A stretch of 64,000 nucleotides of DNA from Nitrospinaceae bacterium (GTDB lineage: Bacteria; Nitrospinota; Nitrospinia; Nitrospinales; VA-1). Below are positions 1 to 64,000 of this stretch, one piece after another. Within the stretch, counting starts at the first letter, position 1. The number at the start of each line of letters is the position of its first letter. A program made the position numbers and the translations under genes. The notes below the pieces were generated by a model. That model was not told the origin of the DNA, did not search any database, and was given only the letters and a program-made list of their open reading frames with translations. The DNA lies in NCBI GenBank assembly GCA_021604505.1, contig BQJC01000001.1, forward strand, positions 558,001-622,000. The letters are read 5' to 3'.

Positions 1-1
1 C

Positions 2-1351
2 AAAGACGGCAAGGCCTACGTCGACGATCTGAACGCCGATGAGATTCGCGAGTACCGCGGAACCCTGTCCGAACCAGGGAAAAACAGCCCCTACCGTAAC
101 CGCACGGTTGAAGAAAATCTGGATTTATTTCAACGCATGCGGGCCGGAGAGTTTGAAACCGGGGCCAAAGTCCTGCGCGCCAAAATCGACATGGCTTCCG
201 GCAACCTCAATTTTCGCGATCCGGTCCTCTACCGCATTCTCAAGGCCCATCATCACCGCACCGGCGATAAATGGTGCATCTATCCCATGTACGACTGGGC
301 GCATGGGCAGTCCGACTCCCTCGAAGGCGTGACGTATTCCCTCTGCACTCTGGAGTTTGAGGACCATCGTCCCTTGTACGACTGGTTTCTCGAGCAGTTA
401 AAAATTTATCATCCAAAACAAATTGAGTTTGCCCGTCTCAACCTCAGCTATACGGTACTAAGCAAACGCAAGCTCCTGCAACTGGTGAACGAGAATTATG
501 TCACAGGGTGGGACGATCCAAGAATGCCGACCCTGTCCGGGCTCAGGCGGCGCGGTTACACCCCGGAATCGATCCGTGAATTCTGCGACCGCATCGGCGT
601 CGCCAAGGCCAACAGCACGGCCGACCTTGCCCTGCTCGAACATTGTATCCGCGAAGACCTGAACAAACGCGCCGTCAGAGTCATGGCGGTGCTCAAACCC
701 TTGAAAGTGATCATCGACAATTATCCCGAAGACCAGGTGGAAGAGCTGGAAGCCGAGAACAACCCCGAAGACCCGTCCGCCGGCACGAGGAAGATTCCCT
801 TTTCCCGCGAGCTATATATCGAACAGGAAGATTTCATGGAAGACCCGCCGAAAAAGTTTTTTAGATTAGGGCCGGGACGCGAAGTCAGGCTCAAGCACGC
901 CTACATCATCAAATGCGAGCGCGTGATCAAGGATGACCAAACGGGCGAGGTCACCGAACTGCATTGCACCTACGATCCCGACAGCAAGAGCGGCGGCGCT
1001 ACAGCCGGGAGGAAGGTCAAGGGGACGCTTCACTGGGTATCGGTGAAGCACGCCGTCAACGCCGAAGTGAGACTGTACAACACCCTGTTCGATACGCCCG
1101 ATCCCGGCAATGAAAAAGAACACCCCGATTTCACCCAATGCCTCAACCCCGGCTCCTTGGAAGTCTTAAAAGAGTGCAAGCTCGAGCCGCATCTCATCAA
1201 AGCCGTGCCGGGGGACTATTACCAGTTTCTGCGCCTGGCCTATTTCACCGTCGATGCAGTGGATTCCCAACCCGGCGAACCCGTGTTCAACCGCACCGTC
1301 ACCCTGCGCGACGCCTGGGCCAAGATTGTCAAGAAGGGTGGGGGAAAGTAA
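2..1351 (+). CDS. glnS: Glutaminyl-tRNA synthetase, 3' part (5' end outside window)
   Basis: This class I aminoacyl-tRNA synthetase charges tRNA-Gln with glutamine. The frame is open from base 2, so about 449 C-terminal residues are visible and the start codon and HIGH-type motif lie upstream of the window. The visible part begins with [15 protein letters not shown] and [20 protein letters not shown], which are hallmark GlnRS segments. It continues through the active-site region ([10 protein letters not shown]) and a KMSKS-type loop (VLSKRKL), and ends with the two beta-barrel anticodon-binding domains ([23 protein letters not shown]). Presence of GlnRS alongside GltX at 7.2 kb suggests direct Gln-tRNA formation rather than transamidation. 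It ends at TAA without an obvious terminator. The partial state is only due to the window edge. Confidence 0.97.
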
Positions 1352-1468
1352 AGAAAATTTTCTGAAAATAATGTGTTCACAAAGAGACTTGCCTTTTACT
1401 TTTTATTCTTCCAGGTATTATTCTAATTGTTGGGTATCATTTAATTTTAATATTTAGAGGTAGGGAAA

Positions 1469-2197
1469 TTGACCTTAACAGTATATCTCGATGAGGCAGG
1501 TGATCACTCTCTTGAATCCATAGATCAATATTTCCCCGTTTTCGTCATGGTGATGTTTGTTTGTGACGAAGATATATATATAAATAAAATTATCCCTGCC
1601 GTGTATAAGTTGAAGATAGATTTCTGTGGTCATGAGGGAGCTATACTTCATTCACGAGATATACGAAAAGCCCAAGGAGATTTTGCCTGCCTAGCTGATC
1701 CAGAAAAAAAAGAGGAATTTTTTAACAGGTTAAATGAAATTATGGATGACAATGATTACCATCTAATTTCTGTTGCAATAGATAAAGTAAAACATAAAAA
1801 CAAATACACATACCCAGAAAATCCATATGACTTGAGTTTGACTTTTGCTTTGGAGAGGTTGCTTCCACTCCTAGATGAGAAGGGGCAAACTGAGGTATGC
1901 ATAATTGCGGAAGCCAGAGGGAAAAATGAAGACAATGCATTAAAAGCCACTTTCTTTGATATAAGTTCCAATGGAACTTCCTATCATTCTGCTGAAAAGT
2001 TTAGAAAAATTAAATTTAATTTAAGGTTTATTCCAAAAAAAAGAAATATTGTTGGAACACAATTAGCGGATTTGGCGGCTTACCCCATCGCCAGATATGT
2101 CTTGGACCCGAAAAGGAAGGATTTAGCTTACGACATTATTCTCAAGAAGTTTTATAGAGGGCCTGGTTGGGTTTATGGGTTAAAAATTTTCCCATAA
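1469..2197 (+). CDS. DUF3800 domain protein
   Basis: A 242-residue protein with the DUF3800 signature. An N-terminal strand ends in acidic residues (VYLDEAGDHS), a central ILHSRDIR segment follows, and a C-terminal QLADLAAYPIARY motif is present. DUF3800 proteins are thought to have an RNase H-like fold and are common in mobile and defence-associated DNA, but the function is not established. The start is TTG, chosen because an AGAGG box lies about seven bases upstream. The gene is markedly more AT-rich than glnS before it and the genes after it, and it stands alone between long spacers. Both facts suggest horizontal acquisition. Family call is good; function unknown. Confidence 0.85.
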   Translation: MTLTVYLDEAGDHSLESIDQYFPVFVMVMFVCDEDIYINKIIPAVYKLKIDFCGHEGAILHSRDIRKAQGDFACLADPEKKEEFFNRLNEIMDDNDYHLISVAIDKVKHKNKYTYPENPYDLSLTFALERLLPLLDEKGQTEVCIIAEARGKNEDNALKATFFDISSNGTSYHSAEKFRKIKFNLRFIPKKRNIVGTQLADLAAYPIARYVLDPKRKDLAYDIILKKFYRGPGWVYGLKIFP

Positions 2198-2238
2198 AAA
2201 CAAAAAGCCCCAACCCAAAAGGTTAGAGCCGTTTGCCG

Positions 2239-2285
2239 ACCGGGAATCCCCAGTCCCGGTTACACTATATATCAAAATGATATAT
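2239..2285. repeat. Two consecutive inverted repeats downstream of the DUF3800 gene
   Basis: The first repeat (2239-2260) pairs ACCGGGA with TCCCGGT around an eight-base loop. The second (2267-2285) pairs ATATATCA with TGATATAT around AAA. Neither is followed by a T-run on the + strand, so a classical terminator is not clear. They sit in the 179-base spacer between the AT-rich DUF3800 gene and tetR. They may be a weak terminator plus an operator, or the scar of an insertion; I cannot decide. Confidence 0.5.
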
Positions 2286-2338
2286 TAATCAAATTTATCC
2301 TATCCAATTCCCTTTAGGGAGGATTTTTTTGCATTTCT

Positions 2339-2364
2339 AACTTGACTAACTAGTTAGTTAAGTT
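2339..2364. promoter_or_regulatory. 26-bp near-perfect palindrome: probable TetR operator
   Basis: AACTTGACTAACTAG followed by its mirror forms a 26-bp palindrome with one mismatched pair, centred on CTAACTAGTTAG (perfect 12 bp). It overlaps a promoter-like arrangement with TTGACT at 2343-2348, 16 bases of spacer, and TATCCT at 2365-2370. A protein bound here would block transcription of the tetR gene that begins at 2377. A related half-conserved copy lies at 2977-2996 before the OsmC-like gene. Binding by the adjacent TetR protein is inference from position and symmetry. Confidence 0.75.
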
Positions 2365-2376
2365 TATCCTTGCCGC

Positions 2377-2958
2377 ATGAAAACGCGGAAACAATCCCAC
2401 ACCCGGCAGAAGATCCTAGATGCGGCCTATCAGTTGTTCTATGAACAGGGCTACCAGAGCACCACGGTGGATCAGATCATCGAAAAGTCAGGAATCTCCA
2501 AACCCACAGTGTATTCTTATTTCTCCACCAAGGAAGACCTTTGCGTCGCCTATCTCAAGGAACGGCACCAACGGGAAACGGATTCCCTCATCGAAGCGAT
2601 CGAATGGGAGAAAACGCCTCACGACCGTTACATGGCCGTGATCCGCTGGTTGAAGAGGGCACTCATGTCGTCAGGATACCGGGGTTGTGGGTTTTTCAAC
2701 ATGGTTTCCGAAATTCCCGACCCCGGCAACCCGATCATCGTGGAGGCAAAAACCTATATCGACTCCTTGCGCGATACGATCAAATCATTAGTTCTGGATT
2801 TAAAAAACTCCGACCCTGAGAAAAAGAATCTGGACCCGGACCGGATCGCGGATGCATATTACCTGATCCTGGGTGGGGCCATCATGGGAAGTCAGGAGTA
2901 CCGGGAACCCTGGCCCATCGACCGGGCCATTTCGGAGGTGGAGAAGTTGGTTCAATAA
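2377..2958 (+). CDS. TetR/AcrR family transcriptional regulator
   Basis: A 193-residue repressor of the TetR family. The N-terminal helix-turn-helix domain (about residues 8-55) shows the expected pattern: TRQKILDAAYQLFYEQGY, then STTVDQIIEKSGISKPTVYSYF, then STKEDL. The C-terminal ligand-binding domain carries RGCGFFN, typical of the YcdC-like subgroup that senses small, often electrophilic molecules. No Shine-Dalgarno sequence precedes the ATG. The only good -10-like box ends six bases upstream, so the mRNA may be leaderless. The OsmC-like gene follows 78 bases downstream behind a second operator-like site. The likely role is autoregulation plus control of osmC in response to an oxidant or reactive small molecule (inference). 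Confidence 0.92.
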   Translation: MKTRKQSHTRQKILDAAYQLFYEQGYQSTTVDQIIEKSGISKPTVYSYFSTKEDLCVAYLKERHQRETDSLIEAIEWEKTPHDRYMAVIRWLKRALMSSGYRGCGFFNMVSEIPDPGNPIIVEAKTYIDSLRDTIKSLVLDLKNSDPEKKNLDPDRIADAYYLILGGAIMGSQEYREPWPIDRAISEVEKLVQ

Positions 2959-2976
2959 TATTTTTTTGAGGGGAAT

Positions 2977-2996
2977 TTAACTCACCAGTTAGTTAA
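2977..2996. promoter_or_regulatory. Second operator-like site upstream of the OsmC-like gene
   Basis: TTAACTCACCAGTTAGTTAA is an imperfect palindrome whose right half (AGTTAGTTAA) is identical to the right half of the palindrome at 2339-2364. Only the left half has drifted. It lies between the tetR stop and the OsmC-like start. Same half-site, same spacing and adjacent regulator make it a probable second binding site for the TetR protein. Confidence 0.65.
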
Positions 2997-3036
2997 TCCC
3001 AGGTGAAACAGGTATTTAAATGAAGGAGACTGGAAA

Positions 3037-3603
3037 ATGACTCAGCCCACAACTCAACAGGAAAAAATCGTCAACGGCGTAAACGTCACCAAATTGTTCG
3101 AAACCATCGGTGCGGTAAAAGGTAAACCGGAGATCGGGAAATTTCAGTTTCGCGCCACCAATCAGTGGATCAAGGGTGGTCATAACCGCACCACCATCAA
3201 GGAGTTTTATGGAGCCTGTGAGGAAGACAGCACCCGGACGGAACCTTTCGTTCTTGACGCTGATGAACCGCCCATTCTTCTCGGCCAGGATGCCGGTCCC
3301 AATCCGGTGGAATATGTTTTAAAAGCTCTGGCAAGTTGTATGACCACCACCATGGTGTACCACGCGGCTTCCCAGGGAATCGAGATTGAAGAGGTGGAGT
3401 CCACTCTGGAAGGCAATCTTGATTTGCAGGGATTTTTGGGAATCAGAAAAGACGTCCGAAAGGGCTATCAGGATATCAAGGTGAGCTTTAAAGTGAAATC
3501 GGACGGGGACACAAAACTGCTGGAGCAGCTGGCAAAAAATTCACCTGTTTTCGATATTGTCACTAACCCGGTTCCGGTATCCGTGACGGTCGAGAAAACA
3601 TAG
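3037..3603 (+). CDS. OsmC family protein (peroxiredoxin-like)
   Basis: A 188-residue OsmC/Ohr-superfamily protein, a group that reduces organic hydroperoxides or handles reactive sulfur with paired cysteines. The reactive-cysteine helix is visible as NPVEYVLKALASCMTTT. The position of the second cysteine is serine (NSPVFDIVTNPVPVSV), so this is the single-conserved-Cys subtype. It also has a cysteine in EFYGACEED. Peroxidase activity should therefore not be assumed. A good AAGGAGA box precedes the ATG. It follows the TetR gene and a shared operator motif, so it is probably the regulator's target. Its TAG stop directly abuts the stop of the convergent aldehyde dehydrogenase with no spacer. Confidence 0.9.
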   Translation: MTQPTTQQEKIVNGVNVTKLFETIGAVKGKPEIGKFQFRATNQWIKGGHNRTTIKEFYGACEEDSTRTEPFVLDADEPPILLGQDAGPNPVEYVLKALASCMTTTMVYHAASQGIEIEEVESTLEGNLDLQGFLGIRKDVRKGYQDIKVSFKVKSDGDTKLLEQLAKNSPVFDIVTNPVPVSVTVEKT

Positions 3604-5031
3604 TCAGGCTTTTGGATAGAAACCGTTTAGGACCATCAGCTTTTCATGCGTCATGTCGTGCATGGTGTATGCGATGCCGCCGATGCCGTAACCGGAATGC
3701 CGGTGGCCCGCAAACGGCATCCAGTCGACGCGGAACGCCGTGTGGTCATTGACGATCACCGTGGCCGCATCCAGTTCGCGCACGCATTTCATGGCGGTGT
3801 CCAGTTGGTTGGTGAAGCACGCTGCCTGAAACGCGAAGGGCAGGGCATTGGCCTGTGAGATGCCTTGATCGATATCGTCATATCCGTACACACACACGAC
3901 CGGGCCGAATATCTCCTCGGTCGAGACTTTTGCATTGGCCGGAGGATCGAGCAGAACCGTCGGTGCATAGGTGGTGTCGCCTAATTTTTCGCCTCCGCAA
4001 AGCGCCTCAGTTCCGTTATGAACGGCCTCCTGAACCCATTCGGAAATGCGGTCCGTTTCTGCAGGCTGGATGAGGGGGCCGACCTCAGTGCTTTCTTCGA
4101 TGGCGTTGCCGACTTTCAGTTTCGATGCCCCGGCCGCCAGACGTTCGGCGATATCTTTTGCCATGGCTTTCGGCGCGAACACGCGTTGCACCGAGACGCA
4201 GACTTGTCCGGCGTGATAAAAACCGCCTTTCAACAGAGGCGGAATCATGGCATCGATATCAGCGCTTTCATCGACGATGACCGGCGCCACGCCGCCATGT
4301 TCCAGCGCACAGCGGGTTCCGGGAGCCAGTTTACTGCGCAGCATCCAGCCGATTTTCCCGGACCCGATGAAGGTCAAAAAGGCGGTGCGCGGGTCGGTCA
4401 CCAGTTTTTCGGCGACGGAACTTTTGCAGGCCGCGAACCGGCACCAGTCTTCAGGCAGTCCCGCCTCATAAAGCATGTCCACGAACGCCTTTGCGGATAG
4501 CGGCGTGACGCCTGCCGGTTTGACGATCACTGGACAGCCCACGGCAATCGCCGGGCCGACCTGATGCACGATCAGGTTGAGCGGATGATTGAACGCCGAC
4601 ACCGCAATCACCGGGCCGATGGGTTCGCGGAACGTGAACCCCGCTTTACCCGCTCCGGCGGCGGTCAGGTCCATCGGTATTTCGGTGCCCGCCATGTGGT
4701 CGAGACCCTTGATGCAAAGCCCGACACCGTCGATGGCGCGCGCGACCTCAATACGGGCGTCGATGAGCGGTTTTCCGCCTTCGTTGGCGATCTGAAACGC
4801 CAGCTCTTCAGAGCGTTCCTGCATTAAGGCGGCGGTTTTTTTCAATACTTCAATGCGCTTGTAGGCCGGGAGCCAGGCGCCGAGGTTTTTATACAAACGG
4901 CTTGCGGTCTCCAGCATCTTATCCGCTTCCTCCCACGAGGTCAGCGGCACCGAACCGATGGGTTTATGGTCGTAAGGGTTGAATACCTCCAGTACATCCG
5001 ATTTTCCCTTTGCGTCGTTCATATCAGGCAC
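3604..5031 (-). CDS. NAD(P)-dependent aldehyde dehydrogenase
   Basis: A 475-residue ALDH-superfamily enzyme that oxidises an aldehyde to the acid (or acyl-CoA) with NAD(P). Visible hallmarks are the SAFNHPLN segment with the catalytic Asn, the FIGSGKIG glycine motif, the EHGG region with the general-base Glu, and the active-site cysteine in GQVCVSVQ. EEIFGPVV follows near the C-terminus. The closest flavour is the lactaldehyde/glyceraldehyde-3-phosphate (non-phosphorylating)-like subgroup, but substrate cannot be read from sequence. Its start overlaps the end of the upstream ThDP enzyme by 13 bases. The two are therefore one transcription unit and may act in sequence: decarboxylation or carboligation, then oxidation (inference). 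Confidence 0.93.
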   Translation of the reverse strand: MPDMNDAKGKSDVLEVFNPYDHKPIGSVPLTSWEEADKMLETASRLYKNLGAWLPAYKRIEVLKKTAALMQERSEELAFQIANEGGKPLIDARIEVARAIDGVGLCIKGLDHMAGTEIPMDLTAAGAGKAGFTFREPIGPVIAVSAFNHPLNLIVHQVGPAIAVGCPVIVKPAGVTPLSAKAFVDMLYEAGLPEDWCRFAACKSSVAEKLVTDPRTAFLTFIGSGKIGWMLRSKLAPGTRCALEHGGVAPVIVDESADIDAMIPPLLKGGFYHAGQVCVSVQRVFAPKAMAKDIAERLAAGASKLKVGNAIEESTEVGPLIQPAETDRISEWVQEAVHNGTEALCGGEKLGDTTYAPTVLLDPPANAKVSTEEIFGPVVCVYGYDDIDQGISQANALPFAFQAACFTNQLDTAMKCVRELDAATVIVNDHTAFRVDWMPFAGHRHSGYGIGGIAYTMHDMTHEKLMVLNGFYPKA

Positions 5032-6677
5032 ACTTTCTGTTGCAGTTCTTCAATCAGAACTTTGGTGTTTTCAGAATAATCCATCGGCACTTCCACCAGA
5101 TGCACGCCTCCGGCGGTAAACGCTTTCTCGAAGGTTTCTGTCAGTCCCTCGGTGCTTTCCACCCGATGGCCGCACGCGCCGTAGCATTCGGCGTATTTTA
5201 CAAAATCCGGGTTATTAAATTCCATTCCCCAATCCTGAAACCCCATCTGCGTCTGCTTCCAGCGTATCATGCCGTAGGAGTTGTCGTTGAGTACCGTCAC
5301 CACCAGATTGAGCTTCAGCCTCACTGCGGTTTCCAACTCCTGTGAGTTCATCATGAGTCCTCCGTCGCCGCAAATGGCCATGACTCGTTTTCCGGGATTC
5401 AGCATCGCCGCCATCATGGCTGAGGGAAGCCCGGCTCCCATCGTTGCAAGCGCATTGTCCAACAGAATGGTGTTGGGGTGATAGCCCTGATAGTTGCGCG
5501 CGAACCAGATTTTGTACATGCCGGTGTCCAGCGCCACGATGCCGTCATCCGGCATCACTTTTCGAATGTCCGCGACCAGCCGCTGCGGAATCACCGGATA
5601 ACGAGGCGAATCTGCCCCTTCCAGAATATGCGTGTCGATTTCCTGCTTCACCCGCATGAAATAAGAGAAATCAGCCTCGACTTTGCCCAGCTTATCGCCC
5701 AGCAGGTGAATCGAGGAAGCCAGATCGCCGACCACTTCCACCTGCGGAAAATAAACCTGATCGACCTCCGCCGATTTGAAATTGACGTGAATGACTTTTT
5801 TTCCGCCGGATTCCATAAAGAACGGCGGTTTTTCGACCACATCGTGCCCCACGTTGATCACCAGATCCGCGTAGTCGATGGCGCAATGCAGGTAGTCACC
5901 GGAAGACAGAGCGGCGGTGCCAAGAAACAAGGGATGCTTCTCGTCGATCACTCCCTTTCCCATCTGGGTATTAAAAAACGGGATACCGGTACGGTTGACA
6001 AAATCGCTGAGCGCCTGACACTCTCTTTTTCGATTGGCTCCCGCCCCGACCAACAGCAACGGGTGCTTCGCATGCCCGATCAATGCGGCGGCTTCCTCGA
6101 TCACAGTGTCTCTCGCAGTGGCATAGCGCCGCTCTTGCCGCTCGAAAAGAGGGGCGTCGGTTGTTTCCGCGGCGATATCTTCTGGAAGTTCCAAAAGCAC
6201 AGCCCCGGGGCGTTCCTCCTCGGAGATACGGAACGCTTCCCGCACCAGGGCGGGAATGGTGTTGCCATGGACGATTTGCCGGGCCATTTTGGTGACCGGT
6301 TCCATGAGCCGGACGATGTTCACGATCTGGAAGCGGCCCTGTTTGGATTTTTTGATCGGTTTTTGTCCAGTGATCATGATCAGCGGCATGGCGCCCAGTT
6401 GCGCGTAAGCGGCGGGGGTCACTAAATTGGTCGCCCCAGGGCCGAGAGTTGCAAGGCAAACCCCGGCTTTTCCGGTCAGCCTTCCGTAGGTTGCGGCCAT
6501 GAAACCCGCGCCCTGTTCGTGCCGGGTCACAATGAGTTTTATTTGCTTCGATTTCCACAGGGATTCCATAAAATCCAGATTCTCTTCCCCAGGAACGCCG
6601 AAGATATATTTTACGCCTTCCTTTTCCAGAGCCTGCACAAAAAGATCCGATGCCTTGACCTCTTTCAAGGTTGCCAT
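5019..6677 (-). CDS. Thiamine-diphosphate enzyme, acetolactate synthase large-subunit-like
   Basis: A 552-residue three-domain ThDP enzyme. The N-terminal PYR domain has the catalytic glutamate in TRHEQGAGFMA. A central FAD/nucleotide-fold domain follows, and the C-terminal PP domain shows the ThDP/Mg motif starting GDGGLMM and ending NDNSYGM. Similarity is strongest to catabolic acetolactate synthases (AlsS type), but relatives in this family include glyoxylate carboligase, sulfoacetaldehyde acetyltransferase and several decarboxylases. No regulatory small subunit (IlvN) is adjacent, which argues against the biosynthetic branched-chain enzyme. It is the first gene of a two-gene unit with the aldehyde dehydrogenase. 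A GGGAGGT box lies upstream of the ATG. Confidence 0.9.
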   Translation of the reverse strand: MATLKEVKASDLFVQALEKEGVKYIFGVPGEENLDFMESLWKSKQIKLIVTRHEQGAGFMAATYGRLTGKAGVCLATLGPGATNLVTPAAYAQLGAMPLIMITGQKPIKKSKQGRFQIVNIVRLMEPVTKMARQIVHGNTIPALVREAFRISEEERPGAVLLELPEDIAAETTDAPLFERQERRYATARDTVIEEAAALIGHAKHPLLLVGAGANRKRECQALSDFVNRTGIPFFNTQMGKGVIDEKHPLFLGTAALSSGDYLHCAIDYADLVINVGHDVVEKPPFFMESGGKKVIHVNFKSAEVDQVYFPQVEVVGDLASSIHLLGDKLGKVEADFSYFMRVKQEIDTHILEGADSPRYPVIPQRLVADIRKVMPDDGIVALDTGMYKIWFARNYQGYHPNTILLDNALATMGAGLPSAMMAAMLNPGKRVMAICGDGGLMMNSQELETAVRLKLNLVVTVLNDNSYGMIRWKQTQMGFQDWGMEFNNPDFVKYAECYGACGHRVESTEGLTETFEKAFTAGGVHLVEVPMDYSENTKVLIEELQQKVCLI

Positions 6678-6830
6678 AAAACCTCCCTTAAAGGAAAAAA
6701 CAATATTCTAACAAGATATCATTAAATTAATAATTGGGATGCATCGAATCGTGCACCGATGAGACTGTGTGTCGGATAGGTTCGCCGTTACCTTACACAG
6801 CCATCTTATTCACTGGTGGAATTTGGAGGA

Positions 6831-6888
6831 TTTAAATCCCCCGACCCCTGTGGTATTCAACCTGGCCTTCATGCCCCGCAGGGGTATA
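6831..6888. repeat. Dispersed repeat, copy 1 (second copy at 55811-55871)
   Basis: This stretch reads as an AAATCCCCC run, then a GTGGTATTCAACCT segment, then CCTTCATGCCCCGCAGGGGTA. The same order occurs at 55811-55871 with a few substitutions, in the same orientation. A partial echo (CTTTCATGCCCGGCACGGGTA) follows at about 6906-6926. It lies in the spacer between the ThDP enzyme and gltX together with another repeat at 7014-7134. It is non-coding, with a small GCCCCGCAGGGG hairpin. Confidence 0.7.
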
Positions 6889-7013
6889 TGATATTCCTTC
6901 CTTAGCTTTCATGCCCGGCACGGGTACTTCGTAGATGCGGGAGTAGTAATTCTCCTTTTTAAATGAGACCTTCGCATAAGTCGAGAATCTTAATGAAGTT
7001 TACCCTAAACTAT

Positions 7014-7134
7014 CCAATACGTCATCGCGAGCCGCAAGGCGGCGTGGCGATCCAGAGTCTCTGGATTTACCCTATAGGGCACAGAGACTAATGAGGAGAT
7101 ATCACGACGCTTCTTGCAAAGACGGGTTATGCAA
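7014..7134 (-). repeat. Dispersed 'GTCATTGCGAG'-type element, copy 1
   Basis: Read on the minus strand, this begins TTGCATAACCCGTC and ends GCTCGCGATGACGTATTGG. The element at 54269-54402 on the plus strand has the same ends and the same internal ATCCAGAG-TCTGGAT and GGCACA blocks, so the two are inverted copies about 47 kb apart with scattered differences. The ends are related to each other (GTCATTGCGAG versus CTCGCGATGAC), which is typical of a MITE-like palindromic repeat. No ORF is present. Such elements are widespread in bacterial genomes and probably depend on a transposase elsewhere. Confidence 0.75.
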
Positions 7135-7173
7135 AGCTCGCTTCTTAAAAGGGGGTTGGGGGGATTTGCAAAA

Positions 7174-8592
7174 TTAAAGAGAATCGATCCAGGTAATGGC
7201 ATCCTTGAGACGGGAGAGGGTCGTGTCGCGGCCAAGAAGGGATAAGACTTCGTAGATGCCGGGGCTTTCTTTTTTTCCGGTCAGAGCGATGCGCACCGGC
7301 TGGGCCAGTTTGCCCAGTTTGATGCCTTCCTGCTCGACGATTTCCTTGAAAGTAGCTTCTAAAGTCGATTCAGAAAAATCGTTTAAAATCGACAACCTGG
7401 AAACAAGCAATTGAAGATTGGGCCTGGCCTCCGGAGTCAGAAATTTTGCGCGGGCTTTCTCGTCAAACTGCAATTCTTTTTTGAAATAAAACTCCGATTT
7501 GAACGCCATCTCCACCAAGGTTTCGGCGCGTTGGTTGAGGGATGGAATCGGTTTGGCGATTTCTTCCAGACTCAATCCGTGGTCTTTAGGCAGGAGACCT
7601 TCCTGAACGAGAATCGGTTCCCAGTGAGGAGCCAATTCAAGCGGGGGCGTTTTTTGTATATATTGCTGGTTGACCCAGGTCAGTTTTTCCGGATTGAACA
7701 CCGCCGCCGAGGTGGTGATGTTTTCCAGAGAAAAATGCTGGATCAGTTCATCTCTTGAAAAAATTTCCTGATCCCCGTGCGACCATCCGAGCCTGACCAG
7801 ATAGTTGATGGCGGCGTCGGGCAGGTATCCCATGTCACGGTAAGCGAGGATCGAAGTGGCTCCATGCCGTTTGCTGAGCCGGGTTTTGTCGGCTCCCAGA
7901 ATCATGGAGATATGCGCGAACTTCGGCAGGGGATGGTTCAACGCTTCGTACATGAGCGCTTGTCTGGGAGTGTTGGAGAGATGATCGTCTCCCCGGATCA
8001 CATGCGTGATGGCCATGTCCGCGTCATCGACGACCACCACAAAATTGTAAGTCGGAGTGCCGTCCGTTCTCTGAATGATAAAATCGTCCAGTTCCTGATT
8101 GTCGAAAATGATCTGGCCGCGAAGCAGATCGTGGACAGCAACCGTTCCCTCCAGCGGGGTCTTGAAACGAACCACCGACGGCAGTTTTTCAGGCCGATCC
8201 GTGCGGTTTCTGCAGGTTCCGTCGTATTTAGGTTTCAATCCCTTTTTTTGCGCTTCCTGACGCCGGGTTTCCAAGTCTTCAGGAGCGCAGTAACAGCGGT
8301 AGGCGTTTCCTTCCCTGAGCAGGACCTCCACTTTTTCCTTATAAATATCCTGCCGCTCCATCTGCCGGTAAGGGCCTTCGTCCCAATCCAGACCCAACCA
8401 CTGCATGGCCTGGATAATTTCCTGGATGGATTCCTCGGTAGAGCGCGAGACATCGGTGTCTTCGATGCGCAGGACAAATTTTCCGCCGTGATGCCGGGCG
8501 AACAACCAGTTGAATAAAGCGGTGCGCACACCGCCGATATGAAGGAACCCCGTCGGGCTGGGGGCGAATCGTACTTTAACACTGGCGTCCAT
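7174..8592 (-). CDS. gltX: Glutamyl-tRNA synthetase
   Basis: A 472-residue class I synthetase that ligates glutamate to tRNA-Glu. The N-terminus shows the HIGH-type motif in APSPTGFLHIGG, followed by RTALFNWLFARHHGG and LRIEDTD, all diagnostic for GluRS. The KMSKS loop appears as KTRLSKRHG after the DDHLSNTPRQ region. The C-terminal half is the helical anticodon-binding domain of bacterial GluRS. Length matches the family. Since glnS also occurs in this window, this is most likely the discriminating GluRS, though that cannot be proved here. It is monocistronic, flanked by repeat DNA downstream and a long spacer upstream. Confidence 0.97.
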   Translation of the reverse strand: MDASVKVRFAPSPTGFLHIGGVRTALFNWLFARHHGGKFVLRIEDTDVSRSTEESIQEIIQAMQWLGLDWDEGPYRQMERQDIYKEKVEVLLREGNAYRCYCAPEDLETRRQEAQKKGLKPKYDGTCRNRTDRPEKLPSVVRFKTPLEGTVAVHDLLRGQIIFDNQELDDFIIQRTDGTPTYNFVVVVDDADMAITHVIRGDDHLSNTPRQALMYEALNHPLPKFAHISMILGADKTRLSKRHGATSILAYRDMGYLPDAAINYLVRLGWSHGDQEIFSRDELIQHFSLENITTSAAVFNPEKLTWVNQQYIQKTPPLELAPHWEPILVQEGLLPKDHGLSLEEIAKPIPSLNQRAETLVEMAFKSEFYFKKELQFDEKARAKFLTPEARPNLQLLVSRLSILNDFSESTLEATFKEIVEQEGIKLGKLAQPVRIALTGKKESPGIYEVLSLLGRDTTLSRLKDAITWIDSL

Positions 8593-8825
8593 GGTTCTTT
8601 GTTTTCCTTTTTATTTTATATAGTGACAGTACGATGCCTTGTTTTTAAAACAGCCATTCAAAATACCAAAACCCTCGATGAATATTAAGCTATTTCTTAA
8701 AAACCTTTGGGAGAAACTGTCAAATTACCGGCGATGTCATTATTTTTTCAGGAAGATATTGACGGAATGTTGATTGAACGGTTTTGTTTTTAGTAAATCT
8801 CTATACAAATAAAAGGTTTTGTTAA

Positions 8826-8855
8826 TTGAAATGATCTTTCATTTAATGGTATAAC
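8826..8855 (+). promoter_or_regulatory. Sigma-70-like promoter upstream of small ORF
   Basis: TTGAAA (8826-8831) and TATAAC (8850-8855) are separated by 18 bases. Between them lies an inverted repeat, AAATGA-TCTT-TCATTT (8829-8844), that could bind a regulator. No gene starts with a canonical codon directly downstream, but the candidate small CDS at 8944-9150 and a terminator-like hairpin at 9158-9181 follow, giving a coherent transcription unit of about 320 bases. The rest of 8593-8825 is AT-rich and shows nothing I can identify. Confidence 0.55.
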
Positions 8856-8943
8856 AATTGCTTCCTTACTAAAATACACACGCAAAAATGTTCGTGCTCA
8901 ATGGAGCGGATACTCTTTTTGTTATGAATGAAAGGAAGCGGTC

Positions 8944-9150
8944 ATCGTTAAGAACAATCAAAATCTGAAAAGCAAGGATATCGCCTTAGAGAAAAAAAGG
9001 TACTTTGTTTCTGTCGCCAAAAAGACCTCACGACCGGGGATTTTTGAAATGTTGGGCTCCTACGGCTTGCAAAAGGACGACGCGGAGCTTTTTGGTGACG
9101 ACCGCTACCGCCGCTTGATGAACCTCCTCATCTACCGCTCTCAGCTTTAA
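8944..9150 (+). CDS. Candidate small protein (about 68 residues) with unclear start codon
   Basis: An open frame ends at TAA 9148-9150 and reads back through KDIALEKKRYFVSVAKK and LFGDDRYRRLMNLLIYRSQL. Third codon positions are GC-rich as in neighbouring genes. The in-frame stop upstream is at 8929. A clear AGGAAG box (8933-8938) sits just before 8944, but the codon there is ATC, a very rare initiator. The first canonical in-frame start is ATG at 9049, with GGGGA eight bases upstream, giving a 33-residue protein. A promoter lies upstream and a terminator-like hairpin immediately downstream. I recognise no family. Either a non-AUG start or the short form is possible. Confidence 0.4.
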   Translation: MVKNNQNLKSKDIALEKKRYFVSVAKKTSRPGIFEMLGSYGLQKDDAELFGDDRYRRLMNLLIYRSQL

Positions 9151-9157
9151 AGTACCC

Positions 9158-9181
9158 TTCAACTTTCGAGGGTTGAGTTTT
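9158..9181 (+). terminator. Weak rho-independent terminator after small ORF
   Basis: TTCAAC (9158-9163) pairs with GTTGAG (9172-9177), with one G-U pair, followed by TTTT. It starts eight bases after the stop of the candidate small CDS, supporting a short transcript ending here. Confidence 0.45.
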
Positions 9182-9312
9182 AAGCCCCCCACTCAGCTAT
9201 AATTGCATACCAGCACGGATTTTAAACCCAGATAATATTTGTCTGTTTGGAGAATACTGGGGGGCATTTTGAATTTGGAAGGGGTTCTCTGGCAAACGTT
9301 GGAAGTTTCAGA

Positions 9313-9351
9313 AAAAAGAAAACCGCCGGCCCTGATGGACCAGCGGTTTCC
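9313..9351 (-). terminator. Rho-independent terminator for the secreted-protein pair
   Basis: On the minus strand, AAACCGCTGG pairs with the GGCGGTTT arm around a short loop and is followed by TTCTTTTTTC. It lies about 40 bases beyond the stop of the gene at 9392-9832 and closes that minus-strand unit. The 240-base spacer 9151-9391 holds otherwise nothing obvious. Confidence 0.7.
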
Positions 9352-9391
9352 CAATGTTTGGGTCTCACTCGCGGTAAAACCCCTAGCTAAA

Positions 9392-9832
9392 TTACTTACA
9401 ATCAACAGTTACCGGAACGGTGCCGGTGTTGGTGATTTTTACCGTGCCGCTGATATCACCAATGGAATCTCCACGGCTGAAAAAAGGCTGTTTCGTCAGA
9501 GCCACTTTAGCCGGACCCATCGTACCCATAACTTCAATACCGGTTTTTCCGTGGTCAGTGGCATTGATGCTGCGATGGTCGTCGTTCGGTCCCAGGGTGA
9601 TCGGAACAGTGGTGTAGTTGGAGGATTTCCAGACAACCAGGTTGGCTGTGCCACGGTCGTTGGTGGTGTAGCCGAATTTGTCTTTGAATTCCTGAGCGGT
9701 CTTGACTACAGAGATGTCGATAGAATTGGCGTCTTTACAGCTGGCAGATTGGCCGGTGTTGATTTGACCCGCAAATGCCGAAACGCTGAGGCTGGCGATA
9801 AAAATCGCGGTTAGCAGGAGGATCTTTTTCAT
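9392..9832 (-). CDS. Small secreted protein of unknown function
   Basis: A 146-residue protein starting MKKILLLTAIFIASLSVSAFA, a clear signal peptide likely cleaved after AFA. The frame extends further upstream, but the ATG at 9832 has a strong AAGGAGA box, so it is preferred. The mature part has only two cysteines, one near the N-terminus (SASCKD) and one as the penultimate residue (VTVDCK). A disulfide closing the domain is plausible. The sequence is rich in short beta-type stretches (VTVDC, SGTVKITNTG), suggesting a beta-sandwich. No family is recognised. It follows the gene at 9924-10304 in the same direction and shares its terminator, so they are probably co-transcribed. Confidence 0.8.
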   Translation of the reverse strand: MKKILLLTAIFIASLSVSAFAGQINTGQSASCKDANSIDISVVKTAQEFKDKFGYTTNDRGTANLVVWKSSNYTTVPITLGPNDDHRSINATDHGKTGIEVMGTMGPAKVALTKQPFFSRGDSIGDISGTVKITNTGTVPVTVDCK

Positions 9833-9923
9833 TCTATTTCTCCTTTCAAAAGGTGACTGATACATTTGGCTGATATGGCCTTTAACAAAAAACTTCATGT
9901 TTGGCTCCCCCCTTGGGGAGCTT

Positions 9924-10304
9924 TCATGCCTGATTCTGAGCCCCAACATTTACCTGCAAGCAAGCATCCTTCATGGACTCGGTTTTGGGATGCAGAGAAT
10001 AGCAAATCACGTAAGTTCCTTCTCGAACGAATTCCATATCGAAGGTTTGACCTGGAAGGAATTCATCAATACTCACCATTTTTTTTCCTGAGGAAAATTT
10101 TACGATTATCAGGTTGTACAGCGCGGTTCTGAAATCGTTGCTGACTCTTATGGGCGTGTCTTTGGAAATGGTAATTCTGGACATTCCCTCGGTGGGCTTA
10201 TTGAGAGAGATGCTCGGCACCTTTGCGTCCACTGCTCCATATGGGAAGCCAAGCAACAGAATGCCGATTAAAAGAACGATCGAAATAGGTTTAGATTGAG
10301 CCAT
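9924..10304 (-). CDS. Small exported protein of unknown function
   Basis: A 126-residue protein with an N-terminal signal segment (ISIVLLIGILLLGFPYGAVDA) after a short basic start. The mature part is about 100 residues with beta-rich patterning and two cysteines near the C-terminus (YVICYSLHP and KDACLQVNV). The TYVICYSLHP segment recalls the metal-loop end of cupredoxin-like folds, but the His/Met ligands of a copper site are not convincingly present, so no function is assigned. It is followed 91 bases later by another small secreted protein; the pair may work together in the periplasm. Confidence 0.75.
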   Translation of the reverse strand: MAQSKPISIVLLIGILLLGFPYGAVDAKVPSISLNKPTEGMSRITISKDTPIRVSNDFRTALYNLIIVKFSSGKKMVSIDEFLPGQTFDMEFVREGTYVICYSLHPKTESMKDACLQVNVGAQNQA

Positions 10305-10556
10305 GGGTTCCTCAAATCTAATGATTCGTTATTTAAAAAGGAATTTTAAACAAGGGGAGTTTAGGTCAATTAATTTCCCTTCGGTATCGGTCGATGTCTG
10401 GTTTTGCAGTAGGAAATACGCTCTTGAGTGTAGGAAAATGGCTTGAATTGGGTAGGGATATCGTTAAGGGGATGGAAAACCATTTAAAAAGTCGGCGGGG
10501 AAATATTAGAAAGGGCGGCAAGCGGAAAGCCGTCTCGAAGGAACCGAAAGATAAGT

Positions 10557-11219
10557 CTAGAGGAGGTTATTTTTGATCGCATAATGGATCAATTCAGCGT
10601 TCTTCTTCATTTTCATTTTATCGAGGATGCGCGTGCGGTGGGTGCTGATGGTTTTAACGCTCAGAGAAAGGTGGTTGCCGATTTCGGTGAGAGACATTCC
10701 ATCGGCGATCATGGAGAATACCTGATACTCGCGATCCGATAAGGATTCATGCAAGGATTTCGTCGAGCTGTCGAAATCGAAAGCCAGCTTTTCGGTGATT
10801 CGGGGACTTGCGAATCTGCCCCCTCGGGCCACCTTGCGAACGGCTTCCACGAGTAGATCGGGGGCGCTCTCTTTGGTCAGGTAACCCGCCGCGCCGGCCT
10901 TGAGAAACCTCACCGCATATTGATCCTCTGAATGCACGCTCAATACCAGAACCGGTAATTTGGGGAATTCGAGTTTCAATTGTTTGAGTACATCGAGAGC
11001 GCTTTTTCCCGGCATGGTGATATCCAGGAGAATCAGGGTGTATTCATCCTGCGGGTGGCTCTGCACCTGGGTGACCAAATCGTCGCTGTTTTCAACCTCC
11101 GCGGTCACACGGATATCTTCTGTTTCCAGAAACGTATGTTTCAGACCTTGTCGGAAAAGAGGATGGTCATCCGCAATGAGGATCTTTATTTGAGATTCTT
11201 TTTGTATTGTTGGGGTCAT
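10557..11219 (-). CDS. NarL/FixJ-family response regulator
   Basis: A 220-residue DNA-binding response regulator. The receiver domain has the acidic pair in ILIADDHPLFRQG, the phospho-acceptor aspartate in LILLDITMPG, the Ser/Thr switch region (VLVLSVHSEDQ) and the Lys in YLTKESAP. The C-terminal LuxR-type helix-turn-helix is visible as LSDREYQVFSMIADGMSLTE then VKTISTHRTRIL. Its ATG overlaps the stop of the histidine kinase gene by four bases, so the two form a cognate pair. The regulon is not evident; no obvious target promoter is adjacent. Confidence 0.95.
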   Translation of the reverse strand: MTPTIQKESQIKILIADDHPLFRQGLKHTFLETEDIRVTAEVENSDDLVTQVQSHPQDEYTLILLDITMPGKSALDVLKQLKLEFPKLPVLVLSVHSEDQYAVRFLKAGAAGYLTKESAPDLLVEAVRKVARGGRFASPRITEKLAFDFDSSTKSLHESLSDREYQVFSMIADGMSLTEIGNHLSLSVKTISTHRTRILDKMKMKKNAELIHYAIKNNLL

Positions 11220-12892
11220 GGAGCCTCCCGATCGAGATAGATGGAAACCGTGGTTCCCTCATTTGGAATTCCTATTATATCCACTTTGCCTCCCCAAACA
11301 AGAGCCCGTTCTCGCATTCCCAGCAGGCCAAGGGACCTCAAATTGGAAATCTGACTTTGGGAAATGCCGATGCCGTTATCTTTTATCCGAAGCGTGATGA
11401 GACCGTTTTCTTCTTGTAGTAGGATATGCACCTTATCGGCTTTCGCGTGGCGCATCACATTGGTCAACGCTTCCTGAAAAATTCTGAAAAGAGTCGTGGA
11501 CCTCTCTTTATCCAGAGTGAAGCCATGTTCGCTGAGCTCCACTTCACAATCGATTCCCATCCGTGTTGCATAGTCCCTGGCTTCCCATTCAATGGCATCG
11601 AAAAGACCCAGGTCGTCCAGTAGCGGCGGACGCAAATCCATAACCATTTTTTTACCCGTCTGGATAGTCCCGTCGATCAATTCCAGCATCATTCGGGTGT
11701 AGGATTGAAGGTAGGTGTTTTCCTTTTGCAATTTTTTATCCAGGAGCGAAACTTCAAGCTTCATGGCACTCAACACTTGCGCCAGTTCATCGTGGATTTC
11801 ACGGGCTATCCGGGTTCTTTCCTCCTCGCGAATCACTTCCAGACGGCGGTAAAGATTACGCAATTGTTCGTGCGACCGTTTGATATCTTCTTCGGCCCTT
11901 TTCCTTTCAAGCACCCGGCCCAACTGAGTTCCTATCTGCGCCATTATCTCCAGCAGAATGCTGTCGGGTTCCACCTCCTGGATGGAGAAAAATTCCATCA
12001 CCCCGGCAATTTCCTCACCGATCAGAATGGGAAACGCAAAGCCTGACTTAACGCCGATGTCTTTTGCCAGATGAGCGCGTGGAAAATTTGGGTCCTTGGC
12101 CACGTCGATGATCCAGGCCGGGTTTCCCCTGGCAAGCACTCGCCCGGGCAGTCCCTCGCCAGGTTTTAAGGGAGTCACCTCCGTTATTTGGCGAAAGGTT
12201 TCAAACCGGTCCGGATCTTCCATGTACCAAATGTCCGTTGGAACAAGGTGTTCTGAATTTCGCGTCTCAGTCAGGTACAAGTGCCCCACCGGCCAGCCGG
12301 CATGCTCGCATATGCGTTCGAGGGTGTACTCCAGGGTTTTTTCTATGGCAGCGGTCTCGTTGGAAGCCACAGCGATGTCCTTGTGCAACTCGACAAATTC
12401 GCGTTCCCGTTGCAATAAAGTGTTGGTTTCATCAAGCTTGGCTGTCCGGTCTTTAACCCTTTGTTCCAATTCCTCACTGGCTTCCTGAAGTTTTTTCTCG
12501 GCGCGCACCTGCCACAGGCAAAGGATGGCCGTCATCCAGAGGGTGAACACGGCCAGTGCCCGGTTGGCGAACACTTTCCACAGTTCTCCGCCCGGAGGCG
12601 AAAAGAAAAACCCGATCGAAATAAGAGCCGTCCCGCAAACCGCCCCGCAGAAAATATAGGCCGTGCTTCGGGATCGTAAGCCAAGGAGGATCAGAGCGAC
12701 GTAAAGAACTCCGTCAGCAATACCCAGGGGCAGCCGGATGTCCAAAATGAAGATGGCCGCGGCAAGTAAAATGCCGGACACCGTCAATCGGGGATCTATT
12801 TTTTTCAGTTGAGAGCTTTTTCCCATTTTTAGCGGTTGAGCGTTTTGATCAATCGGAATCAGTTTACGCCAAACTTGTCCTTTAGGGGGCAA
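11216..12892 (-). CDS. NarL-type sensor histidine kinase with GAF domain
   Basis: A 558-residue membrane kinase. After a short N-terminal tail come hydrophobic segments that form about four membrane helices (around residues 38-130). A coiled coil follows (LQEASEELEQRVKDRTAKLDE), then a GAF sensor domain containing LPGRVLARG and GFAFPIL. The HisKA_3 dimerisation domain has the phospho-acceptor His in AREIHDELAQ, and a C-terminal HATPase has FRIFQEALTNVMRHAKA (N-box) and KDNGIG. No periplasmic sensor loop is obvious, so the signal is probably cytoplasmic or membrane-derived. The longest frame starts at TTG 12892; an internal ATG at 12826 (MGKSSQ) is an alternative, and neither has a strong ribosome site. 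Confidence 0.93.
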   Translation of the reverse strand: MPPKGQVWRKLIPIDQNAQPLKMGKSSQLKKIDPRLTVSGILLAAAIFILDIRLPLGIADGVLYVALILLGLRSRSTAYIFCGAVCGTALISIGFFFSPPGGELWKVFANRALAVFTLWMTAILCLWQVRAEKKLQEASEELEQRVKDRTAKLDETNTLLQREREFVELHKDIAVASNETAAIEKTLEYTLERICEHAGWPVGHLYLTETRNSEHLVPTDIWYMEDPDRFETFRQITEVTPLKPGEGLPGRVLARGNPAWIIDVAKDPNFPRAHLAKDIGVKSGFAFPILIGEEIAGVMEFFSIQEVEPDSILLEIMAQIGTQLGRVLERKRAEEDIKRSHEQLRNLYRRLEVIREEERTRIAREIHDELAQVLSAMKLEVSLLDKKLQKENTYLQSYTRMMLELIDGTIQTGKKMVMDLRPPLLDDLGLFDAIEWEARDYATRMGIDCEVELSEHGFTLDKERSTTLFRIFQEALTNVMRHAKADKVHILLQEENGLITLRIKDNGIGISQSQISNLRSLGLLGMRERALVWGGKVDIIGIPNEGTTVSIYLDREAP

Positions 12893-13048
12893 GATAAACC
12901 TACTATAATAAAATCAATTGTTGCAATCCTATTTTTGATAAAATTTCCGGATTGGTGAACCAAAAGCATCCGGCGGTTTTGGAAGGCTTTGCCTTCCTGT
13001 CCGCTCTCTCTTTCGCCCATTGCAACCGGCTTCAAGAAGGAGGTTATG

Positions 13049-13564
13049 ATGAGAATCAAAGTATTGGTTTTAGGAGTATTGCTTTTCCTGATCCATTCTT
13101 CTGTCGTTTTTGCCAAGCAGGAGTTGATGCTTTCTAAAGAACAACTCTTTGATACGGGTCCCGCGATAGACGATCGATCCAGGGATTGCGATCAGCTTTA
13201 TTACGTCGATTCCGGCGAGGATATCGCCGATATGCGGCGGGATTTTGCTTATTATTTTTGCGAGGGAATGTACACCCTGACCCTCGATGGTCCTCCGGGC
13301 ACAACGGTGACGCTTTTTGGAAGTTTTGCTTATAATCAGGAACGAGGCTATCTGGTGTTGCGCAAAAAGGATGACCAGAAGATCTGGTTGCTGGAGTTGG
13401 AGGAGTTTCCGGGCCACCAATGGTCCACCGTCGAAGCAAATTCCAAATCCGGGGCCTATGAAGCGTATTATTATCCGGCCCCTAATTTTCGCCGCAACGT
13501 ATCCTCCATAAAGTGGGGGCAGTGGTGGCCGGACAGCGGTCCAGGGAGTCCGAAGGGCCGGTAA
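13049..13564 (+). CDS. Secreted hypothetical protein
   Basis: A protein of about 171 residues with signal peptide MRIKVLVLGVLLFLIHSSVVFA. The strong AAGGAGG box at 13037-13043 best fits the second of two tandem ATGs (13049); the frame runs further upstream without support. The mature part has two cysteines (SRDCDQLYY and YYFCEGMYT), likely a disulfide. A beta-rich region (TVTLFGSFAYNQERGYLVLR) and a Trp-rich C-terminus (IKWGQWWPDS) follow. I recognise no family. The radical SAM gene starts only 22 bases after its stop, so the three + strand genes here may form one unit ending at the terminator at 16161. Confidence 0.8.
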   Translation: MRIKVLVLGVLLFLIHSSVVFAKQELMLSKEQLFDTGPAIDDRSRDCDQLYYVDSGEDIADMRRDFAYYFCEGMYTLTLDGPPGTTVTLFGSFAYNQERGYLVLRKKDDQKIWLLELEEFPGHQWSTVEANSKSGAYEAYYYPAPNFRRNVSSIKWGQWWPDSGPGSPKGR

Positions 13565-13586
13565 ACGCCACTTTTCGTCCAAGCGC

Positions 13587-14450
13587 ATGAAGGTCAATGA
13601 ATTTCATTGCAAAACCATACTCACGCGCACTTCCGGTTACTTAAAACCGGTGAGTTCGCATTCCCTGAACCCGTATGTAGGGTGCGGGTTTGGGCGCTCT
13701 GCCTGCGGCGAGGGTTGTTATGTACGCTTCAATCAATGGCTCGTCAAGGGAAGGGAATGGGGGAGGTTTATCGATGTCAAAACCAATGCGGATGAAGTTT
13801 ATTTGCGCACCGTAGAAAAGGAAAGAAGCTGGGCGCAAAAAAATCGGGGTTCCTTTTCGATTTTTTTCTCCAGTTCGACGGACCCCTGGCAGCCGGTGGA
13901 AAAAAAATTCCGCGTGACCCGCCGGTTGCTGGAAGCCATGCACCAGGCTCCGCCAGATCAGTTGACCCTGCAAACGCATTCCGCATCTCTTTTGGACGAT
14001 GTGGAACGGATTCAAACTCTGTCCCGGTTATGTGATCTTCGTGTGCACCTGTCCATTGAAGGGGACCGGGACCGTTTGGACGGTTTGCCGCCGCCGCCCT
14101 GCCCACTGGAGGAGAGAATGGATGCCCTCAAACAACTTTCGGATTCGGGAATTTCAACGGTGGCCTGCCTTTCGCCGCTTTACCCCATGATCGCTCCAGA
14201 GGCTTTTTTTTTCCGTTTGTCCGAGATGGGAATCACGGCGGTGGTGATCGATCATTTTATTCAAGGCGACGGCACCCCGGACGGTTCCAGAACCATGAAA
14301 ACCAAACTGCCGGAAGCCATGGCCGAAACGGCGCAGGAATCGCTCGATTTATCCTACCGCGATGCCATTGCTCGGATTGCCATAAAGTATTTGCCGGTGG
14401 GTATTTCCGCATCAGGGTTTGCCGGCCACTACAGCGGACCCGTGCAATGA
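13587..14450 (+). CDS. SPL-family radical SAM protein with CX6CX3C cluster motif
   Basis: A 287-residue radical SAM enzyme related to spore photoproduct lyase and 'DNA repair photolyase' proteins. The entry NPYVGC leads into the cluster cysteines C33, C40 and C44 (GCGFGRSACGEGCY). This gives CX6CX3C instead of the canonical CX3CX2C, although the aromatic residue after the last Cys is kept. Downstream are the family segments FFSSSTDPWQPVEKKF and LTLQTHSASLLDD. I recall related proteins with the same GCxFGxSxCGxGCY pattern, so the spacing is probably a genuine subfamily rather than decay. Substrate is unknown; a nucleic-acid lesion is one possibility. Its stop overlaps the ATPase start (ATGA), implying translational coupling. 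Confidence 0.85.
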   Translation: MKVNEFHCKTILTRTSGYLKPVSSHSLNPYVGCGFGRSACGEGCYVRFNQWLVKGREWGRFIDVKTNADEVYLRTVEKERSWAQKNRGSFSIFFSSSTDPWQPVEKKFRVTRRLLEAMHQAPPDQLTLQTHSASLLDDVERIQTLSRLCDLRVHLSIEGDRDRLDGLPPPPCPLEERMDALKQLSDSGISTVACLSPLYPMIAPEAFFFRLSEMGITAVVIDHFIQGDGTPDGSRTMKTKLPEAMAETAQESLDLSYRDAIARIAIKYLPVGISASGFAGHYSGPVQ

Positions 14451-16150
14451 GCCTCGAGGTACCCGAGTCGCTTCAGGCCCTGTTGCTGTCGGTCGATGGC
14501 CGGGGGTATAAGGCCTATAAAATTCTGCAGGGCAAATCTTTTCCATTTCCCCCTTTCGAGGTTGTGTTCGAGCATGTCCAGGGGGACCCTTTTGCCTTCC
14601 CTTCGCGCATTTCGGTGGCCGTTGACCTGACCCAGGCAGGATTTTCTAAATCGTTCTATGAGACGAAATTGAAGCGGTTGGCGTTTGAAGATCATTTGCT
14701 CAGGGTTTTGCATGAGAATATCGGTAAAACGCGCGTGAAGATACGCGGTTCCGGAAAGAGTGGGCAGGTCCGGGTTCAGGTTCCCAGCCAAAAAGTCTTG
14801 AAACGCAGTGCGGTTATCATCGAGGGCAATCGGCTCCAATGCATCGTGTTTGCCGGTCTGCCCGCTGAGGGGCGGACGATTTTGGCAAAAGAATGTCTGC
14901 GGTTGTTTTCGGAGGTATTATCGCCTCTTTGGACTCAATCCCTTTTAGCCTCCTCTCTCGATTTGTCCTGCCTTCAGCGTTCCCTTGACACTCTTGCGGA
15001 TCACACTGCTCTGCAGGCAGAGCTGGAAAAAAGAAACTGGGTGGGATTTGTCGCAAACGGTTCCCTGTTGCCGCGCGAATCCGGCGTCAGCGATAAACCC
15101 CTTATCCAGGGCGGGATAGAATTTGAAGCGCCGGAAGGGTTGTCGGAAGTGGTGGACCTTCCCCATTCCGGCCGGGTTGCCGGAATGCCCATCCCCAGGG
15201 GAATCACTCTCGTCGTCGGCGGCGGGTTCCACGGCAAGAGCACCTTATTGAGAGCGTTGCAGCATGCGGTGTATCCTCATGTGGCGGGGGATGGCCGGGA
15301 AAGGGTCGCTACCCTGAATTCCGCGGTTAAAATCCGCGCCGAAGACGGCCGGGCGGTCCGCGGGGTGGATGTCTCAGGGTTCATGAATCGTCTGCCAGGG
15401 GTCGAATCCACTCAAAACTTTTCCACCCAGTTCGCCAGCGGCTCCACCTCGCAGGCTGTGAACATCCTGGAAGCCCTGGAAGCGGGCTCCGGGTTTCTTT
15501 TGCTGGATGAGGACACCTGCGCGACCAACTTCATGATCCGTGATGCCAGGATGCAGGCATTGACCGCCGCCGACAAGGAACCGATCACTCCTTTTATCGA
15601 CCGTGTGGGCGAGATCCATGACCGCCTGGGTATCAGCACTCTGCTAGTGATGGGGGGAAGCGGCGATTATTTTTCGCCGGCGCACCAGGTGATTGCCATG
15701 GAAGCATTCAAACCCCGTTTGGTGACCTCTGAGGCTAAACGAATCGCACAGGACGCCCGTCCAGGACAGAGGAGAAATGAAACGTCTTTTCCCTTTCAGC
15801 AGGTGGTTTCCCGGCGGATCGATCCAAAAATACTAAATTTCAGGCGTGGAAGAAAAGATTGTGTGATTCAGACTCAGGGCCTCCTGGCGCTCACTTTTGG
15901 GGTGACAGAAGTGGACACCCGCTATGTGGAACAACTGGTTGAAGAGGGCCAACTGGAAACCTGCGGGTGGATTTTGAAACGCTTGCGGGATGGGTTGCAG
16001 ACAGAGGCAGAGACCAATATCGGAGGGATTCAGAAGATTTACGAAGAGATCGATGAGAACGGGTGGGGTGCACTTACGCCTTACAATAACGGGCTTTTAG
16101 CCCTTCCCCGCACTCAGGATGTCTTAGCGGTTCTCAACCGAATTCGTTGA
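14447..16150 (+). CDS. ABC-class ATPase of the COG3044/PF09818 family
   Basis: A 567-residue soluble ATPase. Walker A is GGGFHGKS at about 258-265, an ABC-type signature SGSTSQ lies near 331-336, and Walker B is FLLLDEDTCATNF near 350-362. The N-terminal 240 residues contain the family-specific region with KIRGSGKSG near residue 97-105. The structurally studied relative is the trypanosome RNA-editing factor MRB1590, which binds RNA through a pore in an ABC fold. An RNA- or DNA-related role is therefore reasonable by family knowledge. It has no membrane domain, so it is not a transporter. It is coupled to the radical SAM gene by a four-base overlap and followed by a strong terminator, so the two proteins likely act together. 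Confidence 0.88.
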   Translation: MSLEVPESLQALLLSVDGRGYKAYKILQGKSFPFPPFEVVFEHVQGDPFAFPSRISVAVDLTQAGFSKSFYETKLKRLAFEDHLLRVLHENIGKTRVKIRGSGKSGQVRVQVPSQKVLKRSAVIIEGNRLQCIVFAGLPAEGRTILAKECLRLFSEVLSPLWTQSLLASSLDLSCLQRSLDTLADHTALQAELEKRNWVGFVANGSLLPRESGVSDKPLIQGGIEFEAPEGLSEVVDLPHSGRVAGMPIPRGITLVVGGGFHGKSTLLRALQHAVYPHVAGDGRERVATLNSAVKIRAEDGRAVRGVDVSGFMNRLPGVESTQNFSTQFASGSTSQAVNILEALEAGSGFLLLDEDTCATNFMIRDARMQALTAADKEPITPFIDRVGEIHDRLGISTLLVMGGSGDYFSPAHQVIAMEAFKPRLVTSEAKRIAQDARPGQRRNETSFPFQQVVSRRIDPKILNFRRGRKDCVIQTQGLLALTFGVTEVDTRYVEQLVEEGQLETCGWILKRLRDGLQTEAETNIGGIQKIYEEIDENGWGALTPYNNGLLALPRTQDVLAVLNRIR

Positions 16151-16160
16151 TTGGGAAAAA

Positions 16161-16206
16161 GAAAACCCTCTTTGCCTTGCCACAGGCGAAGAGGGTTTTC
16201 TTTTAT
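16161..16206. terminator. Strong bidirectional rho-independent terminator
   Basis: GAAAACCCTCTT-GCCT pairs with AGGC-AAGAGGGTTTTC, a long nearly perfect stem with a T-rich tail on the right (TCTTTTATC) and an A-rich run on the left. It ends the radical SAM/ATPase operon on the + strand and could also terminate the minus-strand small gene at 16228-16395. Confidence 0.9.
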
Positions 16207-16227
16207 CTTGGGCGTTGACCCGTTTTA

Positions 16228-16395
16228 CTAATTCAATTTTTTAGTGTTTTTATTTTTGTAGTTTCTCAGCGGAGCGGAGCCTGCCTTGAACTTTTCATCT
16301 GAACGTTTGATCAGAGACTTTTGAGAAACCACTTTTTTTAATTTGCCCGAACGGTCGAAAATTTTAACTTCATAAACGCGGATATCATTCATCAT
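16228..16395 (-). CDS. Small basic protein, about 54-55 residues
   Basis: An open frame begins with tandem ATGs (16395 and 16392) preceded by AGGTG, and reads MMNDIRVYEVKIFDRSG, then KKVVSQKSLIKRSDEKF, ending in a lysine/asparagine-rich tail. It is highly basic with no membrane segment, which resembles nucleic-acid- or ribosome-associated small proteins, but I recognise no family. The terminator at 16161-16206 lies directly downstream and can serve it. Reasonable ribosome site, compact size and terminator support a real gene; comparative conservation is not known. Confidence 0.6.
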   Translation of the reverse strand: MMNDIRVYEVKIFDRSGKLKKVVSQKSLIKRSDEKFKAGSAPLRNYKNKNTKKLN

Positions 16396-16479
16396 TGCAC
16401 CTGATCAAGGATAAAAAAAATGCCAAAGGGGATGGCGGTTAATTATTGAGTATGCCTTTTGCTCTCTGATAGAAAGAAA

Positions 16480-16512
16480 GGAAGAGGTCCGTCGTGGTAG
16501 CGGACCTCTTCC
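16480..16512. promoter_or_regulatory. 12-bp perfect hairpin just upstream of a ribosome site
   Basis: GGAAGAGGTCCG and CGGACCTCTTCC form a perfect 12-bp stem around a nine-base loop (TCGTGGTAG). On the + strand it is followed by GAGAGGAGGAG and a nine-codon ORF, not a T-run. On the minus strand it is followed by TTTCTTTC, so it could be a terminator for an unseen minus-strand RNA. It may equally be a leader hairpin that protects or controls the short + strand transcript. Confidence 0.6.
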
Positions 16513-16532
16513 CTAGAGAGGAGGAGAAAGTA

Positions 16533-16562
16533 ATGGAACCAATTATAGGAGTCGGAAATTAA
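16533..16562 (+). other. Nine-codon ORF with a strong ribosome-binding site
   Basis: ATG at 16533 begins MEPIIGVGN followed by TAA. Upstream, GAGAGGAGGAG is one of the best Shine-Dalgarno sequences in the window and sits about five to six bases before the ATG. No long gene uses this ribosome site, because the next gene (FKBP) starts 340 bases later. It may be a leader or signalling micro-peptide, or an accidental short frame behind an RNA element. The remaining 16563-16903 is AT-rich with a small hairpin (CGGGA/TCCCG at 16600-16616). Confidence 0.35.
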
Positions 16563-16903
16563 AAGATTATTAACGCAACATTAATAAAATTTAATATAAC
16601 GGGACAGGGAATCCCGGCGCAAAACTCTTCGGAACAGGGAAGCAAGGTGAACTGCAAAAAGATATAAATATATCAAAGAGTTATATGACCAGCGTTTTTC
16701 TTTCCCGGAAAATTTGTAAAATTAAAGGGAGGAAAAGAGAAAAGAAAATTAACCGGAGAATTTTTTTCTTTGAGGGTTTGGCCGGGAAGCGGGTTCTAAA
16801 GAAATATTAATCTTCGTTGAAACGGTTAAAGGTTTACATAAAGTGGGGGTGTGATACATTTGAGGTACATACCCAGTTACGAATTATAAATTATAGGTGA
16901 AAT

Positions 16904-17431
16904 ATGCAAATTCATGCAAAGTGTTTGTCCTTGATTCAAATTTCAGTATTTTTACTCGCGGGTTTTTGGGGAAGTTCCCAGGCATTGGCGGACGGCAATT
17001 CAGCCGTCAAAAAAGGGGACAAAGTCACTTTGGAATACAAAGGCACCCTTGATGATGGCACCGTATTCGACAGTTCCGAAAAACATAAAACCCCTTTGGA
17101 GTTTGAAGTGGGTTCCGGAAAGGTGATTCCCGGGTTCGATCAGGCTGTGATGGGTATGAAAAAGGGAGAGGAAAAGAAATTCACACTTCAGCCATCCGAA
17201 GCCTATGGCGACCGCAATCCTCAATTGACGCAAATCGTTCCCCGCGAACAGCTTCCCAAGGGCCACGAACCGAAAGCGGGGATGATGCTCGCCGTTGGAA
17301 CCCCGGATGGAAGACAAATTCCCGCAACCATCACTGAAGTCACCGCTGATAATGTTACGCTCGACATGAACCATCCGCTCGCAGGCAAAGCCCTCACTTT
17401 CAATATCAAGCTAGTCAAAATTTCCCAATGA
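16904..17431 (+). CDS. Periplasmic FKBP-type peptidyl-prolyl isomerase (SlyD-like)
   Basis: A 175-residue isomerase that speeds proline cis/trans interconversion during protein folding. An N-terminal signal peptide (hydrophobic stretch ISVFLLAGFW, cleavage near ALA) directs it out of the cytoplasm. The FKBP domain has the usual entry KKGDKVTLEYKGTLDDGTVFDSS and the VIPGFDQAVMGMKKGEE loop. An inserted flap (QIVPREQLPKGHEPKAGMML) as in SlyD and FKBP-16-type chaperones follows. The His-rich metal tail of SlyD is absent. It stands alone, and an inverted repeat at 17440-17467 (TCCGCCCG/CGGGCGGA) follows the stop. With the Dsb, SurA-like and parvulin genes it adds to an envelope folding theme. Confidence 0.92.
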   Translation: MQIHAKCLSLIQISVFLLAGFWGSSQALADGNSAVKKGDKVTLEYKGTLDDGTVFDSSEKHKTPLEFEVGSGKVIPGFDQAVMGMKKGEEKKFTLQPSEAYGDRNPQLTQIVPREQLPKGHEPKAGMMLAVGTPDGRQIPATITEVTADNVTLDMNHPLAGKALTFNIKLVKISQ

Positions 17432-17439
17432 TCCAAGTC

Positions 17440-17467
17440 TCCGCCCGTATTATTTTATGCGGGCGGA
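17440..17467. terminator. GC-rich hairpin between convergent FKBP and M1 peptidase genes
   Basis: TCCGCCCG pairs with CGGGCGGA around a 12-base AT-rich loop. There is no T-run, so termination strength is uncertain. It fills the 44-base gap between two convergent genes. Confidence 0.5.
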
Positions 17468-17475
17468 TGGCGAAA

Positions 17476-19653
17476 TTAGTTGGGCTTGAAATTCACCAGG
17501 GGCGGTTTGGCAGGAAGCGAGTAGTTTCCCGGATGAAAAATTTTTGTCAGGCTGGAAGGTTGAAACGGCCAGATGCTTTTGAACCGATTTTCAGGTTCAT
17601 CTCCTTTGAAAACCAGCGCACCGTATTTTCCATAATGAGGCAGTTTTCGGACCAGGCCCGGAATGCTTTCGCCTGAGCTGACAATCACCCAGGTGACCGA
17701 ACCTTTTAGCGTGCCGGGCCGCTGTACGGTAAATACGAAGCTGTGATCCTCCCACGGAAACGACTTTCCTTCTATCACCACCTGGTCTTCCAGAATTTTC
17801 ACCCCATAACTTTCTAACTGAGGTTTTAGAGACTGGGCGTAAGTGTTGTTTCGCCCAAAAACCCAGAGACCGCCATTGGGAACGGGGCTGAATTCAGCGT
17901 CGTCGAGTAAATAACCGGAAGTTTTGTTGTCTTCCGCCAGGGATAGGGCAAACTCGTGATAGCCCAAAAGGACATCTGGGAATTTTTCCCGGCTCGGCAG
18001 AATCCTTGACGGGAGGCGGGAGCCGTAGGTTTGCCCAAGAGAAGGGGGGATCTCTTCCCGGTCGAGGCTTCGAAATATTTCCGTGTAGGGGTCGATGAGC
18101 AATTTGCCGGGGGGTCCAGGGAGATCAAAGGTGTGTTTGAGGCTCTTGGTCCGCATGTCAAATTGCGTGATCGTTGGAACCCGGGAGCCCCTGGTCCAGA
18201 CGGCTATGGGCAGGCTGAGAGGAAACGCCGGACCCGATTGGGTTTGCTGCACTTCGATTTGCAGTTGATGCCGGCCGCCTGAAAATGTGGAGACCGCGGA
18301 AGACAGTTCTAATTCCGGAGCGCCTTTGCGATACGTCCAATGATCAAAAAAGCCGGCTAAATCCATTTCCGAAGCGGATTCAAACGATTGCCGCAAACTC
18401 GTCAACCCTGCAAAACGGAATTTGTGATCCTTGTAGAACTCGCGCAAGGCTTGTAAAAAAATGTCATCACCCACCTGCAGCCGCAGCATGTGGAGCATCA
18501 TGAACATTTTTCCGTATCCGATGGCTTGCGAGGCCATGTCGGTACGTGATTTAAAATTGATCAAAGGAAAATCGTTGGACGGATTGACGTAGCTCAGAAA
18601 ATTCATCAATTGTTGCAAGCGGTACTGATCGCCTTTTCCCTCGAGTTCCATAAGAAGGTAATCCGACAGATAGGCGGTGAGCCCTTCCGCCCAGTTGCCG
18701 CTTGTAGGATCCATGTAGACACTGTTTCCCCACCAGTTGTGCAAAATTTCATGCGGATAAGAAGTGTTGAGGATAAACGGGAAGCGAATCACCCTGGACC
18801 CCAAAAACGTGAAGGAGGCCATTCCGTATCCGGTTTGTACTGAATTTTCAACCAGGGCAAACTTGGGATAAGGGTAGGGTCCCAGCAGTTTTTCATAGAA
18901 ATCCAGATATTTTCGAGTCGCTTGAAAATATTTTTTGTTCAGGTCTGAGTTGCCTTCCAATAAATAAGAGTAAAAGAAGATGTCCTTGTGCCGTCTCTCG
19001 TACTCTTCGTACCGGTTTGCGATCAGAAAGATTTCCTCCATGGGATGGATGGCTTCCCAGACGACTTGCTGACGGCTTTTGGTTGTTTCCACTTTTCGTC
19101 CCTGACTGACCACCTTCCAGCGTTCGGGGGTCAAAACTGTGAGTTGAAAGGTCATCAGGTCCGGGGCGTCGTTTTGGGTCAGGACTTGCGGATAGAAGTA
19201 ACTGGCTCCGGAAAGGAAAATTCCGTCCCCGGAGGTTTCCACGTTTTGCGGATTTTGAGGGTCGAAGATTTCCCCCTCATATTTAAATTCGATTTTTAAA
19301 AGTTTCGGCCAGGGGTTTTCGGTGATTTTTCGAATAGATATCTTGGTGAGCGGGATGTCATCACCTGTCGTCAAAGAGCGGGTGGTTTCAATGATAAAGT
19401 CTTTATTGTCAGGGATTTTAATTTCACCCAGCCAAAAATTGGCGTGCAGAACGAATTGCAGGATGAAATCCTCCTGTTCATTCAAGTGGACCGTCACGGT
19501 GTCTTGAATTTTGGCGAATTTTTGGTGGGGGTCCAGGGTCGCCGTCATCTCGTGGTGAAGAGGGGGCTTTTGAGCGACAGAAAGGCCGGGCAACGCTCCC
19601 GGCAATAAAAACGCCCCGCACACCATCAGTAGTATTTTTTTAATTAAGTTCAT
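17476..19653 (-). CDS. Secreted M1-family metallopeptidase
   Basis: A zinc aminopeptidase-like protein of about 725 residues. The signal peptide is MNLIKKILLMVCGAFLLPGA. The catalytic zinc motif is PHEILHNWWGN, with the third ligand Glu in NWAEGLTAYLSDY 18 residues later, as in M1 enzymes. The exopeptidase GAMEN-type motif is replaced by TGYGMASF, so it could be an atypical peptidase rather than a classical aminopeptidase. The C-terminal 250 residues form an extra domain of unknown role. The frame extends to an ATG at 19671 inside the upstream gene (GGAG box four bases before it); I prefer the ATG at 19653, just after the NusG-domain gene's stop. Coupled expression with that gene is likely. 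Confidence 0.9.
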   Translation of the reverse strand: MNLIKKILLMVCGAFLLPGALPGLSVAQKPPLHHEMTATLDPHQKFAKIQDTVTVHLNEQEDFILQFVLHANFWLGEIKIPDNKDFIIETTRSLTTGDDIPLTKISIRKITENPWPKLLKIEFKYEGEIFDPQNPQNVETSGDGIFLSGASYFYPQVLTQNDAPDLMTFQLTVLTPERWKVVSQGRKVETTKSRQQVVWEAIHPMEEIFLIANRYEEYERRHKDIFFYSYLLEGNSDLNKKYFQATRKYLDFYEKLLGPYPYPKFALVENSVQTGYGMASFTFLGSRVIRFPFILNTSYPHEILHNWWGNSVYMDPTSGNWAEGLTAYLSDYLLMELEGKGDQYRLQQLMNFLSYVNPSNDFPLINFKSRTDMASQAIGYGKMFMMLHMLRLQVGDDIFLQALREFYKDHKFRFAGLTSLRQSFESASEMDLAGFFDHWTYRKGAPELELSSAVSTFSGGRHQLQIEVQQTQSGPAFPLSLPIAVWTRGSRVPTITQFDMRTKSLKHTFDLPGPPGKLLIDPYTEIFRSLDREEIPPSLGQTYGSRLPSRILPSREKFPDVLLGYHEFALSLAEDNKTSGYLLDDAEFSPVPNGGLWVFGRNNTYAQSLKPQLESYGVKILEDQVVIEGKSFPWEDHSFVFTVQRPGTLKGSVTWVIVSSGESIPGLVRKLPHYGKYGALVFKGDEPENRFKSIWPFQPSSLTKIFHPGNYSLPAKPPLVNFKPN

Positions 19654-19654
19654 A

Positions 19655-20020
19655 TCATCCAACGACTGCATCGACTCCGCGCTGATTTTTTCCGATCACC
19701 CGCACGACAACGCGATTGGGAAGACAAGCGATTAATCGGTCGGCGTATTGTATGTCGCCTGATTTGATACAGATTTTATTTTTACAGGGTGAATGGAGGA
19801 TGCGGGCCTTTCCTTTTTCTATTTTGACTTGTGTGATGCCCAGCCTGCCTTTAACAGGGACCACGCGGTCATCGGAAAGCGGATAACGGGAAACTTCTCT
19901 TTGATCCACTTCAATGACAACCCAGTCTCCGGCAGTTCCGTTCCCCATTTTAATAAAGAGAAAAACATTCAGGAAAATAAAACAAACGATCAGTATTTTA
20001 TCGCCCAGGGTGGTTCGCAT
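19655..20020 (-). CDS. NusG domain II-containing protein
   Basis: A 121-residue protein with a single N-terminal membrane anchor (ILIVCFIFLNVFLFI) and an extracytoplasmic NusG domain II (PF07009-type) fold. The recognisable core is GRLGITQVKIEKGKARI followed by HSPCKNKICIKSG and RLIACLPNRVVVRV. The CxxxxC pair and LPN segment are typical of this family, found near Rnf or lipoprotein genes, but its biochemical role is unsettled. The stop codon overlaps the start region of the M1 peptidase gene. RecG ends 63 bases upstream on the same strand, so the three may be one unit. Confidence 0.85.
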   Translation of the reverse strand: MRTTLGDKILIVCFIFLNVFLFIKMGNGTAGDWVVIEVDQREVSRYPLSDDRVVPVKGRLGITQVKIEKGKARILHSPCKNKICIKSGDIQYADRLIACLPNRVVVRVIGKNQRGVDAVVG

Positions 20021-20083
20021 CGTTCACTTTCATGACTCAATTGGCAAAGGCATCAGGTTATCATATTAGAGAAAGCAGGCGGG

Positions 20084-22219
20084 TCAGATGATGTTCAAAA
20101 GACTCAGTTTGTCGCCAAGGTATTGATGCATGGTTTGTTTGAGGTCCTGATGTTCGGGGTTTTCCAGGCGCGGGTCTCGGTCAATCAGATTAAAAGCTTC
20201 CTTTCTTGCCGATTCTAGAATTTTGATATCGCGGATCAGGTTTCCGACCCTGAGAAGGGGCATGCCGGATTGACGGGTTCCCATGAAATCCCCCGGACCG
20301 CGGATTTTAAGATCCTCTTCGGCGATCGCGAAACCGTCGTTGGATTTTTGAATGGCCTCCAAACGCGCCTTGCCATCTCCGGACTGGGAAGGGTAGGCGA
20401 TCAGCAGGCATTGCGAAGCGTGCCGGCCCCGTCCCACCCGGCCGCGAAGCTGGTGCAACTGGGAAAGCCCGAATCGTTCCGCATGCTCAATGATCATCAG
20501 CGTGGCGTTAGGCACGTCGATTCCCACTTCGATGACCGTGGTGGCGACCAGGACGTGGATCTCGCCTTTCAGGAAGTCGGTCATGATCTGCTGGCGTTCC
20601 TCTTTCTTCATTTTTCCGTGAATCAGGCGGATGGTCAGGTCGGGGAAATAATCCTTTTGCAGGGACTCCTGCACCTCCATCGCGGTTTTCAAATCCAGGG
20701 TTTCAGACTCCTCGATGAGCGGGCAAACCACAAACCCCTGCCGGCCTTTATCCGCTTCCTGGCGTAAGACGGCATAGGCCTGGCTGCGTTTAGCCGAGGA
20801 GAAGATCCGGGTGGCAATGGGTTGTCTGCCGGGCGGAAATTCGTCCAGAAAAGAAACATCCATCTCGCCATACAAAGTGAGGGCCAGCGACCGGGGAATC
20901 GGGGTGGCGGTCATGACCAGAATATGCGGATGGCCGCCTTTTTTGCCGATGGCTTCTCTTTGCAGCACGCCGAATCGGTGCTGCTCGTCAATGACGGCTA
21001 ACCCCAGTTTATGAAATTGGATGGTTTTCTGGATGAGGGCGTGTGTGCCAACGATGATCTGTATGTTCCCTGCTTCAATCTTTTGCTGAATGGTTTTTTT
21101 TTCCTTGGCGGACAAAGCGCTGGTCACAAGCTCAATGGATATTCCCAGTTGCTGGCAAAACGGCTGGATGTTTAGAAAATGCTGTTCGGCCAAGATTTCC
21201 GTCGGGACCATCAAGGCGGCCTGGGACTGGTTCTCCACCGCGGTAAGAAGGGAGATCAGGGCCACCACTGTTTTTCCGCTTCCCACATCGCCTTGAATGA
21301 GGCGGTTCATCGGTTGGTTCAATTCCAGGTCGTCCATGATCTCACCCAGGATTCGCTTTTGTGCCTGAGTGAGCTCAAATTTCAGAAGCTTCATGAACTT
21401 TCGGATCAGAGGGCCGCGGGTTGTGAATGCTTTTGAAATGCTTTTGGGTTTATGAATGAAATTTCTTTTAAAGGCGAGTCCCAGTTGGATGAGAAAAAAT
21501 TCTTCAAAGATCAGTCGCATTTGTGCCGGAGTGCGAAAACGGTCGAGGTCTTTGATAGAGACATCCTTCGAAGGCAAATGCACCTGCAAAACCGCCTGGG
21601 TTCTGGATGGGAATTTGTGCCGCCGGAGGATTTCCTGCGGAAGAATTTCCTTTTCTAAACCGGCATACGCTTCGGCCACCCGACTCAGGATCGCCCTCAG
21701 GATCTTTACGGGAAGTCCCTCCGTCGAGTGGTAAATGGGAATGATTTTGCCAAGCTCCGCAGAATCTTTACCATCCACTTCAGCGGGTTCCATATCCGGG
21801 TGGATGATTTCCAGGCCTGTTCCGAGGCGTTTGTTCGATTCTGCTTTACCGGACAGGATGGCGAAGGAGCCGATGGGATATTTTGCCAGCATGTAGGGTT
21901 CATGAAATCGAAACCATTTTGCCGGAATACTCCCGGTCTCATCTTTGATCAGCATTTCCAGGATTTTTTTTCGCCGGCCAATGCGTTGCGTTTCGGCAAT
22001 GACGATTTGCCCAAGGAAGGTGACTCTTTCGCCGGGCACAAGATCCGCTATTTTCTTGACCAGGGTCCGGTCTTCATAGCGGAAGGGAAGAAAGAACAGA
22101 CAATCTTCGATACTTTTGAGACCGATTTTTTCGAGCAGAATAGCCCGTTTCGGTCCCACTCCTTTGATGTATTGTAGCGGATCGTCGAGAGATAGTTTTT
22201 TCGTTGGAGTTTCTTTCAT
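20084..22219 (-). CDS. recG: ATP-dependent DNA helicase RecG
   Basis: A 711-residue superfamily 2 helicase that reverses stalled forks and processes branched DNA. The N-terminal wedge/OB domain starts near residue 15 (DDPLQYIKGVGPKRA), as in other RecG proteins. Helicase motifs are present in order: QGDVGSGKT (I), PTEILAEQHF (Ia), VIDEQHRFG (II, DEQH), VMTATPIPRSLALT (III), then IEVGIDVPNATLMI (V) and LRGRVGRG (VI). The TRG-like C-terminal region follows (DLKIRGPGDFMGTRQSG). Length matches the family. With ruvCAB at 52 kb the window carries two branch-migration systems. Confidence 0.97.
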   Translation of the reverse strand: MKETPTKKLSLDDPLQYIKGVGPKRAILLEKIGLKSIEDCLFFLPFRYEDRTLVKKIADLVPGERVTFLGQIVIAETQRIGRRKKILEMLIKDETGSIPAKWFRFHEPYMLAKYPIGSFAILSGKAESNKRLGTGLEIIHPDMEPAEVDGKDSAELGKIIPIYHSTEGLPVKILRAILSRVAEAYAGLEKEILPQEILRRHKFPSRTQAVLQVHLPSKDVSIKDLDRFRTPAQMRLIFEEFFLIQLGLAFKRNFIHKPKSISKAFTTRGPLIRKFMKLLKFELTQAQKRILGEIMDDLELNQPMNRLIQGDVGSGKTVVALISLLTAVENQSQAALMVPTEILAEQHFLNIQPFCQQLGISIELVTSALSAKEKKTIQQKIEAGNIQIIVGTHALIQKTIQFHKLGLAVIDEQHRFGVLQREAIGKKGGHPHILVMTATPIPRSLALTLYGEMDVSFLDEFPPGRQPIATRIFSSAKRSQAYAVLRQEADKGRQGFVVCPLIEESETLDLKTAMEVQESLQKDYFPDLTIRLIHGKMKKEERQQIMTDFLKGEIHVLVATTVIEVGIDVPNATLMIIEHAERFGLSQLHQLRGRVGRGRHASQCLLIAYPSQSGDGKARLEAIQKSNDGFAIAEEDLKIRGPGDFMGTRQSGMPLLRVGNLIRDIKILESARKEAFNLIDRDPRLENPEHQDLKQTMHQYLGDKLSLLNII

Positions 22220-22535
22220 GTGATAAAAAGAAGATAAAAATTAACCGGGTTTTTCGTAATCACCTAAACTGGCAGTTTAGAACAAGCGTTGGATAGCATT
22301 CAAAAGGCCCGGAATATAAATGGGATTCCAGCCAACAAAGTAAGAGGAAAAATAACTTCCAGGAACGAAAAATCATCATCATAATCAGGTTGACCGGGGA
22401 AACCAAGGAAAGATTCTTGACAGAGGTGGGGAAGGAGAAGTATTCTTAGACTGAGATGAACTATCCCTAAAATAGTTGACTTTTGGAAGTTTATACTTTT
22501 AAACGATTTACGCAGTCTGGGGTGAAACGCAACCT
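22220..22535. other. Divergent intergenic region recG/spoT
   Basis: This spacer separates two divergent genes. It contains a 17-base palindrome, CTAAACTG-G-CAGTTTAG (22264-22280), that may be an operator near the recG start. A TTGACT box lies at 22476-22481 with a TATACT and TTAAAC-rich stretch downstream, so the spoT promoter probably lies there. Box spacing is not ideal, so I do not place it exactly. No ORF or structured RNA is recognised. Confidence 0.5.
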
Positions 22536-24800
22536 ATGACCGGCTTAAGCATTCAGGATCTGACAGACGCCGTATTGAAATACCATCCGGGAGCGGATGT
22601 AGACGTTATCCTGGATTCCTACCTGTATTCCGCAAAAGCCCATCGCGGTCAAAGTCGAAAATCCGGCGAAGCGTATATCTCTCACCCCATGAATGTTGCC
22701 TTCAACCTGACGCGTCTGAAGATGGATGAGCAGACCGTTGCCGCCGGGCTGTTGCACGACACCATTGAAGATACGCTGGCCACTTCCGAAGAAATTAAAG
22801 ATCTGTTTGGTGAGGAGATCTATCAGCTGGTCGATGGCGTGACCAAGATCAGCAAGATGGAATTTTCCAGCCGTGAGGAAAGCCAGGCGGAAAATTACCG
22901 CAAGATGATTCTTGCCATGGCCCGCGATATCCGGGTCGTCTTAATAAAACTCGCCGACCGGGCTCACAACCTGAAGACTTTAGGGTCTCTATCCGAAGAG
23001 CGGCAACGCCGAATCGCACGCGAAACCCTGGACATTTATGCTCCACTGGCCAATCGATTGGGAATCGGCTGGTTGCGGTCGGAACTTGAGAATGGCGCTT
23101 TTCGTTATCTCCATCCGGAAGAGTATAAAACGATTGACGAAAAAGTGGCGAAGGGCAAGGAACAGCAGGAAAGCTTCGTAAAAAATGTCTGTGCAATTAT
23201 CACCGGGGAACTGAAAGAGGCTGGAGTTTCGGGTTCCGTCTGCGGGCGGTCAAAATACCATTACAGTATTTATAAAAAAATGGTCGCACAGAATATCACT
23301 TTTGAGAATGTCCATGATTTGATTGGAGTGCGTGTATTGACCGACTCCATAAAAGACTGTTATGCCGTTTTAGGCTTGGTTCATTCCTTGTGGAAGCCGA
23401 TTCCAGGAAGGTTCAAAGATTATATTGCGATGCCCAAGCCCAATATGTACCAATCCCTCCACACCACCGTCATTGGCCCTAAAGGTGAGCGGGTGGAAGT
23501 CCAGATCCGCACCCACGAAATGCACAAAGTTTGTGAAGAAGGAATTGCGGCACACTGGCAATATAAAGAAGAAGGGAAAAATAAAAGCAAAAAAACAGAC
23601 AGTCAACTGGTTTGGGTCCGGCATTTACTGGAGCACCAAAAAGAACTCAAGAATCCCAAGGAGTTTTTAAACGCTTTTAAGGTTAACCTGTATCCCGATG
23701 AGGTGTATGTTTTCACTCCCGATGGCGATGTGATTGCGCTTCCGCACGGCGCCACGCCAGTGGATTTCGCCTATGCGGTTCATACGGACATCGGCAACCA
23801 CTGCACAACCGCAAAGGTGGACGGCAAGATCGCTCCTTTGAGATACAAACTCAGAAACGGTAACCAGGTCGAAATCACAACGTCCAAACAGCAACACCCC
23901 AACCGCGATTGGCTGTCGTTTGTAAAAACCTCCAGGGCCAAAAGCAGAATCTCCAATTATATTAACAGTCAGGAGCGGGAGAGAAGTCTTCGTCTGGGGC
24001 AGGAATTGCTGGAAAAGGAAATACGGGATTATGGTTTGTCCCCGGCTTCCGTCCTGAAAGGAAAGGCGCTGGAAGAAGCCATTCATTCCTGCGGTTACAA
24101 TAAATTGAATAATCTCTTTACGGGAATAGGAATGGGCAAAGTGTCCGTTCACTCCGTGATTGAAAAGCTTCTACCGAAAGAAAAGCTGGAGGAAAAACAG
24201 CGAAAGGACGAGTCCACCCGCATTAAGCTGAAGGACAAGGCGCCTCATCAAAAGACCCGTGAAAGCGCGATCAAGGTCAAATGTTTTAACGACGATATAC
24301 TTTTGCGCGTCGGCAAGTGTTGCAATCCGCTTCCTGGGGACCCAATCTGCGGCTACATCACCCGGGGCCGGGGAGTGACGGTTCATCACATCGATTGCCC
24401 AGGCATCAGCCAGTTGAGCGAGGAATCGGAACGTCTGGTAGAGGTGGAATGGGATACCGGTCAGAAAACCATTTTTCCCGCGAAAATATCCATCGTCACC
24501 GAGGACAAGCCCGGGTTATTGGCCAATATCAGCAGCGTTCTGGCCGAATGCGATATCAACATCATTCAAGCCAACGTACGGCAGGGTCCTCACAAACGAG
24601 CGTATTTTGACCTTTCAATAGAAATTGAGGACCTGGCTCAACTCAACCGGACCCTGGGAGAGGTTAAAAAAGTAGACGGTATCATTCATCTGGAGAGGGT
24701 TAAGGAATACAATAAGAAGAAAAACCTGAGTCAAAATCTGTCTGGAAACCAGGAGGCAGGCGGCAGTGTGGCTGAAGACCTGGAACTGCAGGTCAATTAG
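22536..24800 (+). CDS. spoT: Bifunctional (p)ppGpp synthase/hydrolase (RelA/SpoT)
   Basis: A 754-residue Rsh enzyme that makes and degrades the stringent-response alarmone. The N-terminal HD hydrolase domain is intact (SHPMNVAFN, LLHDTIEDT, ADRAHNLKTL), so hydrolase activity is expected. The synthetase domain shows GRSKYHYSIYKKM, DLIGVRVL, PGRFKDYIAMPKPNMYQSLH and VEVQIRTHEMH. A TGS domain (YVFTPDGDVIALPHGATPVD), a helical/Cys region (GKCCNPLPGDPICGY) and a C-terminal ACT domain follow. It is the only long Rsh seen here. It converges on rpmB with one base between stops. Confidence 0.96.
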   Translation: MTGLSIQDLTDAVLKYHPGADVDVILDSYLYSAKAHRGQSRKSGEAYISHPMNVAFNLTRLKMDEQTVAAGLLHDTIEDTLATSEEIKDLFGEEIYQLVDGVTKISKMEFSSREESQAENYRKMILAMARDIRVVLIKLADRAHNLKTLGSLSEERQRRIARETLDIYAPLANRLGIGWLRSELENGAFRYLHPEEYKTIDEKVAKGKEQQESFVKNVCAIITGELKEAGVSGSVCGRSKYHYSIYKKMVAQNITFENVHDLIGVRVLTDSIKDCYAVLGLVHSLWKPIPGRFKDYIAMPKPNMYQSLHTTVIGPKGERVEVQIRTHEMHKVCEEGIAAHWQYKEEGKNKSKKTDSQLVWVRHLLEHQKELKNPKEFLNAFKVNLYPDEVYVFTPDGDVIALPHGATPVDFAYAVHTDIGNHCTTAKVDGKIAPLRYKLRNGNQVEITTSKQQHPNRDWLSFVKTSRAKSRISNYINSQERERSLRLGQELLEKEIRDYGLSPASVLKGKALEEAIHSCGYNKLNNLFTGIGMGKVSVHSVIEKLLPKEKLEEKQRKDESTRIKLKDKAPHQKTRESAIKVKCFNDDILLRVGKCCNPLPGDPICGYITRGRGVTVHHIDCPGISQLSEESERLVEVEWDTGQKTIFPAKISIVTEDKPGLLANISSVLAECDINIIQANVRQGPHKRAYFDLSIEIEDLAQLNRTLGEVKKVDGIIHLERVKEYNKKKNLSQNLSGNQEAGGSVAEDLELQVN

Positions 24801-24801
24801 A

Positions 24802-24993
24802 CTAACTGGCTTTAGCGACTTTTCCCGCTTTCAAACAGCGAGTGCAGACCTTCATCGTCCGGACCGCTCCTTCATAGACGACGCGCAATTTTTTCAGGTT
24901 GGGGTTCCAACGGCGCCGTGTCTTGTTATTCGCATGACTCACATTATTGCCATACATAGGACCCTTATCGCAAACGTCACATCTCTTGGACAT
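24802..24993 (-). CDS. rpmB: 50S ribosomal protein L28
   Basis: A 63-residue ribosomal protein bL28. It begins [20 protein letters not shown], followed by [10 protein letters not shown], the classical L28 opening. Two CxxC pairs (CDVC and CTRC) form a zinc ribbon, so this is the zinc-binding (C+) form. The ATG at 24993 lies seven bases after AAGGAG; a TTG just upstream in frame is ignored for that reason. It is monocistronic. Confidence 0.97.
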
Positions 24994-25079
24994 CAAACAC
25001 TCCTTGCAAAAAACGTTGTTTCAAGAAAACGTAAATGCTAACATACCCAGATATGCCGGGCAAGTAAATTAGGCGCCGT

Positions 25080-25310
25080 ATGATTATAAAAAAAGACACT
25101 AAAATCAATGAAATAATCAGTGCCTATCCCGATGCCGTCAAGTTTTTTACGGATCTGAATATGAGCTGCAGCCAATGCTTTGCGGTCAATTTCGATACCC
25201 TGGAAAACGGAGCCCTCATGCACGGCATGGATGCAAACAAATTGATTGACCAGCTCAACCAGTACCTTTCCAGCCTGCCTGCGCCCACGGTTTCGACCCA
25301 TCCCAAATAA
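25080..25310 (+). CDS. DUF1858 domain protein
   Basis: A 76-residue protein matching the DUF1858 pattern: start KKDTKINEIISAYPDAVKFF, central NMSCSQCFAVNFDTLENGA with a CxxC pair, and an amphipathic C-terminal helix. These small proteins occur with hybrid-cluster or redox proteins and may bind metal or a thiol partner, but their role is not known. It starts ATG at 25080, divergently placed from rpmB. The 151-base spacer after it has an AGGAGGAAGG stretch with no convincing ORF behind it. Confidence 0.85.
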   Translation: MIIKKDTKINEIISAYPDAVKFFTDLNMSCSQCFAVNFDTLENGALMHGMDANKLIDQLNQYLSSLPAPTVSTHPK

Positions 25311-25461
25311 ACGCGCAATTTAAGGACCTAATCACAGGAGGAAGGTTCCCATAGCATTGTTTCGCGGTTTGCGGGACCTGAATGCCCGTTCAAGGATATT
25401 TCCAGGGCAATGGATTGTAATGAGGAGATTAGGACTGAAAAGTCAGAGGATCTGCTTTGCG

Positions 25462-25782
25462 TCAGCCGAGGGAAATGGACTCGGTGATGATATCTTTTAA
25501 TAATTTGGCGGCGACTTCGCGGCTGTCTACCTGAAAACGGCCTTCTTCGACTTCTTTTTTGATACGTGCGACTTTTTCAGCTTGCGATACATTGGGCCCC
25601 TCCTTGACAGAGTTGATGGCGCTTTGAATGGCAACCGCCTCCGCCGAAAAAGCCGTTTTGTCCGATCCCTGAACCGGAGTGGAGGATGAAGAGGAATCTT
25701 TATTCCCACTAGCCACAGGTGCCTTATTGGCGACCTTAATCTTATTTTGAATGGCTTTATTTTTTATTTCAGGAATTTCCAT
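25462..25782 (-). CDS. flgM: Anti-sigma-28 factor FlgM
   Basis: A 106-residue protein whose C-terminal half has the FlgM signature: EKVARIKKEVEEGRFQVDS then REVAAKLLKDIITES. The N-terminal half is Ser/Thr-rich and presumably disordered, as in known FlgM. FlgM binds FliA and delays late flagellar genes until it is exported through the completed hook-basal body. No other flagellar gene is nearby, so it is an orphan here, implying flagellar genes elsewhere in the genome. The 337-base spacer on its 5' side (25783-26119) is AT-rich and shows no ORF. Confidence 0.88.
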   Translation of the reverse strand: MEIPEIKNKAIQNKIKVANKAPVASGNKDSSSSSTPVQGSDKTAFSAEAVAIQSAINSVKEGPNVSQAEKVARIKKEVEEGRFQVDSREVAAKLLKDIITESISLG

Positions 25783-26119
25783 CGCTTCAACCTCGACTCA
25801 AAAAAATCAAAAAACCAATTATTTCAATAGCTTACAATAATTTTGCCAAATTGTCACCCCAAAGAGGCGAATTTTTCAATAACTAAATGCCTCCTTGCAT
25901 TCCTATCTATCGGCCAATAGCGGGGAAACTTGAGACCCCAGGCCGCAAATAAATGCATCTGAATTTCTTGATTTTATCTAAAGTAGCGACTATCTAACGG
26001 TTTGTCAAGGCGGGAGGCTTCCATTTCCACAATCAAGAGAATTTATTAAGGTTTTACATCAGGAAATCGGCCTCCGGGTCTGAAATTGGGGTAAAATAAA
26101 CGTTTTTTGGGGTAAAACC

Positions 26120-26563
26120 ATGAAGAAATACCGGAATCCCGTCCCTACAGTCGACATCATCATTCAATTGGGGAAAAACGCCATTGTCCTGATCGAACGG
26201 GCCAATCCTCCGCATGGATGGGCCTTACCGGGAGGCTATGTGGACTATGGAGAATCTTTGGAAGAGGCGGCGGTCCGGGAAGCCAAGGAGGAAACATCTC
26301 TGGATATTGAGTTACTCAGCCAATTTCACACCTATTCAGACCCACAGCGGGATTCACGCCAGCACAATATTTCCACGGTTTTTGTCGCCAGATCCTCAGG
26401 CATCCCAAAAGGAGCGACAGACGCTCGGCGCGCTGATGTTTTTTTTGAGGATTCTTTGCCGGGTCCGTTGGTTTTTGATCACAGCCAGATATTGAGAGAC
26501 TATTTTCAAGCTGTCCGTGCCAATGAAGGCGCTCAATGGTATGTAAAACGGATCAAACCCTGA
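26120..26563 (+). CDS. Nudix hydrolase (ADP-ribose pyrophosphatase-like)
   Basis: A 147-residue Nudix-fold pyrophosphohydrolase. The Nudix box is complete: [18 protein letters not shown] followed by KEETSL, with the catalytic glutamates in place. The preceding [15 protein letters not shown] segment and the following [17 protein letters not shown] resemble the ADP-ribose/NUDT-like subgroup, but substrates of Nudix enzymes cannot be fixed from sequence. It hydrolyses a nucleoside diphosphate linked to another moiety. A M28-family gene follows 31 bases downstream on the same strand, perhaps co-transcribed. Confidence 0.92.
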
Positions 26564-26594
26564 CTCATCAACCTCATTGGACAGGAAAAATTAT

Positions 26595-27518
26595 ATGCGA
26601 AGAATTTGGCGACAGGTTTTGTTGATTGGAATCATTGTGTTTCATGGAGCCTCCGACTCCAGGCCCGCTGAAGCGCAAAAATTACAGGATTACTCCCAGA
26701 TAACCTGGAACTATCTCAAAACGCTCACCGGGTTTGGTCCTAGAAACCCTGGCAGTTCCGGCCATTTCAAAACAATGGAATTGATTAAGCGGGTGGGGGA
26801 GAAGTATGCGGATGTTGGAGAAGAGCAAAAATTCTTTTTTCCCTCAGGCGATGGAAATAAGATACAGATGTCCAACTTTCGTTTGAAATTTAAAGGGACA
26901 CGTAAAGGCCCTCCGATTTTAATTGGCGCCCATTTTGATACCCGGCCCTATGCTGATGAAGAATCGAATCCCGCTTTGCAATCGAGGCCGATTTTAGGGG
27001 CCAACGATGGTGGGTCGGGAACTGCGGTACTATTGGCATTGGCGGAATACCTGAAGCAGAACCAGGACCGCAGGTCGGTGGAGCTGGTTTTCTTCGATGG
27101 GGAAGACTATGGCAAAAAGGGTTCCGGAGAAAATTTATTGGGATCCACCCATTACGCCGCTCAACTGAGAGAAACCAGTCCCGACAGCTGGCCCTATTGC
27201 GTGATCATCATCGACATGGTGGGAGACCGGGACCTCGAAATCTTTAGAGAAACGCACTCCGTAAAAAGCGCTTCCTGGCTGGTGGACCTGATTTTTGGCG
27301 TCGCCAAGGAAATGAACGTCCCTCAGTTTATCAACAAAAGCAAATACACTATCTTTGACGATCATTACCCGTTTATCGGGCTTGGAATTCCTTCGGTCCT
27401 GTTGATCGATTTCGATTACCCCTACTGGCACAAAATGACCGACACCCTGGACAAATGTTCCCCTGAAAATTTATATGCTGTTTTTTCTGTGGTGGTGGAA
27501 GTGCTGGGGAAAATTTAA
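26595..27518 (+). CDS. M28-family zinc protein, glutaminyl-peptide cyclotransferase-like
   Basis: A secreted protein of about 307 residues. The start at ATG 26595 gives a clean signal peptide (MRRIWRQVLLIGIIVFHGAS) with AGGA upstream; the frame also extends to TTG at 26577. Zinc-site segments are GAHFDTRP, ANDGGSGTAVLLALAEYL, VFFDGEDYG and the C-terminal LLIDFDYPYWHKMTDTLDKC. This last motif and DDHYPFIGLGIPS are characteristic of glutaminyl cyclases, which form N-terminal pyroglutamate, rather than of M28 aminopeptidases. The call is therefore QC-like with aminopeptidase as the alternative. It acts in the periplasm. Confidence 0.87.
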   Translation: MRRIWRQVLLIGIIVFHGASDSRPAEAQKLQDYSQITWNYLKTLTGFGPRNPGSSGHFKTMELIKRVGEKYADVGEEQKFFFPSGDGNKIQMSNFRLKFKGTRKGPPILIGAHFDTRPYADEESNPALQSRPILGANDGGSGTAVLLALAEYLKQNQDRRSVELVFFDGEDYGKKGSGENLLGSTHYAAQLRETSPDSWPYCVIIIDMVGDRDLEIFRETHSVKSASWLVDLIFGVAKEMNVPQFINKSKYTIFDDHYPFIGLGIPSVLLIDFDYPYWHKMTDTLDKCSPENLYAVFSVVVEVLGKI

Positions 27519-27529
27519 ACGCCATCCGG

Positions 27530-28894
27530 TTATTTAGCGGGGGCAGTGGACAGCTTGGCGAGTTCTTGTTGCGCTTTCGCATTTTCCGGGTCCATCCGTA
27601 AAATGATTTCCAGCTGACTTTTAGCTTCCCGGTTTTCCCCTAAGCGGTGATAAGTTTCGAACAGTTTCCAATGCAAAGTAAAAAAGTCCACTCCCAGTTC
27701 CACGGACTTGTCGTAAGCCTTTCGTGCATCTGTAAGCCTATCCAGAGCGAAATAGGAATTGCCAAGGTTGTAATAGGCGATGCCAAATTCCGGATCGAGC
27801 CGTATGGTTTTTTCTAGGTGAGGAAGGGCTTCCGCGGCCCGGTTCACCTTGTTGAGAGCGGCTCCCAGATTGGAAAGGGCCTGAATGAAATTAGGATAAA
27901 CCTGAACGGCGTTTTGAAATTTCTCCACGGCTTTTTCCAGGTTGCCGGTACGGAAATAAAATCCTCCCAGGTTCGACAGCGCTTCCGGAAAATTGGGATT
28001 GATCCTGATGATCTTTTCATAGTCGGAGATGGTTTCTTCAATCCGGCCTTGATCGCGTTTTGCAGCGGCAAGGTCATAAAGCGCCAGCACGAAATTGGGA
28101 TCCTTTTTGAGTACCTGTTGAAAGTGGGTGACCGCGAGATCGAGATCCCCTAAACCGTAAAGCGCGTAATTTCCCCGGTAATACAGAGCCTCCTTGGAAT
28201 CGCGGTCTTCCTGTAACAGCTGGTCAAAGGTCATGGCCTTCTTATTGTTCAGATAAGGCCGAATCTCATGAATGGGAAGCGCGAGATTGATACCGCGGCC
28301 CTCCAGGGTGGCGATACCGACCACTTTATTGTCTTTGTCCAGCACCGGTCCGCCGCTGAATCCAGGTCCGAAAGAGGAAGAGGTGTACAAATAGGAAAAC
28401 TCGGGGTGGGCCTGAGGGTGAACTCCCAGGATGAAACCATAGGTCTGAAGAAGCAGGCCTTTGGGGCGGCCTTCTTCCTCAGTCACGCTTTGGGACAAAT
28501 ACCCCACCGCGCTGGAATAATCGTACGCCCGAGTCTTCCGAGAGTCCCCGATTTCCAGAGTGGAGTAAACACCGTCCTTGATTTTCAAGATGGCAAAGTC
28601 CTTGATGCGGTCTATTTTTAATATCTGCTGAACAGGAACCTGATCGCCGTTTGCGAAAACCACATTCACCGAAGCCGCATCCACGAGCACATGATAATTG
28701 GTGATGAGGATTCCCTCCGGCTTGACGACAAAACCTGTTCCCGTACCGAGCGTGTTTCCGGTTCTGTCCTTACAGATGAGCAGGACGATGGCGTTTTTAT
28801 TGACCTCGTGGCCGAAAGCCTGAGAGCAAAGACTCCAAAACAAAAGCGAGGAAACGGCGAAGACAATGATTTTCTTAAGAAGTGATTTCTCCAT
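27530..28894 (-). CDS. Secreted trypsin-like serine protease with TPR repeats
   Basis: A 454-residue exported protein: signal peptide (IIVFAVSSLLFWSLCSQAFG), then an S1C trypsin-like domain and about six tetratricopeptide repeats. The catalytic triad is visible: His in LITNYHVLVD, Asp in RIKDFAILKI and Ser in FGPGFSGGPVLD. From about residue 235 the TPR part shows repeated A-x-x-x-Y/F-L/A patterns (FPEALSNLGGFYFRTGNLEKA, FGIAYYNLGNSYFALDRLTDA). No PDZ domain is seen, unlike DegP. The architecture suggests substrate or partner recognition by TPRs instead. The M28-like gene converges on it with an 11-base gap. Target proteins are unknown. Confidence 0.92.
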   Translation of the reverse strand: MEKSLLKKIIVFAVSSLLFWSLCSQAFGHEVNKNAIVLLICKDRTGNTLGTGTGFVVKPEGILITNYHVLVDAASVNVVFANGDQVPVQQILKIDRIKDFAILKIKDGVYSTLEIGDSRKTRAYDYSSAVGYLSQSVTEEEGRPKGLLLQTYGFILGVHPQAHPEFSYLYTSSSFGPGFSGGPVLDKDNKVVGIATLEGRGINLALPIHEIRPYLNNKKAMTFDQLLQEDRDSKEALYYRGNYALYGLGDLDLAVTHFQQVLKKDPNFVLALYDLAAAKRDQGRIEETISDYEKIIRINPNFPEALSNLGGFYFRTGNLEKAVEKFQNAVQVYPNFIQALSNLGAALNKVNRAAEALPHLEKTIRLDPEFGIAYYNLGNSYFALDRLTDARKAYDKSVELGVDFFTLHWKLFETYHRLGENREAKSQLEIILRMDPENAKAQQELAKLSTAPAK

Positions 28895-29134
28895 GGTAAA
28901 TGAATGCTTTTAGATCCGCCGTCTGACAGATCAAGGTCTAGAGTTTCCGGACGCTTGTGTGAAAAAACAATTTGGATAAAATTATTTTATAAGCTAAGAA
29001 CGTGGATTACAACCCATTTCGGTGCCAGGCGGGTTTAGTTTTCCATTGAAAAAAGAGGTTTTAGAAAGGTTCTATAACCAAAAGTTCGAGCTTGTAAACT
29101 TGGGTAGACGAATATAAAAGCTCAAAGAGCGGGC

Positions 29135-29164
29135 AAAAAAATGCCGTCCCGGGTGGGACGGCAT
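29135..29164 (-). terminator. Strong rho-independent terminator for DUF4399 gene 1
   Basis: On the minus strand ATGCCGTCCC and GGGACGGCAT form a perfect 10-bp stem with a four-base loop, followed by TTTTTT. It is 26 bases beyond the stop of the gene at 29190-29603. The rest of the 28895-29189 spacer is AT-rich with no ORF. Confidence 0.92.
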
Positions 29165-29189
29165 TCGATCGTTAGAAGACCTAAGGGTT

Positions 29190-29603
29190 CTATTTTACGG
29201 TAATTTGAATTTCTGCTGTGATCGGAGGATCGTAAGGGACATGGTTTCCTTTAGCGAACAGCGCCCGGATCGTGTGCTTGCCGGCGTCCAACTTTAGCTC
29301 TTTGCAGGTGGACCCATCGCCCATATGGACATGCTGAGCATCTTTGGCGATGGGTTTGCTGAGGTCCTTAGGAAGATCAACATTGATCAACAAATGGTGG
29401 TGGCCTTTACCTTCATTAGTGCCATTTTTAGCAGGCTCAACCGTAACGCCATGCGTTTCCAAACATACTTTAACAGGGCCAGAAACCGCCGCGCCATTAG
29501 GGGGTTCGGTGATTTTAACGGAATTGCCGGCGCAGGCTGAAGAAATGCCAAAAACAAAAAGAATTGCCAAGAGTGTAAGAAATTTAACAGAAATTTTTTG
29601 CAT
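29190..29603 (-). CDS. DUF4399 secreted protein, copy 1
   Basis: A 137-residue exported protein. The start at 29603 (MQKISVKFLTLLAILFVFGISSACA) gives a signal peptide and follows AAGGAGTCTTG; the frame continues upstream without support. The mature domain begins VKITEPPNGAAVSGPVKVCL and carries GKGHHHLLINVDLP, then HVHMGDGSTCKEL, then HTIRALFAKGNHVPYDPPI. These are the conserved features of DUF4399 proteins. A His-rich strand and two Cys suggest a metal site or a disulfide, but function is unknown. A close paralogue lies 350 bases upstream on the same strand, each with its own promoter and terminator. Confidence 0.88.
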   Translation of the reverse strand: MQKISVKFLTLLAILFVFGISSACAGNSVKITEPPNGAAVSGPVKVCLETHGVTVEPAKNGTNEGKGHHHLLINVDLPKDLSKPIAKDAQHVHMGDGSTCKELKLDAGKHTIRALFAKGNHVPYDPPITAEIQITVK

Positions 29604-29664
29604 GGTGCCAAGACTCCTTAGGTAAATTAGGATTGTTAGGGCCTTCCAACGCGATTGATTCAAT

Positions 29665-29693
29665 CGTATATTTGGACCTTAATTTATATGCAA
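29665..29693 (-). promoter_or_regulatory. Promoter of DUF4399 gene 1
   Basis: On the minus strand TTGCAT (29693-29688) and TATACG (29670-29665) are 17 bases apart. The sequence around it (GGTCCAAATATAC, CGCGTTGG) is conserved in the matching position upstream of the second copy at 30421-30450. This independent conservation supports the boxes. Confidence 0.7.
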
Positions 29694-29890
29694 TAGCTCA
29701 TACTATAAAATATCTTTTGCAAAAGGAACCTTTTAAATTCAAAAATATTAAGAAGTTAACCACTAATACACCCTTTATGGATAGCGAAATTTTTTTCAAT
29801 TCTATTGAAAGAAAAGACTTTATGGGGGTGAAAAAACGGCTTGGGGTGAAATACTGTGTTCTGGTGGGATGGGGCCACGGGGAAGCGGAT

Positions 29891-29926
29891 AAAAAAATGC
29901 TGCTCCGAATCTGCAAGGGAGCAGCA
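29891..29926 (-). terminator. Rho-independent terminator for DUF4399 gene 2
   Basis: On the minus strand TGCTGCTCC pairs with GGAGCAGCA around an 11-base loop and is followed by TTTTTTT. It ends the transcript of the gene at 29953-30363, so the two paralogues are separately transcribed. Nothing else is seen in the 29604-29952 spacer apart from the promoter of copy 1. Confidence 0.9.
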
Positions 29927-29952
29927 AATCTTTATCTGAATGATTAGAAATT

Positions 29953-30363
29953 CTATTTTACAGTGATGGTTATCTTATCTGTAATCGCAGGGTCATAAGG
30001 CACATGGTTTCCCTTGGCAAAGAGGGCCCGAATGGTATGCTTACCGGAAGACAATTCAATTTTTTTGCAGTTGGAGCCATCCCCCATGTGAATGTGGTTT
30101 CCGTCTTTGCCAATAGGTTCCTTTAGATTTTCCGGCAGGTCAACATCCACTAAAAGATGATGATGGCCTTTGCCTTCATTGACCCCCTTTTTAGCAGGTT
30201 CAACTTCTAGGCCTTTAACGGCAAGACAGACTTTTACCGAACTCGAAACTGTGTCGCCGTCATTTGGGGAGGTGATCATCACCGTTCCTCCTGCATAGGC
30301 CAGAGAAGAAACACCAAAAACAGCAATCAACGTCATCAACCACTTAAAAGGCGATTTATACAT
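29953..30363 (-). CDS. DUF4399 secreted protein, copy 2
   Basis: A 136-residue paralogue of the protein at 29190-29603. Signal peptide: FKWLMTLIAVFGVSSLAYA. The mature part repeats the same landmarks: VKVCLAVKGLEVEPAKKG, EGKGHHHLLVDVDLP, HIHMGDGSNCKK, then HTIRALFAKGNHVPYDP. The 3' halves are nearly identical in protein sequence, while the N-terminal parts have drifted. The leader AAAGGAGTCTTGCACCATG matches that of copy 1, so the duplication included the regulatory region. Keeping both with separate promoters suggests dosage or differential use. Confidence 0.88.
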   Translation of the reverse strand: MYKSPFKWLMTLIAVFGVSSLAYAGGTVMITSPNDGDTVSSSVKVCLAVKGLEVEPAKKGVNEGKGHHHLLVDVDLPENLKEPIGKDGNHIHMGDGSNCKKIELSSGKHTIRALFAKGNHVPYDPAITDKITITVK

Positions 30364-30420
30364 GGTGCAAGACTCCTTTAAAAAAAAGTTATTGGAACCT
30401 CCAAACGCGATTAACTAAAA

Positions 30421-30450
30421 TGTATATTTGGACCGATAATTTAGACGCAA
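30421..30450 (-). promoter_or_regulatory. Promoter of DUF4399 gene 2
   Basis: On the minus strand TTGCGT (30450-30445) and TATACA (30426-30421) are 18 bases apart, in the same context (GGTCCAAATATAC, CGCGTTTGG) as the promoter of copy 1. Confidence 0.68.
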
Positions 30451-30964
30451 TAACGTATATTATGAAATTCTTTTCCGAAAAGAAACCAGTAAAAATGGCC
30501 CGTTTTCGGTTTTCTCAATCGAGAACTTCTGCTCTAGCGACTGGTTTCAAAAGGACGAAGGAAACTCTCCTCAGTATGAGTGATAAGGGAAGAAAGATTT
30601 GAGGGAGTTATCTTTGCTCTCATGCAAATAGAAAAAAGTTTGAAAGGGTGGTGCTAAGGAAAAATATCGTTTTAAGGATATGGAAGGGGTTGCACATATT
30701 GTCATTAAAAACGGTTCGCGGTGATATTTGGCGCATCTAATAATTAAGCAGGTTTTCTGCTTTTCGGGTAAAGAATATAAGCAGGAGGCCAGAAACCCTA
30801 CTTTGAAATTAAAAATTGCCGTATTTCCCTTGACATAAAAATGATTGTTAAATAACCTCGATTATTAACCTAAGTGATTTCGACGCATAATAAAGAATAA
30901 TCAAACAGTTGGAAAAGCATCATCAATTATTCCAGCTGGCTTTTTGAACATATAGGAGGTTGTG
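30451..30964. other. AT-rich spacer upstream of the Mrp-family ATPase
   Basis: This 510-base stretch has no convincing ORF. A TTGACA box at 30830-30835 followed 17 bases later by TAACCT may be the promoter of the Mrp gene, leaving a leader of roughly 100 bases. AGGAGG at 30954-30959 is its ribosome site. I see no riboswitch that I can name. Confidence 0.45.
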
Positions 30965-31870
30965 ATGGTTGTTACAGGAGAATGTAGACTCCTTCACACA
31001 TGTGAGATGTGTGAATTCAATAATGATACGGATTGTAAAGCCGATAAGAACGAACACAACCGCTGGCTTGTGAATAAGCGGATGAACGATATCAAATTCA
31101 AACTGATTGTCGGCAGTAATAAAGGCGGCGTGGGGAAAAGCACGGTCACGACGAACCTGGCAATCGCCCTCGCTGAAAAAGGTTACAAGGTGGGGCTCGC
31201 CGATGCCGATTTACACGGTCCCAATGTTCCAAAGCTGTTAAACGCCGAGAATATCCGCCTGAAATCGACAGAAGAAGGGATCGATCCCTACGAGACCCGC
31301 AACGGGCTCAAAGTCGCATCCTTAGGGTTTCTGATCGAAGACCCCAACATGCACATCGCCTGGCGCGATGCGGTCAAATACGACTTTATCATAGAATTGC
31401 TGGGCAATATCAATTGGGGAAATCTGGATTATTTGCTCTTCGATCTCCCGCCCGGAACCGGAAACGAGCAGATCACCATCATCGACTTTATTGGGGAAGT
31501 GGATGGTGCGGTCATCGTCACCACTCCGCAGGATTTGGCTCTCCTGGACGCTAGAAAGATGATTTCTTTTGCCAGAGACAGCAACGTTCCTATTGTGGGT
31601 GTTATTGAAAATATGAGCACCCTGACCTGTCCTCACTGCGAGAAAGAAATCGACGTATTTAAAAAAGGTGGGGGAGAGAAACTGGCGCAGGAACTGGTAC
31701 TTCCTTATTTAGGCAAAATCCCGCTGGATTTGGAAATCACCAAATGCTCGGACAGTGGAGAGCCGGTGGTTTTGTCGAAACCCGATTCTGCCGCCACCAA
31801 AGCGTTTCTGCAATTGGCGGAAAACTGCCACAAATTTCTCAATCCAGAAGCCTCAGTCACCGCCGGCTGA
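30965..31870 (+). CDS. Mrp/NBP35-family Fe-S cluster carrier ATPase
   Basis: A 301-residue P-loop ATPase of the Mrp/ApbC/NBP35 group, which carries Fe-S clusters to target proteins. The deviant Walker A is SNKGGVGKST, switch and Walker B regions are DADLHGPNVP and LLFDLPPGTG. The C-terminal cluster-binding pair is TCPHC. An N-terminal four-cysteine stretch (CRLLHTCEMC ... TDC, spacing CX5CX2CX7C) precedes the ATPase. It resembles in placement, not spacing, the N-terminal cluster site of eukaryotic NBP35. ATG at 30965 sits five bases after AGGAGG; a GTG three bases earlier is less likely. It is monocistronic. Confidence 0.92.
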   Translation: MVVTGECRLLHTCEMCEFNNDTDCKADKNEHNRWLVNKRMNDIKFKLIVGSNKGGVGKSTVTTNLAIALAEKGYKVGLADADLHGPNVPKLLNAENIRLKSTEEGIDPYETRNGLKVASLGFLIEDPNMHIAWRDAVKYDFIIELLGNINWGNLDYLLFDLPPGTGNEQITIIDFIGEVDGAVIVTTPQDLALLDARKMISFARDSNVPIVGVIENMSTLTCPHCEKEIDVFKKGGGEKLAQELVLPYLGKIPLDLEITKCSDSGEPVVLSKPDSAATKAFLQLAENCHKFLNPEASVTAG

Positions 31871-32187
31871 TTTTCAGTAAACCCGGTCCGCGTATTTTTG
31901 GCCGTTTTTTTAAGCTTTTTGGCGCGAAAACACGGGGGGAAATAAAACCACAATCCATTTGCGAAGCCTGCATAAATTAGGGGATAATATGTGTGAAGCC
32001 TTTTGAAGAAAAAAGTTGCACCTTTGTCCGGTCGTTAAAATAGTCATTCATGTCGGCAAGGCCGATGGGAAATATTTTTTGGTCTCCATAATAATTCCGG
32101 GTTTCGGGATTGAAGTTTTGAGATCGACGTTTAATATTGATTCGAAAGCGGTTTTGGATTGTGACCACTAAAGATTTTAGTTTTATC
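31871..32187. other. Intergenic spacer, no recognised feature
   Basis: This 317-base region between the Mrp ATPase and the DsbA-like gene shows no convincing ORF. It contains a few T-runs, for example after TTTTTTTAAGC near 31905, but no clean terminator hairpin. Promoter boxes for the downstream gene cannot be placed with confidence. Confidence 0.4.
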
Positions 32188-33261
32188 ATGCAGGGCTGTA
32201 GACTCCTTACTTCCCTCCTGTTTGCGATTGTGTTTGTTTTTTCTTCGGCAAATTTGTCTGCCGATCCCGCCCCGGTTCAGATCTACACCAACAACCCCAT
32301 TGTGGCCACCGTTGACGGTGAGTACCTGATGATGGATGATCTGAAAAATGCTCAGATTCATGACGCCATGTCCCAGCTCCATAACATGCAGACAAGAGTT
32401 CTAAAGGAAAAAATACTCCAACAGCTTGCTATAAAGCACCCCGAATTTTTAAAAGACGATATTCCCGAAGTGACTGAAAAAGAGATCACCCATTTTTACG
32501 AGACCACCCCTGGCGTGAAGCAATTGGGAACCTTTGAAAAAATGCGGGACGAGATTCGTGAATATCTCGAAGGAGCTTACCGGGACACTTACATTAATAA
32601 AAAATACCAACATGCGATCGAAAAAAAATGGGTCAAAATTTATTTAAAACCTCCCAGTGAATTTCGCGTAGTCGCGGGGTTGGGAAGCGCCATGTTGTGG
32701 AACCAGGAAGCGTCCAAAAAAAATCCGAAGGTTTTTGTCCTTGAATATTCGGACTTTCAATGCCCTTTTTGCAAGCGGGTCCAGAAGACTCTCAAGAGTT
32801 TGCGTAAAGTCTATTCCGAAAACGTCCAGTTTGGTTACCGCCATTTTCCTCTGCCGTTTCACAAGGAGGCAAGAAATCTTGCGGAAGTTGTCGAATGCGC
32901 GCGCGATCAGGATAAATTTTGGGAACTGCAATCGATATTGTATGAAAAATCCGACGACTCTCAGACGCTCACAGAGACCGAAATTTTGAAATTAGCCAGG
33001 CAGGCCGGGGTGAAAAATTTAAAAGAATTTCAGACCTGCTGGAGTGAGAGGAAATACAAAAACCGGGTTTCGGAGGATATACGCGAAGGGGTTCGGCTGG
33101 GCATTCAGGGCACGCCAACATTTGTTTTGGGACTTTACGATCCGGAAAACGGGACAGTTTCAGGAGAGATGTTTTCCGGTGCGGTTTCCCAGGACAAGTT
33201 TGTGCAAGCCATCGAAAAGTATCTCGCCCTATCGCGTGCCGAGGCAAAACTGGTCCGCTAA
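32188..33261 (+). CDS. DsbA-family thioredoxin-fold protein with SurA-like N-terminal domain
   Basis: A secreted protein of about 357 residues. The start at ATG 32188 gives the signal peptide MQGCRLLTSLLFAIVFVFSS; the frame also runs back to a TTG at 32137 without a ribosome site. Residues after the signal (VATVDGEYLMMDDLKNA, then MQTRVLKEKILQQLA) resemble the helical chaperone domain of SurA/PpiD. From about residue 165 a DsbA-type domain follows: YSDFQCPFCKRVQ with the CPFC active site, and the cis-proline in GIQGTPTFVLG. It probably oxidises or isomerises thiols of exported proteins that its N-terminal domain holds. A DsbD-alpha-like gene follows by about 50 bases. Confidence 0.88.
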   Translation: MQGCRLLTSLLFAIVFVFSSANLSADPAPVQIYTNNPIVATVDGEYLMMDDLKNAQIHDAMSQLHNMQTRVLKEKILQQLAIKHPEFLKDDIPEVTEKEITHFYETTPGVKQLGTFEKMRDEIREYLEGAYRDTYINKKYQHAIEKKWVKIYLKPPSEFRVVAGLGSAMLWNQEASKKNPKVFVLEYSDFQCPFCKRVQKTLKSLRKVYSENVQFGYRHFPLPFHKEARNLAEVVECARDQDKFWELQSILYEKSDDSQTLTETEILKLARQAGVKNLKEFQTCWSERKYKNRVSEDIREGVRLGIQGTPTFVLGLYDPENGTVSGEMFSGAVSQDKFVQAIEKYLALSRAEAKLVR

Positions 33262-33312
33262 GATCTGAATCGATTCCAGCCTATTCTCTATACCTGCGGG
33301 GAGTCCGTGCTC

Positions 33313-33900
33313 ATGCGAGGGACCCATATTTTCTTGACCCGCTCTTTTTCCCAAACTACATTGAGCCAAATCGCGAGCCTCTACCTGCTGGTGATAGCCG
33401 GTTTGCTTTGTTTGACTTCCTCCGCGTCTGCTTTTCAATCCTTTCACGAGTTTTCCCAATCCAGGAATAATAACCACAATGTCGATGTGGCCGCTTCCAC
33501 CGTTCCTGCAACCGTCAAACCGGATGAGGATTTTGATCTGCATTTGGAGGTGAAGCTGTCCGAAGGCTGGCACATTTATTCCCTGAAGCCCCAAAGCCAG
33601 GATAAAACCCTGGCCACGCAAATTCGTTTCAGTGAAAGCGTCTTTCTGGCGCAAACCCCTTGGGTCGAACCCGAACCCGTCATCACCCTGGACGGGGCTC
33701 TGGACAAAGTGGTAAAAGTTCATAAGGATCCAGTTATTCGGTTTCGAAGGAATCTGGTCGTTCCGGGTCATCTAAAACCCGGCACCTACCCCATTTTAGG
33801 GCACATCGAGTTTAGGGCATGCGACAACAAGATATGCGCATTGCCTCGAAAGATAGTTTTTCAGACGATACTGCGGGTTCAGCGCACCGGGAACCCTTGA
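33313..33900 (+). CDS. Secreted DsbD N-terminal (alpha) domain-like protein
   Basis: A protein of about 195 residues with a signal anchor (IASLYLLVIAGLLCLTSSASA). The mature part matches the immunoglobulin-like DsbD-alpha / 'DsbC' corrector domain. It contains KPDEDFDLHLEVKLSEGWHIYSL, the long central strand region, and the redox pair in FRACDNKICALPRKI near the C-terminus. In DsbD this domain passes electrons from the membrane part to periplasmic oxidoreductases. Here no membrane DsbD/CcdA partner is encoded next to it. Either ATG 33313 or GTG 33307 could start, with GGGGAG upstream. Its partner is probably the DsbA-like protein just upstream. Confidence 0.82.
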   Translation: MRGTHIFLTRSFSQTTLSQIASLYLLVIAGLLCLTSSASAFQSFHEFSQSRNNNHNVDVAASTVPATVKPDEDFDLHLEVKLSEGWHIYSLKPQSQDKTLATQIRFSESVFLAQTPWVEPEPVITLDGALDKVVKVHKDPVIRFRRNLVVPGHLKPGTYPILGHIEFRACDNKICALPRKIVFQTILRVQRTGNP

Positions 33901-34163
33901 TGATTGGCAGGAGAATTCAGGTGACGCATTACTTCCCAATTTGGCACACGATCGCCCAATCCCGCTTCCCAGCACTCTAAATAAGCCTTTTTTCAACACT
34001 TTCAAAGATTTTACCCGCCCGGCGAGTGTCAAGATGCTAAAATATATTCAAGCTGAATATCGCCAGAATGCCTTGGCAGTTCCCCATTACCATTGGATTG
34101 AATCCCGATCCAAACTAAACAACTATTTGTTTTAATTAGTAGTGTTTTGTTGGCCATTGATAA

Positions 34164-36791
34164 ATGCAAGTGATCACCACACATTTGAATGCCGATTTTG
34201 ACTGCCTGGCTTCCATGGTAGCGGCGAAGAAATTGTACCCGGAGGCCAAAATGGTTTTTTCCGGTTCCGCCGAAAAAATGGTGAATCGTTATTTGCAGGA
34301 AGTGAACCCCGCTTTGGAGATTTCCCGGATCAAGGAAATCGATCTTGACCAGGTTTCATTATTGATTCTTGTGGACACGCAGAACCCGGCCCGGATTGGC
34401 GTGTTTCAATCTTTAATCAATAAACCAGGCGTAGAGGTTCACATATTCGACCACCATCCCGATGCAGGACCGGAAGTGCGAGCTGTAAAGTCCATCGTAA
34501 AAAAAAGAGGCGCGGCGACCACGATCCTGACGGAAATCCTGGCCGAAAACCAGATCGCTTTAACCCGCGAGGAAAGCACACTCATGGCCTTGGGGATTTA
34601 CGAAGACACGCATTCCCTGATATCCACATCCACCACGCCGGAAGATTTTCATGCAGTCGCAAAATTAGTTGAATCGGGTGCTGACTTGAATGTGGTCGCC
34701 GACTACGTTCAATCCCGGCTAAACCAGGAACAGGTGGATGTGCTCAACGAACTCATCCGCAATATCGAATTTTTGAATATCAATGGAGTTGAGATCGCAC
34801 TCGCCATGGTCACTTGTGAAGAATTTGTAGAAGATCTGGCCTATGTCGTGCACCGGGTGATGGATTTGGAAAACCTCTCCGCTTTATTGGTGCTCGTTCG
34901 CATGGACAAGCGCGTTTATTTCATTGGCAGAAGCCGCAACAAAGCCGTCGATCTCACTCAGGTGGCCAGGGAGTTTGACGGCGGAGGGCACGCAAATGCG
35001 GCGTCCGCCAGTGTTCGGGAGATGACTCTGGTGCAGGCCAGGGAAAAATTGTTGAGTGTCCTTGAAGAGAAAGTAGAGCCGCTTTGCAGGGTCAAAGACA
35101 TCATGCATTTTCCGGTGGTCAGCGTTAAAAAATCGGATTCGATTCATACAGTTGAAAAAACGCTCACGCTGTTTAACCTCAATACGCTTCCGGTGATGGA
35201 AAAAAAAGTGCCTGTGGGGTTGATCACCCGGCAAATTGTGGAGAAGGCTCTGCACCACAAACTGGGCAAAACCAGCGCCGATGATTTAATGATCCGGGAA
35301 TTTTCAGTCACCGCTCCGGATTCTTATTTTCGAACCATCATTCCCATGGTCATTGAAAAAAAACAAAAACTCATTCCCGTGGTGGACGTAAAAACCGGTG
35401 AACTTGAGGGGGTCGTCAGCCGGGGAGATTTGCTCCGCGTCTTGCAGGGCGATCTGATTCTCGATGAAAAATCCGGAAAACCGGCAGGGTTCAAGGGAAG
35501 GGGAGGGCATAAAAATGTCAAGAGCCTGATGAAAGAACGCCTGGATAAAAAATTGATGGATCTTTTTGAATCCATTGCCAAGGTGGCCGATGGGGACGAT
35601 TGTTCGGTTTTTGTCGTCGGAGGCTTCGTCCGCGATCTTTTGCTGCGAATCCCCAATCTGGATGTCGATATTGTGGTCGAAGGGGATGGGGTTGGCTTTG
35701 CCAGAAAGTTGGCGGATCTGTTGCAGGGAAGGGTGAAAAGCCATGCCAAGTTTGGCACGTCCGTCATCATTCTTGAGGACGGGTTCCGCATCGATGTGGC
35801 CACGGCCCGGATGGAATTTTATAAACATCCCGCTGCGCTTCCGACGGTTGAGAAGAGTTCCATTAAAGCAGACCTGTTTCGCCGTGACTTTACGGTCAAC
35901 AGCCTGGCCATACAGTTGACGGGAAAAGACGCCTTTTCGCTCATGGACTATTTTAATGGCGAAAAGGATCTTAAGGACAAGATGATCCGGGTGCTTCACA
36001 ATTTGAGTTTTATTGAAGATCCTTGCCGGATCTTCCGTGCCATCCGGTTTGAACAGCGGCACGGTTTTCAAATCGGGAAGCAAACAGAGGCGTTCATGAA
36101 GACCGCCGTTAAAAAAAGGCTGGTCGACAAGTTGAGCGGTTCCCGGTTTTTAAACGAACTTGTCTTGATTTTAAAAGAAGGGAATCCGGTGTCCTGCATT
36201 CGGCGCATGATGGAGTTTTCCCTGTTTCAATTTATTTCCCCCGGAATGCTTGCGGATGTTTCCAGGGTGAAAGTCCTGGAACGGGTGGGCGAGGTGTTGT
36301 CCTGGGCCAAAATGGTGCCTTTTGTAAAATTTCCGGAAGCCTGGTTCATCTATTTTATGGGTTTGTTTTACGATCTGGATAAAAGTGCGTTCCAACTGGC
36401 CGTCGAGCGCCTGCGTCTTCCTATGCGATTGCGAAAGCGTCTGGAAAACGATGTGGAGACATGCAGGGAAGCCGTCAAGCGGCTGGCTAATAAAAAACAG
36501 ATGGCGCCGGGGGAAATTTACGAAATTTTTTCCCAGCTGTCCGCGGAGGCGGTTATTTTCATGTTGACGCTTTTGGCTGACGACCGTGTCAATAATTATG
36601 CGACCCTTTATCTCACTCAGTATCACGATCTCGGTAAATTGTCTCTCACAGGCGACGATCTGATACGCATGGGGGTGAAACCCGGTCCCATCTTCCAGAC
36701 GGTTTTCAAAAACCTACGGGACGCCCGAGTGGACGGTAAAGTGAAAACCAGGCAAGATGAAGTGGCGCTGGTCGAAAAGCATTTTCTTTGA
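34164..36791 (+). CDS. DHH-CBS-polynucleotide adenylyltransferase (tRNA nucleotidyltransferase)
   Basis: An 875-residue fusion. The N-terminal DHH phosphoesterase domain has HLNADFDCLAS, LVDTQN and FDHHPD, plus the DHHA1 motif GGGHANAAS near residue 275. Two CBS repeats follow (VKDIMHFPVVSVKKSDS and the DDLMIREFSVTAPDS region). The C-terminal class II nucleotidyltransferase domain has VVGGFVRDLLL and DVDIVV, then RRDFTVNSLAIQL and EDPCRIFRAIRFE. This architecture occurs in A-adding tRNA nucleotidyltransferases of lineages that split CC- and A-addition, so a second CC-adding enzyme may exist elsewhere. The DHH domain could trim RNA ends; CBS domains suggest adenine nucleotide sensing. Confidence 0.92.
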   Translation: MQVITTHLNADFDCLASMVAAKKLYPEAKMVFSGSAEKMVNRYLQEVNPALEISRIKEIDLDQVSLLILVDTQNPARIGVFQSLINKPGVEVHIFDHHPDAGPEVRAVKSIVKKRGAATTILTEILAENQIALTREESTLMALGIYEDTHSLISTSTTPEDFHAVAKLVESGADLNVVADYVQSRLNQEQVDVLNELIRNIEFLNINGVEIALAMVTCEEFVEDLAYVVHRVMDLENLSALLVLVRMDKRVYFIGRSRNKAVDLTQVAREFDGGGHANAASASVREMTLVQAREKLLSVLEEKVEPLCRVKDIMHFPVVSVKKSDSIHTVEKTLTLFNLNTLPVMEKKVPVGLITRQIVEKALHHKLGKTSADDLMIREFSVTAPDSYFRTIIPMVIEKKQKLIPVVDVKTGELEGVVSRGDLLRVLQGDLILDEKSGKPAGFKGRGGHKNVKSLMKERLDKKLMDLFESIAKVADGDDCSVFVVGGFVRDLLLRIPNLDVDIVVEGDGVGFARKLADLLQGRVKSHAKFGTSVIILEDGFRIDVATARMEFYKHPAALPTVEKSSIKADLFRRDFTVNSLAIQLTGKDAFSLMDYFNGEKDLKDKMIRVLHNLSFIEDPCRIFRAIRFEQRHGFQIGKQTEAFMKTAVKKRLVDKLSGSRFLNELVLILKEGNPVSCIRRMMEFSLFQFISPGMLADVSRVKVLERVGEVLSWAKMVPFVKFPEAWFIYFMGLFYDLDKSAFQLAVERLRLPMRLRKRLENDVETCREAVKRLANKKQMAPGEIYEIFSQLSAEAVIFMLTLLADDRVNNYATLYLTQYHDLGKLSLTGDDLIRMGVKPGPIFQTVFKNLRDARVDGKVKTRQDEVALVEKHFL

Positions 36792-36855
36792 TAACTCATG
36801 ATCGGCGAACCACCATCCGTTCCGTTCCCGTTGAAACCCTTGCTTAAAAATTAAA

Positions 36856-38193
36856 ATGGCCCGCCTGACCCGCCTCCTGGACCGTTATTTCCGGCTGAGC
36901 GAAAATCAAACCGACATCGCGACCGAAATGAGGGCCGGAGGAGTCACTTTTTTCACCGCCTCCTATATCATTTTTGTCCAGCCTGCGGTGTTGTCGCAGG
37001 CCGGTATGGATTTTGGAGCCGTCATGACGGCCACTTGCATCTCATCCGCCATCGGTTGCCTGATCATGGGGTTGTGGGCCAATTATCCCATTGCCCTGGC
37101 ACCGGGGATGGGCCTCAACTTTTACTTCACCTTCACGGTAGTGATGGGTCTCGGAATCTCCTGGCAGACGGCCTTGGGAGCCATCTTTCTTTCCGGTGTG
37201 GTTCTTATTTTACTCACCGTCACCAAAGTTCGCGAAGCGTTGATCCATATCATTCCAGGCCCTCTGAAATGCGGAATTGCCGTTGGGATCGGGCTTTTTA
37301 TCACCTTCATCGGTTTTTCCCAGGGAGGGCTGGTGACCGCTCACCCGCAAACTCTCGTGCAATTGGGAGACCTTAAGAGTCTGCCGGCCTTGTTTTCTAT
37401 TTTTGGGTTGATTCTCATAGGGACCCTTCTGCAGAAAAAAGTCAATGGCGCTATTTTGATAGGGTTGCTGACCCTCAGCATTTTAGCGATTCCCTTTGAC
37501 ATGGTCGAATTTCGTGGATTGGTTTCCACTCCCCCGAGCCTTGAGCCTGTCTGGATGAAACTGGATATTCCTGGAGCCCTGGACCTTGGTCTTCTGACGG
37601 TGGCGGCGGTTTTTGTATTTGTCGATCTGTTTGATACCGCCGGGACCCTGGTGGGTGTGGGTCAGCAAGGAGGATTTCTCAAGGACGGAAAATTACCGCG
37701 CGCTTCCCGGGCGTTATTGCCCGATGCGGTGGCGACCACAACAGGTTCACTGATGGGGACTTCCACCGTGACCTGTTACATTGAAAGCGCTGCGGGAGTG
37801 GCGGAAGGGGGGCGGACAGGTCTGACGAGTGTGACCACGGCGCTGTTTTTTCTGCTGGCGCTTTTCTTTTCGCCCCTTGCGCAAATGATCGGAGGGGGAG
37901 TGAATGTGGATGAAAAGACCACTCTCTATCCCATCACCGCTCCCGTTTTGATCATTGTGGGGTGCCTGATGGCGAGGAATCTGAACAGAATCGACTGGCG
38001 GCAATGGGATGATTCCCTTCCCGCCTTTCTGGTTCTGGTCGGGATGCCCCTCACCCACAGCATTGCCGATGGGATGGCTCTAGGGTTTATCGCCTATCCA
38101 ATAATGAAGGTTCTGTGTGGTAAAGCCAAAGACGTTCACTGGGGCATGGTCCTGATCGCACTGCTTTTCACGGCGCGCTATTGGGGTTTATAG
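36856..38193 (+). CDS. NCS2-family purine permease (AzgA/GhxP-like)
   Basis: A 445-residue integral membrane transporter for purine bases driven by the proton gradient. It has about 12-14 hydrophobic segments. Family landmarks are an opening EMRAGGVTFFTASYIIFVQP, the ALAPGMGLNFYF motif, VGIGLFITFIGF, and the conserved VDLFDTAGTLVGV segment. It belongs to the AzgA branch (adenine/guanine/hypoxanthine), not the uracil/xanthine branch. It follows the tRNA nucleotidyltransferase by about 65 bases on the same strand and could share its transcript. The exact purine cannot be read. Confidence 0.93.
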   Translation: MARLTRLLDRYFRLSENQTDIATEMRAGGVTFFTASYIIFVQPAVLSQAGMDFGAVMTATCISSAIGCLIMGLWANYPIALAPGMGLNFYFTFTVVMGLGISWQTALGAIFLSGVVLILLTVTKVREALIHIIPGPLKCGIAVGIGLFITFIGFSQGGLVTAHPQTLVQLGDLKSLPALFSIFGLILIGTLLQKKVNGAILIGLLTLSILAIPFDMVEFRGLVSTPPSLEPVWMKLDIPGALDLGLLTVAAVFVFVDLFDTAGTLVGVGQQGGFLKDGKLPRASRALLPDAVATTTGSLMGTSTVTCYIESAAGVAEGGRTGLTSVTTALFFLLALFFSPLAQMIGGGVNVDEKTTLYPITAPVLIIVGCLMARNLNRIDWRQWDDSLPAFLVLVGMPLTHSIADGMALGFIAYPIMKVLCGKAKDVHWGMVLIALLFTARYWGL

Positions 38194-38293
38194 ACATTCT
38201 TTCGAGAGGCTTTTTAGAAGAAAACAGCCTGTGTGGTATACTTTGATCTGCAATACAACGATTCTACTTTTTATGAATTAAAAAGGGGTTCCA

Positions 38294-38878
38294 GTGGCCA
38301 GTGTCGATTATTTGATCAAACAGTTTTTAACTCCGGACCGCAAGCATCTGGATCTCAGCAATCAAAACATCGGCGACAAGGGCGCCGTCACCCTGTCCAA
38401 ATCCAAAAGCCTGAAAAGGGTCACCAGGCTCAGTCTGCCGAACAACAACATCAGTGACGAGGGAGCGATCGCAATCGCCAATTCGGAGAATCTTAAGAAT
38501 GTGACCGATCTTGATTTTTATGGCAACGTGATCGGTGACGACGGAGTCAAGGCGATCGCCACTTCTCCTAATATGTCGAAATTGAAAAAGCTGAGTCTCT
38601 ATGGCAATCTGGTAGAAGATGAAGGTGCGATTGCCATAGCCGAATCCAAAACGTTGTCCAAATTGAAGCATCTTTTCCTGACCTCGAACCGGGTGCGGCG
38701 AAAGGGCCTGGAAGCGTTGCTGGAAAATAAATCGCGGACCCGTCTGTGCCGGCTCTACATTGATGACATCGAAGACTTTATGTACCCGGAAGATTTTGAA
38801 GACGATGAAGATGCTTCCGGATGGGATGACCTTGAAACTCAAAGCCAAAACTCTGCAAAGGACGATTCTGAAAATTGA
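38294..38878 (+). CDS. Leucine-rich repeat (RNI-like) protein, cytosolic
   Basis: A 194-residue protein with at least five consecutive 27-residue repeats of the ribonuclease-inhibitor type. Each has the form LxLxxNxIxDxGAxAIA, for example LSLPNNNISDEGAIAIA and LSLYGNLVEDEGAIAIA. There is no signal peptide. The C-terminus is a strongly acidic tail (MYPEDFEDDEDASGWDD). The start is GTG with AAAGGGG upstream. Such LRRs are protein-binding surfaces; no enzymatic domain is attached. The next gene, a secreted LRR protein with the same repeat length, overlaps its stop by four bases, so the two are co-translated paralogues in different compartments. Confidence 0.88.
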   Translation: MASVDYLIKQFLTPDRKHLDLSNQNIGDKGAVTLSKSKSLKRVTRLSLPNNNISDEGAIAIANSENLKNVTDLDFYGNVIGDDGVKAIATSPNMSKLKKLSLYGNLVEDEGAIAIAESKTLSKLKHLFLTSNRVRRKGLEALLENKSRTRLCRLYIDDIEDFMYPEDFEDDEDASGWDDLETQSQNSAKDDSEN

Positions 38879-39453
38879 GATCCAACATTCGGGAAAAATC
38901 TAATCCCATTATCACCCTTCTACTGGTTTTTTTCCTGTGCTGGCCCATGGCTCACGGGCATGCCCAATTTCTTGACCGTAAAAAATCCATCGATTTTGAA
39001 AATGTATTCAAACAGGGTTTAAAAAGGGGAGGGAAATACCTCAATTTGAAAGGGAAAAAAATCGGGGACGAAGGGCTGAAACTATTGGGTCAGCAGAAGT
39101 GGTTATCGAAAGTCACGAAAATCGATTTGCGGTACAACGATATCACCGAAGATGGCGCGAAAATTCTTGCTGAATTTCCACCGCTTCCCAAACTGAAAGT
39201 CCTTATTTTAAGGCATAACTTCCTTGCCGATAACGGCGCGGTCATTTTTGCCAGGAACAAGAACTTCCCTAATTTGGTAGAAATAGAATTGGGATGGAAC
39301 GAAATCAGGGATGCGGGAGCGGTGGCTTTTGCGGAGTCGAAATCGTTTCCAAAACTGCAGGAACTGGATCTACGAGGTAATTTTTTGTCGGATCAGACGA
39401 AAGAGGAATTGAAAAAAACCCTGGTCCACCTGAAATCTCTCCAGCTTTATTGA
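38875..39453 (+). CDS. Leucine-rich repeat (RNI-like) protein, secreted
   Basis: A 192-residue exported protein. The signal peptide includes PIITLLLVFFLCWPMAHGHA. Four to five 27-residue LRRs follow, for example LNLKGKKIGDEGLKLLG and IELGWNEIRDAGAVAFA, and a final LDLRGNFLSD repeat. The start TTG overlaps the stop TGA of the previous LRR gene. Repeat length and consensus match the cytosolic paralogue, so one likely arose by duplication followed by gain or loss of the export signal. Function is unknown, presumably protein-protein contacts in the envelope. Confidence 0.85.
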   Translation: MRSNIREKSNPIITLLLVFFLCWPMAHGHAQFLDRKKSIDFENVFKQGLKRGGKYLNLKGKKIGDEGLKLLGQQKWLSKVTKIDLRYNDITEDGAKILAEFPPLPKLKVLILRHNFLADNGAVIFARNKNFPNLVEIELGWNEIRDAGAVAFAESKSFPKLQELDLRGNFLSDQTKEELKKTLVHLKSLQLY

Positions 39454-39486
39454 CTGGTTTACCAGCACATAATCCCCGAACGATCT

Positions 39487-39729
39487 TTAAAACCCCATGA
39501 CCCCCGATTCTTCGTCGTAGAAAAACTTTTCCCCGTTAGGCCCGTGGTAAGAAATTTCTTTGACTTCCCAGAGGTGTTTCTTTTTAACATCCGCTTCCGC
39601 GGCGCGATACCTGCCGTTGTCCTCGCGTTGGAGAAGGAGAAACTTATTATTGTTGTTTGATATTATTTGCCAGACGTAGAAATCGCTCTCTACAGTTCCT
39701 TTTTCATAATCAATGTTGATGATGTTCAT
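39487..39729 (-). CDS. Small hypothetical protein, 80 residues
   Basis: An 80-residue soluble protein starting MNIINIDYEKGTVESDF. The ATG at 39729 has TGGAG eight bases upstream; a TTG two codons earlier is in frame but less likely. The pattern of alternating hydrophobic residues (YVWQIISNNNNKFLLLQRE, then LWEVKEISYH) suggests a small beta-sheet domain. No cysteines or membrane segments are seen. It follows ctpA on the same strand after about 40 bases, so it may be co-transcribed. I recognise no family. Confidence 0.7.
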   Translation of the reverse strand: MNIINIDYEKGTVESDFYVWQIISNNNNKFLLLQREDNGRYRAAEADVKKKHLWEVKEISYHGPNGEKFFYDEESGVMGF

Positions 39730-39771
39730 GGACAAAACTCCAAAATAGCGGCAAAAGTTAAAACCTGTATT

Positions 39772-41346
39772 CTAATAATGAATATTTGCCGCAATTTGCC
39801 TGGCTTTGTCAAGTGTTTGCTTTTTGTTGGCGATCGTCAGGTTTTTCAGAAGCATATGGGCGAATTGCAGACTCGCGTCATTTTCCACCTTTTTCCCCTC
39901 ATTTTCTTTGAAATATTTCCTCAGGTCCGATTCCTGGAGTTGAATGGAAGCGGTCTGAGTTCCTTTCTTGCCGAGGATCACACTTTCCGTTCCCAGGGTT
40001 TCTCCAAGGTCGACTTCCTTGACGATCTTTATTTCCGGGACGATGCCGTGCTCGGTGATATCGATTCCGGAAGGCGTGAAGTATTTGGAGGTGGTGAGTC
40101 TGAGGCCCGACCCGTCGCTGATCCGGAAAATCGTCTGCACCGAACCTTTCCCATAGGAATTTTCCCCGATGATCAGCGCTTTTCCCGAGTCCCTGAGGGC
40201 GCCGGCAACGATCTCCGATGCGCTGGCACTGTGCCGGTTGACCAGGATCACCACCGGCATATGCAAAAGGCTGTTTTTGTACTGGGCGCGGTATTCCTTG
40301 TAGTCGCTCTTTCGCCGTCCCTGGGTGTAGACGATCATGCGGCCCCGGTACAGAAAATGGCTGGCGATCTTGACCGACTGGTTCAGCAAACCGCCGGGGT
40401 TGTCCCGCAAATCCAGGATGAAGGCTTTGACGCCGTCGGCTTTGGCCTGAGCCAGACCTTCTTTTAATTGATCGTTCGTTTGTTTTGAAAAGCTCGATAT
40501 TTTGAGATAGCCAATCCCATCATCGAGAGTCTGATAGTTTACCGTTTCTATGGAAATGATTTCCCGGGTCAGAGTGTAGGTGCGGTCTTTATTTTCACTG
40601 GGGCGTACCAGAGAAAGGGTCACTTTGGTATTGGGATACCCCCGCAGCGTTTCCGCCAGTTCGTGGATTTCCATTCCCCGGACAATCTGCCCATTCACCT
40701 TGGTGAAGATATCCTGAGCCAGAATTCCAGCCCGCTGTGCCGGTCCATTTTTCATGGTTTTAATGACCATGAGTTGATCGTCCTTCTGAGTGACGATCAT
40801 GCCCAGCCCTCCGTATTTTCCCTCCGTGTCGCGCATGGATTTATCAAAGGCGCTTTTATCCAGGTATTGCGAATAAGGGTCCAGAGAATTCATGATCCCC
40901 ACCACCGCGGCGGTTTCAAGGTCTTGTTTTGAATACCTTCCCCGTGATTCATCCAGGAGAAAATAATATACCTTTTTGAAAGAGGCCATGTCGTGCGACT
41001 GGTCGTAATTCAGGTCGTATTGCACCTCATAATTTCGGCCCTGGATCACCTGGCCGCTTGAGGTTTTTCGAAAAACCAGGTTGTCCTGGCCCGCGGCGGT
41101 CAGCATTTCCTCAATGGCGACGGAAAATAACTTTTTGAAATTAGGGGGGTAGACGTATTTTTCAGCGATTAAATCGATGACTTCGTCAAACAGTTCCAGA
41201 TCATTGTTAAAAAAGCCGGCATGAGCATCCGGAACCATGAGTTTCCCCATTTTGGGCACACCTGCGGGGAAAGCAAAAAGAAAAGTCAATAGAACGACAG
41301 CAATTCCACCTACAAGTCTCTTATTGATTGCTCTGGACATAGACAT
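39772..41346 (-). CDS. C-terminal processing protease (S41, CtpA-like)
   Basis: A 524-residue periplasmic serine protease that trims C-termini of exported proteins. A signal segment (LVGGIAVVLLTFLFAFPAG) is followed by a long N-terminal helical region and a PDZ domain containing KYGGLGMIVTQKDDQL and KNGPAQRAGILAQD. The catalytic domain follows with FILDLRDNPGGLL, the nucleophile Ser in SASASEIVAGAL, and the Lys base in GENSYGKGSVQ. The Ser/Lys dyad is intact. The extra approximately 100 residues before the PDZ domain are longer than in E. coli-type enzymes of the short class. Neighbours include DsbA upstream on the same strand. Confidence 0.94.
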   Translation of the reverse strand: MSMSRAINKRLVGGIAVVLLTFLFAFPAGVPKMGKLMVPDAHAGFFNNDLELFDEVIDLIAEKYVYPPNFKKLFSVAIEEMLTAAGQDNLVFRKTSSGQVIQGRNYEVQYDLNYDQSHDMASFKKVYYFLLDESRGRYSKQDLETAAVVGIMNSLDPYSQYLDKSAFDKSMRDTEGKYGGLGMIVTQKDDQLMVIKTMKNGPAQRAGILAQDIFTKVNGQIVRGMEIHELAETLRGYPNTKVTLSLVRPSENKDRTYTLTREIISIETVNYQTLDDGIGYLKISSFSKQTNDQLKEGLAQAKADGVKAFILDLRDNPGGLLNQSVKIASHFLYRGRMIVYTQGRRKSDYKEYRAQYKNSLLHMPVVILVNRHSASASEIVAGALRDSGKALIIGENSYGKGSVQTIFRISDGSGLRLTTSKYFTPSGIDITEHGIVPEIKIVKEVDLGETLGTESVILGKKGTQTASIQLQESDLRKYFKENEGKKVENDASLQFAHMLLKNLTIANKKQTLDKARQIAANIHY

Positions 41347-41410
41347 CGATTCCCAATTCAGGCCTCAAAAAACAGCCCTGAGTGAGTGAAATGAACAACC
41401 GGCCAAGCGG

Positions 41411-42052
41411 CTATTTTTTTGTTGATGATTCATTATACCCCAAAACGTCTTGAAAAATAAGGTCTAAATTTTTTGTCATGTCGTCCACACTGCCTTGAGA
41501 CATGCTCGGAGTCACCTTAAGCACGTCGTTTATGATGAGCGTCGGGGTTTCATTGGCATTGTATCTCTTCGCTAACTCCAGGCATTCTTGGACTTTTGCC
41601 TTGATTTTTGGGGATTGCATCCCGGTTTCCATCTCTTTTTCAATGCCGTGGTCCTTGGCCAGAAATTTGATCACTTTTGACTGAAAAATATTTATATTGA
41701 GCTTGAAATTGGTGTCAAACAGCTCCTGAGTGAACTTTTCTTCCATTCCCAGCCCGTCGGTAATGAAGTAAGCCATTGATGGGTAAGGGGTTTGATTACC
41801 CCAATAGATCGGGAATTTTTTGTGGTGCAACTTATCCTTATACTCTTCCCTGAGCCCTTTGGAGGTTTCCAGAAACCGGTAGCAATGGCCGCAGGAAAAG
41901 TTGAAAAACTCCTTTAGCTCAATACTTTGAGCGCCTTTGAGCTTTTCCAGGTCGCCGATCACCTCATAATTGCCACGGATTTTGATGTCAGCAAAGGAGG
42001 GGGCAGGAACAAGGAAAGCAAGTGCAACCAGAATAGCGAAAATGGGTTTCAT
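41411..42052 (-). CDS. DsbA-type thiol:disulfide oxidoreductase
   Basis: A 213-residue periplasmic thioredoxin-fold oxidase. The signal peptide is MKPIFAILVALAFLVPAPSFA. The active site is FNFSCGHCYRFLE (CGHC), and the cis-proline loop is NANETPTLIIND. CGHC is a variant of the E. coli CPHC motif and may shift redox potential. A GAGGAGATAT ribosome site precedes the ATG. It is on the same strand as ctpA, 64 bases upstream of it. Together with the DsbA-like protein at 32.2 kb the genome has at least two such oxidoreductases. Confidence 0.92.
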   Translation of the reverse strand: MKPIFAILVALAFLVPAPSFADIKIRGNYEVIGDLEKLKGAQSIELKEFFNFSCGHCYRFLETSKGLREEYKDKLHHKKFPIYWGNQTPYPSMAYFITDGLGMEEKFTQELFDTNFKLNINIFQSKVIKFLAKDHGIEKEMETGMQSPKIKAKVQECLELAKRYNANETPTLIINDVLKVTPSMSQGSVDDMTKNLDLIFQDVLGYNESSTKK

Positions 42053-42216
42053 AAATATCTCCTCAATACCATTTTAATTAACATATAGGCATACAAATAT
42101 AAAGTTTTACATTAAGACGACCGGAGATAAATTCGGTCTTACGGTAGTTGTCCCCGTCCCAATAAAGACTGAGGGGTTGTAAAATCAAACAGTATCTACT
42201 TTAAAGACTCGTGAGG

Positions 42217-43575
42217 TTAATGTTTAATTTTTTCCCAGTATTTCTCGAAATTGAACCGGGGGCTATGATTTTTGACGTGACAGTTTTTGCAAGCCTGCCG
42301 TGCGTCCAGACCGAACCCAGCCGCCGGGGCCTTCGAGTGGTTCAACGCCGGTCCATGGCACACCTCACATTGGACATGCATGAGCTCGGGGGTGTCGATT
42401 TCACTGATGAATCCGCCCGGCTGGCTCAACCCGGTGACGTGGCACGCGAGGCACTCCGGGTCAAACGCCTTGTTGACCCTTCTAAGGGTATTATAAGCCT
42501 TTCCGTGACGAGAATCCTGCCAGGTTTTGTGGGTTTTTGAATGACAGGTTTTACAGACCTTTTCCGTCGCAAACACTTTCTTTTTATTGGTTTTTCTTTC
42601 GGATAAGGATGCGAAGAACAAATCTTCGACCTCTTTATTATAGATTCCGTATAGTTTTTCCATCTCCGGGTCCATGGGAACCTTGGAGCCCAGGGGCACC
42701 ATTATTTGTTCAAACGATTTTTTCCCTTGAGAATCGAAAGTGACCCGAAGTTCGCCCATTTTTTGCCCCCTGGGACCCGGCTGGACAAAAATCTTGCCGT
42801 TTCTTTGCACCGGCTTCATATCGATGATATCCGTGTCTTTTTCGATGTGACCGTTCACGACCACATCGACGCCTGCCAAATCCAGATACCGTAGGGCTTT
42901 TTCGCGATCCATATGGGTCAGAAGCACGACAAGGTCAGGAGCCTTTACCAGAGAGAGCTTGCGGATTTGGGATTTCACCGCTTCTTTAGGGTCGGTCACT
43001 TGGGCTTTGGAATGCTGGCTTCCGTAAAGGAGATCCGGGTCGGCCACCGCGATGACCGCCGCCTTTAAACCACCCTCGAAATTTTTGATCCGTACCTTGG
43101 CAAGCGGCAGGGAAGACTCCATATTGCTCAACACCCAGGGAATTTTTTGACGCTCACTGATGAAGGAGTTTCCATACACAAAATCGTGTTCGCCGAGCGT
43201 GACCGCGTCGTATTGCATGTCCGCTAACGCCTGCATCAGGTAATTTGCTTTGATTTTTCCCTGCCGGGTGGGAGCCTTGAAATTGTCACCGGTATCAACC
43301 AGCAGAGTGTTTTTGGATTGGACCCTTACCTCTTTCAGATAGCTCATCCGGCGCTCAATGCCTCCCTGGTCCTCTTCCTTGGCACAGCCGCAAGGTTTCA
43401 ACTCACCCAAAGTATTGCCCGTATAAACGATGACGATTTGTCGGGATTTCCTTTCAAGGGTTCCATGTGTAGAAGCCAGGCCCCATACCGAAACGGCCAT
43501 AAGTGCCCAAAAAATGAAGCTGGCGGTTTTCCTAAACGCAGGATTCAGGGAGGGGGGGTCTTGGAAAAGGTTCAC
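42217..43575 (-). CDS. Degenerate metallophosphatase fused to tetraheme cytochrome c
   Basis: A 452-residue exported or membrane-anchored protein. A hydrophobic N-terminal segment (ASFIFWALMAVSVWGLAS) precedes a 5'-nucleotidase-like calcineurin-fold domain (about 45-290). The C-terminal part carries four CXXCH heme sites, CKTCH (341), CLACH (375), CEVCH (403) and CKNCH (429), resembling the cytochrome c554 domain. The first metal motif is replaced by YTGNTLGELKPCGCAKE, GNHE is LGEHDF and GHxH is NGHIEK, so classical phosphatase activity is doubtful. The PCGC pair may bind a metal or cluster instead. The start is GTG. Its position next to DsbA fits a need for periplasmic thiol handling during heme attachment (inference). 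Confidence 0.88.
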   Translation of the reverse strand: MNLFQDPPSLNPAFRKTASFIFWALMAVSVWGLASTHGTLERKSRQIVIVYTGNTLGELKPCGCAKEEDQGGIERRMSYLKEVRVQSKNTLLVDTGDNFKAPTRQGKIKANYLMQALADMQYDAVTLGEHDFVYGNSFISERQKIPWVLSNMESSLPLAKVRIKNFEGGLKAAVIAVADPDLLYGSQHSKAQVTDPKEAVKSQIRKLSLVKAPDLVVLLTHMDREKALRYLDLAGVDVVVNGHIEKDTDIIDMKPVQRNGKIFVQPGPRGQKMGELRVTFDSQGKKSFEQIMVPLGSKVPMDPEMEKLYGIYNKEVEDLFFASLSERKTNKKKVFATEKVCKTCHSKTHKTWQDSRHGKAYNTLRRVNKAFDPECLACHVTGLSQPGGFISEIDTPELMHVQCEVCHGPALNHSKAPAAGFGLDARQACKNCHVKNHSPRFNFEKYWEKIKH

Positions 43576-43760
43576 AAATTTTTCTCAGATCGTTAAATGG
43601 GTTCGTCTGTTACCAGATTATCTAAAATCACCCGTCAAAGCAATGCATCTTAACCAAGTGTTTTCCTTATTTTAGCCCTGTCAATCCCCTACGCATCTGG
43701 TTTCGATTGCGCGCGAAAACCTTTGGAACCTGCAATCATCCCTGCTAAACTGAATTACCT

Positions 43761-44636
43761 ATGAGAAAATCAGAAATCCACATGCATTCGACATTTTCGG
43801 ACGGAGAGTTCACCCCGACCGAATTGGTTGCCATCGCCCGGAAAAATGGAGTTTCCCTGTTGTCCTTAACCGACCACGATACGTTTGAGGGCATTGAGGA
43901 ATTTATCGGCGCGGCGGAAGGCACCGGTATATCGGCTTTTCCGGGAATAGAGATGACCACCTGTTACCGAGACTTTAATATCCACCTTCTGGCGTATTTC
44001 AAATCCCCCAGTCATATTGACTCCGAGTTGCAGAAAGAAGTTGCCAGCATGTCGGCAAAACGCGAAGGCCGGATGCGGGAGTTGGTGGATACCATCAATC
44101 AAGTGGTGCCGGAACGGTTTAAAGGGAAAATCCTGTTTGAAAATGTCAGAAAAGCCGCGGAAGGCGTCCTGGCCAGGCCGCATCTGGCAAGGGAGATGGT
44201 GCGTTTGGGCATCGTTTCCACAACCGGGCAGGCATTCGAGAAATATCTGGTGGAACATAATGTAGAGCGAAAAAATCTTGAGACCCAAACCGCCATTGCC
44301 CTCATTCGCAAAAGCGGCGGGGTCCCCGTTCTGGCCCATCCTGGAGAGCGGACCTATTCCCTTTGCAATCCGGAAAAAGGCAGGGAGTACGTGGATGTCC
44401 CTGCTCAATTGGAAGAATTGAAATCGTTTGGCCTGTTGGGTCTCGAATGCGTTTACCCCTATCACGAAAAAATCAACAAGGTCGAGTTTTTTACGGATCT
44501 TGCCCAGCGGTTTGATTTGATCGTGACCGGAAGCCGCGATTTTCATGGGTTCACTACCTACCAAAAACCCGCCCTGCTTGGCACAACCCCTTTAAACGAC
44601 GAGTTTTTCGACCGTTTCCAGAAAGCCTGGGGCTGA
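43761..44636 (+). CDS. PHP-domain phosphoesterase (RNase AM/YciV-like)
   Basis: A 291-residue metal-dependent phosphoesterase of the PHP superfamily. The four PHP motifs are present: EIHMHSTFSDGEFTP, LTDHDTFEG, the GIEMTT segment and PVLAHPGE. The final motif reads TGSRDFHG, with an Arg inserted compared with the usual GSDFHG. Close relatives hydrolyse 3',5'-nucleoside bisphosphates or trim 5' ends of RNA. Full length for the family. It is monocistronic and converges on gamma-glutamyltransferase, with a short weak hairpin (AAATCC/GGATTT, 44644-44663) between. Confidence 0.9.
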   Translation: MRKSEIHMHSTFSDGEFTPTELVAIARKNGVSLLSLTDHDTFEGIEEFIGAAEGTGISAFPGIEMTTCYRDFNIHLLAYFKSPSHIDSELQKEVASMSAKREGRMRELVDTINQVVPERFKGKILFENVRKAAEGVLARPHLAREMVRLGIVSTTGQAFEKYLVEHNVERKNLETQTAIALIRKSGGVPVLAHPGERTYSLCNPEKGREYVDVPAQLEELKSFGLLGLECVYPYHEKINKVEFFTDLAQRFDLIVTGSRDFHGFTTYQKPALLGTTPLNDEFFDRFQKAWG

Positions 44637-44722
44637 TCCATAAAAATCCAAAAGGATGGATTTAAAATTTTGTCTTCCCAGGGCCTTAAATCATTTTTCG
44701 CGGGTCATTGAGTCCGTTTAAA

Positions 44723-46465
44723 TCAATACCCCAAAGTCAAAGCCCCCATCCTGCGTGGATCGGAGGCTCCAAACAACCCGTCATCTGTCCGCATGACCGA
44801 TTGAGTCGAACCGATCGCATTTTTTTCGATAAGATGGTGGCCTTTTTTCTTTAACAGCCTGAGGGTATCTTGGTTGAACCCTTTTTCGATACGAAGTTCG
44901 TCCGGTTTCCATTGATGATGGAACCGCCTGGCGTTGGTTGCCTCGGCAATATTCATCCGGTGGTCGATCACGTTCATGATGATCTGAAGCATGGTCGGGA
45001 TGATTCGGGGGCCTCCAGGACTCCCCGTGGCAAGGAAAGGTTTGCCTTTTTTTAAGACCAGCATGGGGGACATGGAACTCAAGGGCCGCTTCCTTAGGTG
45101 AATGACATTGGCATATCCCCCTAAAAGACCATAGGCATTTGGAACCCCCACCTTAGCCGTAAAGTTTTCCATCTCATTATTGAGAAGAATTCCTGTGCCT
45201 TTTGCCACAATTCCAGTTCCAAAGCTGAAATTGATGGTCGTGGTGTTGGATACCGTATTTCCCTCTTTGTCAATGATCGAGAAATGGGTGGTTTCGTTAC
45301 TTTCATAGGGGATGGGGTTTCCAGGGCCGATCTCAGACGCCGGCCTGGCCCGGTTCGGATCGATGGAGTTGCGCAGCTGAGTGGCATAGGCTTTGGAAGT
45401 CAGCCCCATTATGGGAACCTGCCAATAATCGGAGTCGCCCAGATGTTTGCTGCGATCCGCAAATGCCAGTTTCATGGCTTCTGCCATCAAATGGATCGTG
45501 TCGGCGCTGTTATGCCCCAGATTCTGGATGGGGTAGGGTTCTAAAGTGTTCAGCAGTTGAATCACATGAATTCCACCAGAGCTGGGCGGAGGCATTGCCA
45601 CAATTTCATACCCGCGATAAGAGCCTCGGACCGGTTCGCGAAAGACGACGTCATAGTCCTTTAAATCCTTCCTGGTGATCAAACCGCCATTGGCTTCCAT
45701 GTCAGCCACGATTTTTTCGGAGATGGCCCCTTCATAAAATACCCTTGGACCCTGTTCGGCAATCTGCCTTAAAGATCCTGCCAGGTCCTTTTGCACCAGA
45801 ATTTCTCCCCTTTCAAAAACCGAGCCGTCAGGCTTATAAAAAATTTTTGCCGTTTCTGGCCAAAACTGGAGCCGGGTGCGTCCCTTGGTGAGTGTGGCAA
45901 CATGATCATCGTTGACGACCATCCCCTCCTCAGCCAGTTGAATCGCAGGAGCTATGAGGTCGCTTAAAGGCAGGGTTCCGTATTTTTCAAGGGCTGCAGC
46001 CAATCCCGCAACGGAACCCGGAACCCCTACGGACTGATAACTGGAGCGGGAAAGCATTTTGACCACGCGTCCCAGAGGATTAATATACATGTCGTGGGTT
46101 GCCGCTTCCGGGGCTTTTTCACGGTAGTCCAGGGCGACGGTTTTGCCGGTTTTGGCCATATGGATCAACATGAACCCCCCGCCACCAATATTTCCCGCCC
46201 GGGGAAGGGTGACCGCCAGGGCAAACCCGACCGCCACCGCCGCATCCACGGCGTTTCCGCCTTTTTTAAGAACCTCGAGGCCAATCTGGGTCGCCCTCGC
46301 TTCTTGAGTGGCCACCATTCCATTATTAGAATGAACCGGTTGGAATATGTCCCTCTGGGAGAAAATAGCAGCCTGTTCTGCAAAAGCGGAAAATGGAAAG
46401 AACAAAATCTCAAAAGCCAAAAAATATATAAAAATGTTACGTTTGATCGGTTTTAAAGGATTCAT
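44723..46465 (-). CDS. ggt: Gamma-glutamyltransferase
   Basis: A 580-residue periplasmic Ntn hydrolase that moves the gamma-glutamyl group of glutathione to water or an amino acceptor. The signal peptide lies in IFIYFLAFEILFFPFSAFA. The large subunit shows GMVATQEARATQIGLEVLKKG, GNAVDAAVA and GNIGGGGFMLI. Autocleavage occurs before the nucleophile Thr in NETTHFSIIDKEGN, and the small subunit includes LLNNEMENF, PLSSMSPMLV and TGSPGGPRII. All catalytic segments are intact. It is transcribed alone. It may recycle glutathione or gamma-glutamyl peptides in the periplasm. Confidence 0.96.
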   Translation of the reverse strand: MNPLKPIKRNIFIYFLAFEILFFPFSAFAEQAAIFSQRDIFQPVHSNNGMVATQEARATQIGLEVLKKGGNAVDAAVAVGFALAVTLPRAGNIGGGGFMLIHMAKTGKTVALDYREKAPEAATHDMYINPLGRVVKMLSRSSYQSVGVPGSVAGLAAALEKYGTLPLSDLIAPAIQLAEEGMVVNDDHVATLTKGRTRLQFWPETAKIFYKPDGSVFERGEILVQKDLAGSLRQIAEQGPRVFYEGAISEKIVADMEANGGLITRKDLKDYDVVFREPVRGSYRGYEIVAMPPPSSGGIHVIQLLNTLEPYPIQNLGHNSADTIHLMAEAMKLAFADRSKHLGDSDYWQVPIMGLTSKAYATQLRNSIDPNRARPASEIGPGNPIPYESNETTHFSIIDKEGNTVSNTTTINFSFGTGIVAKGTGILLNNEMENFTAKVGVPNAYGLLGGYANVIHLRKRPLSSMSPMLVLKKGKPFLATGSPGGPRIIPTMLQIIMNVIDHRMNIAEATNARRFHHQWKPDELRIEKGFNQDTLRLLKKKGHHLIEKNAIGSTQSVMRTDDGLFGASDPRRMGALTLGY

Positions 46466-46890
46466 GATATTTTTCCCGCCTTTTCAAGAGGCATTAAATA
46501 AATCATAATTTTGAATGAACCAGGGTGTTTTTTAATCCTGACCTGATCGTCCCACGCCTTAATAGAAAAATAACTATTTGATTATTAATTTATTAGGATT
46601 TAAAAAAATCACTCCTCCTTTTCATCGAGTATGAGTTTAAAATTTAAAAAAGGATTCTCGATCTTTGATTAATTTTGGGGTCATTTTTTTGGAAAAATTA
46701 GATTAAAAACTTTTAACGTCCTTTTCCCAGCCCAGCGCATCAAATAGGGTATAAAAAGCTCCTGCGCCGGTTTCAGGGGTGGGGTTGTTGTTCTGTCAAG
46801 GCAGGCAAAAGGCTGTGAAGTAGATTCCTCACACCCGTTGATAAAGTTACTTTGGTTTAAAAATATTTCCCCTGTTGAATAGCAATCTCG
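46466..46890 (+). other. Possible small RNA region preceding an orphan terminator
   Basis: No gene is supported in this spacer, yet a strong + strand terminator ends it at 46891-46920. A TATAAA-like box at 46750-46755 could begin a transcript of about 160 bases with a small hairpin (TGTGA...TCACA). No named RNA family (6S, SRP, tmRNA, RNase P or known riboswitches) is recognised. It could be a free sRNA or an attenuated leader of mscS, which begins 210 bases after the terminator. Confidence 0.35.
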
Positions 46891-46920
46891 AGGGCCGCCA
46901 TCTGGGCGGCCCTTTTTTTT
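46891..46920 (+). terminator. Strong rho-independent terminator without an obvious gene
   Basis: GGGCCGCC and GGGCGGCCC form a GC-rich stem with a very short loop, followed by eight Ts. No + strand gene lies upstream for more than 2 kb (the preceding gene is on the minus strand). This points to an unannotated transcript ending here. Confidence 0.85.
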
Positions 46921-47129
46921 TGCCCAAAATGCCGTCATTCCTTCATTAATTTGCCCTTTAAACCTTCCTGAAAAGAAGGCACGAAATAATTCCAATGAAA
47001 AAACTGGTTATTAGGAAGGCAAAATGAGTAATCTGGTGATGTTTTTGTCCGGGTACACTGGAAATTTTCGTTTAGCTCCAGAAAAGGTGTTCAACCAATA
47101 AATTTTTCGTACTGAACGAGGGGGAGAAA

Positions 47130-47948
47130 ATGAATTTATTTGAATCATTGGATTTGGAAACATTAACCAACACCTACGTCATTCCCTGGGGAATCAACAT
47201 TGCTCTGGCGTTGATGGTTTTTATTGTCGGGCGGATGGTTGCTGGAATCCTCGTATCGCTGGTGGAAAAACTGCTGGCCAAAGCCAAAATGGAGCAAATA
47301 TTAATCAACTTTATCAGCTCGATCGTCAGCGCCGCTTTGCTGATTTTTGTCATTGCCGCGGCTTTAGACAAGTTGGGCGTCGATACCACATCTATAATTG
47401 CCTTACTGGGTGCGGCGGGTCTGGCGGTCGGTCTCGCCTTGCAGAGCTCCCTGCAGAATTTTGCCGCCGGTGTCATGCTGATCGTTTTCCGCCCGTTCAA
47501 GGCTGGTGATTATGTGGATGCCGGCGGAACGGCGGGAACGGTTGAGACCATAAAAATTTTTAGTACAGTATTAAAAACCCCCGATAACCGGGAAGTGATC
47601 GTTCCCAATGGAGGTATTTACGGCGGAACGATCACCAATTTCTCAGCGCGGGCAACGCGGCGCATCGATATGGTGTTCGGCATCGGTTACGACGACGACA
47701 TCCGCAGAGCCAGGGATGTGATCAAGGGCATTCTGGAATCCGATGATCGGGTTTTGAAGGACCCCGAACCGTTGATAGCCGTGGGTGAACTGGGGACCAA
47801 TAGCGTCAACTTTAACGTTCGCCCCTGGGTCAACAGCGGCGATTACTGGCCCGTTAAGTTTGCCTTGAATGAAAGGATCAAGCTGGCGTTTGATGAAAGC
47901 GGCATTTCCATTCCTTACCCGCAAATGGATGTCCATATGGACAAATGA
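47130..47948 (+). CDS. mscS: Small-conductance mechanosensitive channel MscS
   Basis: A 272-residue channel that opens under membrane tension and protects against hypo-osmotic shock. Three N-terminal membrane helices are visible (INIALALMVFIVGRMVAGI, then ISSIVSAALLIFVIAAAL, then the pore helix). The pore helix has GAAGLAVGLALQSSLQNFAAGVM, the typical Gly/Ala knob pattern. The cytoplasmic beta domain starts RPFKAGDYVDAGGTAGTVE and includes VPNGGIYGG. Length matches E. coli MscS. An excellent GAGGGGGAG ribosome site precedes the ATG. Confidence 0.95.
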   Translation: MNLFESLDLETLTNTYVIPWGINIALALMVFIVGRMVAGILVSLVEKLLAKAKMEQILINFISSIVSAALLIFVIAAALDKLGVDTTSIIALLGAAGLAVGLALQSSLQNFAAGVMLIVFRPFKAGDYVDAGGTAGTVETIKIFSTVLKTPDNREVIVPNGGIYGGTITNFSARATRRIDMVFGIGYDDDIRRARDVIKGILESDDRVLKDPEPLIAVGELGTNSVNFNVRPWVNSGDYWPVKFALNERIKLAFDESGISIPYPQMDVHMDK

Positions 47949-47960
47949 TGCAACCGGTTT

Positions 47961-48542
47961 TCATTCCTTATCGGGGTTTTGGGTCTTTAATTTTTCAAGA
48001 ATCGCTTCCAGCTTGTCGGAGAATATCCGGGTTTTGTCGTGTTTTTTGATGAAGCCCGGTAACCGGGAAAGAGGGACGACGTTTTCGCCGAAGTTGCTTT
48101 TCAGTTTTGCCTGCGTGAAGACCACCACCGGAATGAACGGCTGCGGACCCAGATGTTTTTCCAGAGCGTTCACCCACTTTCTGTTTTCCCACAGCGGGTT
48201 GTAGACGATGCCTTTCTGCCTTCCGGATTTGATGTCCCACATCTCATCGTTGACCCGTCCCCGGACCTTCCCCGGTTCATTGTGGATGGTCAGCACAAAG
48301 AGACCGTAAGGGGAAACGATGAGGTGGTCGATGCGGCTCATTCCCCGAAGGGCCGGAACAACCACACCGCTCAGTAATGTGTAGTCCTCACCCAGTTTTT
48401 CGACTTTGGATTGAACGGAAGGCACTCCGCCCCCCGTCGCCTGCTTCCCGCTCTGCCGGAAAAAGAGAGCCATCAAGCCAATGAAGATCACCAGCGAGGC
48501 GCCGATTTTTACCCAGTACAGATTGAGAATAGAGAGATTCAT
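47961..48542 (-). CDS. NERD domain membrane-anchored protein
   Basis: A 193-residue protein with one N-terminal transmembrane helix (WVKIGASLVIFIGLMALFF). It is followed by a NERD (nuclease-related) domain, seen in LLSGVVVPALRGMSRIDHLIV, then SPYGLFVLTIHN and DEMWDIKSGRQKGIVYNPL. NERD domains resemble the restriction-endonuclease fold, with acidic/Gln-Lys catalytic positions (RIDHL, FVLTIHN); the usual E-x-K pair is not clear (TIHNEPGK), so nuclease activity is uncertain. It converges on mscS with a 12-base gap. Confidence 0.85.
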   Translation of the reverse strand: MNLSILNLYWVKIGASLVIFIGLMALFFRQSGKQATGGGVPSVQSKVEKLGEDYTLLSGVVVPALRGMSRIDHLIVSPYGLFVLTIHNEPGKVRGRVNDEMWDIKSGRQKGIVYNPLWENRKWVNALEKHLGPQPFIPVVVFTQAKLKSNFGENVVPLSRLPGFIKKHDKTRIFSDKLEAILEKLKTQNPDKE

Positions 48543-48631
48543 GATTCAAGAAGGTCTTTAGGAGAGCCGGTTGAGCCGCAGTGATTTTGGATATTTACAA
48601 ATTTGATTTGATAATTTTCTTTAACAAAATG

Positions 48632-50323
48632 TCACCCCCATTTTCCACCAAAAGGATCGGGAGGTTCAAATTTGTTTTCTCCTGACGAGGTGCTGGAAAG
48701 GGAGGGTTCTTTCCCTTTTTGCGTGGGTTCCTCCGTCAGTCGAAATTTCAGATTGGATGCCAGCGGAAAAAATTGCGGAGAAGTTTTTTGCGGCGGGTGG
48801 GGAATCTTTTTGAGTTCTTCCCGGTATTTTATCAAAGCCGAAAGAGTCACGGCCCCTCTTTCGGGAAGCTCCTCAAGGACCGATTGTGCGGCGCGGCGGC
48901 CGAATACGGTAATGTCCAGCAGGGAATTGCCCATCAGGCGATTGCTTCCATGAAGGCCTCCCGTCACCTCGCCTGCGGCCCACAGCCCCTTAGCTTCGGT
49001 TTTGCAGGAGGGGTCAATTTTAATACCGCCGTTTTGATAATGCAGGGTGGGGTAGACCAGAATCGGGGTGGTGGCCGGATCGATGCCGTAGCGTTCGAAA
49101 CGGTGGATGATGCCTGGAAACTGGCGGCGCAAAGTGCCTTCCCCTTTGTTTAACTCGATGAGCGGTGTGTCCAGCCAGACTCCCGTCCGCCGGGTCGGAG
49201 TTTGAACGCCCCGGTTTTGGGCCGCCTCGCGGATGATGGCCGCCGCCAGCACGTCCCTATAGGTCATTTCATCGACAAACCGATCGCCGTTCACGTTGAG
49301 AACCTGAGCGCCGATGGAGCGAATCGATTCAGTGACAAGCTGGCCCGAAAGCGCTTCCGGGAAGCAGGAACCGGAGGGGTGGTATTGAAAACTGTCGGTG
49401 TGGATCAATCGACAGCCCTGCCGGTAAGCGAGAATCAGTCCGTCTCCGGTCGCGCCCAGATGGTTGCTGGTCGGAAATCCTTGTAGGCGCAATTGCCCAC
49501 TGCCGCCGGTAGCTAAAATAACGGCACGGGCAGAGACCGACACCAGTTTTCCGGAGGCGCGATCCCAGAGCACAGCACCCGTGACCTGGCCGTTGCCGTC
49601 GTCCAGAAGCTCGACGGCCGCATGGTCTTCGAGAAACCGGGTCGGGGTCAGCCGCACCGCGTCTTTTAAGACGCGCATGATTTCCAAGCCCGTGTAGTCC
49701 CGGCAGGCCAGCACGCGGGGGATGGAGGTGCCGCCTCCGGCCCGCAATCGAAACGTCCCGTTTTCATTTTGATCGAACAGGCATCCCAAGCCGCTCAGCC
49801 AGCGAATGCTTTCCGGACCCTGTTCACAAAGGTAACGGAGTAACTCTGTATTGTTTTTGCCATGGCCGCCCACGTAGGAGTCCGCGAAATGCCGTCGGGG
49901 AGAATCCTCCGGCCCCAGCGCCGCTTGAATGCCGCCTTCAGCCATGACCGTGTTGGCGTCGCCCAGCCTGAGTTTGGTGGCCAGATGCACCGAAAGGCCA
50001 GACTCCGCTAATGTAAGCGCCGCCGAAGCGCCGGCTCCGCCGCCGCCCAGAATCAAAACGTCTGTGCTGATGTCGACGGCAGGTTCAAAATTTTCGGGAA
50101 GCGGGCTGTCCGATTCCAGAAGCTCTGCCAGTTCCAGGGGAAATTTTCCGGACCCGGCATTGGGACCGGCGCCAACGGTTCGCTCCATACCCAGATAATC
50201 GGGATGAAATTCATCGAGCAGAGCCTGCGCTTCCTGTTCCGAGAGTTTGGGCGCAGACTGTTCAGCGCGTTTCTTTCGAGTCGCCGCGACCTTTTCCAGG
50301 GAATCCTTGGCCCACTCCATCAT
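48632..50323 (-). CDS. Fumarate reductase/succinate dehydrogenase-type flavoprotein, divergent
   Basis: A 563-residue FAD protein. An extra N-terminal 85 residues, including a charged helix, precede the dinucleotide motif VLILGGGGAGASAALTLAE. FAD contacts include NTVMAEGGIQAALG, LATGGSGQ and SNRLMGNSLLDITVFGRRAA. The covalent-FAD histidine of true SDH/FRD is replaced by Asn (GDANTV), and the active-site RGEG is RSIG, while HYQNGGI is kept. It is thus a soluble, probably non-covalent relative, nearer L-aspartate oxidase or thiol:fumarate reductase in style. The C-terminal tail is Pro/Ser-rich. It overlaps the Fe-S subunit gene by four bases; no membrane-anchor gene is adjacent. Confidence 0.88.
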   Translation of the reverse strand: MMEWAKDSLEKVAATRKKRAEQSAPKLSEQEAQALLDEFHPDYLGMERTVGAGPNAGSGKFPLELAELLESDSPLPENFEPAVDISTDVLILGGGGAGASAALTLAESGLSVHLATKLRLGDANTVMAEGGIQAALGPEDSPRRHFADSYVGGHGKNNTELLRYLCEQGPESIRWLSGLGCLFDQNENGTFRLRAGGGTSIPRVLACRDYTGLEIMRVLKDAVRLTPTRFLEDHAAVELLDDGNGQVTGAVLWDRASGKLVSVSARAVILATGGSGQLRLQGFPTSNHLGATGDGLILAYRQGCRLIHTDSFQYHPSGSCFPEALSGQLVTESIRSIGAQVLNVNGDRFVDEMTYRDVLAAAIIREAAQNRGVQTPTRRTGVWLDTPLIELNKGEGTLRRQFPGIIHRFERYGIDPATTPILVYPTLHYQNGGIKIDPSCKTEAKGLWAAGEVTGGLHGSNRLMGNSLLDITVFGRRAAQSVLEELPERGAVTLSALIKYREELKKIPHPPQKTSPQFFPLASNLKFRLTEEPTQKGKEPSLSSTSSGENKFEPPDPFGGKWG

Positions 50324-50988
50324 TTTTCGATTCCTCCGTGTTTTCTGAAACGCTTCGCCCGTTCAAACCGCTCCTGAGGGTCGTCCGTGAGAAGATAATT
50401 CCACTCTCGTTCCACTTGGTTTTGTTCTTGGGTTGCAGGGGCCAAAGACGGATTATTGCGGTTCATCCCCAGCGATCGACGCACCCACAGCCCCATATTG
50501 TGAGGTTTGACGTTATCTTCGCAGACCAAACGGCACAACCCGCAATGAATGCAGGTGGTGAAGTCCTCCGACACCTCATCAAATTTCCCGTCCTGCATCC
50601 TGAGAACGGAATCCATCACCGGAATGTTCATCGGGCAGGCGCTGGTACAGCTTCCGCATTTCGTGCAACGGTTGAGAGTGGGAAAAGCCGCCTGTAAACT
50701 TTCCACCGTTGGGTCCGGGCTGGGGCCGATGGGCGGGATGGATTCCACCGGACAGGGAAACACTTCCATGCCTTCTTCCACGGGCCGCAGACAGGCGAGA
50801 TCGGTGCCGCCGGGCCGGCCATCCTGAAAGCGGATGGAGACCGTGCAGACGCCGCAAACGCCGCCGACACAGCCGGTTTTAACGGCTTCGCCCATCCCCG
50901 CCGCCCAGAGAGCATGGACGATGGTTTCCCCGGATTTTGCGTTGATGGATTTCCCCGCAATGAATATTTCTACGGATTCCGGTTCCAA
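50320..50988 (-). CDS. Iron-sulfur subunit, succinate dehydrogenase/fumarate reductase-like
   Basis: A 222-residue electron-transfer protein. The N-terminal ferredoxin fold has a [2Fe-2S] site in GCVGGVCGVCTV with the fourth Cys in LACLRP. Two further cysteine sets follow: CTKCGSCTSACP and CIHCGLCRLVC, both four-cysteine [4Fe-4S] motifs. Classical SdhB has one [4Fe-4S] and one [3Fe-4S]; here both look like full [4Fe-4S] sites. The start is TTG, seven bases after AAGGAG. It is the first gene of the pair with the flavoprotein. Electrons probably pass to a soluble partner or an anchor encoded elsewhere. Confidence 0.88.
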   Translation of the reverse strand: MEPESVEIFIAGKSINAKSGETIVHALWAAGMGEAVKTGCVGGVCGVCTVSIRFQDGRPGGTDLACLRPVEEGMEVFPCPVESIPPIGPSPDPTVESLQAAFPTLNRCTKCGSCTSACPMNIPVMDSVLRMQDGKFDEVSEDFTTCIHCGLCRLVCEDNVKPHNMGLWVRRSLGMNRNNPSLAPATQEQNQVEREWNYLLTDDPQERFERAKRFRKHGGIEK

Positions 50989-51141
50989 TTTTGGCTCCTT
51001 AACCTGCTGTTATAGAATCAGCCCTCTATCATAGCCAATTTTTCATGGCCTGTCATTCGAGGCGGTGCCCTGCGCTTGTTCGCCATAGGATTCTATGCTA
51101 AATTATCCCCAGAATCATCAACTTCAAGGGTTTTAACAGTC

Positions 51142-51897
51142 ATGTCGGGACATTCCAAATGGGCCAGCATCAAGCACAAAAAAGGTGCTACGGATGCCAA
51201 GCGCGGCAAGATATTCACTAAGATCATCAAGGAAATCACCGTTGCGGCCCGGCTTGGCGGCGGCGACCCGGAAGGCAACCCGCGTCTTCGCACCGCGATC
51301 CTGACGGCCAAGGGAGCCAATATGCCGGGGGATAACGTCACCCGAGCGATAAAAAAAGGCACCGGCGAGCTGGAAGGCACGCATTACGATGAAGTGACTT
51401 ATGAAGGTTATGGCCCTGGGGGTACGGCGATCTTCATGGAAGTGATGACCGATAATAAAAACCGCACGGTAAGCGAGATCCGGGCCCTCCTCGGCAAGCG
51501 CGGTGGAAATCTGGGGGAGAACGGATGTGTCGCCTGGATGTTTGAGCAGAAAGGGTTCATCGCCGTCAATAAGAGTGAAAAGGACGAGGACGAATTGTTT
51601 GAACTGGCGCTGGAGGCCGGCGCGGAAGACATGAAATCCAGCGACGATAACTTTGAAATCACCACCTCGGTGGAAAATTTCGAATCGGTTCGTAAGACTC
51701 TCGAAGAAAAAGGCGTCAATATGGAAGTTTCCGAGTTGACCCGCATTCCGCAAAACACCGTTCCCGTCGATGAAAAAAACTGCAAACAGCTTTTGCGCCT
51801 GATGGATGCTCTGGACGACCACGACGATATCCAGAAAGTTTATGCCAATTTCGATATTTCAGATGAAGTCATGGCGGCGATCGAAAGCGAATCCTGA
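51142..51897 (+). CDS. yebC: YebC/PmpR family regulator
   Basis: A 251-residue protein of the YebC/TACO1 family, acting as a transcription regulator in some bacteria and as a translation factor for proline stretches in others. It begins [22 protein letters not shown], the universal YebC start, and continues with [22 protein letters not shown] and [23 protein letters not shown]. The frame extends 22 codons upstream, but the canonical ATG is at 51142. It precedes ruvC by 140 bases, a frequent genomic arrangement, so it may share transcription with ruvCAB. Confidence 0.95.
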
Positions 51898-52037
51898 CGG
51901 CCACCGGCTGAGGGGGTGAGCCCCCAGCGAGAAACAAATTTCTTTCCACGGCAGACCGAAAAACAGCAACAACTGCGGAACCGTCCGCTGATTTTCCTTC
52001 AACCCTTCAGCCAAACCTTTCCTCCTGAGACTTTAAT

Positions 52038-52607
52038 ATGCCTTTAAATGGAAGAAGGCCAAGCCAGAAAGCGTTGCCCGACGTTAGCAAACCGCCCCTA
52101 CGGCGAGTGGTGATGGGAATCGATCCCGGAAGCAACTGCACAGGCTACGGCCTGGTGAAAGAGGTCGGGGGACAACCGCGTGTGATTCACTGGGGGGCTG
52201 TGCGTACCAGACCAAAGCAAGCGTTCCCGGAGCGGTTGAAGATGATATATAATGAACTGGTCCGGGTGATCCGGGAATTTTCTCCCGATGTGGTGGTGGT
52301 GGAGGATTTGTTTTTCGCCAAGAACGTCAAGTCCGCTCTCAAGCTCGGGCAAACGCGGGGAGCGATTCTCATGGCCGCTATCAATGAAGAAGTGGCGCTT
52401 GCCGAGTACAGTCCGCTGGAAGTCAAACAGTCCGTCGTCGGTTATGGCCGCGCGGACAAAACCCAGGTTCAGGACATGGTGACGGCGCTTCTCGGACTTA
52501 AAGAAAAACCTGAACCGTTCGACGCCGCGGACGCTCTGGCCGTGGCCATCTGCCACCTGCACACGGCGGAAAGCCAGTCCCGTTTGCAAACGCACCGCTC
52601 CCGATGA
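52038..52607 (+). CDS. ruvC: Holliday junction resolvase RuvC
   Basis: A 189-residue endonuclease that cuts four-way junctions. The RNase H-like core shows the first catalytic Asp in MGIDPGSNCTGYG, the Glu in VVVEDLFFAKN, and the C-terminal Asp pair in FDAADALAVAICH. The DNA-contact segment SALKLGQTRGA is also typical. The frame starts at ATG 52038 with a 20-residue extension before the usual start; a GTG at about 52107 may be the true initiation site, because most RuvC proteins begin just before GIDPG. The ORF overlaps ruvA by four bases. Confidence 0.95.
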   Translation: MPLNGRRPSQKALPDVSKPPLRRVVMGIDPGSNCTGYGLVKEVGGQPRVIHWGAVRTRPKQAFPERLKMIYNELVRVIREFSPDVVVVEDLFFAKNVKSALKLGQTRGAILMAAINEEVALAEYSPLEVKQSVVGYGRADKTQVQDMVTALLGLKEKPEPFDAADALAVAICHLHTAESQSRLQTHRSR

Positions 52608-53200
52608 TCTCGCACTTGAAAGGAACCCTGAGCCACAAGTCCCCCATTCACGTGGTGGTGGATGTCAATGGCGTCGGCTATCAGGTCCATGTGCCGTTAT
52701 CCACCTATTATGCCCTGCCCGAACCGGGGGGGGACGTGTTTCTAAAAATCCACACCCATGTGCGCGAGGACGCTTTCAAACTGTTCGGGTTTCTCACCGA
52801 TGAAGAGCAGATGATCTTCGAAAAACTGATCTCCATCACAAAGGTCGGTCCGAAACTGGCCCTGGGAATCCTGTCGGGCATGCCGCCTGAGGATCTCATG
52901 AATGCGGTCATGGCTCAGGATATTGCAAAAATTGCCACCATTCCGGGCGTGGGACGCAAAACCGCCGAACGCCTGACTCTGGAGTTGAAAGACAAGCTGG
53001 CGGATGTCGCGATAGAATTCGCTCCCAGCCAAGGTCCCAGCGGTGAAGTCGGGGTTCTGGACGACGCCGTCTCGGCCCTCGTCAACCTGGGATATAAAAA
53101 ACCCCAGGCCGAAAAAGCCCTGAAATCCATTTGGGAAAAGAACGGCAAAACCACTCCGTTGGAAGATTTAATCAAAGAAAGCCTAAACGTCCTGTCCTGA
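52604..53200 (+). CDS. ruvA: Holliday junction DNA helicase RuvA
   Basis: A 198-residue protein that forms the tetramer around the junction and loads RuvB. Domain I (OB fold) begins [14 protein letters not shown] and contains [16 protein letters not shown]. Domain II has the two helix-hairpin-helix motifs ([15 protein letters not shown] and [19 protein letters not shown]). Domain III ([21 protein letters not shown]) contacts RuvB. Full length and complete. It overlaps ruvC and is followed 16 bases later by ruvB. Confidence 0.97.
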
Positions 53201-53216
53201 AAGCCGAGAAGAAGCT

Positions 53217-54242
53217 ATGAACGAAGACCGCATGATGGATACCGCCATCGAAGCTGAAGAAATTCAATACGACAGCAAACTGCGTCCGTCCAGTTTTGAT
53301 GACTACGTCGGACAGGAGAAGGTCAAGGAGAACCTGAACATTTTCATCTCCGCCGCCCGCATGCGCGGCGATGCTTTGGACCACGCCCTGTTTTACGGTC
53401 CGCCGGGGCTGGGTAAAACCACGCTCGCCAACATCATCGCCGCCGAGATGGGAGCGAACCTGAAAAGCACCTCCGGTCCGGTGATCGAAAAATCCGGCGA
53501 CCTTGCGGCTTTGCTCACCAACTTAAAACAGGGCGACATCCTGTTCATCGACGAGATTCACCGCCTGTCCAACGTCATCGAGGAAGTGCTGTACTCGGCG
53601 ATGGAGGATTTCAAACTCGACATCATGATAGGCCAGGGGCCGAGCGCCCGTTCCATCAAGCTGGATCTGCCGCCGTTCACCCTGGTCGGCGCGACCACAC
53701 GCGCGGGACTGTTGACATCGCCCCTGCGCGACCGCTTCGGCGTCGTTCATCGTCTGGATTTCTACAGCGAAAAGGATCTGGAGACCATAATCACCCGCTC
53801 CGCCGCCATCCTCGACATCCCCATCAACCCGGACGGGGCCGGAGAAATCGCCCGCCGCTCACGCGGCACGCCGCGTATCGCCAACCGCCTGTTACGCCGC
53901 GTGCGCGACTACGCCCAGGTCAAGGCCGATGGGGTGATCGTCCGTGGTGTGGCGCAGAAATCTTTGGAGATGTTGGAAGTCGATGCGAAGGGGTTGGACA
54001 AAATGGACCACAAACTGCTCAGGACCCTGATCGAGAAATTCAACGGCGGTCCCGTGGGCATCGAAAGCCTGGCCGCTTCCATCAGCGAAGAGAAGGACAC
54101 CATCGAAGACGTGCTCGAACCCTACCTCATGCAATCCGGATTCATCCACCGCACCCCCAGAGGCCGCGTCGCCACCCAGATGGCCTACGAGCATTTCGGC
54201 ATCCTGCCACCCGCCCAGGGAACGCAGGAAAAGTTGTTTTAA
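53217..54242 (+). CDS. ruvB: Holliday junction DNA helicase RuvB
   Basis: A 341-residue AAA+ motor that drives branch migration. Walker A is [12 protein letters not shown], Walker B is [10 protein letters not shown], and sensor 1 is GATTRAGLL. The beta-hairpin region that contacts RuvA ([19 protein letters not shown]) and the C-terminal winged helix ([21 protein letters not shown]) are present. All motifs intact. It completes a compact ruvC-ruvA-ruvB operon. Confidence 0.98.
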
Positions 54243-54268
54243 TAACTTCTCTATCCTTGAAAAGGCCA

Positions 54269-54402
54269 TTGCATAACCCGTCATTGCGAGAAGCCAACGG
54301 CGACGAAGCAATCCAGAGTATCTGGATCTACCCCTCCGGGGCACAAACGCGTGTGAATATTATCATGGCCACGCCGCTTTGCCGCTCGCGATGACGTATC
54401 GG
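54269..54402 (+). repeat. Dispersed 'GTCATTGCGAG'-type element, copy 2
   Basis: It begins TTGCATAACCCGTCATTGCG and ends GCTCGCGATGACGTATCGG, with ATCCAGAG-TCTGGAT and GGGGCACA inside. It matches the element at 7014-7134 in inverted orientation. It lies directly after ruvB and, with the following hairpin-rich DNA (AACTCCCCCTTCTGTGAAGGGGG near 54466), fills the 54243-54570 spacer. Confidence 0.75.
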
Positions 54403-54484
54403 ACAGGCTCTGTCGAAGTGTGAGCTAGGCGAGGGAAATTGACAGGATCGACTGGATTTTAAAAACTCCCCCTTCTGTGAAGGG

Positions 54485-54533
54485 GGCCGGGGGGATTTAA
54501 TTTCACCGCAAAGACGCAAAGGACGCAGAGAAA
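54485..54533 (+). repeat. 49-bp inverted repeat, left arm
   Basis: By direct reading, 49 bases from GGCCGGGGGGATTTAATTTC to GACGCAGAGAAA are the exact reverse complement of 55780-55828. The arms enclose about 1.25 kb with an AT-rich minus-strand gene and a parvulin gene. The motif GACGCAAAGGACGCAGAG is a common dispersed sequence, so this may be two copies of a multi-copy repeat rather than the ends of one element. Confidence 0.85.
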
Positions 54534-54570
54534 AATTTCTTCCTCACATCTTGTGTGATTAAAACAATGG

Positions 54571-55197
54571 TCAAGAAACAGAATTCAACATATCTCTTTT
54601 AATAGACAAATTTTCAACAATACCCGAAAAAGCACCGTCTAAAATTTTTGCAATACTACCCATTGTTTCCAATAAATTGCGTAAATTAATATGGCTTAAT
54701 CCTTCTATGGATGCTTTGCCATCTAAGTTGACAGGGTAACGAAAAGCGGTGGAGGTTGGATCAACCTGGGAAAATTCATTGATGAGTGTTTCGATAGAAT
54801 CAAGATCATTTTTTTCATCAGGCCACACTTTTTCTAGGATTCCCCGTGTTTGTTTCCAAAGTTTGTCGAGTTTATGAGAGTCTTTTGTTTTTATGGAGAT
54901 ATCAAAAAGATTGTTTCCCTCTTGGATCAGTTTTTTCATGCGTAGCTCAAGATATTGACGATAAAGAAAGACTACGGGAAAAACAAATAAGTCTTGGTTC
55001 CTTTGAGTTTGGATAACATTTTCTATGAGTGTATCCGCAGCATCTTTATATCCACTTGCATACAGATCCCAAGAATCAGGTGAATAATTTAGGCAAGCGT
55101 TATGCCACCAATCTTTATCGTGTTTAAACAGGCGTTTGCTGTTTGGAGATGCTTTTGATTTAGTAGAACTAGTTTTATCCACTGCTGACCTCATCAT
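54571..55197 (-). CDS. Unknown soluble protein, possibly HEPN-like
   Basis: A 208-residue protein, AT-rich compared with its neighbours. The central part is helical: SGYKDAADTLIENVIQTQ, FLYRQYLELRMKKLIQEG, then SHKLDKLWKQTRGILEKVW. The YRQYLELRMKKLI ... HKLDKLW arrangement resembles HEPN-type helical proteins seen in toxin or defence loci, but the typical Rx4-6H motif is not clear, so this is a weak comparison. The base composition and its place between repeats suggest acquisition. No ribosome site stands out before the ATG. Function unknown. Confidence 0.65.
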   Translation of the reverse strand: MMRSAVDKTSSTKSKASPNSKRLFKHDKDWWHNACLNYSPDSWDLYASGYKDAADTLIENVIQTQRNQDLFVFPVVFLYRQYLELRMKKLIQEGNNLFDISIKTKDSHKLDKLWKQTRGILEKVWPDEKNDLDSIETLINEFSQVDPTSTAFRYPVNLDGKASIEGLSHINLRNLLETMGSIAKILDGAFSGIVENLSIKRDMLNSVS

Positions 55198-55427
55198 TTG
55201 TTAGAGGTAAAGGTCTTAAAAGGTTTTCTCTAGAATAATTTAACAAATAATTATTTATTTTTCCTGTAATCATGCCCATTTTACCTATCTAATAAGACAA
55301 GGTTGACACCCTCAATTGGGACAGGTAAAGTTATGGGATAACTCAAACTACTTTGTTAATCAGTGACGTTGAGTGGTTTATAGGTTTTTGTGTTTGCTCA
55401 ACGTTTCGTAATTGAAAGGAAAGCATC

Positions 55428-55709
55428 ATGGCTTCCGCCAGTGCCCGTCACATCCTTGTAAAATCCGAAGATGAGTGCAATAAAATTAAACAGGAAATTG
55501 AAGGCGGCGGCGACTTCGCCGAAGCCGCCAAGCAGCACTCGCAATGCCCCTCCGGTAAGGACGGTGGCGCGTTGGGTGAGTTTCGTCCCGGTCAGATGGT
55601 TCCGGAATTTGACGAAGTGGTGTTCCGGGATGAAGTGGGCAAGGTGCATGGTCCAGTGAAAACCCAGTTCGGCTATCACCTGATCGAGATCACCGATCGC
55701 AAAGACTAG
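55428..55709 (+). CDS. Parvulin-type peptidyl-prolyl isomerase, small
   Basis: A 93-residue single-domain rotamase. It begins ASARHILVKSEDECNKIKQE and contains GGDFAEAAKQHSQCPSGKDGG, GEFRPGQMVPEFDEVVF and a C-terminal FGYHLIEITDR, a complete PpiC fold. There is no signal peptide, so it acts in the cytoplasm, unlike the SurA-like enzyme at 58.9 kb. GAAAGGAAAG precedes the ATG. It lies inside the span bounded by the 49-bp inverted repeat, but its composition matches the chromosome. Confidence 0.93.
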   Translation: MASASARHILVKSEDECNKIKQEIEGGGDFAEAAKQHSQCPSGKDGGALGEFRPGQMVPEFDEVVFRDEVGKVHGPVKTQFGYHLIEITDRKD

Positions 55710-55741
55710 GTAAAACAGACCGAACCATCCCCTCACCTGAC

Positions 55742-55762
55742 CTCTCCCCTTGAAGGGGAGAG
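55742..55762. repeat. 21-base perfect palindrome (CTCTCCCCTT/AAGGGGAGAG)
   Basis: Two 10-base arms around a single G. It lies 30 bases after the parvulin stop and could act as a terminator-like or REP-type hairpin. A similar palindrome with different sequence lies at 55905-55925, and CCCTCACCTGACC/GGTGAGGAGG blocks bracket the two. Confidence 0.75.
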
Positions 55763-55779
55763 GGATTAATCCGCAAAAA

Positions 55780-55828
55780 TTTCTCTGCGTCCTTTGCGTC
55801 TTTGCGGTGAAATTAAATCCCCCCGGCC
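55780..55828 (-). repeat. 49-bp inverted repeat, right arm
   Basis: Exact reverse complement of 54485-54533. It is directly joined to the direct-repeat copy at 55811-55871, with which it shares the AAATCCCCC segment. So the repeat unit is composite. Confidence 0.85.
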
Positions 55829-55871
55829 CTTGTGATATTTCACCTTAGCCTTCATGCCCCGAAGGGGTACC
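55811..55871. repeat. Dispersed repeat, copy 2 (first copy at 6831-6888)
   Basis: AAATCCCCCC, TGTGATATTTCACCT and CCTTCATGCCCCGAAGGGGTA occur in the same order and orientation as in 6831-6888, with a few changes. It overlaps the right arm of the 49-bp inverted repeat. Confidence 0.7.
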
Positions 55872-55904
55872 CCCCTTCAAGGGTAGAGGGATTCATAATA
55901 ATTT

Positions 55905-55925
55905 CCTCTCCTCTGAGAGGAGAGG
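55905..55925. repeat. 21-base perfect palindrome (CCTCTCCTCT/AGAGGAGAGG)
   Basis: Two 10-base arms around one G, followed by ATTAAGGTGAGGAGG. It lies 45 bases beyond the stop of the minus-strand gene at 55970 and may terminate it. Confidence 0.75.
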
Positions 55926-55969
55926 ATTAAGGTGAGGAGGAATTCAAATTTTCCTTCCTTTGAGATTTT

Positions 55970-58651
55970 CTAATCCTTCCATTCAGCGCCCTGCAAACTG
56001 ATGGGCGCGTCCTTGTTCGCATCCAGATAGATTCTGATGGCTTCCAACCCGGCAGGATAGTTTTTCATGGCGAAGGCTTCCTCGCCGGGGCCGTGGTAGC
56101 GGCGGGCAAACACCGAAAACCGTTGCGCCGTCCGGATTTCAAAATCTCTTTCTAATCTATCTTTCTCTAGAGTGTTTAATCCAGTGACGGGAGGCCTTTG
56201 ATCCGCCCGGTAACGCAGAAGGTTGAGAAAACTTTCATCAGTCTGCCACTTGAGCGGTGGAAGCAGGGTGACCGGAGAAAACTCGAGCAGGGGATGGTTG
56301 TCCGTTATGACAGGGGAGTCTTTGAGAAGAGGTTTCAGCCGGTCGCCGTCGGTGACAAAAAAATCCGTCAGATCGAGAAACGATCGGACCCCCATTTGCC
56401 CAGCGGATTCGGCCAGGGCCGGGACACGCATCAGTGCATCAAAGCGGTTTTTGTCCAATGTGATCGGTTGCCGGGAACCCACCAGCAGGACGATGCGCGT
56501 CAGAAAACTGTTCCAGACGGAAGTATGCGGATACACCTCCTGAAAGGTTTTGATAATAGCGCGCGCGTCTTCCGGCCCGATCAGATGGAGCGGCAGCCAC
56601 TGCATCATGAGTCCATCCGGATTCAAGCGGTCAAGGGCCTCTTCATAAAATTCCTTTGAATAAAGATTGACCACACCCGCCTGAACGGGCGACATCGGTT
56701 CCAGGGTGATGACATCGTATTGGGATTCGGTCCAGCGCGTGAAGGTGCGTCCGTCCTGTACGATGATGCGGGTGTTGGGCCGCTCCAGCACATCGTGATT
56801 CCAGCGCGAAAACCATTTGGCGAATGATAAAACATTACGATCAATCTCCACGCCGTCGACCTCCACGCCGGGGAATAAAGACACCGTTCCCAGGGTGTTG
56901 CCCGTCCCGAAACAAACCACCAGCGCGCGTTTGGGGTTGGGGTGAAGCGCCATCGGCACGAATCCCATCGCCTGCATGTAAGCACTGCCGCCGATGGATT
57001 CGGAGACCGTCGCGGTGCTGAAGCCGTTCACATAAAGCGTGCGCGCGCCCGATGTCACATCTTCGACCACGCTCAGAGTGGTGAAATCGCCTTCCTTGTA
57101 ATCCAATAAACGCATCTGTTCTTTGTCGGCGTTGATCTCCGTGCGCGCCAGGTTGTGCTCACCCAGGCGCTGGGTCGAGACGGTCGGTTGCGACCAGGAA
57201 TAGCCTGCGTAAACGACCAGCGCAGACAAAGACAGTGTGAGAGCGTATCGAACCGGACGTCCGCCCTGATAAAGCGCCAGCGCCACGGCGGACAAAAGGA
57301 TGAGCAGGGCGAAAATGGCGAACAGCGAGAACCGGATGCCAAACAGGGGGATGAACACGAAGGGGGTGAGAACGGTTCCCAGCACAGCGCCCATCGTGTT
57401 GAAGGCATAACTGTTTCCGAGAGTCCCGGTGACTGTGCCGAATAATGACAAATGAATGCGGTTGGCCAGAGGGAACAAAATGCCGAAACCTAAAGTGGGC
57501 GGCAGCATCAGTGCGAAAGCAAACAGCGAACGGATGAACAGCGTTCGTCCAGCCGTGTTTTCCAGATCGTAAAATTGCCGGTCCGCCCAGGCCGTCCATT
57601 CGGGTATCTGCTCAAGAAGCGGAAGGATGCCGATTCCGAGAATGCCGATTCCCAGTTCGATCAGCAGGAATTTCAAAATCCATTTGGAATTTCCCAGTAA
57701 TTTTTCAGCGATCAGGCTTCCCAGGGCAATGCTGAAAAGAAACGTCGCCAGGATCAGGGCGAAGGAGTACAAGGTGCTGCCCATGGGAAAAACCAGAACC
57801 CGTGTCCAAAGAATTTCGCTGGAGAGCGAGACCATCCCGGAATAAATGAAGATGAATAGGAGCAGGAGGCTCAGGGTTCGCGACGGAGCCGGTTCGTCGT
57901 CGATAATTTTCTCCCGTCTGCTCTTTTTAGAGGGTTGCGGTGGTTCTTGAGTTTCCTCAGGTTTCTCTCGGTAGGCAAGGCAGAGCAGCAGGACGAAAGT
58001 ATTCATGGCGACCGCTGTCCACACGGTTCCTTGAATGCCGAAATATTCAATGGCGAACAATTGCGTGTACAGACAGCCGAAGACCGCGCCAAAGGTGTTC
58101 AGGCTGTAGAGGAGAGACATGCGGGAAAAAATCCGCTGCGGCTTTTCGCCGATGGACCAACTGCCGATGAGAGGAAGCGTCGCGCCCATCATCAGGGTCG
58201 GAGGAAGCATGAGCAGGGTGCTGAGAGAAAACTCGATGAGGTGTAAAAATGGGCCGGATTCGACCGCCCAGGCCAGAGCCAGAGGATACACTTTTTCCAG
58301 GAGCTTCAGCCCCAAAGGGAAGCCCAGACCATAGAGACCGATCAATCCTTCCAAAATTCCGTACATGAGGATCGGGTGGACGGCCTTCCCATGCTGTTTT
58401 TGTCGATTCAGAAAACGGACGATTCCCCAGGATCCAAGCGCGAGTCCGATCATGAACGCGCACAAGACCGCGCTGATGGCAAACAGCGTGCCACCGAAAA
58501 TTAGCGTCAACTGCCGGATCCAGACCAGTTCGTAAACCAGACTGGCCGCCCCGGAGATGAACAGGCACAGGGTGGGGATCGCTGACAAAAAGGGGTTACG
58601 ATATGAATTCATGAAGGAAACACTGCGATGGACTTGCAGGAATTGTCCCAT
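55970..58651 (-). CDS. Membrane-fused spermidine synthase-like protein
   Basis: An 893-residue fusion. The first about 480 residues form 12-14 membrane helices (for example PTLCLFISGAASLVYELVW, LIGLYGLGFPLGL and FALMLPPTLGFGILFPLAN). The remainder is a Rossmann methyltransferase-like domain of the SpeE type. Its SAM-site motif is VVCFGTGNTLG, with the acidic residue in VEIDRN and then VQDGRTF, followed by LEPMSP where classical enzymes have a DxxDP-type loop. Polyamine synthesis is thus uncertain; many of these fused proteins remain uncharacterised. A later in-frame ATG at 58612 (MNSYRNPF) is an alternative start. It is monocistronic. Confidence 0.88.
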   Translation of the reverse strand: MGQFLQVHRSVSFMNSYRNPFLSAIPTLCLFISGAASLVYELVWIRQLTLIFGGTLFAISAVLCAFMIGLALGSWGIVRFLNRQKQHGKAVHPILMYGILEGLIGLYGLGFPLGLKLLEKVYPLALAWAVESGPFLHLIEFSLSTLLMLPPTLMMGATLPLIGSWSIGEKPQRIFSRMSLLYSLNTFGAVFGCLYTQLFAIEYFGIQGTVWTAVAMNTFVLLLCLAYREKPEETQEPPQPSKKSRREKIIDDEPAPSRTLSLLLLFIFIYSGMVSLSSEILWTRVLVFPMGSTLYSFALILATFLFSIALGSLIAEKLLGNSKWILKFLLIELGIGILGIGILPLLEQIPEWTAWADRQFYDLENTAGRTLFIRSLFAFALMLPPTLGFGILFPLANRIHLSLFGTVTGTLGNSYAFNTMGAVLGTVLTPFVFIPLFGIRFSLFAIFALLILLSAVALALYQGGRPVRYALTLSLSALVVYAGYSWSQPTVSTQRLGEHNLARTEINADKEQMRLLDYKEGDFTTLSVVEDVTSGARTLYVNGFSTATVSESIGGSAYMQAMGFVPMALHPNPKRALVVCFGTGNTLGTVSLFPGVEVDGVEIDRNVLSFAKWFSRWNHDVLERPNTRIIVQDGRTFTRWTESQYDVITLEPMSPVQAGVVNLYSKEFYEEALDRLNPDGLMMQWLPLHLIGPEDARAIIKTFQEVYPHTSVWNSFLTRIVLLVGSRQPITLDKNRFDALMRVPALAESAGQMGVRSFLDLTDFFVTDGDRLKPLLKDSPVITDNHPLLEFSPVTLLPPLKWQTDESFLNLLRYRADQRPPVTGLNTLEKDRLERDFEIRTAQRFSVFARRYHGPGEEAFAMKNYPAGLEAIRIYLDANKDAPISLQGAEWKD

Positions 58652-58905
58652 AACCCCCAGCCTGCGTCAACGTGAAGAGACTGGCCAAAGTTAAGGAAAA
58701 ATTGTCTGTTATTGTCCATGCCAGATTCCAACCCAGCGAAAGTTTCGGGGGCCAGAACTTTTCAGGGATGGCGATAGGGAAGATTGGCGGTCCCTTGCTC
58801 CCTTGGCATTGCAAGCTTTCACCAACAATGGTAACCTTTCTAATCATCGTTCATTTCATTGATATAAACTCTGATTTCCCAGTTTCATTTTTTTGGAGGT
58901 TGTGA

Positions 58906-59940
58906 ATGCCTGTAACAATGCAAAGAGGGCTGTTAGTTGCTCTCATCCTGTTAGTTTTGGTGGTGGCACAGAGGGTTGGCGCAGAAACGGATCCAAACGG
59001 CACAGAAAAAGAGATTTCCTTTCCCAAGGTGGTCGCCAAGGTCAATGGAGTTGAAATCCCGTCTAAAATTGTGGCCTTCCAATTGAACCGCGCCATGCGG
59101 GAAAATCAAAAACCGCTTTCTCAGGAAGAAGAACGAAAAGTGGTCATGGCCATCATCGATAAAGAAATTGTCCGCGAATTGGTGTATCAGGAGGGAAAAT
59201 CCGCCAAGCTAACAATTGATCCAAAACTGGTGGACCAGGAATTTCAGGGCATCATGGAACCTTATGAAAGCAGAGAGGAATTCGATAAGGCTCTTGAAGC
59301 GCGCCAATTGACCGAGGAAGAATTGCGGCAGTCCATTGAGGTGGATCTCATGGCAAAAAAGCTGATTGACGACCAGGTCCGGGGGAAAATTCAAATCACC
59401 GACGAAGACGTCAAAAAGTATTACGAGAGCAATAAGGAACAGTTTTTCCGTCCCGAAGCCTATCGCGCCAGCCATATTTTCATTGCCACGATTCCGCCGG
59501 ATCTGGCAAAAAAACACACCCTTGAAGAATTGGAATCCAGCAAGGCCGAATTGGAAAAAGCCGCTGCAAAGAAGATTCAAAACATCCTTGAGAAAGTGCG
59601 CGCTGGCGGCGATTTTGCGGAATTAGCAAAAAAACACTCGAACGATATCGGAAGCGCCGAACAGGGTGGCGACCTCGATTTCATTTATAAGGGAGTGTTT
59701 GATCCGGCGTTTGATGAAGCCATTTCAAAGATGAAGCCGGGAGACATCAGCGATGCGGTGAAAACTTCTTTCGGGTACCACATTATAAAACTCGTCGACA
59801 CGAAGCCCGCGGAACAGGCCACTTTTTCAGAGATGGAAGAGGGAATCCAGAAGCATTTGTTCATGGAAAAAGCCCAGGAGAGTGTCGGGCGCTATTTGCA
59901 AGAATTGAGGAAAAAGGCTAAAATTGAGATCCTTTTATGA
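58906..59940 (+). CDS. SurA/PpiD-like periplasmic peptidyl-prolyl isomerase
   Basis: A 344-residue exported chaperone-isomerase. The signal peptide is in LLVALILLVLVVAQRVGA. The N-terminal helical chaperone part (VVAKVNGVEIPSKIVAFQLN and EEERKVVMAIIDKEIVREL) is followed by a parvulin domain (ASHIFIATIPPDLAKKH, GGDFAELAKKHSNDIGSAEQGG, FGYHIIKLVDTK). It is expected to help outer-membrane protein folding. GGAGG seven bases before ATG supports the start. It precedes the DUF3386 gene by 53 bases, and both may end at the terminator near 60700. Confidence 0.93.
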   Translation: MPVTMQRGLLVALILLVLVVAQRVGAETDPNGTEKEISFPKVVAKVNGVEIPSKIVAFQLNRAMRENQKPLSQEEERKVVMAIIDKEIVRELVYQEGKSAKLTIDPKLVDQEFQGIMEPYESREEFDKALEARQLTEEELRQSIEVDLMAKKLIDDQVRGKIQITDEDVKKYYESNKEQFFRPEAYRASHIFIATIPPDLAKKHTLEELESSKAELEKAAAKKIQNILEKVRAGGDFAELAKKHSNDIGSAEQGGDLDFIYKGVFDPAFDEAISKMKPGDISDAVKTSFGYHIIKLVDTKPAEQATFSEMEEGIQKHLFMEKAQESVGRYLQELRKKAKIEILL

Positions 59941-59993
59941 GCTCAAAAGAATTTCATTTCTTTAAAAAATAACTCATCAGGAGAAAAAAATTA

Positions 59994-60668
59994 ATGGCAA
60001 CCTATACCAAAGAGAAAGATGTAGCAACCACTCAGGAAGACGATGCCGAAGCTCGCGCCGCCATGGAAGAAGTTTTTGGCAACACCGCCCGTTGGCCGGC
60101 GGGGTTTAGCGGGTTTTCCGCAGATGTGGTTGTCAACATCAACGGCAAGGAAGAAAAGGGAACCGTCACCGCAAAAAACGTCAAGGAAATCGAAACCACG
60201 ATTCAGGATGAAAAGGCCAAAGGGTTTTTGGTTGAAAACATGACGTCCATCGTCAGTCATCGGGGACCCAGGACGTTCGAACAGTCCGACGGTAAATACA
60301 AACTGGCGTTTGGCGACGAGGGGACGCATCCTCTCGGACGCATCGTCGTCATGGGCGGTGACGGCATGAGTTCCTTTTACCGCATCAAGGACGGCCGGAT
60401 TCAGCAGATCAACCGCAAAACGCCGCGCATGGCGTTTACCATCAATATCGAAGAAAGCGTGAAGAACCCGGACGATAAATACCTCACCCACAAATACACG
60501 GTGTATTATTTCAATCAGGAAAACGGCATCAAGGATGTCGAAAGCTACTCCGATGATTATGTCCGGGTGGGCGAAGCTGATCTGCCGCAGTACCGCAGAA
60601 TCATCAATAGTGAAAATGGGGCTATTGAGGTCAACAGCATGACCTTGAGCAATCACAAAATTCTTTAA
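59994..60668 (+). CDS. DUF3386-like protein
   Basis: A 224-residue soluble protein without a signal peptide. The start NTARWPAGFSGFSADVVVN, the central IVSHRGPRTFEQSDGKYKLAFGDEG, and the C-terminal FNQENGIKDVESYSDDYVRV match, as far as I can tell, the DUF3386 family known from cyanobacteria and some other phyla. Function is unknown. An AGGAGAAAAAAATT box precedes the ATG. A good terminator follows the stop. Confidence 0.75.
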   Translation: MATYTKEKDVATTQEDDAEARAAMEEVFGNTARWPAGFSGFSADVVVNINGKEEKGTVTAKNVKEIETTIQDEKAKGFLVENMTSIVSHRGPRTFEQSDGKYKLAFGDEGTHPLGRIVVMGGDGMSSFYRIKDGRIQQINRKTPRMAFTINIEESVKNPDDKYLTHKYTVYYFNQENGIKDVESYSDDYVRVGEADLPQYRRIINSENGAIEVNSMTLSNHKIL

Positions 60669-60684
60669 GAAGGCCAGAGATTAA

Positions 60685-60725
60685 AAACCGCGCAGTGGGT
60701 CGGGTCCCCTGTGCGGTTTTTTTTG
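60685..60725 (+). terminator. Rho-independent terminator after DUF3386 gene
   Basis: AACCGCGCAG pairs with CTGTGCGGTT (one G-U pair) around a GTGGGTCGGGTCC-type loop, followed by eight Ts. It may also serve the convergent minus-strand gene that ends at 60747, thanks to the A-run on its left. Confidence 0.9.
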
Positions 60726-60746
60726 TGCATTGTGGTCCAGGTTTTG

Positions 60747-61778
60747 TCAGGCGATCAAAGACTGGTCGATGACCTTCGCTTTATTTGAAACGGTCACTCC
60801 TTTTCCCAGGACCGATCCTTTCACCACACAATCTGCGTTCACCGTCACGCCATCCCACAAAACGGAATTTTCAATCACCGCGTTTTTTTGCACACGGCAC
60901 CCGTTTCCCAGGACGACATGCGGTCCGATCTTAGCGTCCGTTTCGATGACGCAATTTTCTCCTGTGACAACCGGAGGAGTGATGCCGGAGCCTTGCGGTT
61001 TTTCAGGTGCGCCGGCCTTTAACAAGGTTTTCCCGTCCAGCGCGTCCCGATGAACTTTTAGGTATTGCACCCGGTTGCCCATATCGATCCAGTAATCTTG
61101 GTGGAGATGGCCGAAGACGGGTAATCCCTCCTGAATCATTTCCGGAAAGATGTTCTCGGCGGTGCCGCAGAACTGCCCGGCTGGAATGCGGGAGAAAATT
61201 TCCGGTTCCATGATCTGGATTCCGGTGAACATCACCCGCCGGGTAGGCTCGGGAACATCCATGGAAGATGCGCCCACGAAATGAACGATGCGTCCGTCTT
61301 CCTGGATTTCTATCGGGTCGTATTGTTTTGGCGATGCGTCCTCCCGCACCACAAGAGTCAGGCAGGAACCTTTCTGCCGGTGAAAATCGAGCACGCGGTT
61401 GAGATCGATATTCACGATGATGTCGCTGTTGATGACCAGAAACGGTCCGCTTTCAAGAAACCCCTGCGCGGCTTTGATCCCTCCTGCCGTCCCCATGATT
61501 TTTTCTTCCCTTGAAAAATGCAGGTTGACGCCAAATTGCGAACCGTCGCCAAAATGGTCGATAACCTGTTCCGGCAGATGGTGAACGTTGACCGCGATAT
61601 CCCGGATGTCGAAGGAGCGCAATAACTCGATGGTGTGCTCGAGAAGCGGTCGGTTCAACACCGGAACCATGGGCTTGGGAATTTTTTGTGTCAAAGGCAT
61701 CAGCCGGGTTCCGAACCCGGCAGCCAGGATCATGGCTTTGAGAGGTTTGCGTTTATCCGGTGAGGGAGAAAGATTCAT
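60747..61778 (-). CDS. Sugar nucleotidyltransferase (mannose-1-phosphate guanylyltransferase-like)
   Basis: A 343-residue NDP-sugar pyrophosphorylase. The nucleotide-binding motif is AMILAAGFGTRLMPLTQ with the catalytic Lys in KIPKPMVPV. The sugar-phosphate region includes MGTAGGIKAA and VINSDIIVNID. The C-terminus has left-handed beta-helix hexapeptide repeats (CRVQKNAVIENSVLWDGVTV), giving a two-domain form as in GDP-mannose or glucose-1-phosphate uridylyl/thymidylyl enzymes. The exact sugar is undecided. It is the last gene of the minus-strand cluster, 32 bases after mtnA. Confidence 0.9.
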   Translation of the reverse strand: MNLSPSPDKRKPLKAMILAAGFGTRLMPLTQKIPKPMVPVLNRPLLEHTIELLRSFDIRDIAVNVHHLPEQVIDHFGDGSQFGVNLHFSREEKIMGTAGGIKAAQGFLESGPFLVINSDIIVNIDLNRVLDFHRQKGSCLTLVVREDASPKQYDPIEIQEDGRIVHFVGASSMDVPEPTRRVMFTGIQIMEPEIFSRIPAGQFCGTAENIFPEMIQEGLPVFGHLHQDYWIDMGNRVQYLKVHRDALDGKTLLKAGAPEKPQGSGITPPVVTGENCVIETDAKIGPHVVLGNGCRVQKNAVIENSVLWDGVTVNADCVVKGSVLGKGVTVSNKAKVIDQSLIA

Positions 61779-61810
61779 GGTGAGTCTGGTGGTAAAACGT
61801 GTTGCAGGGT

Positions 61811-62851
61811 CTAGTTTCCGCTGGCAAGTTTTTTCAACGATTCCGTAAACGGCGGCTGGGCGATTCCTTTATCTGTGATGATGGCCGTGATCAAATGGTT
61901 TGGGGTCACGTCGAACGCCGGATGCGCCACCGCCGCCCCTTCGGGGGCCATGCGTTTGTTGTTGATGGTGGTCACCTCCTCGGCGGATCGTTGTTCGATG
62001 GGGATTTGTTCTCCGGTCGCCAGGGACAGATCCAGCGTCGATACGGGTGCCGCCACGTAAAACGGAATGTTATGATTTTTTGCCAGAATGGACACCATAT
62101 ACGTGCCGATTTTGTTAGCCACATCACCGTTGGCGGCGATACGGTCCGCTCCCACCACGACCACGTCCACCTGTTTTTGCTGCATGAAATATCCCGCCAT
62201 GCTGTCGGTGATCAGCTTGACGGGAATATGATCCTCCATCAACTCCCAGACCGTGAGCCTGGCTCCCTGCAGAAAGGGGCGGGTTTCATTAGCGAGGACG
62301 TTCACCTTTTTGCCGGCGTTCACCGCGGCGCGGATGACCCCGAGGGCTGTTCCAAAACCTGCCGTCGCCAGGGCCCCGGCATTGCAATGCGTCAAAATAT
62401 TGCTTCCGTCCTGGATCAGGGACTGGCCGAAACCGCCCATCGCCTGATTCGCGCCGATGTCCTCGTCACAAACCGTTTGCGCTTCCTCGCGCAATCTTTT
62501 TTTTAAGTCGGGCAGGCTTTGGTTTTTAGAATCCCTGGCCACCCGCTTCATGCGTTCGATGGCCCAGGCAAGGTTGACCGCCGTGGGGCGCGACTGAGCC
62601 AGGGTATCGCACTTGTTCTCCAGCTGGGCGTAGAAACTCTCGAAATCCTCCGCCTCAATGGCATCGGCTCCCAGACTCACCCCCATGGCCGCCGCCACGC
62701 CGATGGCGGGGGCTCCCCGGATGATCATGGTTTTGATGGCATGCCCGACCTCTTCGATGGTTCGGCAATCGACGAAAACTTTTTCCGTCGGCAGGCGGGT
62801 TTGGTCGATCATGCGGGCCGCGCCATCGATGAATTCGACTGTTTTAATCAT
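61811..62851 (-). CDS. mtnA: S-methyl-5-thioribose-1-phosphate isomerase
   Basis: A 346-residue methionine-salvage enzyme that converts methylthioribose-1-phosphate to the ribulose form. It belongs to the eIF2B-like fold. Active-site segments are [36 protein letters not shown] with the catalytic Cys, and [19 protein letters not shown] with the catalytic Asp. Length is normal. Other salvage genes are not adjacent. Salvage recycles methylthioadenosine, which would be produced by a spermidine synthase such as the SpeE-like protein nearby, if that is truly active. Confidence 0.95.
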
Positions 62852-62875
62852 GGGAGTTTTTGCACTTTCAATTTT

Positions 62876-63175
62876 TTAAGATGTCTGAGGAAGGACTTTT
62901 TGTAAAAAAGTGGATGCGTCCATACTATCGATGTGGATGATTTTATTTTTGCTGGTCACCCCGGCGACGATGTCTATTCGGGATGCGCTCACCCCCAGTG
63001 ATTTGGCCAGGAACTTGACGCAACTGCGGTTGGCTTCCCCTTCCACAGGCGGTGCCGTCAGCCGGATCTTCAGCGCGCCGTTGAAGACTCCGGTGATTTC
63101 GTTTTTAGACGCCCTGGGTTGAATGGCGGCCGAAAACTGAATTCCCCCTTTACAGGTTTTAACGTTCAAAGACAT
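62876..63175 (-). CDS. yggU: DUF167/YggU family protein
   Basis: A 99-residue protein of the DUF167 family. Key pattern: AAIQPRASKNEITGVFNGALKIRLTAPPVEGEANRSCVKFLAKSLG (shown in part; the PRASKNEI and LTAPPVEGEAN blocks are diagnostic), ending with a KNKIIHID strand. Function is unknown, though it travels with yggT and cell-envelope genes, as here. It starts at ATG 63175, 21 bases after the divIVA stop. Confidence 0.9.
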   Translation of the reverse strand: MSLNVKTCKGGIQFSAAIQPRASKNEITGVFNGALKIRLTAPPVEGEANRSCVKFLAKSLGVSASRIDIVAGVTSKNKIIHIDSMDASTFLQKVLPQTS

Positions 63176-63196
63176 GATTGCAAGGCAACCCGCATT

Positions 63197-63625
63197 TTAC
63201 TTTTTAAATTGCTGAAGGTGTTCCCGGGCCGATGCCTTGAGGCTTTTGATCAGGTTTGATTTTTCCTGTGTGAGTTTATGGATTTCCTGTTTCAATCCCT
63301 CCAGATCCTGCTCCGCCTTTTTTTTATGACTTTCAGCCTGTTCCCGCGCCTTTAAAAGGACCAGCTTGGCTCTTTCTTTGATAAGTTCCTGAGTGATCTG
63401 CGGGGGCCTGTCGTTGGAATCCGAACCGGCCGGGTTTTCTTTTTTTAATTTCCGAATGATCCGGCTTTTTTTCGCGAGCTCCTTTTCCAGCCTTTCGATT
63501 TCCTCCGACATTTCCTTGAAGTCATCTGCGACAAGGTGTAAAAATGTATCCACCTCCTGCTTGTTATAGCCTCTGAACTTTTCGCGAAAGCACTGTTCCA
63601 GGATGTCGAGATGATTTAACCTCAT
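63197..63625 (-). CDS. divIVA: DivIVA domain protein
   Basis: A 142-residue coiled-coil protein. The conserved N-terminal membrane-curvature motif is LNHLDILEQCFREKFRGYNKQEVDTFL, of which FRGYNKQEVDTFL is the DivIVA hallmark. A long coiled coil follows (MSEEIERLEKELAKKS, then LKQEIHKLTQEKSNLIKSL). DivIVA marks negatively curved membranes at poles and division sites. The ATG at 63625, seven bases after the yggT stop, is preferred to an in-frame start inside yggT. Its place after yggT is the usual order. Confidence 0.92.
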   Translation of the reverse strand: MRLNHLDILEQCFREKFRGYNKQEVDTFLHLVADDFKEMSEEIERLEKELAKKSRIIRKLKKENPAGSDSNDRPPQITQELIKERAKLVLLKAREQAESHKKKAEQDLEGLKQEIHKLTQEKSNLIKSLKASAREHLQQFKK

Positions 63626-63632
63626 GGCGGAC

Positions 63633-63932
63633 TCATTGCAGTTGAATAGCGAACATTCCCAGAGATTTGACCACAAACTCCTGGAGGAAAATGATCCCCA
63701 GAATCACTATAATAGGAGAAAAATCGATGCCGATGCCGGACATGGGTATCAGTTGCCGCACCCGGGCGATGACCGGTTCCGTGATGCTGTATAAGAATTG
63801 TACGATCGGATTGTATGGATCGGGATTGACCCAGGACAACAGCGCCCGGATAATGATGATCCACATATAGATGCTGAGTGCGATATCAAGAATCGTGGCG
63901 GTGGCAGAAAGAAAATTTCCTAAGATATACAT
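63633..63932 (-). CDS. yggT: YggT family membrane protein
   Basis: A small membrane protein of about 99 residues with two hydrophobic segments (ILDIALSIYMWIIIIRALL and FSPIIVILGIIFLQEFVV). The conserved SWVNPDPYNPIVQFLYSITEPVI block between them identifies the YggT family, linked to cell division and osmotic tolerance in several bacteria. The frame continues to a TTG at 63980, but the ATG at 63932 (MYILGNFLS) matches typical family starts. It probably begins or continues a minus-strand operon that extends beyond the window. Confidence 0.9.
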   Translation of the reverse strand: MYILGNFLSATATILDIALSIYMWIIIIRALLSWVNPDPYNPIVQFLYSITEPVIARVRQLIPMSGIGIDFSPIIVILGIIFLQEFVVKSLGMFAIQLQ

Positions 63933-64000
63933 AAGTGTCCGTTTGAGTGGTCGGGGATGGACAAAGCGCTTTCCGAACAAAAAGGGAAACCGCTAAAATC

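Follow-up and report, generated by a model that had tools for sequence, protein, structure and literature searches.

A gene in the window, the 64,000-nucleotide stretch of a Nitrospinaceae genome that we analysed, encodes a radical SAM enzyme (rSAM) whose candidate cluster cysteines follow a CX6CX3C spacing that appears, from alignments and a tree, to have arisen once. The adjoining gene encodes a COG3044 ABC-class ATPase, which serves as an optional partner of the rSAM in a single order. We propose, with about an even chance of being right, that the rSAM is a cluster-binding radical enzyme that reverses or modifies a DNA lesion, with the ATPase as an accessory. The host is a marine, nitrite-oxidising bacterium of the Nitrospinota.

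The locus and its two genes

The features of the locus are collected in Table 1. The two reading frames overlap by the four bases ATGA at 14447, and the terminator that follows them contains a hairpin (16166-16195) and a T run, with a folding energy of -34.8 kcal/mol (z = -6.4) that none of 200 shuffles equalled. An earlier reading of this DNA, made from the sequence only, had claimed the four-base overlap and a strong shared terminator, and both are present. The ATPase is presumably made from the same transcript as the rSAM. The gene for a small secreted protein is often, although not always, found directly 5' of the rSAM across the order and may come first in the transcript. Both proteins are under purifying selection, with a dN/dS of about 0.10-0.14 when the rSAM is compared with copies in the same genus, and of 0.11-0.19 in two close ATPase pairs taken from other genomes in the family. 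A RecG-like helicase gene (20084-22219) lies on the other strand about 4 kb downstream, in a neighbourhood conserved in many relatives.

Table 1 Features of the rSAM-ATPase locus and candidate LexA boxes; positions without a prefix are those of the window.
Feature	Position	Strand	Basis or remark
CX6CX3C radical SAM enzyme (rSAM), 287 aa, SPL-like, COG1533-type	13587..14450	+	ORF, profiles, alignments, predicted fold
Cys33-to-Cys44 codons, CX6CX3C cluster motif	13683..13718	+	sequence; invariant in 52 homologues
Ser96 codon, place of SPL H-atom donor Cys140	13872..13874	+	profile alignment to SPL; invariant in the homologues aligned
COG3044 ABC-class ATPase, 567 aa; Walker A aa 258-266, signature ASGSTSQ at 330, Walker B at 351	14447..16150	+	Pfam, homology
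Intrinsic terminator common to rSAM and ATPase	16162..16206	+	folding vs shuffles
Small secreted protein, no Pfam match	13046..13564	+	ends 22 bp upstream of rSAM
Candidate LexA box, lexA (L192/L212)	G000:C2:53196-53216		
Candidate LexA box, start of DnaE2-like polymerase gene (L213)	G000:C1:1585302-1585322		

The ATPase is recognised by the Pfam profiles ABC_N, ABC_ATPase and MRB1590_C, each above its cut-off, carries Walker A, Walker B and signature motifs, and aligns over nearly its whole length with the Vibrio protein 5d6a and with MRB1590 of T. brucei. The sequence-only reading had placed it in this family. Its Arg143, aligned with the pore residue Arg199, is an arginine in 41 of 41 homologues; the next residue is variable (Thr144 here).

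COG1533 proteins have been reported to be SOS-regulated in several species (PMC8565304). The candidate LexA box of Nitrospinota, TTTTCG-N5-TTTTCGC-N-TA, is a direct repeat over a -35/-10-like promoter and precedes lexA in 12 of 15 genomes. In this genome, a search allowing one mismatch gave just one more copy, that at the DnaE2-like polymerase gene. SOS control of the rSAM-ATPase operon was considered and set aside, as no copy of this putative box lies near the operon.

The cluster motif and the predicted fold

Cys33, Cys40 and Cys44 of the rSAM stand in the context GC-GFGRSA-C-GEG-CY. All three are invariant in 35/35 first homologues, and the CX6CX3C spacing is kept in 52 of 52 rows of the wider alignment, which covers at least three phyla and in which other cysteines vary while the triad stays fixed. 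These 52 homologues confirm the non-canonical spacing that had been claimed for the protein. Among 392 Planctomycetota genomes, 20 encode close rSAM homologues (E up to 2e-60), all 20 with CX6CX3C. The weaker matches at the loci retrieved (L091-L100 and later relatives) are canonical CX3CX2C proteins. A sample of about 384 genomes from across the domain added two carriers, one of which is the sole genome of its phylum in that sample.

On a tree of 52 CX6CX3C and 20 CX3CX2C proteins the spacing changes a single time (support 100/99), a result that was kept when the motif columns were removed from the alignment. The first and second cysteines are three residues further apart than in the sister clade, and the second and third are one residue further apart.

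The rSAM scores 19.9 bits against Pfam PF04055, under the cut-off of 29.5. This shortfall is partly due to the altered loop, which lowers detection and leaves the fold assignment unaffected. Its best curated NCBIfam matches are PA0069 (74.6 bits), mobile pair B (mob_pairB, 74.2) and Rv2578c (53.2), yet these values lie far under the cut-offs (53-75 vs 360-430 bits), and by such profiles the rSAM appears to belong to no curated family. Searching the PDB by sequence, with the rSAM by itself or with a narrow family, gave nothing useful; a broad family profile recovered SPL (E 5e-5).

A first AlphaFold model, built from 6 sequences, had a pLDDT of 62 and an unreliable cluster loop. The second, from 28 sequences with canonical relatives added, reached a pLDDT of 86 and a pTM of 0.86. 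It predicts a radical SAM barrel with a short helix (39-42) in the cluster loop, a region of comparatively low confidence (block pLDDT about 69-79). In a Foldseek search with this second model the best-ranked matches were radical SAM enzymes, with SPL structures 4fhf and 4fhg on top (E about 1e-6, TM 0.64), in agreement with the SPL-like character proposed earlier. Among the motifs of the barrel, S-I-E and TDP are retained. The profile alignment places the invariant Ser96 at the position of SPL Cys140, indicating that the rSAM is SPL-like in fold and not an SPL.

Distribution and genomic context

Within the order, the ATPase gene lies immediately downstream of the rSAM (-4 to 79 bp) in 32 of the 47 genomes that carry the rSAM, the ATPase being decayed or truncated in two of the 32. 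Thus, the adjacency is not peculiar to this genome. The ATPase adjoins the rSAM in all 32 order genomes that have it and occurs elsewhere in none; order genomes without a full rSAM have no ATPase. The association is significant (Fisher p = 8e-7) with genomes treated as independent despite their kinship.

On the other hand, 15 of the 47 rSAM genomes have no ATPase, and the four other genomes of the same genus that were searched all carry the rSAM without it. In several ATPase-less genomes an M1 peptidase or FKBP gene follows directly 3' of the rSAM. The same genes flank the ATPase in other genomes of the order, and the absence is therefore not merely missing sequence. ATPase remnants were not found in the ATPase-less relatives except in two cases: G026, which keeps the rSAM and only 77 residues of the ATPase, and G022 (L131, G022:C19), where the ATPase is multiply broken and both genes contain several stop codons, a joint decay. 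From this distribution, the ATPase seems to need the rSAM, whereas the rSAM seems able to do without the ATPase.

The Planctomycete genomes with CX6CX3C contain no ATPase of this family (PF09818 in 0/20). PF09818 occurs in 27 of the 392 genomes, and the test (Fisher p = 0.38) indicates no rSAM-ATPase association there. Since the rSAM is found without the ATPase in these 20 genomes as well as in the 15 of the order, the two do not form an obligate two-part machine. Co-occurrence, which the sequence-only reading had put forward for survey together with gene fusion, thus holds in the order and does not extend to the Planctomycete carriers, and no fusion was accepted. The one candidate, a frame of 1579 aa in L169, resembles a high-GC frame that is open ahead of the ATPase.

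Outside the order the CX6CX3C gene stands mostly alone. Among the loci examined, no member was found in a repair operon and no metabolic neighbour recurred; in Planctomycetes, where gene calls are crude, neither the rSAM nor the ATPase has a conserved neighbour. Neighbours seen in single cases include a NADAR-domain gene (PF08719) within a few bases 3' of the rSAM in an uncultured Pirellula (L034:5965-7318), a methylthioadenosine phosphorylase-like gene 57 bp after the rSAM on its reading strand (L119:4738-5628), and a gene for a lysine-rich YjbR-domain protein (PF04237) about 30 bp after a Planctomycete rSAM (L105:5088-5582). A methylthioadenosine phosphorylase could recycle 5'-deoxyadenosine.

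The nearest canonical (CX3CX2C) clade on the tree consists of COG1533 rSAMs in DNA-alkylation repair operons (L210, L211, L214-L243). In the one order surveyed, all 30 top sister-clade loci, which are close relatives, have a same-strand Ada gene ahead of the rSAM, either immediately or separated from it by Ogt; 13 of 20 more divergent loci have an alkylation-repair gene (Ada, Ogt, DNA glycosylase or Oxygenase-NA) within 3 kb. The arrangement Ada-Ogt-rSAM or Ada-rSAM has short overlaps at L210 and L211, and on a Staphylococcus saprophyticus plasmid the genes for Oxygenase-NA, rSAM, an HhH-GPD glycosylase, Ada and Ogt adjoin. Pfam searches confirmed the identities of the Ada, Ogt, HhH-GPD and Oxygenase-NA genes.

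A sister-clade rSAM lies directly behind PriA in three related genomes, and on a Runella plasmid a more distant relative overlaps a UvrD-like helicase gene. Canonical COG1533 rSAM genes are, in our collection, a regular member of Ada-Ogt-(Oxygenase-NA) operons (L210, L211, L214-L243, L244-L262, L068), for which our literature search found no functional study or paper. The motif D-x-[FY]-xx-GDG...G-x-R-T is present in 50 of 52 CX6CX3C proteins and in 8 of 8 sister-clade rows, and in no other outgroup aligned.

Interpretation and comparison with known systems

The Ada operons of the sister clade and the motif common to both clades favour a radical repair or modification of damaged DNA, a reading that we prefer and that has its main, indirect support in the sister clade and the fold. 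The reported SOS regulation of COG1533 proteins, the constant adjacency of the ATPase to the rSAM in the order and the ATP-dependent action of KRBP72/MRB1590 also count in its favour. The cytoplasmic rSAM would bind a [4Fe-4S] cluster via Cys33, Cys40 and Cys44 and cleave SAM to give a 5'-deoxyadenosyl radical. This radical would undo or modify a DNA lesion, in the manner of SPL on the spore photoproduct; the lesion would be a different one, most likely an alkyl or other base adduct. The N-terminal pore of the ATPase may bind or remodel nucleic acid and so expose the substrate to the rSAM, an accessory function that many lineages lack. The sequence-only reading had proposed a nucleic-acid-handling module of the two proteins: its repair or modification side gains from the sister operons and the SPL fold, while its two-part side does not stand as an obligate arrangement. 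Against DNA repair we count that no CX6CX3C member was seen in a repair operon, the lack of a candidate LexA box nearby, the identity of only about 38% between the rSAM and its Ada-linked sister, and the fact that the only characterised relative of the ATPase acts on RNA. The adjacency of the two genes may, moreover, reflect co-expression only.

For RNA to be edited beyond a stem-loop, this relative, KRBP72/MRB1590, must be active as an ATPase, stable RNA binding being dispensable (PMC11754742). Its need for ATPase activity, its RNA binding through the N-domain pore and the invariance of the arginine at the pore Arg199 position speak for a rival in which structured RNA is modified or repaired by the rSAM and unwound by the ATPase, in the way that KRBP72 acts on A6 mRNA. 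We consider this unlikely, as the best fold match and the sister-clade operons point to DNA, the second pore arginine is not conserved, and 15 of the 47 rSAM genomes of the order do without the ATPase.

In a rather unlikely alternative, the rSAM would make or clean up a small molecule, nucleotide or peptide, with the ATPase merely co-transcribed. The versatility of radical SAM enzymes, the solitary Planctomycete gene and single cases of NADAR (L034), MurA-like and methylthioadenosine phosphorylase-like neighbours are consistent with such a role; the lack of a recurrent metabolic neighbour, the tie of the sister clade to DNA repair and an ATPase never apart from the rSAM in the order argue against it. 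We regard it as very improbable that the three cysteines bind zinc or nothing in a non-catalytic radical SAM relative: the unusual spacing and the lower pLDDT of the loop would fit, but the triad is fixed across phyla where other cysteines vary, and the barrel motifs are retained.

Returning to radical DNA repair, we tentatively suggest, while thinking it somewhat improbable in its full extent, that the CX6CX3C proteins form a new class of radical SAM enzymes for nucleic-acid repair, with a cluster loop and a lesion of their own. They would be kin to the undescribed Ada-operon rSAMs and served in nitrite-oxidising Nitrospinota by an ATP-driven, substrate-presenting partner. Such proteins are missed at the standard Pfam cut-off. 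Through the Ada link, a large group of unnamed SPL-like proteins acquires a candidate role in a radical route that may serve DNA repair after alkylation or nitrosative damage. To the bacterial COG3044 family, whose role our literature search did not find described, the pairing supplies a concrete candidate partner.

Compared with known systems, the best fold match is SplB (PDB 4fhc-4fhg), which like the rSAM has a radical SAM barrel with an N-terminal cluster motif. The two differ in spacing (CX3CX2C in SPL), in the H-donor cysteine (Cys140/141) replaced here by Ser96, and in sequence, with only 12-13% identity. The Ada-operon COG1533 rSAMs have the D-x-[FY]-xx-GDG...G-x-R-T motif in common with the rSAM; in contrast to the CX6CX3C clade, they are canonical and sit inside alkylation-repair operons. 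The ATPase resembles Vibrio 5d6a and MRB1590/KRBP72 in full-length homology, the three Pfam domains, the Walker and signature motifs and Arg199. It differs from these in its operon with an rSAM, in the non-conserved Arg200, and in a host with no known RNA editing system.

The term CX6CX3C did not occur among the open-access papers searched. Non-canonical radical SAM motifs are known from ThiC (CX2CX4C), HmdB (CX5CX2C), QueE (CX14CX2C) and PhnJ, which combine altered cysteine spacing, as in our rSAM, with radical SAM chemistry; QueE retains a canonical site by means of an extended loop (PMC4389238). CX6CX3C matches none of these four motifs and, as a conserved spacing of apparently single origin, would extend this short list of cluster sites.
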